A stretch of 34,778 bases of DNA from a virus. The notes beneath the pieces are model-generated. The model was not told where the DNA came from. It did not search any database and was given only the letters and a program-made list of their open reading frames with translations. Position 1 is the first letter of the stretch. The number at the start of each line of letters is the position of its first letter. A program made the translations under genes and the position numbers. This document shows positions 1-34,778 of the stretch, one piece after another. The stretch covers positions 1 through 34,778 of the IMG/VR virus record IMGVR_UViG_3300027747_001262, one strand, 5' to 3'.

Positions 1-1113
1 CAATAGGTGATTGGTATCACAAATCCAAGCACCTTGATATTCAACAAAGTATGGCTTAGACTTTACATAATCCTTACCATCTTTCATCTTTTCAGTTCTA
101 TCAAGAAGTGTTTTACCAAATCTATCTTGATTCTTTTCGTATTTAAGATTATATAAGGTTCTAAAAGATAGATTTAATACTGGTACTCTAAATGCATCAT
201 ATGGTCTTGCAAATGCATTTGCGTATTGGTAGTTCCAAGTAAATGCCCAAGATGCAGGATTACCATATTTACTAGTAGAGTTTTTAGCTAAGTTGAATAA
301 CTCTTCCTCAGAAATTTTCCCTGGATATGTCATACGAACTTCAGCAATTGGAGTATAAACAACTTCACCAACCCATTCTATATCCTTAAAGTCATTACGC
401 TCACTATAAGATAATATTAGATTATATGGATTTACTTTTCTTAATCTAACCTTTCCGTTAGCATCAATAAATGTTTTAGTTCCAGATATACCGAATGTAA
501 TTAAATCATCAAGCATCGCATCCTTAATTTCAGACCAGTCGTTATCGTACATCACAAGGTCAATACCCTGTTCCATCATAACTTCCTCACGCTGCTTGTA
601 GTTGAATCCAAAGTAAATATCGTTTTCTTCAGCATCTTCTGGAGTAAACGCATTTGGGTCCTCAAATTGTATTCCTGTATTCTGTTGAAGTTGAGCAATC
701 TCATTTTTAAAGTCCATACGGAACTGAGCATCTAACTTCTCTTTATTCTTTTTTGATACACTAACTGGGTCTATAGCATTACATCTAATTTTTTCAATAC
801 GCTGATTGAATCTATCTTTAATTCTATTTATAATAGGAATAGCTATAGGTAGCGGTGTAAAATCTATATTTGAATATGGCTGCTGACCATTAATGTCAAG
901 ATAATCTAAAAACTCTTGCATAGGTTGCATACCTGTTGCATATGACTTATTATAGTCAAATCTAACCTGTCTTTGTTTTTGGCTAACACCACCATAGCCG
1001 TTTAACCACTGACTATAAGCAGTTTTCATAATTTTTAAACCGTAGTCGGGGTTATTCTTATCGCTATCCGTAGCTAATGGGTTGGGAAAACCGTAGTATG
1101 ATTCGTATGCCAT
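1..1113 (-). CDS. Portal protein, C-terminal part missing (runs off left edge)
   Basis: An open frame of about 371 codons starts at ATG 1113 (reads MAYESYYGFPNPLATDSDK) and continues to the window edge without a stop. It lies just downstream of the large terminase on the same strand, the usual terminase-portal order. Visible segments such as FLDYLDINGQQPYSNIDFTP and LPIAIPIINRIKDRFNQRI resemble the N-terminal region of Bacteroidota podovirus and crAss-like portals, where a 'few residues, then loop, then long helix' pattern precedes the wing. The portal would form the dodecameric ring at the capsid vertex through which DNA is packaged. The call rests on gene order plus this resemblance; the C-terminal half cannot be seen. 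Confidence 0.72.
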   Translation of the reverse strand, partial: MAYESYYGFPNPLATDSDKNNPDYGLKIMKTAYSQWLNGYGGVSQKQRQVRFDYNKSYATGMQPMQEFLDYLDINGQQPYSNIDFTPLPIAIPIINRIKDRFNQRIEKIRCNAIDPVSVSKKNKEKLDAQFRMDFKNEIAQLQQNTGIQFEDPNAFTPEDAEENDIYFGFNYKQREEVMMEQGIDLVMYDNDWSEIKDAMLDDLITFGISGTKTFIDANGKVRLRKVNPYNLILSYSERNDFKDIEWVGEVVYTPIAEVRMTYPGKISEEELFNLAKNSTSKYGNPASWAFTWNYQYANAFARPYDAFRVPVLNLSFRTLYNLKYEKNQDRFGKTLLDRTEKMKDGKDYVKSKPYFVEYQGAWICDTNHLL

Positions 1114-1164
1114 TTATCCTAAATATAATTCTTTACAAAAATAACTAATATAAGTCTTTGTTTT

Positions 1165-3174
1165 TTAATAACCTATGTTTTTAACTGGTTGAGCAAATTT
1201 CATAAATACTAACTTATTCTCCTTGCTTTCAACTTTGACATTTTCGGTCCCTGCAAGTAAGCTCATACCAAATGCAACAGTATCATCATACTTTGTTCTC
1301 TTCATATGTTTATAGCTTATTAAATCAAGTATTAACTCCTCGTAGTATATCTTATTGCAGTGGAGCTCAACATAGTCATATACGGTATCAAAATGCTTCT
1401 GTAGAGCAAATGGGTCCTTAGATGGAGTACCGTACTTAACTTTTTTATTTTTTCTATTAGGGTCTATAGTAGACTTTGGTCTCCACATTACATAGTTTCT
1501 ATATCCCTTGTTAATAAAGTATTCGTAGTAATCCTCAACATCACTCTCGTAATTAGCCTTACATCCATAGTATTCACACATTAAAATAACTTGGTCGTGG
1601 AATATAGATTTTAGTGGAGGTCTGTCTGCATATCTGCACACCACAAGACCACTATCCTCTGGGTCATTTATATCGTGCTTCCTATATACGTATGCTACGC
1701 CATTAGAGCCCTGCTCTCCCGTTATAATTGTGCTGGCAAAGGGGTCAACCCCAATTGCAAAAGATGATGTGTTAGACGGCTTCTTAAGCCCATTCTCGAC
1801 AATGTTTTTATTAGCATCCTTTCGGTCCTTAAAATCCCAGCACATCTGGAACTTTCCTTTAGGGTCAGCTCTCCAGGTAACATCACCATTAGAGCTTCTA
1901 TAAAATGTAACTCTGTTTACTAATCCCTTAGGTGCATACTCTCTTAAATAGGTGAGCTGCTCATTAAGATTTATAGAGTTAAAATGGCACTGAGTTGAGT
2001 CGGTTTGAAATGCCTCTTCAACAGTTAGTGGTAGCTTTCTTTTCTCAGATGCCAATTGCCTGTCATCCAATCCCTGTCTGTTTCTTAGTATGTATTCTTT
2101 GGCGAGCTCCTGTCTTGAATAACCGTACTCATCTATAAAAGAAACACCTGTAATATCATCTTCTCCATAATACCCCATATATGCAGGGTTAAAATAACGC
2201 CATAATCCACTTTGCGTCTTATTGCTTTCAAGTCTTTCATTTGGATTTGATTTGTCCCATATATTCTTGTATTGAACAGATGCCTCAAAAGAGTCACCAT
2301 CCTCTACAGTTGTTGTTATTAATGCTTTACCTATAATACGTGAACCATTAAGTAAGCAGAACCTTACTACGTTCCAGCATTCCTCAACATCTACATTCTC
2401 AGCCTTTGCAGCCTCATCGAATATATATGTTTTTAACTTCTGACCATCGTATGCAGTCTTTACAGTTGCTGCATAGTCTATCCAAGAATTTAATGCTGTA
2501 GTGTATTCTTTCTTCTGTGCCTTGGTACTTCTCTTTCCTGGTTCGAAGAAACGGAGAGCAGACTTAGGATTAGATTCACCCTCATCTATTGGTTTAAGAT
2601 ATGCGGGTAAACGCTGCCATCTTTGTACAAGCTTTGCGTATAAGTCTTTAGCACCATCAAGGTTTTTAGACTGTATACCACAGTGAGAGAACTGATTTAG
2701 GATTGTGCGTAGGTATGCGATGATGATTGACACCTCCCCTTTTCCCCATCGTCTTGGTGTAGTTAAACATAATCCGAAACAACTAGGGTCTTTCTCCACC
2801 GCATCCCACACATAAAAAAAATCTCTTTGAGAATCTGTAAATAATGGTTTATCACCATCAATAACCATATACGTTAAGAATGCGTAATGGTATCCTGTAA
2901 TATATTCTAAGTTTCCGTTATTGAAAAACCAGTAACCGTTCTTTATCCTATCGTATTCACGAAGTGCTATCTCACCCTGCTCATCATCATCCAGCTCTTC
3001 ATAATTTAGTGGTACATCTGTGTAATGAAACTTCTGATTAGACTTATCTTTGTCGTAATTGGCTATACTTCTAAATAGGGGAGGGGCTGGTAATTCGACA
3101 CTAATCTCACCACACATTCTTTTGCGTTCAAATTTATCTAACGCACTATCTATAAGTTCCTGATTAATTGCCAC
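1165..3174 (-). CDS. terL: Terminase large subunit (TerL)
   Basis: 669 aa packaging motor. The N-terminal ATPase shows a Walker A-like TTPRRWGKGE (about 138-147), Walker B TYIFDEA (249-255) and coupling motif TTT (288-290). The C-terminal RNase H-like nuclease shows GVDP with D477, an acidic cluster around YESDVED (542-548) and YDDTVAFGM (629-637), whose aspartates are the expected last metal ligands. The Walker A has Arg-Arg-Trp before GKG, common in phage TerL. The start is GTG at 3174, overlapping the upstream gene by 11 bases; an internal Met20 is a less likely alternative. Portal follows downstream. Length is normal for the family. Confidence 0.95.
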   Translation of the reverse strand: MAINQELIDSALDKFERKRMCGEISVELPAPPLFRSIANYDKDKSNQKFHYTDVPLNYEELDDDEQGEIALREYDRIKNGYWFFNNGNLEYITGYHYAFLTYMVIDGDKPLFTDSQRDFFYVWDAVEKDPSCFGLCLTTPRRWGKGEVSIIIAYLRTILNQFSHCGIQSKNLDGAKDLYAKLVQRWQRLPAYLKPIDEGESNPKSALRFFEPGKRSTKAQKKEYTTALNSWIDYAATVKTAYDGQKLKTYIFDEAAKAENVDVEECWNVVRFCLLNGSRIIGKALITTTVEDGDSFEASVQYKNIWDKSNPNERLESNKTQSGLWRYFNPAYMGYYGEDDITGVSFIDEYGYSRQELAKEYILRNRQGLDDRQLASEKRKLPLTVEEAFQTDSTQCHFNSINLNEQLTYLREYAPKGLVNRVTFYRSSNGDVTWRADPKGKFQMCWDFKDRKDANKNIVENGLKKPSNTSSFAIGVDPFASTIITGEQGSNGVAYVYRKHDINDPEDSGLVVCRYADRPPLKSIFHDQVILMCEYYGCKANYESDVEDYYEYFINKGYRNYVMWRPKSTIDPNRKNKKVKYGTPSKDPFALQKHFDTVYDYVELHCNKIYYEELILDLISYKHMKRTKYDDTVAFGMSLLAGTENVKVESKENKLVFMKFAQPVKNIGY

Positions 3175-3514
3175 GTATCAAATCTTCTGGTCTTCTAATA
3201 ATCTTCTTAGCCTTTGGTTTATCTTCCTCTTCTGATTCGGTGAGCTGTGCAAGCATTTTAAACTTATCCATCTTGTCAACAAGCTTCATAACCTTATCAA
3301 TCATCGCATCAGACTTATCATCATTTATATACTTGCCTGCAATAGCCCCACCTCTGATGGAAGAAATGTCATTTGCGAAATCTCCAGCAATACCAGATAA
3401 CTCAAAGAGTAACCTTTTTGCACCATCATTCTGAAACGTGGAGAGTTCTTTTTCCAAATACTCAACATACTCTAATTGGTCTGATTTTAATCCTTTTAAA
3501 TTTGGTCTATTCAT
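3164..3514 (-). CDS. Small coiled-coil protein upstream of TerL; possible small terminase
   Basis: 116 aa, not recognised by sequence. It is mostly helical, with a heptad-like first third (LKSDQLEYVEYLEKELSTF), a Gly/Ala-rich middle (RGGAIAGKY) and a very charged lysine/glutamate tail. It overlaps the TerL start by 11 bases and the preceding gene's 3' end by 8. The position immediately before TerL is where small terminase subunits often sit, and size and helicity are compatible, but no clear DNA-binding helix-turn-helix is visible. The function is inferred from position only. Confidence 0.6.
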   Translation of the reverse strand: MNRPNLKGLKSDQLEYVEYLEKELSTFQNDGAKRLLFELSGIAGDFANDISSIRGGAIAGKYINDDKSDAMIDKVMKLVDKMDKFKMLAQLTESEEEDKPKAKKIIRRPEDLIRGN

Positions 3515-4142
3515 CCTTAAATACTTCTACTTCTTCTTGCACCTTTTTAATCAAATTCCTGCCCTTTAAAGACAAGAAATAGTTATTGACGATACTTTTA
3601 TTCGAATCAATAAATTCAAGTCTTCTACAGGCGTTAAAATGCGTCATACTAAACGAATCTTTAAAGAACTCTTTGTAATCTGCCATTGTTATGTAATTAA
3701 AGTTACTTGTATAAACAATATATACAAACTCTTGTAACCTCAATCCATTTTCCATAGCCAGCTTAATATAAACTGGTAGATAATAAACACTTGCTAATAA
3801 ATCTGCTTTCTCAAATGCAGACTTCCTAACCTTTCCTTTCGTCAACTCAACAGATTGTTGCCTTACTTTCTTTTGTTGTACTGCGTACTTCTGTTGATTA
3901 CTCTTGTATGTAAGCCACCTCTTTGCACTAATCTGCTTGTTCTTCCTATCAAGCAGTTCCTTCTTTGATTTCCTTAACCTAACTATTTCACTCTCTAATC
4001 CTCTTATCACCTTCCTATAATAAGGGATTATAACATTTCTTAAATACACCGAGGGCTTTCCTTTTGTATTTAAGTCTATATCTCTACCTACAAATGGGAT
4101 ATACTCAATCTCATCTATTGTACTAGGCAGTTTCTTTTTCAT
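3507..4142 (-). CDS. Basic coiled-coil / winged-helix-like protein, possibly packaging-related
   Basis: 211 aa. The N-terminal half is a strongly basic helical stretch (about residues 45-110, many K, R and Q). The C-terminal half looks like a winged helix: helices around LQEFVYIVY and MTHFNACRRLEFI, then FLSLKGRNLIKK, a beta-wing-like end seen in MarR/PadR-type folds. A DNA-binding role such as recognition of packaging or control sequences is possible. It overlaps the GroES-like gene by 20 bases and the next gene by 8, so it is co-transcribed with TerL. No named family recognised. Confidence 0.6.
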   Translation of the reverse strand: MKKKLPSTIDEIEYIPFVGRDIDLNTKGKPSVYLRNVIIPYYRKVIRGLESEIVRLRKSKKELLDRKNKQISAKRWLTYKSNQQKYAVQQKKVRQQSVELTKGKVRKSAFEKADLLASVYYLPVYIKLAMENGLRLQEFVYIVYTSNFNYITMADYKEFFKDSFSMTHFNACRRLEFIDSNKSIVNNYFLSLKGRNLIKKVQEEVEVFKDE

Positions 4143-4719
4143 TGCTATATGTACACATTATGAACTTATGGTCAATCTTAATATACTCTTTCTTTTTATA
4201 AGTAAATGTATAATTAAAATCATCCTGTGGCATAATTATATCACCAACATTAATCTTTTCATCAAGCCATCTTTTGTTTACAGATGATGGAATATGTGTA
4301 ACCACTAATTTTAAACTTTCATTCTTTTCTCCAGAGAATGTAGTTATGATACCAGATTCTGTCACCGATGATACATTGATACGCTCACACAGATAAACAT
4401 CTTCTGCTAGAGTAAAGCTATCGTCTTCATTTATCTTTAAGAATATCTGAGGCAATGTAATCTTATGTATTGTATCTTTATTAACCTCAAGGGCATTACT
4501 TTCGTGTGATGATAAATAGTGAGTCAATACTTTATCTCCTTCCTTAAAGAATGTATGACCCTCTGGTGCACATACGATAGTTCCAACCTGCTCGTGATAA
4601 CCCCTAACATCTGTATTACACTCTGCTTCAATTTGAATTACAACACCTGGTGCTAATTCATAGTTTTTAATATCCCCTTTATTGTATTTAATAAAAAAGT
4701 TTTCTCCAAATGTTTTCAT
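4123..4719 (-). CDS. GroES-like co-chaperonin with two GroES-type halves
   Basis: 198 aa. Two segments resemble the GroES beta-barrel. The first has VGTIVCAPEG (about 45-54) followed by FKEGDKVLTHYLSS (58-71). The second has INVGDIIMPQDD (about 156-167), then a Lys-rich hairpin and YIKIDHKFIMCTY, like the C-terminal strands of GroES. A glycine plus G-D-K/I-V/I at the barrel seam is the family signature. Phage GroES analogues such as T4 gp31 help the host GroEL fold the major capsid protein. A location in the structural operon fits. The tandem arrangement is my reading and could be one barrel plus an insertion. The start overlaps the upstream stop as TAATG. Confidence 0.62.
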   Translation of the reverse strand: MKTFGENFFIKYNKGDIKNYELAPGVVIQIEAECNTDVRGYHEQVGTIVCAPEGHTFFKEGDKVLTHYLSSHESNALEVNKDTIHKITLPQIFLKINEDDSFTLAEDVYLCERINVSSVTESGIITTFSGEKNESLKLVVTHIPSSVNKRWLDEKINVGDIIMPQDDFNYTFTYKKKEYIKIDHKFIMCTYSNEKETA

Positions 4720-4910
4720 TAGCTATCTTCCTTTGGTACATTAATTTCACCGAACTCTATCTCGTAATTAGTAATTGATTGATTTATTAACCAATGTAGA
4801 TGTTCGGAGAGCTTCCTTCCTCTGTTATTTGCAACAACCTCAGCTTTGTATCTTTGTGAGTTTTTTATACGAAGTGGGTATATTTTACTTGTTTTTGTGT
4901 TCCAAGACAT
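4719..4910 (-). CDS. Ribbon-helix-helix (Arc/MetJ-type) small DNA-binding protein
   Basis: 63 aa. An N-terminal strand (KIYPLRIKNSQRYKAEVVA) is followed by GRKLSEHLHWLINQSITNY, matching the strand-helix-helix pattern of Arc-like repressors. ATG at 4910; the stop overlaps the next start as TAATG. A promoter -7 box lies 21 bases upstream of the ATG, so this is the first gene of the leftward packaging operon and may autoregulate it. The fold assignment rests on pattern only. Confidence 0.6.
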   Translation of the reverse strand: MSWNTKTSKIYPLRIKNSQRYKAEVVANNRGRKLSEHLHWLINQSITNYEIEFGEINVPKEDS

Positions 4911-4930
4911 TTTCTTCCTTTTTGTATATG

Positions 4931-4938
4931 CAAAGATA
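4931..4938 (-). promoter_or_regulatory. Bacteroidota-type -7 box for the packaging operon
   Basis: On the minus strand this reads TATCTTTG, a full match to TAnnTTTG, about 20 bases before the ATG at 4910. No good TTTG -33 element is seen 19-21 bases further up, so only half of the promoter is supported. Confidence 0.5.
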
Positions 4939-4946
4939 TATACTTT

Positions 4947-5948
4947 TTACTTACGATTTTTAACCTCTACAATAGATTGGTATCTTTTTTCGTTTACAGT
5001 TGATAAAAGTAACTTATTTTGTATATAATCCCAAGATTCTTCGTTCATTTCTTTAAGAAGCTTATAGTTCTTTTTTACTGCATTGAATATATCTTCCATA
5101 GAATCATTGAAGTTTATTACACCTGGTCTAATAAACTCGCTAAGATATTCAGGAGCCAATACTGCTGCACCTGCATATGTTGCCTCAATCCAAGATATAT
5201 TACTCTTAGCTCTGTTAAACTGAGTATCTTCTAGTGTGTAAATAAATATATTAGGATTTAAGCTACCCATATTCCTGAAGTAATCAAGAATGTGTGAGCC
5301 TGGAACAATAATATAGTTATCATCACACTTGCTCTCCAAATAAGGAAATCTTGCACCAATAAAATAAAACGTAGTCTTTTTATTTTTGTTTACTATTGAT
5401 GTCCACTCGTTAATCCTTGAATACACATCCATCTCGTGTGTAGTACCACCTCTATATGCAACCTTCTTTGTATCATTATTAAAAGACTTTTTATTCTTTA
5501 CAGGGAATATATAGTCGTTATGTGCATTGGGTATTACGGTTACATTTTTATTAAGCTCTACAACAGTCTTTTTTAAATCTGGTGTAGAAACCCATACCTC
5601 GTCAGCCATCTTAATAATATTCTCTATAGTACCCTTATTAGCATTATAGTTAATATAGTATGGATTATGCATTGGTATATTTAATATGTCATCATCATAA
5701 TCTATAATAACCTTTAGTCCCATAAGCTTCATCATACTAATCATCTTTAAGTGTGGTTCTATAAATGGTCTTTGATATATTATCATATCATATCCTGTAT
5801 AATCACACCAATCACAATCCTGCCTACCAGATATATCTTTAATATATATATCTGAATGTTCTTTTTGCAAGTAAGAAACAACACCACTCATTCTGTAAAA
5901 GCTTGTACCATCGCTTGGTACAGGTGCATATGTTAAAATTCGTATCAT
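4947..5948 (-). CDS. GT-B fold glycosyltransferase (GT4-like)
   Basis: 333 aa, probably cytoplasmic. It opens with MIRILTYAPVPSDGTSFYRM, the typical GT-B N-terminal strand and loop, then DYDDDI near 100 and ADEVWVSTPDLKKTV, a usual Rossmann strand before the linker. VAYRGGTTH (about 188-196) begins the C-terminal domain, and IEATYAGAAVLAPEY (about 272-286) corresponds to the sugar-nucleotide region (E-x-G-A motif). It would transfer a sugar from a nucleotide donor. It lies between the virion genes and a divergent small gene, which points to decoration of a virion or host surface. Acceptor unknown. Confidence 0.82.
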   Translation of the reverse strand: MIRILTYAPVPSDGTSFYRMSGVVSYLQKEHSDIYIKDISGRQDCDWCDYTGYDMIIYQRPFIEPHLKMISMMKLMGLKVIIDYDDDILNIPMHNPYYINYNANKGTIENIIKMADEVWVSTPDLKKTVVELNKNVTVIPNAHNDYIFPVKNKKSFNNDTKKVAYRGGTTHEMDVYSRINEWTSIVNKNKKTTFYFIGARFPYLESKCDDNYIIVPGSHILDYFRNMGSLNPNIFIYTLEDTQFNRAKSNISWIEATYAGAAVLAPEYLSEFIRPGVINFNDSMEDIFNAVKKNYKLLKEMNEESWDYIQNKLLLSTVNEKRYQSIVEVKNRK

Positions 5949-5956
5949 ATTATGTT

Positions 5957-5964
5957 TATCTTTG
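5957..5964 (+). promoter_or_regulatory. -7 box for the rightward 82-aa gene
   Basis: TATCTTTG matches TAnnTTTG exactly, 44 bases before the ATG at 6008. No clear TTTG -33 element. It lies in the 59-base gap between divergent genes. Confidence 0.5.
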
Positions 5965-6007
5965 TGTATTCATTAACTTATTTATTAACAACTAAATTTA
6001 ACCAAAA

Positions 6008-6256
6008 ATGGCTAAACTTATTTCAGTTTCTGCTTATGTAACTCCTTTAGAAGGAACATTAGCAGCTTCAGCTCAGCGTTTAATTAACACTGACAACATT
6101 TTAACAGTTAAAAGTTCACCTTCAGGTGGTGCTTTTAATATCAATGGTATTAACTCTGCAATTGATTACAGCTACAACGTAGGTAACAACTTGCAAAATG
6201 GTACTATTTTCGTTGGTGAGGCTGTATCAGCAATCTTAGCTGCTGCATCTGCTTAA
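6008..6256 (+). CDS. Small hypothetical protein, stand-alone transcription unit
   Basis: 82 aa, not recognised. It is rich in Ala, Ser, Asn and Gly and lacks Cys, Trp and His. It reads as alternating short strands with a small-residue C-terminus (VGEAVSAILAAASA). It is the only rightward gene between 1 and 6.9 kb, has its own -7 box and its own terminator, and its codons favour the simple, highly used forms. Such a monocistronic, compact arrangement is typical of an abundant small protein, for example a decoration or accessory virion protein, but nothing in the sequence proves that. Confidence 0.72.
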   Translation: MAKLISVSAYVTPLEGTLAASAQRLINTDNILTVKSSPSGGAFNINGINSAIDYSYNVGNNLQNGTIFVGEAVSAILAAASA

Positions 6257-6277
6257 TCTTTGATTTGAAGAAAAGAG

Positions 6278-6304
6278 AAAGGGGTCGCCATAAGCTTCCC
6301 CTTT
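6278..6304. terminator. Bidirectional terminator between convergent genes
   Basis: AAAGGGG at 6278-6284 pairs with CCCCTTT at 6298-6304 around a 13-base loop, followed by T-rich sequence rightward and preceded by an A-rich run, so it can act on both strands. It sits between the 82-aa gene and the convergent gene ending at 6310. Confidence 0.7.
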
Positions 6305-6309
6305 TTTAT

Positions 6310-6540
6310 TTACTTGGAATTATGCTGTTGCATCTCCTCGTTAATCTCTTCTACCATCTTCTCTACAGACTCTCTAAAGTCCATAATATTGTGGTATGTA
6401 GCTTCTGCATCTCCCTCAACAATCAATGTGCTTAGAAAATCAAAGTTCTTAACTGCATTACGAATAACCTCGTTAACCTCCTTAATTGCCTTCTCACGAT
6501 TCTTTTTTTGTTGAGCTTTTAAGCTTCTCTTGATTGCCAT
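6310..6540 (-). CDS. Small helical hypothetical protein
   Basis: 76 aa, unrecognised. A basic N-terminus (KRSLKAQQKKNREKAIK) is followed by acidic helices ending in EEINEEMQQH. No membrane segment, no cysteines. It follows the SSB-like gene with a 2-base gap, so the two are probably co-transcribed from the promoter at 6853-6884 and may work together in DNA metabolism. That link is inference. Confidence 0.65.
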   Translation of the reverse strand: MAIKRSLKAQQKKNREKAIKEVNEVIRNAVKNFDFLSTLIVEGDAEATYHNIMDFRESVEKMVEEINEEMQQHNSK

Positions 6541-6542
6541 CT

Positions 6543-6833
6543 TTAGAACGGTAAATCATTTGGTTCAGCAGCTGCAACTGGTGCTGATGTTTTGTTTGGC
6601 TTCCAAGTATTCAATACAGCAGTATGTGTGCGACCTTTCTCATCAACCTGTTTTTTCTGCAACAAGTCAATATCACACCAACCGTTATTACTGTTTTCTT
6701 TTAGGAAGTTAGTAACATCATCTACCTTGATAGAGATTTTGATAATGTCACCGAATGTTGTTTTTTGGGTTTTAATAAACATACCATTTACATAAACCTT
6801 CTCATTTTGTTGTGTACTCATTTCTTTAATCAT
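6543..6833 (-). CDS. SSB-like single-stranded DNA-binding protein
   Basis: 96 aa (88 to 92 if a later Met is used; MSTQQ is a plausible start). The middle reads as short beta strands (KVYVNGMFI, IIKISIKVDDVTNFL, CDIDLLQKK, AVLNTW), compatible with an OB fold. The C-terminus is Pro/Ala-rich and ends NDLPF, the acidic-aromatic tail by which bacterial SSBs recruit replication partners. Shorter than cellular SSB (about 110-180 aa), so divergent. Transcribed from a well-formed promoter just upstream. Confidence 0.62.
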   Translation of the reverse strand: MIKEMSTQQNEKVYVNGMFIKTQKTTFGDIIKISIKVDDVTNFLKENSNNGWCDIDLLQKKQVDEKGRTHTAVLNTWKPNKTSAPVAAAEPNDLPF

Positions 6834-6852
6834 TTAATTATTTAACAATATC

Positions 6853-6884
6853 CAAAGCTACGGAATACTATTGACATATGCAAA
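6853..6884 (-). promoter_or_regulatory. Bacteroidota promoter for the SSB-like gene
   Basis: On the minus strand: TTTG (6884-6881), 20-base spacer, TAGCTTTG (6860-6853). Both elements match the TTTG/TAnnTTTG consensus. The start codon at 6833 lies 20 bases downstream. It is back to back with the rightward promoter at 6898-6928. Confidence 0.75.
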
Positions 6885-6897
6885 TTTATTTTTTTAT

Positions 6898-6928
6898 TTT
6901 GTTTTTTGAAAACTTATATTTAACTTTG
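6898..6928 (+). promoter_or_regulatory. Bacteroidota promoter for the nuclease islet
   Basis: TTTG (6898-6901), 19-base spacer, TAACTTTG (6921-6928): both elements match the consensus. It drives rightward transcription into a leader of about 280 bases before the nuclease ATG at 7213. Confidence 0.75.
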
Positions 6929-6934
6929 TAACCT

Positions 6935-7212
6935 TACTCAGTTCAGAAGTCTACTACTGAGAAGTGCATAGGGGTGAATAGCTCAATCAAAAATATGACT
7001 ATAAAAGCAATAACAACAATTGTCAAAGTGGGAGCAATCAAGGAAAAAGCATTGAACTCTCGACCAGCAGATAGAAACAATTGGGTGGTATGAAAACAAA
7101 GCTTGGTAGATGGGCTTGTCTGAGGAAATTCTCAGTTCTGGGGTACGCACTGTTAATGTTAACGAAACTTGGTGGTTTGTAGAACTGCTGGGATATAGAG
7201 AAGGTATATTTA
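6935..7212 (+). other. Long transcribed leader with stem-loops and two mini-ORFs
   Basis: About 280 bases between the promoter and the nuclease ATG. It contains a CTCAGT/ACTGAG inverted repeat near 6936-6960, a CTGAG/CTCAG hairpin near 7118-7133 and the palindrome GTTAATGTTAAC. Two consecutive mini-ORFs are present: 6995-7093 (32 aa) and one starting at 7090 (30 aa, hydrophobic-basic), joined by an ATGA overlap. Possible meanings are a translated leader, a regulatory RNA or a decayed mobile element. I found no convincing group I or II intron core by eye. Confidence 0.4.
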
Positions 7213-7580
7213 TGAATGAACAAAAGCTATTTGAACACCTAAAAACACACTACATTCCAGACTTGGAGAAGACTGACCAGTTTGACACCAAGGATGCATA
7301 TAGTAAACAGTATGATATGCACATAGAGTTAAAGTCTAGGTATACTCATTATGATGAGCTCCTCATAGAAAAGATTAAGTGGGATAAGCTTATAGCTATG
7401 TCAAATCCAAGGTATGTTAACTGGACCCCAAAAGGTATCTACAGCTTTGATATATCCTCTGTAAAAAAACCAAAGTGGTTTGAGCATACTATGCCAGCAA
7501 CTACAGAGTTTGATAATATCAGTAAGGTAACTAAGATTGTTGGATATTTACCAATAAGTAGTGCTAAGCTACTCAGGTAA
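7213..7580 (+). CDS. Putative PD-(D/E)XK-type nuclease
   Basis: 122 aa from ATG 7213 (MNEQKLFEHLKTHYIPDL). The frame is open upstream to 7110, but that part lies in the structured leader and I prefer the later start. FDTKDAYSKQYDMHIELKSR has the order acidic residue, then hydrophobic strand with E-x-K (IELKSR), the core of PD-(D/E)XK nucleases. This fold serves Holliday resolvases, repair nucleases and some homing endonucleases. It is the only rightward gene among leftward genes here and has its own promoter, which suggests separate acquisition. The family assignment is motif-level only. Confidence 0.6.
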
Positions 7581-7636
7581 CGATGCAAGCATCAAAAGAA
7601 ACAAAACTAACCAGAGTTTAAATAGTATTGCCCACA

Positions 7637-7909
7637 TTAGCAGTTCCACTTTCTTAAAGATAAAGCTTTCCTTGTAGGTCTTCCCTTATCATCCTTCATA
7701 GGACCTGGCATACCAGACATTCTTGCACAGAAAGACTTGCGTCTCTTAGCATCTTTGCTACCAGCCTTTAACTTAGACGGAGGAGTAGTTACAGCCATTT
7801 TAAGCTTACTTCCAGGGTTAGCCTTTCTATATGAAGCTACACCTTTTGCATTCAATCCACCAGTAGGGTTCTTACCTTCTTTTCTGGTCCAAGCAGCTGT
7901 CTTTGCCAT
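7637..7909 (-). CDS. DUF6321-family small basic protein
   Basis: 90 aa. The opening MAKTAAWTRKEGKNPTGGLN and the closing block RKSFCARMSGMPGPMKD with TRKALSLRKWNC match the DUF6321 family found in many phages of aquatic bacteria. The function is unknown. The protein is very basic, so nucleic acid or virion-interior association is possible. It is the last gene of a leftward chain of Lys-rich genes and its start overlaps the previous stop as TAATG. Confidence 0.8.
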   Translation of the reverse strand: MAKTAAWTRKEGKNPTGGLNAKGVASYRKANPGSKLKMAVTTPPSKLKAGSKDAKRRKSFCARMSGMPGPMKDDKGRPTRKALSLRKWNC

Positions 7910-8313
7910 TATTTAAGTTTATTTAGTTTTTTTTCAATTCTTTTATCAACTCTAATTTCTTTCTTTTCAATTCTGTAGTTTTTCATTGCCTCTTTCTTTT
8001 CAATTCCCTTTTTCCAAGAACCAGCAGATAATTTTTGTGCTTTTCTACGGCTATTAACATAAATCATTTCACCTCTTGCTTGAGCCTCTTTTGGGGTTTG
8101 ACTTTTCCAATCAGAAGGGTTTTTAGATTTTTCTTTACCAACTTTAGGAGCAATTGTCGGGAATACAGCAAAATTACCATTTCTCCTTTTTGTTATATCA
8201 CCAACATAAGCCATTTTATGAGATGCTCTTTCACCACTTGGCTCAATCATCTCTTGTCCAATCCTCATATTTCTAATTGCCTTTTTCTTATTACCTATTT
8301 TTGGTATTTTCAT
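7909..8313 (-). CDS. Basic hypothetical protein
   Basis: 134 aa, over one quarter Lys plus Arg, unrecognised. A central segment (NFAVFPTIAPK, then SDWKSQTPKEAQARGEMIYV) looks folded, and the ends are charged helices (AMKNYRIEKKEIRVDKRIEK). It overlaps the upstream gene by 23 bases. Like its neighbours it may be an internal virion or DNA-associated protein, from charge and clustering only. Confidence 0.68.
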   Translation of the reverse strand: MKIPKIGNKKKAIRNMRIGQEMIEPSGERASHKMAYVGDITKRRNGNFAVFPTIAPKVGKEKSKNPSDWKSQTPKEAQARGEMIYVNSRRKAQKLSAGSWKKGIEKKEAMKNYRIEKKEIRVDKRIEKKLNKLK

Positions 8314-8500
8314 TTCTTCCGAATGTTATATTTGGTTTAACTCTGATGTCTTTGTGTCTGAATTGCCAAAGCTCACCGGTAGCATTTATTATTACAGTAT
8401 ATATGGTATCTGTCTCGTGACCGTAGTCAGTAACTAACCATATTATGCCATCACCTTTAGGAGAGCAAACCTCAACCCTATTGTGTGGCTCATAAATCAT
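8291..8500 (-). CDS. Small beta-rich hypothetical protein
   Basis: 69 aa. Short beta strands (RVEVCSPKGDGIIWLVTDY, TIYTVIINATGELWQF) suggest a small SH3- or OB-like barrel. It is less basic than its neighbours. The start at 8500 overlaps the upstream stop as TAATG. Function unknown. Confidence 0.6.
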   Translation of the reverse strand: MIYEPHNRVEVCSPKGDGIIWLVTDYGHETDTIYTVIINATGELWQFRHKDIRVKPNITFGRNENTKNR

Positions 8501-8649
8501 TACTTCTTTGCTTTAATCTTTTTCTCCATCATAAGCATAGCTTTAGTAGGAGCTTTGGGTTTAGCACCAGATTTCTTATTCATCTCTGCTTTCTTGCGAA
8601 TATTGTTGTATAGGCTATTCTCTACGCCTAACTTGTTTACTTTTTTCAT
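8500..8649 (-). CDS. Small Lys-rich protein
   Basis: 49 aa, ATG at 8649 overlapping the upstream TGA by one base (TGATG). It begins MKKVNKLGVENSLYNNIRKK and ends MLMMEKKIKAKK. About a third Lys, helical, methionine-rich near the end. The coupling on both sides and consistent codon use support a real gene despite its size. Confidence 0.6.
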   Translation of the reverse strand: MKKVNKLGVENSLYNNIRKKAEMNKKSGAKPKAPTKAMLMMEKKIKAKK

Positions 8650-8792
8650 CATTTTCCTTGACGGTTATATTTCTTAACGTAGTTCTTAGAAGACTTTAAT
8701 TTGCTTGTATTCTTCTTAGAGTGAACACCAGGTCTTGCGACCTTAGCCTTCTCTATTTTCTTAACGACTGATTGGGTTTTAGCCTTTGCCAT
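8649..8792 (-). CDS. Small Lys-rich protein
   Basis: 47 aa, ATG 8792 to TGA 8649. It begins MAKAKTQSVVKKIEKAKVAR and ends KNYVKKYNRQGK. Highly basic with no acidic cluster, like a histone tail. Its start overlaps the upstream gene's TAA as TAATG. Unknown function; part of the 7.6-9.6 kb basic gene chain. Confidence 0.62.
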   Translation of the reverse strand: MAKAKTQSVVKKIEKAKVARPGVHSKKNTSKLKSSKNYVKKYNRQGK

Positions 8793-9250
8793 TATTTATT
8801 TTTAGCTTTGTTTATTGCATTATTAGCAAGTGCCTTATATCTTAAACCTCTTGTAAGGTCAGAATCAGCAGATTTCATAATACCTTTAGCATATTTACTT
8901 TCCATATCACCACTAAGACCTGCACGTACTTTTACCTTACTCGCACCCCTATCTAATAAAGAATCTGCAATTTGATTTAATCTTCCAACTGGAACCATAT
9001 TTTTGGCTTTAGCTGCTGCCTCTTTATTTGCTTTTGTAATTAAAGCACCATATCTTTTGTTTTGGTCCTCAATCTGAGCTAAACGAATTTGGTCCTTAAT
9101 ATCTTCTGGACTTGCATCACGCATATCAGTACCATAAGCTTTTCTTAAATACTCAATCTTATTTTTATCGTAATTGTTTTTAGCAATTATTTCTTTTAAT
9201 CTGCCAATAGTGACCATATTTTTAGGGTCTGGTTTTTGCATCTTTGCCAT
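8792..9250 (-). CDS. Basic helical protein, MAKMQ N-terminus
   Basis: 152 aa from ATG 9250, chosen over an in-frame start at 9271 because it falls directly after the upstream TAA and restores the MAKMQKPDPKNM opening also seen in the gene at 9630-10058. Two copies of a short motif are visible, NMVTIGRLKEIIA (about 13-25) and NMVPVGRLNQIAD, each followed by a basic helix, so the protein looks like an internal duplication. Unrecognised; possibly a nucleic-acid-associated or internal virion protein. Confidence 0.65.
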   Translation of the reverse strand: MAKMQKPDPKNMVTIGRLKEIIAKNNYDKNKIEYLRKAYGTDMRDASPEDIKDQIRLAQIEDQNKRYGALITKANKEAAAKAKNMVPVGRLNQIADSLLDRGASKVKVRAGLSGDMESKYAKGIMKSADSDLTRGLRYKALANNAINKAKNK

Positions 9251-9251
9251 C

Positions 9252-9380
9252 TTATTTACCTCTTTTAGCACCTTTAGTAGGCTTGTAAACGAATTGACTA
9301 ACCATAGCGTTAGCTTTCTTTAATGATACTGGAGTTCCTTTGTTAGCTCCTGCTTTTTTACTTACTGTTGGTTTTTTCAT
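9252..9380 (-). CDS. Small Lys-rich protein
   Basis: 42 aa, ATG 9380 to TAA 9252, beginning MKKPTVSKKAGANKGTPVSL. It has a KKA/AK pattern similar to its neighbours. The start overlaps the upstream stop as TAATG. Only clustering, coupling and composition support it. Confidence 0.58.
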   Translation of the reverse strand: MKKPTVSKKAGANKGTPVSLKKANAMVSQFVYKPTKGAKRGK

Positions 9381-9565
9381 TACTTTGCTTTTTTAGCCAT
9401 TAATACTTTTTTAAGATTTGGGTTCATTGCTTTTGCTTTTGCAGATGCCTTACGTGCACCAGCTGCAAGGATAGCTCCTGCGTTCTTAACTGGGATACCC
9501 TGTTTTTTTGCGATTGAGGCAGCAGCTTTCTTAAAGCCCATACCCATTTTTGATTTAGCTTTCAT
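9380..9565 (-). CDS. Small Lys/Ala-rich protein
   Basis: 61 aa from ATG 9565 (a TTG one codon earlier is possible). Built of Ala/Lys helices (KAAASIAKKQGIPVKNAGAI, ASAKAKAMNPNLKK) reminiscent of histone H1-like or HC1-like basic proteins. It is the first gene after the terminator at 9580-9607, and a TAGTTTTG box lies only a few bases before it, so its message may be nearly leaderless. Confidence 0.62.
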   Translation of the reverse strand: MKAKSKMGMGFKKAAASIAKKQGIPVKNAGAILAAGARKASAKAKAMNPNLKKVLMAKKAK

Positions 9566-9570
9566 CAATA

Positions 9571-9578
9571 CAAAACTA
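9571..9578 (-). promoter_or_regulatory. -7 box close to start of the basic-protein chain
   Basis: Minus strand TAGTTTTG, an exact TAnnTTTG match, 5 bases before ATG 9565. It partly shares the T-run of the upstream terminator. If active, transcription would begin at or inside the start codon. Confidence 0.35.
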
Positions 9579-9579
9579 C

Positions 9580-9607
9580 AAAAAAAAAGCCCACCGTTTT
9601 GGTGAGC
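9580..9607 (-). terminator. Rho-independent terminator
   Basis: On the minus strand GCTCACC (9607-9601), loop AAAAC, GGTGGGC (9595-9589), then nine T. It ends transcription of the 142-aa gene and separates it from the downstream chain. The 5' arm carries the reverse of the GGNGAGC motif. Confidence 0.85.
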
Positions 9608-9629
9608 TTCTCTTAGTATATATTATATA

Positions 9630-10058
9630 TTAAAAATTGTAATTTGGATTTCTTTCAGCTACACCAATTTTTACTTGTTTTCTAACTTCGCCTTCATATC
9701 CACTTTTGTCAGAAAAATATTTTTTAGCAATTTCTTGAGCAAAACCATTTAATTGAGAACCTAATCCATTTAATGATTTTTTAATAGTTTCAGCTGAACT
9801 TGTATCAATAAGTTTTTTCCATTTAGGATTTACTGAATCAACATATTCTTTAACAACACTTGCATAAAGCGGAGTTGAAGCTGAGTGTGTTCCAGTACCA
9901 ATAGTAAGAAGTGGCTTTTCTTTCATACCAGTAATAACAACTTCTTCTAATTGACCAGGTCTTGGCATTTTTGTTCCAGGTCCACCTGTTGGTGCTGCAA
10001 CGCTTACTGTTTTTTTAACGACCTCCATTTTTTTAGGGTCTAATTGCATTTTTGCCAT
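9630..10058 (-). CDS. Hypothetical protein with TonB-box-like segment
   Basis: 142 aa, unrecognised. The opening MAKMQLDPKKMEVV resembles that of the gene at 8792-9250. A Pro/Gly-rich linker follows, then LEEVVITG (37-44), nearly the TonB-box consensus of Bacteroidota outer-membrane SusC proteins. The C-terminal half is helical (around ETIKKSLNGLGSQLNG, FAQEIAKKYF). It is monocistronic between a -7 box and a strong terminator. The TonB-box resemblance may be chance. Confidence 0.68.
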   Translation of the reverse strand: MAKMQLDPKKMEVVKKTVSVAAPTGGPGTKMPRPGQLEEVVITGMKEKPLLTIGTGTHSASTPLYASVVKEYVDSVNPKWKKLIDTSSAETIKKSLNGLGSQLNGFAQEIAKKYFSDKSGYEGEVRKQVKIGVAERNPNYNF

Positions 10059-10094
10059 TTTATAAAATGTTTTAAGTTAATATCAATTGATATG

Positions 10095-10102
10095 CAAAGA
10101 TA
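10095..10102 (-). promoter_or_regulatory. -7 box for the 142-aa gene
   Basis: Minus strand TATCTTTG, an exact match to TAnnTTTG, 36 bases before ATG 10058. No clear TTTG at the -33 distance. Confidence 0.5.
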
Positions 10103-10124
10103 CGTAATAACTAATTCTGTTTTT

Positions 10125-10397
10125 TTACTTACTAGCCTTCTTGGGAATAGAAAGTGATATAGATAAATTTTCAGGTGGCTCAACATTCCTGATTATATCT
10201 TTTATAACCACAGTATTATTCCACTTGTTTAACCCATACACTTTAGAGCACAAAAGAGCTGTTTTATCAAATGCGTGAAACTGCACCTCAAATATCAAGT
10301 GCTCAAGCATAGTTGAATCACCATTATTATATTGCTCTATAGCCTTTTTGGTATATGGATGCTCAAGTATATACTTGGTATTTTGCTTTATGTTCAT
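10125..10397 (-). CDS. Hypothetical protein
   Basis: 90 aa, unrecognised. A helical N-terminal two thirds contains TKYILEHPYTKKAIEQYNNG, then FHAFDKTALLCSKVYGLNKW, and the C-terminal tail is strand-like (PPENLSISLSIPKKASK). It has its own well-formed promoter at 10422-10452 and a palindrome over its start codon region, so it is probably regulated separately from its neighbours. Confidence 0.65.
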   Translation of the reverse strand: MNIKQNTKYILEHPYTKKAIEQYNNGDSTMLEHLIFEVQFHAFDKTALLCSKVYGLNKWNNTVVIKDIIRNVEPPENLSISLSIPKKASK

Positions 10398-10413
10398 TAT
10401 TTAGAATCATTCT
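10397..10413. repeat. Copy 1 of a 17-base palindromic repeat, possible operator
   Basis: The minus-strand sequence AGAATGATTCTAAATAA recurs exactly at 25638-25654 on the plus strand. The core AGAATNATTCT is a palindrome. Here it lies between the -7 box and the ATG at 10397, where a repressor could block expression. Confidence 0.45.
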
Positions 10414-10421
10414 TAATTATA

Positions 10422-10452
10422 CAAAAGTAAAAATAAATTTTGATATAACAAA
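10422..10452 (-). promoter_or_regulatory. Bacteroidota promoter for the 90-aa gene
   Basis: Minus strand TTTG (10452-10449), 19-base spacer, TACTTTTG (10429-10422): full consensus at ideal spacing, 25 bases from the ATG. It is interleaved with the divergent promoter at 10439-10469. Confidence 0.78.
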
Positions 10453-10469
10453 ATAAGTCCTTACCTTAG
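10439..10469 (+). promoter_or_regulatory. Promoter for the rightward lysis-type operon
   Basis: TTTG (10439-10442), 19-base spacer, TACCTTAG (10462-10469), one mismatch to TAnnTTTG. The ATG at 10474 follows within 5 bases, implying a leaderless or nearly leaderless mRNA. The same TACCTTAG box recurs at 28031-28038. Confidence 0.5.
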
Positions 10470-10473
10470 CGTT

Positions 10474-10677
10474 ATGTTACAATTTTATAAGACAACAGAC
10501 GAAGCAGGATTAGATATTGCAATCAATCCACAATATGTGGCACAGATTGAATCATACACTGGAAGTGATTCACTATCTTTTATAGTAATGGATGGTGGTA
10601 AGAGGTATTTAGTAAAAGAAAATTGTGTTGAACTGGCTGAAAGATTAGAAAAACTTGCTAATTATGGTGGCTGCTAG
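10474..10677 (+). CDS. FlbD-like small protein
   Basis: 67 aa. The pattern of two beta hairpins followed by a helix (AINPQYVAQIES, LSFIVMDGGKRYLVKE, VELAERLEKLA) resembles the small FlbD/YvlB-type fold, in which an N-P-x-x-I-x-x-I-E segment precedes a GGKxYxVKE strand. Such proteins are common and uncharacterised in phages. First gene of the rightward operon. Confidence 0.65.
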   Translation: MLQFYKTTDEAGLDIAINPQYVAQIESYTGSDSLSFIVMDGGKRYLVKENCVELAERLEKLANYGGC

Positions 10678-10933
10678 TAAAAAGCTAAAAGATGTAGTTT
10701 GCAAATACAATGTTGGTGACACATTTACTAATGGAGATGGCTTTTTTATAGTATCTAATGTATCTACTCGTGATGAATTTAAAAAGTTGCTAAAGGAACC
10801 ACTATACACACTTGACAGGTTCCCTGAGCAGATAATAAAAGATAATAAAGTAATGCTAACATTAAGCCCATTTGAAGCATATGAAAGCGAAATAGTTCGC
10901 CAATGCACATTCAACTGGAAGAAAACAGACTAA
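10664..10933 (+). CDS. Hypothetical protein
   Basis: 89 aa from ATG 10664 (an upstream TTG is less likely), overlapping the preceding gene by 14 bases. It begins MVAASKKLKDVVCKYNVGDT and ends in an aromatic, polar segment (RQCTFNWKKTD). Mixed alpha/beta with a G-D-T-F-T-N-G-D turn. Not recognised. Confidence 0.65.
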   Translation: MVAASKKLKDVVCKYNVGDTFTNGDGFFIVSNVSTRDEFKKLLKEPLYTLDRFPEQIIKDNKVMLTLSPFEAYESEIVRQCTFNWKKTD

Positions 10934-10934
10934 T

Positions 10935-11126
10935 ATGAAAAACTACAAAGAAGGCATACTAAATGCTATTAAAATCTTGGATGATGAGGTCCAAAGATTA
11001 AGAGCCGAAAGAGACTCAAGCGAGACTGAAGGCTTAAGAGAGCGATGCACAGCTAATATGCTCTCCCACGTATTATCAATTATGCACCTAAGAGACCAAA
11101 TAAGCGATGAGGAAGAGAGCGAATAA
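10935..11126 (+). CDS. Small helical hypothetical protein
   Basis: 63 aa, a probable coiled coil (IKILDDEVQRLRAERDSSE), with an acidic end (SDEEESE). Starts one base after the upstream stop and overlaps the next gene by 20 bases. Unknown function. Confidence 0.62.
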   Translation: MKNYKEGILNAIKILDDEVQRLRAERDSSETEGLRERCTANMLSHVLSIMHLRDQISDEEESE

Positions 11127-11331
11127 GTTTGAGAAGGCTGTACTTGACTTCGGCTTAACCTATTCAGTAAAGCCATTGTTATTTATTGTAAAAGATGCAC
11201 CATCAAAAGTTGCAGACATCTTAGTAATTTTGGTAATGTTTCTGTGGTCACTACCACTAATCACCATCACAACAATAATATCCAGTCTCTCATTTGTATT
11301 TAGGGTGACTGTATTAATTAACAAGAAATAA
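11107..11331 (+). CDS. Membrane protein, holin candidate
   Basis: 74 aa. A basic N-terminus (MRKRANKFEKAV) is followed by a long hydrophobic region from about residue 34 to 69 (ADILVILVMFLWSLPLITIT, then TIISSLSFVFRVTVLI) that can form one long or two short membrane segments, and a KK tail. The lysozyme gene starts 6 bases after its stop, so a holin role, permeabilising the inner membrane for the endolysin, is a reasonable inference. Confidence 0.6.
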   Translation: MRKRANKFEKAVLDFGLTYSVKPLLFIVKDAPSKVADILVILVMFLWSLPLITITTIISSLSFVFRVTVLINKK

Positions 11332-11337
11332 AATAAT

Positions 11338-11787
11338 ATGGAAATTAAAAAAGTATCAGGAAATGGTCTTGACTTCATCATCGGTGAAGAAGGAATGGTT
11401 TTGCATCCTTATTTAGACTCAGTTAAAGTTCCAACTATTGGAGTAGGTTGCACTTATTATGAGAATGGCGAAAAGGTAAAAATGACTGACCAGCCTATAA
11501 GTAAAGAAAGAGCAAAGGAGCTATTTGCAAATCTTTTAAAACATTACGAGCTTGCAGTATATTCAAATACTCGTGACGATATCAATCAAAATCAATTTGA
11601 TTCATTAGTAAGCCTTTGTTTTAATATTGGTGTTAATGGATTTAAAGGCTCTACATTATTGAAACGTGTAAATTCTAAAGAATCTAATGATTTAATTCAA
11701 AAAGGTTTCCAAATGTGGAAGAATGCTGGTGGTAAACCAATTCTTTTAGCAAGAAGAAACAGAGAGTATGCACTATATATTAAATAA
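11338..11787 (+). CDS. T4-type lysozyme (GH24 endolysin)
   Basis: 149 aa muramidase that would cleave the MurNAc-GlcNAc bond of peptidoglycan. The catalytic triad is visible with canonical spacing: E18 (in IGEEGM), D27 (YLDS) and T33 (PTIGVGCTYY). Other family features are QNQFDSLVSLCFNIG (about 80-94), GFKGSTLLKRVN and a WxxAGGKxxxxLxxRRxxE C-terminus. No signal peptide, so release would depend on a holin, candidate for which is the gene just upstream. Confidence 0.96.
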   Translation: MEIKKVSGNGLDFIIGEEGMVLHPYLDSVKVPTIGVGCTYYENGEKVKMTDQPISKERAKELFANLLKHYELAVYSNTRDDINQNQFDSLVSLCFNIGVNGFKGSTLLKRVNSKESNDLIQKGFQMWKNAGGKPILLARRNREYALYIK

Positions 11788-11793
11788 AAAACA

Positions 11794-11931
11794 ATGAAAG
11801 TATTGGAAGCATTAGCAGACGAAATATCAAGACAGAAAAAGATTGATGCCTTGATGAAGATGAAAGAAATAAAAGAGAGAGAGCTTAAAGAGATTAGAGC
11901 TGCACTAAGAAAAGTAATTCAAAAACGATGA
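11794..11931 (+). CDS. Short charged coiled-coil protein
   Basis: 45 aa, ATG 11794 to TGA 11931: MKVLEALADEISRQKKIDAL, then a Lys/Glu-rich helix ending VIQKR. Starts 7 bases after the lysozyme and overlaps the next gene as ATGA. Too small to classify. The position between lysozyme and a membrane protein suggests a lysis accessory. Confidence 0.55.
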   Translation: MKVLEALADEISRQKKIDALMKMKEIKERELKEIRAALRKVIQKR

Positions 11932-12086
11932 AAAAGAAACATAAATATCCATCTCCTGAGGTATATAATCATACACTAAGAGAGAATAAGAACCCGTACC
12001 CATATGCATTTTTGTATTTCGTAATATCTATGCTATTGGTGCTTTTATGTTTCGTTGGTATTATATTAATTATGATTTTACTATGA
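11928..12086 (+). CDS. Short single-pass membrane protein
   Basis: 52 aa: a polar N-terminal half (MKKKHKYPSPEVYNHTLREN) and one hydrophobic segment at about 28-52 (FLYFVISMLLVLLCFVGIIL). Coupled by ATGA overlaps on both sides. A single membrane anchor next to a lysozyme could be a spanin-like or holin-like component; unproven. Confidence 0.58.
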   Translation: MKKKHKYPSPEVYNHTLRENKNPYPYAFLYFVISMLLVLLCFVGIILIMILL

Positions 12087-12247
12087 AAGACATTATAACA
12101 ATAACAGAAAAAACAGAGCTTGACTTAGATGGGGAAATTATAAATATTTCCTACACTATAGTAAGCCCAGGAGAGTTTGATTACCTTAGAACATTTGAAA
12201 GCTATGGTGAAGCTCGCCAGTACATTAGAGACACATACGGTATATGA
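12083..12247 (+). CDS. Small hypothetical protein
   Basis: 54 aa from ATG 12083, which gives an ATGA overlap with the membrane protein; the frame is open further upstream but that part overlaps a better gene. Beta-rich (IITITEKTELDLDGEIINIS, YTIVSPGEFDYL) then a helix (YGEARQYIRDTYGI). Unknown. Confidence 0.6.
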   Translation: MKDIITITEKTELDLDGEIINISYTIVSPGEFDYLRTFESYGEARQYIRDTYGI

Positions 12248-12408
12248 GATTAGAGAAAATAAAAGACATCATTATATACGTAGAAGGAAAAGCATTTGTA
12301 TTCTCCTATGAACAGCTCGCCAATATATACATCAACATAGAAGGTGATACAGCAAGCATTAGAATAAAACCTAATGAATACGAAATCACTGAAGATGAAG
12401 AGGAATAA
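12244..12408 (+). CDS. Small acidic hypothetical protein
   Basis: 54 aa, ATG 12244 (ATGA overlap) to TAA 12408. Starts MRLEKIKDIIIYVEGKAFVF and ends ITEDEEE. Short beta strands with an acidic tail. It lies two bases before the glycosyltransferase gene. Unknown. Confidence 0.58.
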   Translation: MRLEKIKDIIIYVEGKAFVFSYEQLANIYINIEGDTASIRIKPNEYEITEDEEE

Positions 12409-12410
12409 AA

Positions 12411-13133
12411 ATGACAACAGCTCTAGTATGCATAGCTAAGAATGAAGACCACTACATAGAGGAGTGGATATCATACAACCTAAAGCTCGGATTTGACCAC
12501 ATATTCATATATGCAAACAACTGGGAATTTGAGTACCCACATCGTCAGGTAAGCATAATCCCATACCCAGGAGAGAATAAGCAAAGAGATGCATATAGAT
12601 ACTTCCTATCTCACTACAGGAAAGCATTCACTTGGGCAGCATTCTTTGATGTAGATGAATACCTTGTCCTAAAAAAATCCCCCACCATAAGGGAGTTTCT
12701 ACAAGATTATGAAGATGCACAAGCAGTAGCCATAAATTGGGTGATGTTTGGAGATAATCAGCTCACCGAAGTAACAGACGATTACTCTTACCTAAGACGA
12801 TTCACTAAAAGACAGATAGGCGTTAATGAGCATATAAAGTGTATCCTAAACCTAACTAACAATAGCTCAAGAATGGATGTACATAACCCATACGATGTCC
12901 CTGCTACAGATACAAACGGTAATAAAGTAATAGGACCATTTAACCCAAATGGAGACGATACAATAGCTCAGTTAAACCACTACTACTCAAGGACCATAGA
13001 AGAGTTTAAAGCTAAATGCGATAGAGGCAGAGCAGATGCTCATATAAAGAACGACTACTCATTCCACGCTATACACAACCATAACGATATAGAAGACACA
13101 TTAGCTCGTGATTTCCTATATACTATACACTAA
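12411..13133 (+). CDS. GT-A glycosyltransferase (GT2/GT92-like)
   Basis: 240 aa. It begins with TALVCIAKNEDHYIEEWISY, the nucleotide-sugar strand typical of the Glyco_tranf_2_4/GT92 group, then GFDHIFIYANN and FFDVDEYL with the metal-binding D-x-D (80-82). A conserved-type HYYSRTIEEFKAK segment is near 197. Likely a cytoplasmic sugar transferase. It is the last gene of the rightward lysis-type operon. Acceptor unknown; host surface modification or virion glycosylation are both possible. Confidence 0.85.
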   Translation: MTTALVCIAKNEDHYIEEWISYNLKLGFDHIFIYANNWEFEYPHRQVSIIPYPGENKQRDAYRYFLSHYRKAFTWAAFFDVDEYLVLKKSPTIREFLQDYEDAQAVAINWVMFGDNQLTEVTDDYSYLRRFTKRQIGVNEHIKCILNLTNNSSRMDVHNPYDVPATDTNGNKVIGPFNPNGDDTIAQLNHYYSRTIEEFKAKCDRGRADAHIKNDYSFHAIHNHNDIEDTLARDFLYTIH

Positions 13134-13537
13134 GCCACTTTTATCTGTACGGTGGATACCCTGTACTCACGTATGTTTAAAGCCACATTATGAGCTCACA
13201 TTAGTCAGGTTATTAGGTGTTGTTTTATACACTAAGTGGTTATGGAGAGTGGGGGTTATACCCTATACGCAGGGGCACGGGTAACCAAAGAGAAGTCGAT
13301 TGCCCTAACCCCGCACCCCTAAAAGCCACATTGAGCAACATTGCACATACCCCTAAACCCTTGATAGCCAATGAAATAGAAGTAGATTGAAATTGGTATC
13401 CCTTATGCTTCATCCCCCAATCAGCATAGAGATTATACCTCCCTGCTCGTGGGTAGATGGATTGAGTTTTAATGTGTGTGTGGATAGAGATGAGATGGGA
13501 ATAACCCTACCCAATCTAAGCCTATCTAAGCCACGTT
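13132..13537 (+). repeat. Four iteron-like repeats AAGCCACNTT
   Basis: Copies begin at 13132, 13180, 13323 and 13528, all on the + strand, with one variable base (T, A, A, G). Near 13514-13533 ATCTAAGCC is also tandemly repeated. Repeated short sites in a noncoding region are typical of initiator or regulator binding. Confidence 0.5.
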
Positions 13538-13664
13538 ATACCTAGTATGGGCTTGTACTATCTAGCATACATTAGAGTAGATTGTAGGGCTTTAAATGAA
13601 GCCTAAAGCATTGAGTATAAATACCTATGCTTGCAGGTGTATGTGTGTGTGCTTTGTGTGTAGT

Positions 13665-13673
13665 TTATGCACA
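13665..13673 (+). promoter_or_regulatory. DnaA-box-like site
   Basis: TTATGCACA matches the relaxed DnaA box TTATNCACA. One-mismatch forms occur at 13225-13233 (TTATACACT) and 13479-13487 (reverse of CTATCCACA). All three are in the noncoding region. Confidence 0.4.
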
Positions 13674-13954
13674 TCCCCAACCTATGTTATTCCACTATGT
13701 ATTCCGTGTATCTGTCTTCTAGTATATAGGGTTTTATTATCGGTGAGCATTAGAGTATATACACTAAAATACTATGCTTATCTACTATGTTTGGGTATAT
13801 TCCAATGTTAAGAAATTGTTATCAAATTGTTAAGAGTTTAGTAAAAAACCACGTTTAAAGTATCGCTAAGCTATTCCTTTATTTTTATCCTAAATTATTA
13901 TTAGTAGCCCTATTGTGGGAGTAAAACCTTATGCCGATACTTGCATTGTTCAAT

Positions 13955-13995
13955 CACGAACAAAACCGATGCGATGTCGGTTCAGGGCTTACCCT
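13955..13995 (+). other. Two adjacent short stem-loops
   Basis: AACCGA and TCGGTT pair around a 7-base loop (about 13964-13982), and CTTAC pairs with GTAAG just after it. Both could fold in RNA ahead of the early-type genes. No tRNA or known riboswitch recognised. Confidence 0.35.
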
Positions 13996-14117
13996 TAGTA
14001 AGTGCGAAAAGAAAGCCAAGCAGAGATAAGTGAGTATGTAGGTGTTTGGTTAGTAGTGAGTAGGTAAATGTTCTTTGAGGATTCGGATAGTTAACAGGAG
14101 AGCGTAACTATAGATTA

Positions 14118-14369
14118 ATGCTTACATTGGATGTACTAATGTTCGATTCATTAGGTAGGCACTACACAATGTCGTGTAAACAAACCCTTAAAACAATGAA
14201 ACATTCAATCATTTCAACAATTTTACTATTGCAAAATGCGATACAAAATGACTATGCAAAGTTTACTTTTGAAGAATTAGTTAAATGCGATTACGATAAT
14301 TTAGAATCTATCAGAGATTGCAAATTAAGTATCTACAATCAAGAGAAAAAGCATACAAAGGTTAACTGA
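14118..14369 (+). CDS. Small hypothetical protein, first gene of the early-type block
   Basis: 83 aa with an uncertain start: ATG 14118, or 14169 giving MSCKQTLKTMKHSI. The later part is helical (IISTILLLQNAIQNDYAKFT) with an acidic section and a basic tail (NQEKKHTKVN). Unrecognised. It follows the noncoding control region. Confidence 0.55.
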   Translation: MLTLDVLMFDSLGRHYTMSCKQTLKTMKHSIISTILLLQNAIQNDYAKFTFEELVKCDYDNLESIRDCKLSIYNQEKKHTKVN

Positions 14370-14427
14370 TGAGGATTGAGTATCCGAAACGCTCTGATGA
14401 GCGTCTTAACCAAAACCCCTTAAAATT

Positions 14428-14664
14428 ATGAAACTTAAAACCTTTTATTTAGAGCAATACCCTACAGATGATTTGGGTATTGAAATTGATGCAAATGCTA
14501 CCTTTGAAGGCTTATTTGAAACCCTTGATAAGCATAGCGATGTGTACGAATACATTGGCTTAGGAGATAGCCTAATCAGACAGCGTATCTTTGAGAAATT
14601 GGCTGAAATATATGGCTTAACTTACGATGATGTTTACACTAATTGGATAACAAATATTAACTAA
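14428..14664 (+). CDS. Small acidic hypothetical protein
   Basis: 78 aa, strongly acidic, with aromatic-rich helices (YPTDDLGIEIDANATFEGLF, SDVYEYIGLGDSLI, YGLTYDDVYTNWI). Preceded by the CCCTTAAAATTATG-type leader seen before many genes in this block, and followed by the first of the repeated stem-loops. Small acidic phage proteins often mimic DNA or block host enzymes, but there is no direct evidence here. Confidence 0.68.
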   Translation: MKLKTFYLEQYPTDDLGIEIDANATFEGLFETLDKHSDVYEYIGLGDSLIRQRIFEKLAEIYGLTYDDVYTNWITNIN

Positions 14665-14670
14665 TCATAC

Positions 14671-14687
14671 GGGGAGCAAAACTCCCC
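14671..14687 (+). repeat. Intergenic G-rich stem-loop, copy 1
   Basis: GGGGAG pairs with CTCCCC around CAAAA. It is followed by T/A-rich sequence and the repeated leader AAACCCTTAAAATTATG before the ArdC gene. First of five similar cassettes (14671, 15626, 16372, 16975, 17552). Confidence 0.75.
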
Positions 14688-14708
14688 TTAACTTAAACCC
14701 TTAAAATT

Positions 14709-15617
14709 ATGAAAACTGAAAACAAAAAATTAGATGTCTACCAAATGATTACCGACAAGGTATTGAATGCTATCCAAACTAACAATTCCCTAGTATGGGT
14801 AAAGAGTTGGAGCGATGTGCAAGGTGCTTATCCCTGCAACGGAAGAACGGGAAAACGCTACAGAGGTGTTAATATGTTCCTCCTATCAATGACTGAATTT
14901 ACATCTAACTATTGGTATAGTTTCAAGCAGATTCAAGAGTTGGGAGGCACATTGAAGAAAGGCTCAACATCTACTCAAGTAGTGTTTTGGAAGATGCTAA
15001 AAACCACTGAAGTTAACAAGGATACGGGCAAGAAGGAAGAGAAGATTATACCTATGCTGAAGTATTACAATGTGTTTAACTATGAGCAAACCGAAGGTAT
15101 CAAACTCAAGGAAGTTAAATTACCTAATGAGTCAGCAAAGCCAATAGAGTTATGTGAGAATATTGTGAGTGATTATACTACACGTTGCAAACTCAAGCAA
15201 TTGGTTATCGGTGCTAGTGACCGAGCATACTACAATCCATCACGTGACCTAGTTAATATGCCAATGCTAGAGCAATTCAAAACTACTGAAGAATACTATA
15301 GCGTAATGTTCCACGAGTTGGCACATAGCACGGGACACGAGACACGGCTTAAACGCAAGGAAGTTGTGCAGGGTGGTGTATTCGGAAGTGCTGACTATGG
15401 GCTTGAGGAGTTAGTAGCAGAGTTGACTGCATCCTTTGTATCAGCAGAAGTTGGTATCAGTAACGAATCTACTGAACGCAATAGCCAAGCATATCTTAAA
15501 GGATGGTACGAGGCTATATCGGGAGACCGCAAGATGTTCATCACTGCATCAGCGAGAGCAAGTAAGTCAGCAGACCTTATCCTTAATAGATTAGAGGAAG
15601 TAACACAAGAAGATTAA
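14709..15617 (+). CDS. ArdC-like antirestriction protein with zincin domain
   Basis: 302 aa. The N-terminal domain (about 1-130) has the ArdC/DUF1738 signatures NNSLVWVKSW, CNGRTGKRYRGVN and YWYSFKQIQELGG, then KKGSTSTQVVFWK and YYNVFNYEQTEG. The C-terminal half is a zinc metallopeptidase-like domain with HELAHSTGH (202-210) and a downstream Glu in LEELVAEL (232-239) as the third ligand. ArdC proteins protect incoming DNA from restriction, binding single-stranded DNA. Position early in the rightward block fits action soon after DNA entry. Length is normal. Confidence 0.93.
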   Translation: MKTENKKLDVYQMITDKVLNAIQTNNSLVWVKSWSDVQGAYPCNGRTGKRYRGVNMFLLSMTEFTSNYWYSFKQIQELGGTLKKGSTSTQVVFWKMLKTTEVNKDTGKKEEKIIPMLKYYNVFNYEQTEGIKLKEVKLPNESAKPIELCENIVSDYTTRCKLKQLVIGASDRAYYNPSRDLVNMPMLEQFKTTEEYYSVMFHELAHSTGHETRLKRKEVVQGGVFGSADYGLEELVAELTASFVSAEVGISNESTERNSQAYLKGWYEAISGDRKMFITASARASKSADLILNRLEEVTQED

Positions 15618-15625
15618 TTAACCAT

Positions 15626-15647
15626 ACGGGGAGCATATGTTCCCCGT
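15626..15647 (+). repeat. Intergenic G-rich stem-loop, copy 2
   Basis: ACGGGGA pairs with TCCCCGT around an 8-base loop, then AAACCCTTAACATTATG leads into the next gene. Confidence 0.75.
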
Positions 15648-15664
15648 TTAAAACCCTTAACATT

Positions 15665-15913
15665 ATGAGATTGTATAAATTCAATGCAGTGGATGGCGAT
15701 TGCGATTATCGTACATTCCAAAAGAAAATCAATGGCAGAATAACAAAGATGCGTTGGAAACTATTAGATTCCTATGCAAGAAGATTATCATTCAGTGGAG
15801 GCAATTGCGGACACGAATGGGATTGTTGTGGATGCCTATGTGGTAGGAAAGTATATATGGACTACAAGTACAACCAACTGACTATAACAATAACCGAACA
15901 ATATAACTATTAA
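15665..15913 (+). CDS. Cys-rich small protein
   Basis: 82 aa. CGHEWDCCGCLCG (about 48-60) holds five cysteines and one histidine, enough for a metal site, between a basic helix (KKINGRITKMRWKLLDSYAR) and terminal beta strands (NQLTITITEQYNY). Unrecognised. Flanked by the repeated stem-loop and leader. Confidence 0.65.
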   Translation: MRLYKFNAVDGDCDYRTFQKKINGRITKMRWKLLDSYARRLSFSGGNCGHEWDCCGCLCGRKVYMDYKYNQLTITITEQYNY

Positions 15914-15965
15914 CCCTTAACCCTTAAAACCTCACGATGTATAGGCTAATCGTTACCTTACAATT

Positions 15966-16364
15966 ATGAAAATCATTTTAACACCACAAGAATCAGAAGA
16001 GTATTTCTTCAATGCACTATGCAACGGACTAGGCTATGTACAAGGCTACGGACTAGACCTGCAATACGATGAGCAGGCATACAAGGACGCCAAACTAAAA
16101 TTGCAATCACTTAAACCCAATGAAACAATCTGCTACGAAGATGTATTTATGCAGATACTTAGAGATGGGGGCAAGTTAAACCTTCGTGATGAGGAAGACC
16201 AATTGGAAAACGAGGATAACTACATAACCCTGCAAGATGTACACAAGCGTGTAGCCAATACACCGACACATCATTTGTTCGATATGATAAATGGTAATGA
16301 TGATGCTGACACGGGAGATGTAATCATTCAGCAGGTATTCCTTAACGATGTAATATTTGGATAA
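15966..16364 (+). CDS. Acidic hypothetical protein
   Basis: 132 aa, a type often seen in small-gene blocks of Bacteroidota phages but without a name I can give. It has NALCNGLGYVQGYGLDLQYD (about 17-36) and a YEDVFMQILRDGGKL helix, then ITLQDVHKRVANTPTHHLFD. The middle is very acidic (LRDEEDQLENEDNY). Probably cytoplasmic, no membrane segment. Confidence 0.72.
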   Translation: MKIILTPQESEEYFFNALCNGLGYVQGYGLDLQYDEQAYKDAKLKLQSLKPNETICYEDVFMQILRDGGKLNLRDEEDQLENEDNYITLQDVHKRVANTPTHHLFDMINGNDDADTGDVIIQQVFLNDVIFG

Positions 16365-16371
16365 CAATAAC

Positions 16372-16393
16372 ACGGGGAGCATTTGTTCCCCGT
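16372..16393 (+). repeat. Intergenic G-rich stem-loop, copy 3
   Basis: ACGGGGA pairs with TCCCCGT (16387-16393). The following leader contains AAACCCTTAAACCCTTAAA before ATG 16435. Confidence 0.75.
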
Positions 16394-16434
16394 TTCAAAC
16401 TATCATCTTTTACAAACCCTTAAACCCTTAAATT

Positions 16435-16623
16435 ATGAAAACTAACTATTGGAATGCTTATGGTGTTTATTGTATAACAATAAACGCAAACTTAAAGTCT
16501 GAGTTCTTAGATAGACAATGGGAAGAAGCCATAGATATTTACGAAGATTATTTAAAAAGTAAATACAATGACGAAAACAAATCAGAACTTGAATGTATAA
16601 ATGACTATTTAAAAACCCTTTAA
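16435..16623 (+). CDS. Small hypothetical protein
   Basis: 62 aa, unrecognised: strand then acidic helices (WEEAIDIYEDYLKSKYND). The ATG follows the repeated CCCTTAAATT leader. Confidence 0.62.
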   Translation: MKTNYWNAYGVYCITINANLKSEFLDRQWEEAIDIYEDYLKSKYNDENKSELECINDYLKTL

Positions 16624-16626
16624 ACT

Positions 16627-16725
16627 ATGGAAACCTTTAAAACAATTTTAACTTTATTCTTTGCCCTAAACGTAGTGCTATTCTACGGGGGCTTATTACT
16701 AATGATTATTAAACCTAAAAATTAA
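16627..16725 (+). CDS. Very small membrane protein
   Basis: 32 aa, ATG 16627 to TAA 16725: one hydrophobic segment (ILTLFFALNVVLFYGGLLLM) and a short basic end (IIKPKN). It starts 3 bases after the previous stop and ends 3 before the next ATG. Spacing and hydrophobicity support a real gene. Confidence 0.5.
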   Translation: METFKTILTLFFALNVVLFYGGLLLMIIKPKN

Positions 16726-16728
16726 ACA

Positions 16729-16968
16729 ATGAACACACAAGAAACTAAATTCACCGAAATTCAATTAGCCAAAACAATCTTAAGAGAGAATGGCTATTTT
16801 GTAGACAACCTATGGAGCATAGAAGATGTCAAGAGTAAGTATGTATGCGATGATGAAACCGCACAAGATGTATTGTATCGTGCATTAACAAACGAAGCAA
16901 CGTATGAGCAGATATGGTTGGCTATACATTTTACTGCTGAAGATAAACAACTTAACGAACAAGATTAA
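16729..16968 (+). CDS. Small acidic hypothetical protein
   Basis: 79 aa. It has TEIQLAKTILRENGYFVDNL followed by CDDETAQDVLYRALTN, a helix-turn-helix-like helical bundle with an acidic end. Not named. Followed by a stem-loop cassette. Confidence 0.66.
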   Translation: MNTQETKFTEIQLAKTILRENGYFVDNLWSIEDVKSKYVCDDETAQDVLYRALTNEATYEQIWLAIHFTAEDKQLNEQD

Positions 16969-16974
16969 TCACAC

Positions 16975-16996
16975 GGGGAGCAACCCTCCCCTTTTT
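16975..16996 (+). repeat. Intergenic G-rich stem-loop, copy 4
   Basis: GGGGAG pairs with CTCCCC around CAACC and is followed directly by TTTTT, so this copy looks most like an intrinsic terminator. Leader AAACCCTTTAATTATG follows. Confidence 0.78.
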
Positions 16997-17009
16997 AAAC
17001 CCTTTAATT

Positions 17010-17177
17010 ATGAGAACAATACATTTTAGATTCGGGACATACGGCAGATGGCAGAAACCCGTAGTACAATTTAGCCATAGTGGTGAAGATTGGAACAAGT
17101 ATTTCGAGATAGCAGAGTTAGAGTATTGGACTAAAACCTACGAAGAGTGGGGATACCAAGTCCGACTTATCAACTAA
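17010..17177 (+). CDS. Small hypothetical protein
   Basis: 55 aa, ATG 17010 to TAA 17177: starts MRTIHFRFGTYGRWQKPVVQ and includes EYWTKTYEEWGYQVRLIN. Unusually rich in Trp and Tyr. The ATG follows the repeated leader after a stem-loop, which supports it. Confidence 0.58.
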   Translation: MRTIHFRFGTYGRWQKPVVQFSHSGEDWNKYFEIAELEYWTKTYEEWGYQVRLIN

Positions 17178-17321
17178 TCTTTATTTAGACTAATTCCAAA
17201 TAGCAAATTATTTGACTGACAATCAGCAAGTTACAAACGTGCTATTGCAAATGTCAATGCAAGTTACTATACTTACATCATTAAACAACACAATTATTTA
17301 TTAACCCTTAAAAACAATCAA

Positions 17322-17537
17322 ATGAAAACAATCAAAGAATTAACTAACCAAGAGTTAAAGCAGTATTATGCCAATGCAAAACTAACCTATCAAGTTTGTG
17401 GTGGTCACACAAAAGCCTCTCTTAATAGAGGTGCTATGAAACAATATACGATTGAGTTATTGGAACGTGATATATTTTTAGATTATCATCTTATCAATAT
17501 GCCCGAAGGTATATTCAACGGAGAAGGTAGTCGCTAA
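17322..17537 (+). CDS. Small hypothetical protein
   Basis: 71 aa: helical IKELTNQELKQYYANAKLTY, then CGGHTKASLNRGAMKQYTIE. Basic relative to its neighbours. Preceded by AACCCTTAAAAACAATCAA and followed by a stem-loop. Unknown. Confidence 0.62.
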   Translation: MKTIKELTNQELKQYYANAKLTYQVCGGHTKASLNRGAMKQYTIELLERDIFLDYHLINMPEGIFNGEGSR

Positions 17538-17551
17538 CTATTAATTAACAC

Positions 17552-17569
17552 GGGGGGAGCAATCCCCCC
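17552..17569 (+). repeat. Intergenic G-rich stem-loop, copy 5
   Basis: GGGGGGA pairs with TCCCCCC around a GCAA tetraloop (GNRA type), then TTT and the AAACCCTTTAAC leader. The most stable of the five. Confidence 0.78.
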
Positions 17570-17597
17570 TTTATCAAACCCTTTAACAAATCAAACA

Positions 17598-17819
17598 ATG
17601 AACACACAAGAAATCAATCAGAGATTAGCAATGATTCAAGATGATATCAATGCTATCAGAGAGTTTATTTATGCCAATGATTTGCAGGATAAATTCCAAT
17701 TGCCTACTTCACAATGCGATGAGGCAATAACACACCTTAACAATATTGAGATAGCGTGTGACCTTAATTCAGAGGAGAGCCTATCTTGGAAACTATTTAC
17801 TAAACCCTTAAACAAATAA
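17598..17819 (+). CDS. Small helical hypothetical protein
   Basis: 73 aa, a helical pair (INQRLAMIQDDINAIREFIY, DEAITHLNNIEIACDL). It shares the MNTQE opening with the gene at 16729. Unknown. First of a run of six closely spaced genes. Confidence 0.64.
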   Translation: MNTQEINQRLAMIQDDINAIREFIYANDLQDKFQLPTSQCDEAITHLNNIEIACDLNSEESLSWKLFTKPLNK

Positions 17820-17823
17820 GACA

Positions 17824-18024
17824 ATGAACGCAAAAGCATTATTACAATTCTTAAACGAATTAGAAAAACAAGGCAACGACCTTAGACTTATTAACGTACT
17901 ATATAGAGAAGACTTTGACTCTGATGTGCAGGAGATTAACTTTGTGGAGGAGGACTTATACGATGAGCAAAGCAATAGCGTACTACAATCAATAGTTTTA
18001 TTAACCGATAACTCAGATATTTAA
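17824..18024 (+). CDS. Small acidic hypothetical protein
   Basis: 66 aa, highly acidic in the second half (EDFDSDVQEINFVEEDLYDE). The 4-base gaps on both sides show a tightly built operon, with start context ACAATGAA shared by its neighbours. Unknown. Confidence 0.62.
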   Translation: MNAKALLQFLNELEKQGNDLRLINVLYREDFDSDVQEINFVEEDLYDEQSNSVLQSIVLLTDNSDI

Positions 18025-18028
18025 GACA

Positions 18029-18235
18029 ATGAACTACTTAGAACAAATTGATGAGGCTATACACAATTGGTTTGGCTCACTTAATTTTACCGAACTAGAA
18101 ATAATTTTCAACGTAACCCTGATAGGTATAAACGGCGAAGATGCAGAGGATGAACTTAATTTACTGAGAGATTACTTCTACGAGATGGATAGAGAGGAAC
18201 AAATAGAATTTATAACTGCATACTATAACAAATAA
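18029..18235 (+). CDS. Small acidic hypothetical protein
   Basis: 68 aa: YLEQIDEAIHNWFGSLNFTE, then an acidic helix (GEDAEDELNLLRDYFYEMDR). The content of acidic and aromatic residues is like DNA-mimic proteins but no family is recognised. Confidence 0.62.
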   Translation: MNYLEQIDEAIHNWFGSLNFTELEIIFNVTLIGINGEDAEDELNLLRDYFYEMDREEQIEFITAYYNK

Positions 18236-18239
18236 GACA

Positions 18240-18479
18240 ATGGAAAATCAACTTAATGGTACGCCAAAGGCTACCTTCTACCTAAATGAACTAGCAGGTG
18301 AATTAGCAGAGTTATTTATTGAGATGAAATACGAGGGGCAAAATGTCCCCTTGTATAACATCAAAGATGAAGACGATGATATGCGTTACACCGATAAAAT
18401 TCAAGATGAGTACAATGATGTGCTGGAGAGAATAGAAGATTACTTATACCTAAATAAATTACAAGGCAATGGACATTAA
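18240..18479 (+). CDS. Small acidic hypothetical protein
   Basis: 79 aa, helical and acidic (YLNELAGELAELFIEMKYEG, KDEDDDMRYTDKIQDEYNDV). It overlaps the next gene by 11 bases. Unknown. Confidence 0.62.
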   Translation: MENQLNGTPKATFYLNELAGELAELFIEMKYEGQNVPLYNIKDEDDDMRYTDKIQDEYNDVLERIEDYLYLNKLQGNGH

Positions 18480-18690
18480 ACAAATCAATATGAAATTCTA
18501 TAACTTTATGGAGAACGCTGATGCAGATATGCAGAAGGAGTATGATAGGTACAAAGAGTATGTACACAAGGAAGCAGGGAGCGATGATGTAAAGTATCTA
18601 GTATCATACCCTAGTTTTTGTTTCGGCATATTCACTGACCTATTGGATGAGATAGAATTTGAGGAGCAACTCAAAGACCTGCTAGAATGA
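18469..18690 (+). CDS. Small hypothetical protein
   Basis: 73 aa: an N-terminal helix (NMKFYNFMENADADMQKEYD), then VSYPSFCFGIFTDLLDEIEF. Acidic. Overlaps both neighbours; the stop overlaps the next start as ATGA. Unknown. Confidence 0.6.
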   Translation: MDIKQINMKFYNFMENADADMQKEYDRYKEYVHKEAGSDDVKYLVSYPSFCFGIFTDLLDEIEFEEQLKDLLE

Positions 18691-18929
18691 ACGAGTTACT
18701 ATACGAGGAGATACTTAACTATGCAAAGAGTATAGGTAAGTTTAAGGAGATGGTATCTTCGGAGAGCAAACGACCTATTGCAGTCAGAACACTAATGTAT
18801 GTTGCTAACATAGATAAGCGAATGGCTTGGGACTTTGTTAACGAATACTATGACCGAATGGACTTGGGTATGACATCCAATCGTTCACACTCATTTATCA
18901 ATATGAACTCATTACTAACAAATAAATAA
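18687..18929 (+). CDS. Small helical hypothetical protein
   Basis: 80 aa: LLYEEILNYAKSIGKFKEMV and KRMAWDFVNEYYDRMDLGM. A helical bundle, less acidic than its neighbours. Unknown. Confidence 0.6.
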   Translation: MNELLYEEILNYAKSIGKFKEMVSSESKRPIAVRTLMYVANIDKRMAWDFVNEYYDRMDLGMTSNRSHSFINMNSLLTNK

Positions 18930-18941
18930 TATGAAACACAA

Positions 18942-19109
18942 ATGAAAATCTTACACAATGTATTAATAATAACCCTAGTGCTATCTATCTTATCCCTATT
19001 CATTTTCAAGGAGAGGTTAGCAAGTCCACGAACATCAGCATTCGTGATGACTTTGATGGTGCTAGTATTAGTCAACAAGTTTATCCAAGAATTTAGAGAT
19101 GCGAAATAA
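18942..19109 (+). CDS. Small two-pass membrane protein
   Basis: 55 aa, ATG 18942 to TAA 19109. Two hydrophobic segments (VLIITLVLSILSLFIF at 7-22 and SAFVMTLMVLVLV at 32-44) flank a basic turn (KERLASPR). It overlaps the next gene by 11 bases. A membrane protein in the early-type block could serve exclusion or membrane stress; unproven. Confidence 0.58.
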   Translation: MKILHNVLIITLVLSILSLFIFKERLASPRTSAFVMTLMVLVLVNKFIQEFRDAK

Positions 19110-19317
19110 TAAATCAAGATTAATAGAACTAACTAATGAGTACGAAGTACGCATTCAGTTTGAGAATGATGGATGTATTGTGTACTACAATAACACACAA
19201 GACACCGATGTTATCCCATACACCAACGAGATTGATGTAAATTATATTTTGGATAACTTTGAAATGGTTGCCGACTTTAGTAAGTTGCAACTGAATGTTC
19301 ACCAAATGCAGTATTAA
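19099..19317 (+). CDS. Small hypothetical protein
   Basis: 72 aa, mostly beta strands (YEVRIQFENDGCIVYYNNTQ, then DVIPYTNEIDVNYIL). Unknown. Confidence 0.6.
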   Translation: MRNNKSRLIELTNEYEVRIQFENDGCIVYYNNTQDTDVIPYTNEIDVNYILDNFEMVADFSKLQLNVHQMQY

Positions 19318-19326
19318 TTAAATGAT

Positions 19327-19539
19327 ATGACAACACAAGTAAATGACAAAGTTAACAACCTAATGAACACCGCTAAGATATTTACGAATGACTATAGCAA
19401 TCAAATAACTTTAGCAAATTACATTGCACTACAATGCCTCAATGAAGCATACAAAAGCAGTAGCCTAGAATCATCCCGTATAGAATTTTGGGAAGAGGTG
19501 ATGACTGAATTTAAAGAGATGCGGAAGGAGGTAGCCTAG
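19327..19539 (+). CDS. Small hypothetical protein
   Basis: 70 aa helical (NKVNNLMNTAKIF-type start, then FWEEVMTEFKEMRKEVA). Its TAG overlaps the next gene's GTG start by one base. Unknown. Confidence 0.58.
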   Translation: MTTQVNDKVNNLMNTAKIFTNDYSNQITLANYIALQCLNEAYKSSSLESSRIEFWEEVMTEFKEMRKEVA

Positions 19540-19787
19540 TGAATGCTAAAGAGAAAGCACTAGCACTATCCTATGTACTAACGCAACTACTAAAAGATAA
19601 CCTAGATGTTGCAGTCCTAGAGATGAGGGAGAGCAGAGATGCTGATGCCAACCGACTTGATGACAAGTTAGCCAAGTTACGGGGAGCAAGTAACAATGCC
19701 TTTCGTATCCTAGAGAGGAATGTTGGTGATGACCTAGACAACATCAAGGAGGATGTTGAGAAAGTCCTAGAACAATTATGGGGGTAG
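19539..19787 (+). CDS. Small coiled-coil protein ending the early-type block
   Basis: 82 aa, GTG start at 19539 fused to the previous TAG. Long charged helices (AVLEMRESRDADANRLDDKL, NVGDDLDNIKEDVEKVLEQL). Its TAG stop lies inside the arm of the terminator that follows. Unknown. Confidence 0.62.
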   Translation: MNAKEKALALSYVLTQLLKDNLDVAVLEMRESRDADANRLDDKLAKLRGASNNAFRILERNVGDDLDNIKEDVEKVLEQLWG

Positions 19788-19811
19788 CCGATGGCTATCC
19801 CCTTTTTTTTT
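19781..19811 (+). terminator. Strong rho-independent terminator of the rightward block
   Basis: GGGGTAGCC (19781-19789), loop GAT, GGCTATCCCC (19793-19802), then nine T. Nine pairs with a three-base loop. It prevents rightward transcription from entering the opposing replication genes. Confidence 0.92.
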
Positions 19812-19875
19812 GCCCAAAATTTCCCACCGAACTATCATCTGTGTGAAGGGGGCAGCTAAAAAATTCAGAACCTTT

Positions 19876-20307
19876 TTAGTTATTATCTAATCTGCTCAGG
19901 GAAAGTCCCAAGGCTTTGGCTTCCTCAGGGTTATCCTCAACCCATCGGTGACACTTACGGCAGAGAGCCTTGAAATATCTTACATCGGTGAGCAGACTAC
20001 CAACCCTACCTTTGGCGTGGTGCAGGTCTTCAGAAAGGTTTTTACATTCGGGGTGCTCACATATCTTATGCGTATCCAAATAGCCATCCCTAACCACTCT
20101 ATACTCCTTCAATTCAGATAGCTTCTTCGTAGATACACTTTTAATGCGATATGCGGGACTTTGCTTCTTTTTGGATACCCTATATGACTTAGGCTCAGAA
20201 GATTGCTCCTGAGCCTTTATTTTAAGCCAACACTCTTTACAAGAGGGTGGATTGGATTTCCATAGATATGTTTCTTTGTTACATATGCTACAAGTCTTTA
20301 GCTTCAT
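19876..20307 (-). CDS. HNH endonuclease with N-terminal zinc ribbon (NinG/Rap-like)
   Basis: 143 aa. C6-x2-C9 and C23-x2-C26 form a likely zinc ribbon. The C-terminal half holds the HNH core: CEHPECKN, LHHAKGRVGSLLTDVRYFKA with the His-His pair, and LCRKCHRWVEDNPEEAKALG. This combination is seen in phage recombination nucleases of the NinG/Rap kind and in homing HNH proteins. The stop of the preceding gene overlaps this start, and the neighbourhood (annealing protein, exonuclease) supports a recombination role. Confidence 0.82.
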   Translation of the reverse strand: MKLKTCSICNKETYLWKSNPPSCKECWLKIKAQEQSSEPKSYRVSKKKQSPAYRIKSVSTKKLSELKEYRVVRDGYLDTHKICEHPECKNLSEDLHHAKGRVGSLLTDVRYFKALCRKCHRWVEDNPEEAKALGLSLSRLDNN

Positions 20308-20966
20308 TAGTATACTGCTAGTTCACTTAATCCAAACTTATCTCTCCTTTTCGTGATAACCTTTCTTATATCAGCCATCTTATCTTTCTTCAATCCCTCT
20401 CTCTTAATAAAGTAATCAATGAATGGTACTGTAGTTCTTACCTTGTTAGCTATGGAGAGCTGACCATAACCCTTGTTAAACATATTGGTTATCTCCTCCT
20501 TAACAGCTTCAGGAATAACAGAGTATCTAGTCTTGTGATACTCTCTATCATCCATACGTACATTCTCCCAAATCTTTTTACCTGATACAAATCTAAGGTA
20601 GTCTGCATCAGGTTCAAAGTTGGGGTTATCTACAATCTCAATAACCGTATCGTATAACTTAGAAAATACGGGTTCGTATTCGTAGAGCTCATCTGCTGTA
20701 TGTATTGCGTGACTTATACTGCTATGGTCACACTTAAAATACCAAGATGGTAATGCTAAGTTTCTGCCACAATTAAACTTACTATTAGGTATGTTATCGT
20801 ATGCATACTTGCAAGCAATCTTACGAGCATCAACAAGCTCTCTCTTACGACACTTGCTTTTCATCTCTTCGTAATCAACTGCACAAACATAAGCCACGAC
20901 ACGAGCAAGACCATCCATCGCATCACGCTCATCCTGTGTGAATCTATTCTCGTCTCTATAGTGCAT
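20307..20966 (-). CDS. DnaA domain IV-like DNA-binding protein with extra C-terminal HTH
   Basis: 219 aa. Residues about 37-95 match the DNA-binding domain IV of DnaA: KRELVDARKIACKYAYDN, then a turn, then FKCDHSSISHAIHTADEL, the equivalent of the DnaA signature (R/K)-x-D-H-(S/T)-(S/T). There is no AAA+ domain, so it cannot act as a full initiator. A second helix-turn-helix is likely at about 157-190 (EITNMFNKGYGQLSIANKVR). It would bind DnaA-box-like sites in phage or host DNA. A perfect TTATCCACA box lies 0.9 kb away at 21882. Similar stand-alone domains occur in other phages. Confidence 0.8.
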   Translation of the reverse strand: MHYRDENRFTQDERDAMDGLARVVAYVCAVDYEEMKSKCRKRELVDARKIACKYAYDNIPNSKFNCGRNLALPSWYFKCDHSSISHAIHTADELYEYEPVFSKLYDTVIEIVDNPNFEPDADYLRFVSGKKIWENVRMDDREYHKTRYSVIPEAVKEEITNMFNKGYGQLSIANKVRTTVPFIDYFIKREGLKKDKMADIRKVITKRRDKFGLSELAVY

Positions 20967-21625
20967 TACTTTACAAATTTATAAAAATCCCCAACTAATT
21001 CAATACTATTGTTCTTTACTACATCATCTAGTGTAGCACCACTTTGGAAGCTTGTGCCTTCAGGTATAGACTTGAATGCTTTCTGTTCTGCTATTAGTCC
21101 TTTAACTGTGCTCACCTTCTTAGCTTTTTGGAGAGCTGACAAAGCCTTAGCCTTTCTGTCTGCTGTATCATCAAACGATGAGCTAGGTTGCATAGGTGCA
21201 GGTGCAGGCTTAGAGTAATTGTTTGTTGCGTGTGACTGCTTGCCACGATACACATCAATACCAATACCTAAGTAACTTGCAATCTTGTTAAGGGCATCTG
21301 TAGTAGCACCCTTGAATGCATCACCCAAGTCGAAACCTTTAGAGCCTGAACCACCATTATCATTACCACCGAAGCATTCGTAGTAGATACCATACTCCTC
21401 GATGATGAGTGTAGTTTTGTTAACTACGGTTCCGTTATCATTAACTAATACGTTCTCTGTCTTAGTCTGCCACTGCCCAATACCAAACACCTCGTTCAAT
21501 CTATCTGTGATATAGATAGGCTTGATGGTGCTTAGGAATGTTTTAGTAGGATGTTGTTTAATAGCCTCAGCAGGTAGTGGAGCGTAGAGCTCTGCTTTCA
21601 ATTGTTCTTGTGTTTTCATAATCAT
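20966..21625 (-). CDS. Rad52/Rad22-family single-strand annealing protein
   Basis: 219 aa (start 21625 or, more in line with the local ATTATGAAAAC context, 21619). The N-terminal domain shows KPIYITDRLNEVFGIGQW (about 35-52), a beta hairpin ending in YYECFGG, and KGATTDALNKIASYLGIGID with DVYRGK (about 105-129), the Rad52/DdrA pattern. The C-terminal part is low-complexity Pro/Ser then helical. It would anneal complementary strands, paired with the YqaJ exonuclease located beyond the tRNAs. Confidence 0.86.
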   Translation of the reverse strand: MIMKTQEQLKAELYAPLPAEAIKQHPTKTFLSTIKPIYITDRLNEVFGIGQWQTKTENVLVNDNGTVVNKTTLIIEEYGIYYECFGGNDNGGSGSKGFDLGDAFKGATTDALNKIASYLGIGIDVYRGKQSHATNNYSKPAPAPMQPSSSFDDTADRKAKALSALQKAKKVSTVKGLIAEQKAFKSIPEGTSFQSGATLDDVVKNNSIELVGDFYKFVK

Positions 21626-21647
21626 TATTACATTTTAAAATTTAAGA

Positions 21648-21717
21648 AGAACTATAAGGATTTGAACCTTAACTAACTCCGTCAAAGGGAGTTGTGCTAC
21701 CGTTACACCATAGTTCT
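21648..21717 (-). tRNA. tRNA-Gln (anticodon UUG)
   Basis: 70 nt on the minus strand, all arms pair. Acceptor AGAACTA/TAGTTCT is 7 bp, D arm GTGT/GCAC with loop AACGGTA, anticodon stem ACTCC/GGAGT with loop CTTTGAC, and T arm TAAGG/CCTTA with loop TTCAAAT. The anticodon TTG reads CAA glutamine codons. The 3' CCA is not encoded. It lies between the annealing protein and exonuclease genes. Confidence 0.93.
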
Positions 21718-21745
21718 TTAACAAACCAACTTAACTTAACCTTTG

Positions 21746-21807
21746 AACGTGTGATGGAATCGAACCATCTGCTCACCCTTAAAGAGTACCCTACCAAGGG
21801 ACACGTT
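21746..21807 (-). tRNA. Short, degenerate tRNA-like element
   Basis: 62 nt on the minus strand. A perfect 7-bp acceptor (AACGTGT/ACACGTT) and a perfect T arm (GATGG-TTCGATT-CCATC) prove tRNA ancestry. The D arm is reduced (CCC-TTGGTA-GGG) and the anticodon arm is irregular: TACT/GGTG closes a loop CTTTAAG whose middle reads TTA (would decode UAA). A register giving TAA (Leu) pairs worse. Likely a decaying tRNA or an unusual one; a functional tRNA is uncertain. Confidence 0.45.
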
Positions 21808-21827
21808 TCCTAAACACCAAACAACCA

Positions 21828-21864
21828 TCAGGTAATCACACCTGACAATCCCTTATCGGAATTG
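21828..21864 (-). other. Two adjacent hairpins upstream of the tRNAs
   Basis: TCAGGT/ACCTGA (21828-21833 with 21840-21845) and, directly next to it, CAATCCC/GGAATTG (21846-21852 with 21858-21864). They could be processing signals, a terminator after the exonuclease gene, or the remains of another tRNA. No T-run follows. Confidence 0.4.
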
Positions 21865-21881
21865 TTCCACAAACCTAAACA

Positions 21882-21890
21882 TTATCCACA
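21882..21890 (+). promoter_or_regulatory. Perfect DnaA box
   Basis: TTATCCACA, identical to the bacterial DnaA box consensus, in the gap between the exonuclease gene and the tRNA-like element. A weaker TGTTCCACA is at about 21864-21872. Meaningful because a DnaA domain IV-like protein is encoded nearby. Confidence 0.5.
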
Positions 21891-21912
21891 ACAAATCCAA
21901 ATTTATTTTAAA

Positions 21913-22956
21913 TTATTTATCAAATAGTTTAAGGTTAAAATAATCTCGTTTACCATCAGCTCTACGCCATACAACTTTGCCTCCTTCGAAGAGCATCTCT
22001 TCTGCGTCCTTCATAAGGGTCGTAATCTTATTCTTATTAAGCTGTTTAAGCTCCTCTAAGCCCTTAATTTTATCGTGGGCGTCTTGGTAGTCCAATAGAA
22101 ATTTAAAGTCGCTCTCAGAGCCTTTAATTGAGCCGTTAGATTCAGAGAATAACTCCTTGTTTAGGGACTGCTCATCGTCTAATTCTGTAGCATCAGGAGT
22201 GATGTCCTCAAGCATAGCCTGATACTCTTCCTTCTCGCTTGTAGACTTAGCTGAATTGATTAGGTCTACTATCTGTTTACCTGCTATACATAGTTGAGCA
22301 AACTGTCTTGTCTCGTGGTCTATGAATTGGGAGAGAACCTTATCGAACTCTACCTCACGGGTATGGAAGTACACACCATTCACCAATACGTTGAACACTG
22401 CAACCTCAGTTCCTGTCACCATCATCTGAGACATCACCTGCTCCTTGTATGGTTGAGTGATACCATCTTCCCATAGCTTATAGTAATCTCTCTCAGTAGT
22501 CTTTAGCTCTATTGGGGTGAGCTCTGCATACTCCTGACCCGTGAACGGACTGAATGTCTGACCATCGTGCAGTCTATCAACCGACACAAATAACTGTGGG
22601 TATTCATCGTTTAGTAAGAAGAAGTCTGCCTTCTTAGTTTTGCGTAGCTTAACACCACGCTCAAGGTTGAACAAGAACTCTTCTTCTTTGGGTGTCCAAC
22701 TCTCCCAATTAGAAGCTACTACATTCTCTAATAGATGTCCTCCTACTGACTTAGCTGTTCTCCATTCGCTTGAGTACATACCAATCAGGTGGTAGAATAA
22801 TCTACGCTTGCACTTCCACTTGTTAGAACCTGTTACGGTTCCGATGTCAGATGCACCGATGCGTGTAATCTCTAATGAGCCTAAGCCTTCTACGGCTTTA
22901 CGTTGAGCTAACCATTGTTCGTGGGAATCACCTAACCATTGTATTTTTTCTATCAT
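21913..22956 (-). CDS. YqaJ-family (lambda Exo-like) 5'-3' exonuclease
   Basis: 347 aa. IGASDIGTVTGSNKW (33-47) is the family opening. Active-site residues of the PD-(D/E)XK core follow: E77 in GGHLLE, D127 in SVDRLH, E150 and K152 in IELKTT, and Q173/Q177 in YKEQVMSQM. It would resect double-stranded ends to feed the Rad52-like protein. A C-terminal helical extension (about 240-320) is longer than in lambda Exo (226 aa). Overlaps the next upstream gene as ATGA. Confidence 0.93.
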   Translation of the reverse strand: MIEKIQWLGDSHEQWLAQRKAVEGLGSLEITRIGASDIGTVTGSNKWKCKRRLFYHLIGMYSSEWRTAKSVGGHLLENVVASNWESWTPKEEEFLFNLERGVKLRKTKKADFFLLNDEYPQLFVSVDRLHDGQTFSPFTGQEYAELTPIELKTTERDYYKLWEDGITQPYKEQVMSQMMVTGTEVAVFNVLVNGVYFHTREVEFDKVLSQFIDHETRQFAQLCIAGKQIVDLINSAKSTSEKEEYQAMLEDITPDATELDDEQSLNKELFSESNGSIKGSESDFKFLLDYQDAHDKIKGLEELKQLNKNKITTLMKDAEEMLFEGGKVVWRRADGKRDYFNLKLFDK

Positions 22957-23291
22957 AATTTTAATCCTTGTAAGTCTTCTAATTCATAGTCCATTACTAT
23001 TCTACCTAACGCAGTAGCTGTAAGCCTTAGCTCATCTAATGCTCTTGTAGATAGATTGTATTTAGTGTACATAGTATCATAGCCTTTCTTAGCATCGGTG
23101 AGCTTCTCAACAAATATCATCAGCTCATCGTACTCTTCTCTGCCACGGAACTTCTGAGCTCTTGCCCATAATTCATTAGTAACGATTGACAAATCTAATG
23201 AAACTTTTAACAATTCCAAATTATCATCTGAAAAATATTTGTAGGCTTCTAGTTGTTGCTCTAGTTCTCTTATGTATTTTTTGTATCCCAT
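22953..23291 (-). CDS. Coiled-coil hypothetical protein of the replication operon
   Basis: 112 aa, nearly all helix (YIRELEQQLEAYKYFSDDNL, LTDAKKGYDTMYTKYNLSTR). Coupled to the exonuclease by an ATGA overlap and sitting 3 bases from the helicase gene, so it probably serves recombination or replication. Not recognised. Confidence 0.68.
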   Translation of the reverse strand: MGYKKYIRELEQQLEAYKYFSDDNLELLKVSLDLSIVTNELWARAQKFRGREEYDELMIFVEKLTDAKKGYDTMYTKYNLSTRALDELRLTATALGRIVMDYELEDLQGLKL

Positions 23292-23293
23292 AA

Positions 23294-24346
23294 TTAAAAA
23301 ATATCTATTTTTTCGTCTTTTGATTTAAGTGGCTCATCCCAATGAACCGATGGTGTAAGGCTTGTGTTCTTACCTCCCGACATCTGATGGTATAGGTCTG
23401 TACCGAATGCTCCACATCTGTACTTCTTATCTCCGAATGTTTCGTAGAGCGTATGTGTATCTGTATCATAGAATACTTGGAACATACCAAGTCTACCTAC
23501 ACCGAATGGCTTTGTCTTCTGCACTAACACTTGCATACAATTCTCAAGGTACGGGAAGCCATCTCTCTTAAGGATTCCGTATGGCTCCCTGAATAAACCA
23601 ATCATCTGAAAGCCTGCTCTCCAAAAACTCTGACCACCTGCAAGCTTACTAGGGTGAGGCTTAGGCATATACTCTATACCCGTATCTTTATCTACTATAA
23701 GCTCTTCCCCTGCAAGGTGAGCTACTAATATTGTGTGTAGCTCCATCTTTTTAGAGGCTGCATTGATGAAGCTTAGTGTACTTAGTACATAGTCTTGGAT
23801 AGCCTTTCTGTCATCGTCTAACTCTCTGTCTAACAAGTTGAATGGGTCTACGCACAGCACATCTACTTTCTTACCATAATCCTTCTCAGCTAAGTGTACC
23901 TGATTGAATATATCCCTAACAGTAAATCTTTCCAATACACCCTTAGCGAATGGGTTGTGCTCTAGCACAATAAAGTGTTTATCTATAAACTCAATAGCCT
24001 TATCAATCTCTTGCGTAGTAATCTTATGGGCTCCCTTTCCGTATAGTCTCTTGCCTGTGTATACCTGTATCAAGTTCCACACAACTTCCTTTTTACCTCC
24101 TGTCTCAGGTGAGTACACGCATATGGTGAGCCCTTCATTTTTGGCTAAGTGAATCAGAGACTCTGTCACCCAAACGGTTTTACCTTGATGTGGATGCGAG
24201 TACACGTATGATGTGAAGCCTTTCTTGAAGCTGATGAAGTCATCGCCACAAGACCAACCGCAGGACCAACCCTTTTCAAATGTTTCATTCTGTGATGCGT
24301 AAACATCATCCTTAAACTCATTGGCTCTGAAGTATTTTTTAGTCAC
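23294..24346 (-). CDS. DnaB/RecA-like replicative ATPase (helicase)
   Basis: 350 aa, RecA-type core without a DnaB N-terminal domain. SHPHQGKT (50-57) is the Walker A; its first position is Ser rather than the usual Gly. SPETGGKKE (79-87) takes the place of motif H1a with E81, VDVLCVDPFN (161-170) is Walker B, TILVAHLAG (205-213) and KLAGGQSFWRAGFQMIGLFR (234-253) match DnaB motifs H3 and H4. It starts with GTG fused to the preceding TAG. Likely a hexameric helicase; a RecA-type recombinase is less likely. Confidence 0.84.
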   Translation of the reverse strand: MTKKYFRANEFKDDVYASQNETFEKGWSCGWSCGDDFISFKKGFTSYVYSHPHQGKTVWVTESLIHLAKNEGLTICVYSPETGGKKEVVWNLIQVYTGKRLYGKGAHKITTQEIDKAIEFIDKHFIVLEHNPFAKGVLERFTVRDIFNQVHLAEKDYGKKVDVLCVDPFNLLDRELDDDRKAIQDYVLSTLSFINAASKKMELHTILVAHLAGEELIVDKDTGIEYMPKPHPSKLAGGQSFWRAGFQMIGLFREPYGILKRDGFPYLENCMQVLVQKTKPFGVGRLGMFQVFYDTDTHTLYETFGDKKYRCGAFGTDLYHQMSGGKNTSLTPSVHWDEPLKSKDEKIDIF

Positions 24347-24720
24347 TATAATCTGTTGTTAAGTTGTTCAATGTATTTTTTTCTCTCCCACTCTAAGTCA
24401 TTGTTGTGCCACGTGGTGAGCCTTTGTTCTAAGTTCCAAGTCTTCTGATTCTCGAACTTAATCTTCAAGCCATCGTTGGCTCCCCAATATCTGTAAAACT
24501 TGTTGAGCATATCAGCTCCGTACTTAAGTAGATGAGGTCTCAAGCTTTCTGCAAACTCTTTTCTTCTATCCTCTATGCCTTTCTTTTCGGGGAGCTGACC
24601 TTCTAAAATCCTGACAACATTCTCAAATGATATTGGTTCACCTCCACTCTTAGCTTCTAAATCAAATGTATCTACAAACTTCCTTAATATGTTAATCTCG
24701 GTTTTAGTTAGCTTTGCCAT
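24346..24720 (-). CDS. Probable helicase-loader-type protein
   Basis: 124 aa. The segment LNKFYRYWGANDGLKIKFEN followed by QKTWNLEQRLTTWHNND (about 75-110) matches the C-terminal block (FYxYWxE...RFExxKTWxxxxRLxxW) found in Bacteroidota phage proteins located next to DnaB-like genes. It overlaps the helicase gene start by one base. A role as loader or partner of the helicase is inferred from this pairing. Confidence 0.65.
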   Translation of the reverse strand: MAKLTKTEINILRKFVDTFDLEAKSGGEPISFENVVRILEGQLPEKKGIEDRRKEFAESLRPHLLKYGADMLNKFYRYWGANDGLKIKFENQKTWNLEQRLTTWHNNDLEWERKKYIEQLNNRL

Positions 24721-25016
24721 ACTTGATAAGTGTTTACAAAGATTGGAGTCTGCTCACCAACATACGCACAGAAGCAATTGTATTCCAAAAACTCCCAAGC
24801 ATCTTCTTCACTTAAATCAGTATTCTCAGATTCCATCAATAGTTTAACCATCCATTCTTTTGAGTATACGAGCTGTCCATTATCGGTAAGCCCAATGATT
24901 GCTCTGTCATACCAATCAGAATCACCATTAAATCCCGTTGGCTTAAGTGCATCACAACCTTCTGCTGTTTCAAGAACTACAGCTACATCTACTTCGTGTA
25001 AGTTAATTGTTTCCAT
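24708..25016 (-). CDS. Acidic hypothetical protein
   Basis: 102 aa with alternating strands (EVDVAVVLETAEGCDAL, DRAIIGLTDNGQLVYSKEWM) and an acidic helix (NTDLSEEDAWEFLEYNCFCA). Overlaps the downstream gene by 13 bases. Not recognised. Confidence 0.66.
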   Translation of the reverse strand: METINLHEVDVAVVLETAEGCDALKPTGFNGDSDWYDRAIIGLTDNGQLVYSKEWMVKLLMESENTDLSEEDAWEFLEYNCFCAYVGEQTPIFVNTYQVWQS

Positions 25017-25017
25017 A

Positions 25018-25518
25018 TTAAATAGGTTTATAGTATTGGTTTGTTTTAATTCCTTCCTTCTCCTCGTTCTTCATAATCAACTGAACATTAAATATGATGG
25101 CAGATAGATGGTCCTCATCCTGCTCAACTTCGTTGTATAAGTTCATCTCAAACTTAGCAAGGTGTCTATGCAAGCTCTCCAATGCAGTCTCTGTAGGTTG
25201 ACCCTTTCTCCAATTAGCCTTGTCATAGTGATTGGCTCCGTGTCTTAATAGATACCCATAACGCATACGAACATATGCATCTAGGTGATTAGGTAATGGC
25301 TTGTTAGTATCGTCATCACGCTGAGAGCCTGACTCAAATACTCTGTTCTTTTTAGATGGCTCCTGCTCTACACCTCCTAGTGATTCTTGAAACTCTAACT
25401 GAATATCATCTTGAGTTTCAATCCTATCATTAAACTCTTGTGTAGGGTTCTTACCCCAAAACTTAGCAAGCCTTTCTTTGTCCCAATAGGTACTGTTTCT
25501 TTCTTCTTGTTCTTTCAT
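25018..25518 (-). CDS. DUF5664-family dATP/dGTP diphosphohydrolase-like protein
   Basis: 166 aa. The C-terminal part (about 82-150) has the family pattern: MRYGYLLRHGANHYDKANWR, KGQPTETALESLHRHLAKFE and EDHLSAIIFNVQLIM, i.e. Y-G-x-x-K/N-Y-x-x-x-N-W-R-K-G then R-H-x-x-x-F/W and D-x-D/E-H-L-A. Relatives are MazG-like nucleotide pyrophosphohydrolases that use divalent metals. The N-terminal 80 residues are variable and acidic. It would adjust nucleotide pools during phage replication. Confidence 0.8.
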   Translation of the reverse strand: MKEQEERNSTYWDKERLAKFWGKNPTQEFNDRIETQDDIQLEFQESLGGVEQEPSKKNRVFESGSQRDDDTNKPLPNHLDAYVRMRYGYLLRHGANHYDKANWRKGQPTETALESLHRHLAKFEMNLYNEVEQDEDHLSAIIFNVQLIMKNEEKEGIKTNQYYKPI

Positions 25519-25637
25519 AAAGTGTTAAGGTTAAAAAACGGAGAGCAGTTCAGGTTCCCGTATCCCATCACCACCCCCCGTTTACTGAGGTAAAATTATG
25601 TAATAGTTTTCAACAATGCAAAAACTATTTGCAATTT

Positions 25638-25654
25638 AGAATGATTCTAAATAA
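25638..25654. repeat. Copy 2 of the 17-base palindromic repeat
   Basis: AGAATGATTCTAAATAA, identical to 10397-10413 on the other strand. Here it is part of a longer inverted repeat TTTAGAA-TGA-TTCTAAA (25635-25651) that crosses the stop codon of the metallophosphoesterase gene. It is either an operator for the operon that follows or a hairpin at the message end. Confidence 0.45.
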
Positions 25655-26633
25655 AGATGTCTTTAGATTCAACAACAAAGCTACCATCCTTCTCCACTTC
25701 TACCAATGCCCAACCGTGGTTCCAATTGTTAATAGACATATACTTAGGGTTCAACTTACATAAGCAACCTGTACCAAACACTGCGTGAACATCACCTTCC
25801 AAATCACGCATATAGCTTCTATCTGAGCGATGAAAGTGTCCCATCAATACATTACTACTCACCTTACTCATAACTGCCCTTGCGTGGTTTAAAGCACCCT
25901 TCACAGGCAACTCGTGTCCGTGTAATATGTTTAGCTTACCAAGGATAACCTTAGTCATTGAGCCAACAAGCTTAACCCTGTGGTCACGCAATCTCAATAC
26001 ATCCTCTAGGTTAATCAAACCATTCAATTGGTCTGCGTTATCCATAATGTATTTATCAAAACGTACATCGTGATTACCAATCTTGAAATAGATGTCCTCC
26101 TTTGTGAATTGTTTCCTTAGCTCTTCAAAGAATAGTCTTGTCATATCCACCTCATACTTGAAGCTTCTGTTCATCTTGTTCTTTTCGTGGCGAGACAATT
26201 GATAGGCATCCATCAGGTCTCCATTAATATAGATAGCATCTACACCGATGTCTTTAATCTCACGGAGAGCAGTTACTAATGCGTATCTGTCGTGGTATGG
26301 TAGGTGGATGTCAGATATAACGGCAACCTTTCTGTATCTTTTAGGTAGGGTCATCTCTGGAATCTCAATCTCATCCTCCCCATCGGGGATATTAAAATCA
26401 AATCCATTAAGACCAAATAGCTCACGCTTCACACTATTCCTCTCTGCTAACTTAATCTTAAATGCATCCATCCATAACGAAAAGTGTCTCCTGAAACTAT
26501 CGTTATAATCAATCTCATTCTCATCGCAGAAATTCCTTGCCATCTCTGTGATGCTTTGGTCAACTTGATTAGCCATAGCTCTCTCCATAAATTCGAAAGC
26601 TTGTTGCTTGTAACCTGCGTGTTTTGGTTTCAT
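25647..26633 (-). CDS. Calcineurin-like metallophosphoesterase
   Basis: 328 aa. All five metal-site blocks are visible: SDIHLPYH (107-114), NGDLMD (137-142), GNHDVR (186-191), HGHE (238-241) and GHFHR (265-269). The first 95 residues form a separate helical domain, perhaps DNA-binding (EFMERAMANQVDQSITEMAR). Such enzymes in phages act on DNA ends, nucleotides or RNA phosphates; crAss-like phages carry one near replication genes. Substrate unknown. Located between the nucleotide hydrolase and the endonuclease. Confidence 0.93.
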   Translation of the reverse strand: MKPKHAGYKQQAFEFMERAMANQVDQSITEMARNFCDENEIDYNDSFRRHFSLWMDAFKIKLAERNSVKRELFGLNGFDFNIPDGEDEIEIPEMTLPKRYRKVAVISDIHLPYHDRYALVTALREIKDIGVDAIYINGDLMDAYQLSRHEKNKMNRSFKYEVDMTRLFFEELRKQFTKEDIYFKIGNHDVRFDKYIMDNADQLNGLINLEDVLRLRDHRVKLVGSMTKVILGKLNILHGHELPVKGALNHARAVMSKVSSNVLMGHFHRSDRSYMRDLEGDVHAVFGTGCLCKLNPKYMSINNWNHGWALVEVEKDGSFVVESKDIFI

Positions 26634-26643
26634 TAATTTATTT

Positions 26644-26859
26644 TTAGTTTATTGATGTGGGTTTCATCAACCCGTTGTTTACCTGCTCTGAGTATTTAAT
26701 GTAGGTCTCAGCGAATAGGGCGAGCAACTGCTCATCCTTATGTAATGCCTTAGATAAGAAGTCAGATAGGTTACCATTGTCCATCATCTCTATAACACAC
26801 TTACCTGTTTCATAAACTGTAACCTCTAAGAAAGCTACCTCTTCATTGTTTGTTGCCAT
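26644..26859 (-). CDS. Small hypothetical protein
   Basis: 71 aa: EVAFLEVTVYETGKCVIEMM (beta hairpin) then NLSDFLSKALHKDEQLLALF (helix). Overlapped by the upstream gene by 17 bases. Unknown. Confidence 0.62.
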   Translation of the reverse strand: MATNNEEVAFLEVTVYETGKCVIEMMDNGNLSDFLSKALHKDEQLLALFAETYIKYSEQVNNGLMKPTSIN

Positions 26860-27001
26860 CGCTATATATTGAATAAAAATCTAATAAGTCATCCCACTCA
26901 AAAACTCCATCAATCTCACCGAATACATCCCAAATAAACTTCATCTTACCATCCTTGGAAATGTAAGTCAATTCGCTTAATTCGTCGTCTGATGAATACA
27001 T
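26843..27001 (-). CDS. Small acidic hypothetical protein
   Basis: 52 aa, ATG 27001 to TGA 26843: MYSSDDELSELTYISKDGKM, then FEWDDLLDFYSIYSDGNKQ. It fills the gap between two genes with a one-base gap upstream and a 17-base overlap downstream, which supports it. Confidence 0.58.
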   Translation of the reverse strand: MYSSDDELSELTYISKDGKMKFIWDVFGEIDGVFEWDDLLDFYSIYSDGNKQ

Positions 27002-27002
27002 A

Positions 27003-27386
27003 CTATAGTGTATTTATAAAAGCATCTACTTCCTTCATAGTCCTGCACACAACAAACTTAATCTCCTTATTCTCTTTGTGCATCTTGTACTTGAAGAACT
27101 TTAACCTTAGAGGAAATGCATCATTTGGGAAACCTTTAGTCTCTAGGATAATATTATGTTCGGTGAGCAAATAATCAGGCGTGAACTTCATCTGTCTAAC
27201 CAACTCCCCACAATACTTAAACGAATCAATTAATATGTACTCAGGCTTTAACGTAAACACCACACCCTTCTCCTTCATTTTCACATATGCATAGTGCTCA
27301 AGCTTTGAGTCAAAATTAATCCCATCGTCAACCACCTTGGTGACGTTCTTTACCATACCCTTCTTTGCTCTCTTTAGTACCCTCAT
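27003..27386 (-). CDS. DUF1064/VRR-like PD-(D/E)XK endonuclease (resolvase type)
   Basis: 127 aa from ATG 27386, which overlaps the upstream TGA as ATGA; a longer frame to 27434 lies inside the other gene. NFDSKLEHYAYVKMKEKG gives the conserved D and E, FTPDYLL the central Asp, and NIILETKGFP the E-x-K pair, followed by FPLRLKFFKYKM. This pattern is that of DUF1064 phage endonucleases related to T7 endonuclease I, which resolve branched DNA. Fits the replication neighbourhood. Confidence 0.82.
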   Translation of the reverse strand: MRVLKRAKKGMVKNVTKVVDDGINFDSKLEHYAYVKMKEKGVVFTLKPEYILIDSFKYCGELVRQMKFTPDYLLTEHNIILETKGFPNDAFPLRLKFFKYKMHKENKEIKFVVCRTMKEVDAFINTL

Positions 27387-28015
27387 CGGAATAATAAATA
27401 GCCAGCACCTGCACCTATGCCAACACCGAACCAAAACTTTAAATTACTTTTCTTCTGTGGAATATCAAATGAACGTAGACCTGTAGTCTTTACATATGGG
27501 TTAGCATTTGTAACAACAACTACAGACTTTTTAGGTTTAAGAAATCCTTGTTTCACTTTCTGAAATGAGACGCTTAAGCTATCTCTTGTTTCAAGAAAGG
27601 TATGCAAACTATCATCTTTTACTCTTACTTGCAAGTCAATCCAATTGTTTTTAATTGAGTTATTAAATTCAATCACGCCATTAATTGTATCACGCTTGAC
27701 CGTCACGATTGTGTCAAACTTTGTGGTTTGGTTAAATACGGTTCCTGAGCTTGCACCTTTCTTTAATAGTTTGGTGAGCTGAGCATCCGATTTGCCAATA
27801 ATTTTCAATAGATTTTCTTTAGAGCCCTCAAGCAAAGCAATCTGTGCTGAGTTTTTCCCATCCTTATCTTTGTAGTATTTAATGGAATCTTGAAATGAGG
27901 TAATCAATGATGATTGCTCCTCGTAATTGTGCTTATACTTATTGTAGTTAGAGATTCCGATAACAATTAGTGCGAACAATAGTGCTCCACCAACATAGTT
28001 AATATATCCTTTCAT
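27383..28015 (-). CDS. Membrane-anchored coiled-coil protein, spanin-like
   Basis: 210 aa. N-terminal membrane segment (YVGGALLFALIVIGI, about 7-21), then a long helical, charged region, beta-like repeats (DTIVTVKRDTINGVIEFN), and a glycine-rich hydrophobic C-terminus (FWFGVGIGAGAGYLLF). This architecture matches the DUF6549-like proteins common in Bacteroidota phages, sometimes proposed as spanins joining the two membranes at lysis. Its own promoter lies at 28031-28062. Function inferred. Confidence 0.66.
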   Translation of the reverse strand: MKGYINYVGGALLFALIVIGISNYNKYKHNYEEQSSLITSFQDSIKYYKDKDGKNSAQIALLEGSKENLLKIIGKSDAQLTKLLKKGASSGTVFNQTTKFDTIVTVKRDTINGVIEFNNSIKNNWIDLQVRVKDDSLHTFLETRDSLSVSFQKVKQGFLKPKKSVVVVTNANPYVKTTGLRSFDIPQKKSNLKFWFGVGIGAGAGYLLFR

Positions 28016-28030
28016 AGCTTTAAATTTTAG

Positions 28031-28062
28031 CTAAGGTAGGAAGTTAAAGTGATAAATGCAAA
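28031..28062 (-). promoter_or_regulatory. Promoter for the spanin-like gene
   Basis: Minus strand TTTG (28062-28059), 20-base spacer, TACCTTAG (28038-28031), one mismatch to TAnnTTTG. The same TACCTTAG box serves the lysis-type operon at 10462, which may mean shared timing. Confidence 0.5.
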
Positions 28063-28362
28063 TTACTCTTCGTTTTTTATCGCAGATGTTAAAAATTTAT
28101 TTTCAAACTCTAAATTCTTAACCTTAATAGATAGGTCAGTATTCTTAACTCGCAATGCTGAAATCTCTCCCTTAAGAGCCTCAATCTCATCCTTCATTGC
28201 AGTTATTTGTGTTTGCAGGTCTTCTACTAGTTTAGTATAGGCTTCAGAAATATAGTTAGATGTTTCGGCTGCTTGTTTCTTTTTCATAGCCGAATTAGTT
28301 ATTAAACCTGTAAGCACGTTTGATACGATTAGTACCAGTGCCATTAATATTTCTGATTTCAT
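28063..28362 (-). CDS. Single-pass membrane protein with coiled coil
   Basis: 99 aa from ATG 28362 (an upstream in-frame ATG at 28386 lies inside the promoter region). One membrane segment (ILMALVLIVSNVLTGLI, about 5-21) and then a long parallel coiled coil (LQTQITAMKDEIEALKGEIS, VKNLEFENKF). Phage holins and i-spanins of Bacteroidota phages look like this. Together with the next gene it may form a lysis or envelope pair. Confidence 0.66.
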   Translation of the reverse strand: MKSEILMALVLIVSNVLTGLITNSAMKKKQAAETSNYISEAYTKLVEDLQTQITAMKDEIEALKGEISALRVKNTDLSIKVKNLEFENKFLTSAIKNEE

Positions 28363-28391
28363 ATCATAGTTTGAATTATGATACAAAAATA
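28362..28391 (-). promoter_or_regulatory. -7 box and inverted repeat before the membrane-coil gene
   Basis: Minus strand TATTTTTG (28391-28384) matches TAnnTTTG. Immediately after it, TATCATA (28362-28368) and TATGATA (28377-28383) form a 7-bp inverted repeat that reaches the start codon, a plausible operator or start-masking hairpin. Confidence 0.45.
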
Positions 28392-28402
28392 ATGAAAAAA
28401 AC

Positions 28403-30199
28403 TTAACCTTTTGGGGTGTACTTTACGTTTACAGACTTTTCTTTACTTCCGAACCTACTAGGTGTTAACAGGGGATTACTAGGGTTCTCTTTATATGCCC
28501 AATCTCTAACTCCCAGTTGATAAAATCTCTGGGCTATGTCGTGGTTGTAGTGACTTGCAATGCTTCTAACTCTTCTCTGTATATCTCCTCTTGTAGCATC
28601 GTGAGTATTCTGTCCACTATCGTTATTGTATATGTACTGATAATATCCTAGTGCATCTATATGACAGAACTTAGTATTTAGGAATGTTCTTACGATGAGC
28701 TCATAATCATCTGCTATGGTGAGCCTACGATTATGACCACCAATTGCGTGGTATACTTCTTTTCTCCAAGCTCTAATGTGATTAGGTACACCTACAATAT
28801 GACGAATGGTTTTAGGGTTTATGCCAACACATACACTAACATCCCACTTACCTTCTTTTTTATAGCTACCATATCCAAATGCAAAACCTTCAGGATATGT
28901 TATTGACTGCCTCATCTCATTTAACTCTACGCAGTCTGTGTAAAAGAATCCACATTCAGGGTGAGCTTCTGATGCCTCTATCAAATACTGACAGCATCTG
29001 ATTTCTAATTCATCATCGTGGTCCACTTCTGCAAGTATATCTCCACGGCATAGAGATGCAGCCTTGTACTTAACATCTCCAATTACCCCACCACTTGCTT
29101 TACTGAATGCAAATACACGTACTCTTGAATCTAAATTAGATAACCTTTTAAGCTCCTCTGAGAGCTTATTATTTTTTGGTGAGTCATTTACTATAACCCA
29201 CTCCCAATCGTGGCTTGTCTGGGCTCTGATTGATTCATACAGCCTCCATAATCTATTCAATGGAGTGTTATATGCAGGTGTAAAAAATGATACCTTTGGT
29301 GTAGGGGTATTTAGGATGTAATTCATAGCTACATTGTAGGCTATCTCTCCTAAGTTTTCAGGTTCTTCCTCAAAGTGTACCCATCTTCTTCGTATATCAA
29401 GGGGAGCAGACATAAGGTCAGTGTGCTCCTCGTATGAGCCACCTACAGTAATAATAGCATCGGGGTCTACATCTCCTACATTCTCATTGTAATATACGTT
29501 GAGTGATGTATCTTCGTACCCTAAATGTACTAATGATTTAAGTTCGGGCTTACCCTCTCCGATATATAATATCTTAGGAGCCGATGTCTTTTTTGGCGTT
29601 ACTTGTTGTAGGTAGTTATAGTAGCAAAGTGTTTGGTCTATGAATATAAATCTACTAGGTAATGTTCTGTGAATAGCTTGTATAAATTCTCCGTCTCCGA
29701 AATAACCTGAACCAAACTCTTCTGAGTGAATATTTCTTACTGCAAATGTAAATTGGGCTAAGTCTATACCTCCTACCACCACATTACTTGGTATAGCGTG
29801 TCTATAAGTTGGATTATCTACAGTTATTAATTGATTATAGCAAATTACCAATGACGATGATTCTGTTTCTTTGGCATCTATAGTATTATTTATTACATCG
29901 TAGTAGTCAGGATGTACGATATTATCATCATCAATTAGAGTAACATAATCTTCTGATGGTAATGTCTTGATAAGCTCATTCATCTCAGGATACATATAGG
30001 TTCCTGGTGAGCCTTGCTTGAAGTGAAGCTCTGCACCACGCCTGTACAGCTCACCGAGTAGTGATGCCTCAACTTCCTTAACTACACTAGTATCAAATAC
30101 TACGTGCCAAGTTACATTAACTCCTTCTTTATAAACAGAATCTGCAATAGTTAATAGGTTTTCAACTCGTGTACAACGAGTAATGACGTGAAATTTCAT
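28403..30199 (-). CDS. Two-domain GT-A (GT2-type) glycosyltransferase
   Basis: 598 aa. Domain 1 (about 1-200): MKFHVITRCTRVENLLTIAD, with a metal-binding triple Asp in TLIDDDNIVHP (90-92 region). A linker of about 100 residues with VGGSYEEHTD follows. Domain 2 (from about 302): KVSFFTPAYNTPLNRLW, WEWVIVNDSP, then AEVDHDDELE (near 385), the GT2 nucleotide- and metal-binding blocks, with a C-terminal LTIADDYELIVR acceptor-side block. Two catalytic centres could build a disaccharide or polymer. Located beside the fibre genes, so fibre or capsid glycosylation is possible. Confidence 0.86.
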   Translation of the reverse strand: MKFHVITRCTRVENLLTIADSVYKEGVNVTWHVVFDTSVVKEVEASLLGELYRRGAELHFKQGSPGTYMYPEMNELIKTLPSEDYVTLIDDDNIVHPDYYDVINNTIDAKETESSSLVICYNQLITVDNPTYRHAIPSNVVVGGIDLAQFTFAVRNIHSEEFGSGYFGDGEFIQAIHRTLPSRFIFIDQTLCYYNYLQQVTPKKTSAPKILYIGEGKPELKSLVHLGYEDTSLNVYYNENVGDVDPDAIITVGGSYEEHTDLMSAPLDIRRRWVHFEEEPENLGEIAYNVAMNYILNTPTPKVSFFTPAYNTPLNRLWRLYESIRAQTSHDWEWVIVNDSPKNNKLSEELKRLSNLDSRVRVFAFSKASGGVIGDVKYKAASLCRGDILAEVDHDDELEIRCCQYLIEASEAHPECGFFYTDCVELNEMRQSITYPEGFAFGYGSYKKEGKWDVSVCVGINPKTIRHIVGVPNHIRAWRKEVYHAIGGHNRRLTIADDYELIVRTFLNTKFCHIDALGYYQYIYNNDSGQNTHDATRGDIQRRVRSIASHYNHDIAQRFYQLGVRDWAYKENPSNPLLTPSRFGSKEKSVNVKYTPKG

Positions 30200-30357
30200 T
30201 AGTTTTCTTCAGGTTGTTCTGACGATTCTTCTTTCTTTGGAACGAAATGCTCGATTGCCTCTTTAACAATAACTGCATCGTCTAATGTAAAAGCACCTTT
30301 AGATTGTGCTACTAGACATCCTTGAATTAAAACTTGAATTGCTTTTTCTTGATTCAT
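30199..30357 (-). CDS. Small hypothetical protein
   Basis: 52 aa, ATG 30357 to TAA 30199, overlapping the glycosyltransferase start as TAATG. MNQEKAIQVLIQGCLVAQSK, then a Pro/Glu-rich acidic tail (KKEESSEQPEEN). A short helical N-terminus with a disordered end. Well supported by promoter and coupling; function unknown. Confidence 0.65.
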   Translation of the reverse strand: MNQEKAIQVLIQGCLVAQSKGAFTLDDAVIVKEAIEHFVPKKEESSEQPEEN

Positions 30358-30379
30358 AATTTACTTATTAAGTGAACTA

Positions 30380-30411
30380 CAAATCTAAGCAATTATTTTT
30401 AAATTTACAAA
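30380..30411 (-). promoter_or_regulatory. Bacteroidota promoter for the glycosyltransferase pair
   Basis: Minus strand TTTG (30411-30408), 20-base spacer, TAGATTTG (30387-30380): full consensus, 22 bases before ATG 30357. Confidence 0.75.
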
Positions 30412-30762
30412 TTAGGCTAAACCTGTTGTTACTTCAAATCTATATACATTACTTCCACTTGCGGTGTATGTTGGAGATGTAAGTGGGATAGTATCATATC
30501 CACTTGCTACAAACGCATCATTTACATAGTATGAATATAATGCAGCACCAACTAATGGGTCAGGAGTAGCTACTATATAGAAAGTATTACCTGCAACTAT
30601 AGGAACTACAAAAGGAACACCAGCTGTTGCATTTCCATACAATGAACCATTCTTATAAACTGCTACAGAACCATTTATGTAACTTTCATTCCAATTTATA
30701 GTCAATGTAGGATTAACTATAACATTCTGCATTTTTATAGCCGAGGATAATAGTTTTCCCAT
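30412..30762 (-). CDS. Beta-rich fibre-associated protein
   Basis: 116 aa, rich in Val, Thr, Tyr, Asn and Gly with alternating strands (SVAVYKNGSLYGNATAGVPF, TFYIVATPDPLVGAALYSYY). An Ig-like or jelly-roll sandwich is likely. The start overlaps the collagen-like gene's stop by one base. Probably a tail fibre component or tip; not a named family. Confidence 0.62.
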   Translation of the reverse strand: MGKLLSSAIKMQNVIVNPTLTINWNESYINGSVAVYKNGSLYGNATAGVPFVVPIVAGNTFYIVATPDPLVGAALYSYYVNDAFVASGYDTIPLTSPTYTASGSNVYRFEVTTGLA

Positions 30763-32513
30763 TATGCAACTAAGTTACCAATTACATACCATTCGTTAGT
30801 GCCAACCTTAACAAGTGTTACACCTGTATATTGAGCACCAATCTTTAACCATCCTGAATTACTTCTTAGTGTTACACCACCAGTAGCTACTATTGTAGTT
30901 TGACCTGCACCGTATTGTAATACTTGTATCTCTGTTCCTATAGCAAATGCAACACTTGAGTTTAATGGTACGGTGAGGTTATTAGCCGAAGCTACGTTCA
31001 TCTCAACTATCTTTCCTGCATCACCAATTACAAGAGTATATGAAGCTGTTTGTCTATTGAATGTATTAGGTGGAGGTGTTCCTTGAGGACCTTGGAATCC
31101 TTGCGTACCTTGTGGACCCTGCGAACCAGTAGCACCCTGAAATCCTTGTGTACCTTGTGGACCTTGAGAACCAGTTGCTCCTTGAGAACCAGTTGCTCCT
31201 TGAAATCCCTGGAATCCTTGAAATCCACGTGGACCCTGAACACCTTGAGCACCAGTAGCACCCTGAGCACCAGTAGCACCTTGAGCACCTGTAGTACCCT
31301 GAGAACCTTGTGGACCAGAAATACTTCCAGCCACAGGCGTGCAGGTTAGTATAACAGATGGTATAGATGGATGTACAAATGGAGATGTTTGTGCTGCTTG
31401 AGCAAATAATCTTATATTCAAATCAGCACTTGCCCAATATAATTCTATATAATCATTAGCAGCTACACTTATTAATATATTCCAAGATGTTAAAGTTTTT
31501 GCTGAATTACCCTGAACGTTAACCTGACCATCAGAGCCATTAATATTTACTCCATTCTTAGCAAACCAAAAATCTACCGAATCTTGACCTGCATCTGTTT
31601 TGTCTACTTGAGCAGAAAATTGAACATTAAATACTCCAGGATTTTGTGCAACTATTTTAGATTTGATAGTACCTGTATATGTAGCACTTGTTCTATTCTG
31701 AGATACACTAACAGTGTATGTTCCTACTCCACCTGTACCTGTTCCAAATGCAGATATGAATGTACCAGCTGTTATACTACCACCAGTAAGAACCATACCA
31801 ACTCTTAAGGTTCCTGAAGTTACAGATGTTACGGTGAGCACAGTCCCAGAGCCAGCTCCACCATTGTTTATAGTACCAACAAATACTGCTGTATCTGTTT
31901 GCAATGAAAAATAATTAGATAAGTCTACCGTGTCAAATTTTACAACTCTTGGGGTGTTTGCAGTAGGATTAGTCTGTGTAGTTGTATCTTGTATAGCAAA
32001 ATAATCAGCTATAGCACCACTATCTCCTTTTTGACCCTGAGTTCCTTGAAAACCTTGTGGACCTTGTATACCCTGAACCCCTTGAAATCCTTGTACACCC
32101 TGTAATCCTTGAAATCCCTGAAATCCCTGTGGACCTTGAACACCTTGAGTACCTTGCACACCCTGAGGACCAATCAATCCTTGAGGACCCTGAGGTCCCT
32201 GAGGACCAGCAACTATAACATCATTGTTTACATTTGGTATTAATAATGAATCATCTATATTTATAGTACAATATCCAATAGGTACTATGCAGTTCAGCTG
32301 ACCATACAGTGTAATTATTATTTCATCTTCATAAGTCAATCCTTTGGCGAGCTCATATTCTAATGCCTCTATTAAGTTATAAGCATAATTTGCTCTGCAA
32401 AATAAAGAATCATCGGTATCTATTCCATATACAGAATGGTCTACATACTCATCCATTAAGTTTGCATAGTATAATTTACCTTGCTGTAATTTTGCTGTTA
32501 TGTTTATAGACAT
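30762..32513 (-). CDS. Collagen-like tail fibre protein 1
   Basis: 583 aa. Domains: a head of about 100 residues, a first (Gly-X-Gln)n collagen-like rod (about 103-167), a C1q/TNF-like beta domain (about 170-395, with [20 protein letters not shown] and [19 protein letters not shown]), a second collagen-like rod (about 400-478) and a C-terminal domain (about 480-583) with [20 protein letters not shown] and [18 protein letters not shown]. The Y position of the triplets is nearly always Gln. Trimeric fibre, likely for adsorption. The last domain is shared with the next gene. Confidence 0.88.
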
Positions 32514-32531
32514 ATCTTTTTGTTAATATAA

Positions 32532-34259
32532 TTATGCTTTTAAATCGCCAGTTAAGTACCATTCATCAGTTCCAACCTTAACCAATTTAACCTCCGAAAA
32601 TTGTGCAAATGGTTGTCTTGCACTTGAACGAGTTCTTAATGTAACACCAGTTTCTCCAGTAAATGTAGGAACACCAGTATTTCTTTGTACAAAATAATAT
32701 ATACTTCCAACTGGTAGAGCAGTTGTAGCATTTAATGGTATTGTAATTGCTATTGCAGATGTACTATTTGCAATGTAATATTTACCGACATCTGCTAACA
32801 ATAAAGTATATGCAGTTGCAGTTGATAATTTACTAATTATATTATAATTTAAACCACCATTTACTTGAAGAATATTTGTACTTCCATTATCAGTAGTTGT
32901 AGCCATTAATATAGTACCATCAGATGCAATTCTTTGTCTTACGGTTGGTGTACCAGTTGTAGTATCAGTAGCAAAATCTATATAAGCATTTGGTGTTGCA
33001 CTTGTAGCACTACAAGCAATATATGCTTTAACACTTGCACCAGGAGTAGAAGCATCTCCAGAATAAAATTCAATCTTACCAATTACTTGGTTTGCAGCAG
33101 TAGTTGTATCTGTATCTACAAATCTTAAAGTATTATTTTCAGCAGCAGCATTATTATCTCCAGTAATCTCTAAACGCTTTGTTGCAGTTGTTGTGCTTCC
33201 TACGTTTATTGTTCCACTTGAACCAATGTTTGGAATAGTTAATTTTCCACTTCCACTAATATCAGTTCCACCACTTATTGCACCACTTAAAGATAATGAA
33301 GTTGCACCACTTATTGAGCCAGTTTGTGTAATACCTCCATTATTATTATTTATACTACCAACAACACCAAGACCTCCACCAGTGATTGCAAGACCAGAAG
33401 AAATTGTTGTAGTACTACCACTTATTACTCTAAATGTATAATCTCCACCCCCTAAATCTCCAACTCCAAAAGTAGAACTACTACTTGCAATAGCAACAAC
33501 ATCTCCAAGTTGTGTTATAGAAGATGCTGTTAAACTTTTTGTTCCATTAAATAAAGCAATACTATCAGTAGTTCCAGTACCACCAATTTTACCATTAAAA
33601 GTATTCCAATCGGTAGATGATAAATAACCGTCTGTTGATGTACTTGATTGAGTAATTGATAATGTTCTATTTGCACTTAAATCACCACCACCACTTAATG
33701 GAGCAGTAGTAGATATTGTTCTTGATGTAGGTACACCAGGACCTTGTGCCCCTTGAGTACCCTGTGGTCCTGTTGGACCTTGAACACCCTGAGCACCTGT
33801 ATTTCCTTGTGCTCCCTGTACTCCCTGAGGTCCTGTTGGTCCTTGAACTCCTTGAGCCCCAGTAGAACCTTGAATACCTTGAAAACCTTGAGTACCTTGA
33901 AATCCCTGTGGACCTTGAACACCTTGAGTACCTTGAACTCCTTGAGCTCCAGTAGAACCTTGATTACCTTGGAATCCCTGAGGTCCAGTAGCTCCTTGTT
34001 GACCTTGAAAACCTTGAGTACCTTGAGTACCCTGTGTGCCCTGAAAACCCTGAGAACCCTGAACTCCTTGAGGACCTGTTGGTCCTTGTGTGCCTTGAAA
34101 GCCTTGTGTTCCCTGAAAACCCTGAGCACCCTGAACTCCTTGTGGTCCAATCAAACCCTGAACACCCTGTGGACCTTGAGGACCAAACTCAACAATGGTA
34201 TTCGGGAATATTAATGACCCATCAATAGATGATTCTGGGCATATTGGTTGATTGCTCAT
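32532..34259 (-). CDS. Collagen-like tail fibre protein 2
   Basis: 575 aa. A short head (about 1-26), a long (Gly-X-Gln)n rod (about 27-190; triplets [15 protein letters not shown]), then Ser/Thr/Gly-rich beta repeats (ISTTAPLSGGGDLSANRTLS, LSLSGAISGGTDISGSGKLT) of the kind seen in phage fibre shafts, and a C-terminal domain (about 475-575) with GVTLRTRSSARQPF and VKLVKVGTDEWYLTGDLKA, homologous to the end of fibre protein 1. No intramolecular chaperone motif is visible. Confidence 0.9.
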   Translation of the reverse strand: MSNQPICPESSIDGSLIFPNTIVEFGPQGPQGVQGLIGPQGVQGAQGFQGTQGFQGTQGPTGPQGVQGSQGFQGTQGTQGTQGFQGQQGATGPQGFQGNQGSTGAQGVQGTQGVQGPQGFQGTQGFQGIQGSTGAQGVQGPTGPQGVQGAQGNTGAQGVQGPTGPQGTQGAQGPGVPTSRTISTTAPLSGGGDLSANRTLSITQSSTSTDGYLSSTDWNTFNGKIGGTGTTDSIALFNGTKSLTASSITQLGDVVAIASSSSTFGVGDLGGGDYTFRVISGSTTTISSGLAITGGGLGVVGSINNNNGGITQTGSISGATSLSLSGAISGGTDISGSGKLTIPNIGSSGTINVGSTTTATKRLEITGDNNAAAENNTLRFVDTDTTTAANQVIGKIEFYSGDASTPGASVKAYIACSATSATPNAYIDFATDTTTGTPTVRQRIASDGTILMATTTDNGSTNILQVNGGLNYNIISKLSTATAYTLLLADVGKYYIANSTSAIAITIPLNATTALPVGSIYYFVQRNTGVPTFTGETGVTLRTRSSARQPFAQFSEVKLVKVGTDEWYLTGDLKA

Positions 34260-34267
34260 ATTATTTA

Positions 34268-34778
34268 TTAGGTAGTTTTATTTTGATTCTTTTGACATAT
34301 TACAGCACCTGCATCTAATTGCTTTTGTGCAAGAGGAGGATTTGAGTATATTGCAAATATCTCAGCAGCTTTAATATTTTGTAATAATATTGTCTTATCA
34401 TTGCTAACTGAATCGCAATTACAATTACCTGTATCACATCCACAACCACAATCTGTTTCAGCTACAAGCTCTGAAAAACATTGAGTCAAGAAACAAGTAG
34501 ATAATAAGCTGTGATTAACAGTATAAGAAGATGGAGATTGAATAAGGTTTAAGTCTACACTCAACCAAGAGTCAGAGGTTACTGCATAGTTTGCAGTTAA
34601 AGCTCCACCTGTTAATGGTAATGTTGCTATAACATCGTAGTTAGAATCAGATATAATAAACCGTCTACCTGTAGCACTTGTAAAGCTACTTGCTGCAATA
34701 CCATTACTATTAGCTGTAGGTGAGCTAACGGTATTGTAATTAGATGAATCTGTAAATGTTATGGTAGAACAATCAGAA
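34268..34778 (-). CDS. Fibre-region protein with Cys-rich segment (partial, runs off right edge)
   Basis: At least 169 aa; the frame is open from the window edge to TAA 34268, so the true start lies outside. The visible N-terminal part has SDCSTITFTDSSNYNTV, an opening common in Bacteroidota phage structural proteins, followed by beta-like repeats. The C-terminal part contains CGCGCDTGNCNCD, a dense cysteine cluster that may bind metal or form disulfides, then a helical end. Gene order suggests a tail or fibre protein. Confidence 0.68.
   Translation of the reverse strand, partial: SDCSTITFTDSSNYNTVSSPTANSNGIAASSFTSATGRRFIISDSNYDVIATLPLTGGALTANYAVTSDSWLSVDLNLIQSPSSYTVNHSLLSTCFLTQCFSELVAETDCGCGCDTGNCNCDSVSNDKTILLQNIKAAEIFAIYSNPPLAQKQLDAGAVICQKNQNKTT

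Follow-up and report, generated by a model that had tools for sequence, protein, structure and literature searches.

A stand-alone DnaA domain IV-like protein encoded in a phage replication-recombination operon, a possible initiator of phage DNA replication

Introduction

Annotations of stand-alone DnaA-C proteins already exist for many phages. Such proteins are widespread among phages of marine and gut origin and among those of Flavobacteriia, under the name 'DnaA' or 'replication initiation protein'. The DnaA-C gene of Polaribacter P12002L was named replication initiation protein DnaA by the authors (PMC4615864) and lies two genes before that of a primosomal protein, the DnaA-C gene of ctOK67 directly precedes a replisome organiser, and Pelagibacter phage HTVC204P shows the order nuclease, annealing protein, small genes, DnaA. 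No experimental study of a phage DnaA-C protein was found in the literature searched. In lambda, DnaA of the host binds to boxes near pO (PMC3985674).

The protein described here joins this known kind. It is encoded by a 34,778-base virus record (the window, i.e., the whole stretch of DNA analysed). A Foldseek comparison with viral models returned 315 matches (E up to 10); among the 50 matches listed, almost every named one is a phage protein labelled 'Chromosomal replication initiator, DnaA C-terminal', with Tenacibaculum, Nonlabens, and Flavobacterium phages represented. A tblastn search with Aquifex domain IV yielded 45 phage-collection records, some of which (e.g., Salmonella and Staphylococcus records) are probably mis-filed bacterial DNA, and a tblastn search of the named phage collection with the full-length window protein gave no match.

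Gene and operon context

The open reading frame at 20307-20966 (minus strand) was confirmed, and its product is a protein of 219 amino acids (P0001), referred to below as the DnaA-IV protein. The gene and its neighbours are:

19876 to 20307, minus strand: HNH endonuclease (phrog_740/15522/14515)
20307 to 20966, minus strand: stand-alone DnaA domain IV-like DNA-binding protein P0001 (Bac_DnaA_C 4.8e-6; TIGR00362 4.6e-6)
20966 to 21625, minus strand: Rad52/Erf-type single-strand annealing protein (Rad52_Rad22 9.3e-8; Erf phrog_1097)
21646 to 21717, minus strand: tRNA-Gln(ttg) (ARAGORN; Rfam RF00005, 65.3 bits)
21913 to 22956, minus strand: YqaJ/RecE-like exonuclease (YqaJ 1e-10; phrog_434 1.3e-38)
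23294 to 24346, minus strand: helicase/primase-like protein (phrog_239 DNA primase/helicase, 5.6e-17)

The start of the DnaA-IV gene overlaps the annealing-protein gene by one base and its end overlaps the HNH endonuclease gene by one base, and the exonuclease and helicase/primase-like genes lie upstream. The order is exonuclease, annealing protein, DnaA-IV, HNH, adjoining the helicase/primase-like gene; the DnaA-IV gene lies within a replication/recombination operon, as a lambda O-type gene would. Profile scans of viral_contigs gave three relatives in all and those of genome_contigs none, and the family comprises four members, those of the window, L001, L002, and L004. All four come from metagenomic contigs, which are possibly fragments; the three contigs other than the window have lengths of 4.5, 19.5, and 27 kb. 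The relatives keep the operon gene order as far as their contigs reach, with the exception of L002 and L004, which carry extra genes before HNH. In L004, an open reading frame at 2067-2843, between DnaA-IV and HNH, resembles cytosine-5 DNA methyltransferase (GGFPCQPYS motif), and the junction holds different inserts in other phages, as in L002 (6663-7422). The DnaA-IV/HNH junction is a gene-exchange spot.

Other features of the window include an ArdC-type anti-restriction protein (ArdcN plus zincin-like metallopeptidase; 14709-15617, plus strand) and, at 25018-25518 (minus strand), a sequence that matches the dATP/dGTP diphosphohydrolase N-terminal domain. At about 21740-21812 (minus strand) lies a tRNA-like structure for which ARAGORN and Rfam make no call; it has an acceptor-like stem and a T-arm, with paired changes across three phages, and an abnormal anticodon arm.

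A DnaA domain IV without an ATPase

The preliminary description had recognised a DnaA signature region in the 219-aa protein and no ATPase, and had suggested structure prediction against DnaA domain IV; profiles and fold now bear this out. Pfam Bac_DnaA_C (PF08299) matches residues 21-89 (E 4.8e-6) at 26.9 bits, below the Pfam gathering cut-off of 31.5 for this profile. The match is considered firm because the three relatives each match Bac_DnaA_C and NCBIfam DnaA independently: Bac_DnaA_C matches all four members, each separately (best 2.4e-7), and TIGR00362 (DnaA domain IV) does the same (best 8.1e-8; window protein 4.6e-6).

20619 to 20924, minus strand: residues 15-116, with the fold of DnaA domain IV (VIA-align Z of 13.3 against 3pvp_B and 12.7 against 1j1v_A)

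The fold was assigned from an AF2 model built on the four-sequence alignment, in which the domain IV region has a pLDDT of about 50-83 by blocks (a model from the single sequence, with a mean pLDDT of 39, was unusable). Both 1j1v and 3pvp are structures of DnaA domain IV in complex with DnaA-box DNA, and the model superimposes on them with an rmsd of 1.7 across 93-95 residues. DnaA takes Foldseek ranks 1-9 and VIA ranks 1-6, and unrelated entries reach a Z of 4.2 or less. By profile matches and predicted structure, the first ~115 residues of the protein are a DnaA domain IV. An AAA+ ATPase (domain III) gave no match in the 219-aa protein, profile searches matching domain IV alone; with 219 aa and no AAA+ domain III, a full-length DnaA initiator is ruled out.

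20310 to 20609, minus strand: C-terminal region, residues 120-219, a possible second DNA-binding domain

The second helix-turn-helix of the preliminary description is not established in this region: a Pfam search with residues 121-219 gave no credible match, the AF2 pLDDT for residues 120-219 is mostly 31-51, and the VIA fold comparison of this low-confidence model gave no match above background.

Divergence of the recognition helix

20682 to 20729, minus strand: residues 80-95 (DHSSISHAIHTADELY), the recognition helix, corresponding to D433-H439 in E. coli (HMMER alignment to 1j1v)

In E. coli DnaA, the residues that we take to contact the DnaA box are R399, D433, H434, T435, T436, and H439. 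Upon alignment to 1j1v, R40 and D80-H81 are invariant across the four family proteins. The window and L004 proteins have S82, S83, and H86 (D-H-S-S...H), whereas L001 and L002 have G82, T83, and Y86 (D-H-G-T...Y), their helix reading DHGTIHYTI; at the equivalents of T435 and H439, the L002 protein thus carries G and Y. The DnaA-IV proteins of the three relatives are 60-63% identical to that of the window, compared with 87-92% for the product of the neighbouring gene, and between L001 and L004 the helix-turn-helix is 35% identical and the annealing protein 82%. A pN/pS of about 0.2-0.55 places the DnaA-IV gene under purifying selection, although it evolves much faster than the neighbouring gene; an out-of-frame dN/dS comparison of the annealing protein with L001 was set aside. 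Such divergence under purifying selection is expected of an initiator that changes its specificity, and it is also compatible with a repressor.

Proposed role in phage replication

We propose, at about even chances, that the protein serves the phage as a replication initiator or replisome organiser that uses DnaA domain IV, minus the ATPase, as its DNA-binding module. Most likely it would start or control replication of the phage DNA itself and not mark a host-type DnaA origin. The proposal is supported by the profile matches and the fold, by the order of the operon genes and its retention in the relatives, by the rapid evolution under purifying selection, and by the independent phages HTVC204P, P12002L, and ctOK67, which keep DnaA-C in a replication setting. 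DNA binding, a target site, recruitment, and initiation are steps that we infer: made from the recombination-replication operon, the protein would bind a phage site through the helix-turn-helix and basic loop of domain IV; the target is probably not TTATNCACA in all members; other residues of the protein would bring the phage helicase/primase or the host replisome to the site; and opening and helicase loading would be carried out by other phage or host proteins. On the best reading, such an initiator would bind the origin with a specificity of its own, and a changing one. Iterons were sought in and near the gene, and a repeat search of 19.5-24.8 kb gave just two- or three-copy, chance-like families, none of them convincing.

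A probable promoter around the DnaA box and the possible readers of the box

21870 to 21901, minus strand: probable Bacteroidota-type promoter TTTG-N20-TAGGTTTG with a DnaA box in the spacer, directed toward tRNA-Gln, annealing protein, DnaA-IV, and HNH (motif scan)
21882 to 21890, plus strand: perfect DnaA box TTATCCACA, which reads TGTGGATAA in the orientation of the genes and is conserved at 5048-5056 of L002 and 438-446 of L004

The position and orientation of the 21882 box are conserved in these two other phages. In the gap alignment of the three phages whose contigs make this site readable, TTGTGGATAATG is invariant inside a block that is conserved throughout, and the box is not more conserved than the rest of this promoter block. 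TTTG is the -33 element of Bacteroidota promoters. A -7 consensus TAnnTTTG has been reported for Flavobacterium (PMC9723704). The window contains 13 TTTG-N20-TAnnTTTG motifs against 2.12 expected, a number equalled by none of 100 shuffles, and 5 of the 13 are wholly intergenic. A promoter-like motif occupies the corresponding place in L002 and L004, with the box within the spacer in all three phages. As the motif fits the Bacteroidota consensus, is enriched, and holds the box in its spacer in 3/3 phages, the primary role of the conserved block is probably that of a promoter driving the tRNAs together with the genes for the annealing protein, the DnaA-IV protein, and HNH.

If the DnaA-IV protein itself reads the box, it might be a transcriptional regulator that binds the 21870-21901 promoter and represses or tunes expression of the tRNA, the annealing protein, and DnaA-IV. 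The conservation of the box within the promoter-like spacer in three phages and the DnaA-type contact pattern of the window and L004 proteins are consistent with this role, which is nevertheless unlikely: the box of L002 is perfect although in the L002 protein G replaces T435 and Y replaces H439, and box conservation is no greater than that of the remaining promoter block. The specificity of the DnaA-IV protein seems, from these comparisons, to change while the box stays constant. Because L002 keeps a perfect box but has lost the DnaA-type contact residues, host DnaA, or RNA polymerase alone (plain promoter conservation), is a likelier reader than the phage protein, for L002 at least.

Should host DnaA read the box, the operon promoter might respond to the host DnaA-ATP level, with the phage DnaA-IV protein possibly competing. 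A perfect consensus box that is invariant in three phages with differing DnaA-IV proteins suggests such a response, but the box is single, its conservation is possibly due to the promoter, and the genome is not box-enriched; this account is less probable again than self-regulation. An improbable combination of the two would be a promoter built around the DnaA box, for which host DnaA and the phage DnaA-IV protein compete; if true, the replication operon would be coupled to the host replication clock and switched off by a DnaA mimic. The least probable role is that of a host-takeover factor competing with host DnaA at oriC to block chromosome initiation, for although the window and L004 proteins keep the box-contact residues and a domain IV without an ATPase would be expected to be a dominant competitor, L001 and L002 have lost these residues and the gene lies in a replication operon, not with host-takeover genes.

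DnaA boxes and the 13.1-kb region

Both perfect boxes reported in the preliminary description, that in the 21882 gap (TTATCCACA, 21882-21890) and that at 13665 (TTATGCACA, 13665-13673), are present, though their count is at chance level, with 2 perfect TTATNCACA boxes in the 34.8-kb window against 2.43 expected and thus no enrichment. The 13,665 box sits in a noncoding kilobase, where near-boxes (13.1-14.1 kb) number 5 against 1.6 expected, an excess reached by 3 of 300 shuffles in a post hoc test. In the homologous contig G001, a perfect box is absent throughout and the region aligned to 13.1-14.1 kb holds a single near-box. Three named phages that encode a DnaA-C protein contain 0, 2, and 0 boxes genome-wide, and therefore phage DnaA-C proteins do not, as a rule, travel with TTATNCACA. 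An oriC-like DnaA-box cluster was not found, and a phage oriC marked by TTATNCACA was rejected: boxes are not enriched, the near-box cluster is not kept in G001, the 13.7-kb box is unconserved, and the named phages have few or no boxes. As judged from these counts, a DnaA-type origin finds no support in the boxes, and marking of the phage origin through them, with the 13.7-kb box not kept in relatives, is the weakest of the three roles suggested in the preliminary description.

The same region harbours a repeat. The direct repeat CTTAGTGTA (TACACTAAG on the plus strand) occurs twice with a spacing of exactly 102 bp at 13124-13236 (noncoding, 13134-14117). The 102-bp-spaced pair is also found in two related phages (L010, 1209/1311; L012, 1364/1466), with TTTAAAnnTACGTGAGTACA between the copies in each case, and TACACTAA occurs 10 times in the window against 2.85 expected. 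For this phage group, the repeat region is a candidate for the origin or for a control region. As a widespread element, the TACACTAAG pair was rejected: a collection scan gave 33 contigs, the true element being confined to the window, G001, and G002, and the remaining contigs belong to other groups of phages, hold short tandem arrays, or match by chance. In an unrelated phage group (L020, L023, L025, L026, L033, L035, L036, L039, and L044), a 113-bp noncoding element has CACTTAGTGTA at both ends.

Comparison with known systems

The window protein resembles DnaA domain IV of E. coli (1j1v) and M. tuberculosis (3pvp) in its fold over about 95 residues and, in the window and L004 proteins, in the basic arginine and the DH[ST][ST]..H recognition pattern; in contrast to these DnaA proteins, it lacks domains I-III, and the contact residues are not kept in L001 and L002. 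With Polaribacter P12002L gp46, Nonlabens P12024L, Tenacibaculum Gundel_1, and HTVC204P gp23 it shares a DnaA domain IV without AAA+ in a phage genome and, where looked at, a common replication neighbourhood. It differs from the known phage DnaA-C proteins in sequence (identity mostly 11-25% in structural matches) and in its 100-residue C-terminal extension. The two natural types of recognition helix in close relatives, together with the conserved promoter box, make the binding target directly testable.

The proposed initiator is similar to lambda O and phage replisome organisers in its place in a replication-recombination operon and in its suggested role. However, lambda O brings in the replication machinery via a different DNA-binding fold, and the DnaA-IV gene is one without iterons found. 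The DnaA box near a phage replication promoter is reminiscent of lambda pO with its DnaA boxes (PMC3985674), but the present phage differs in having the box within the promoter spacer and in encoding a DnaA-IV protein of its own.
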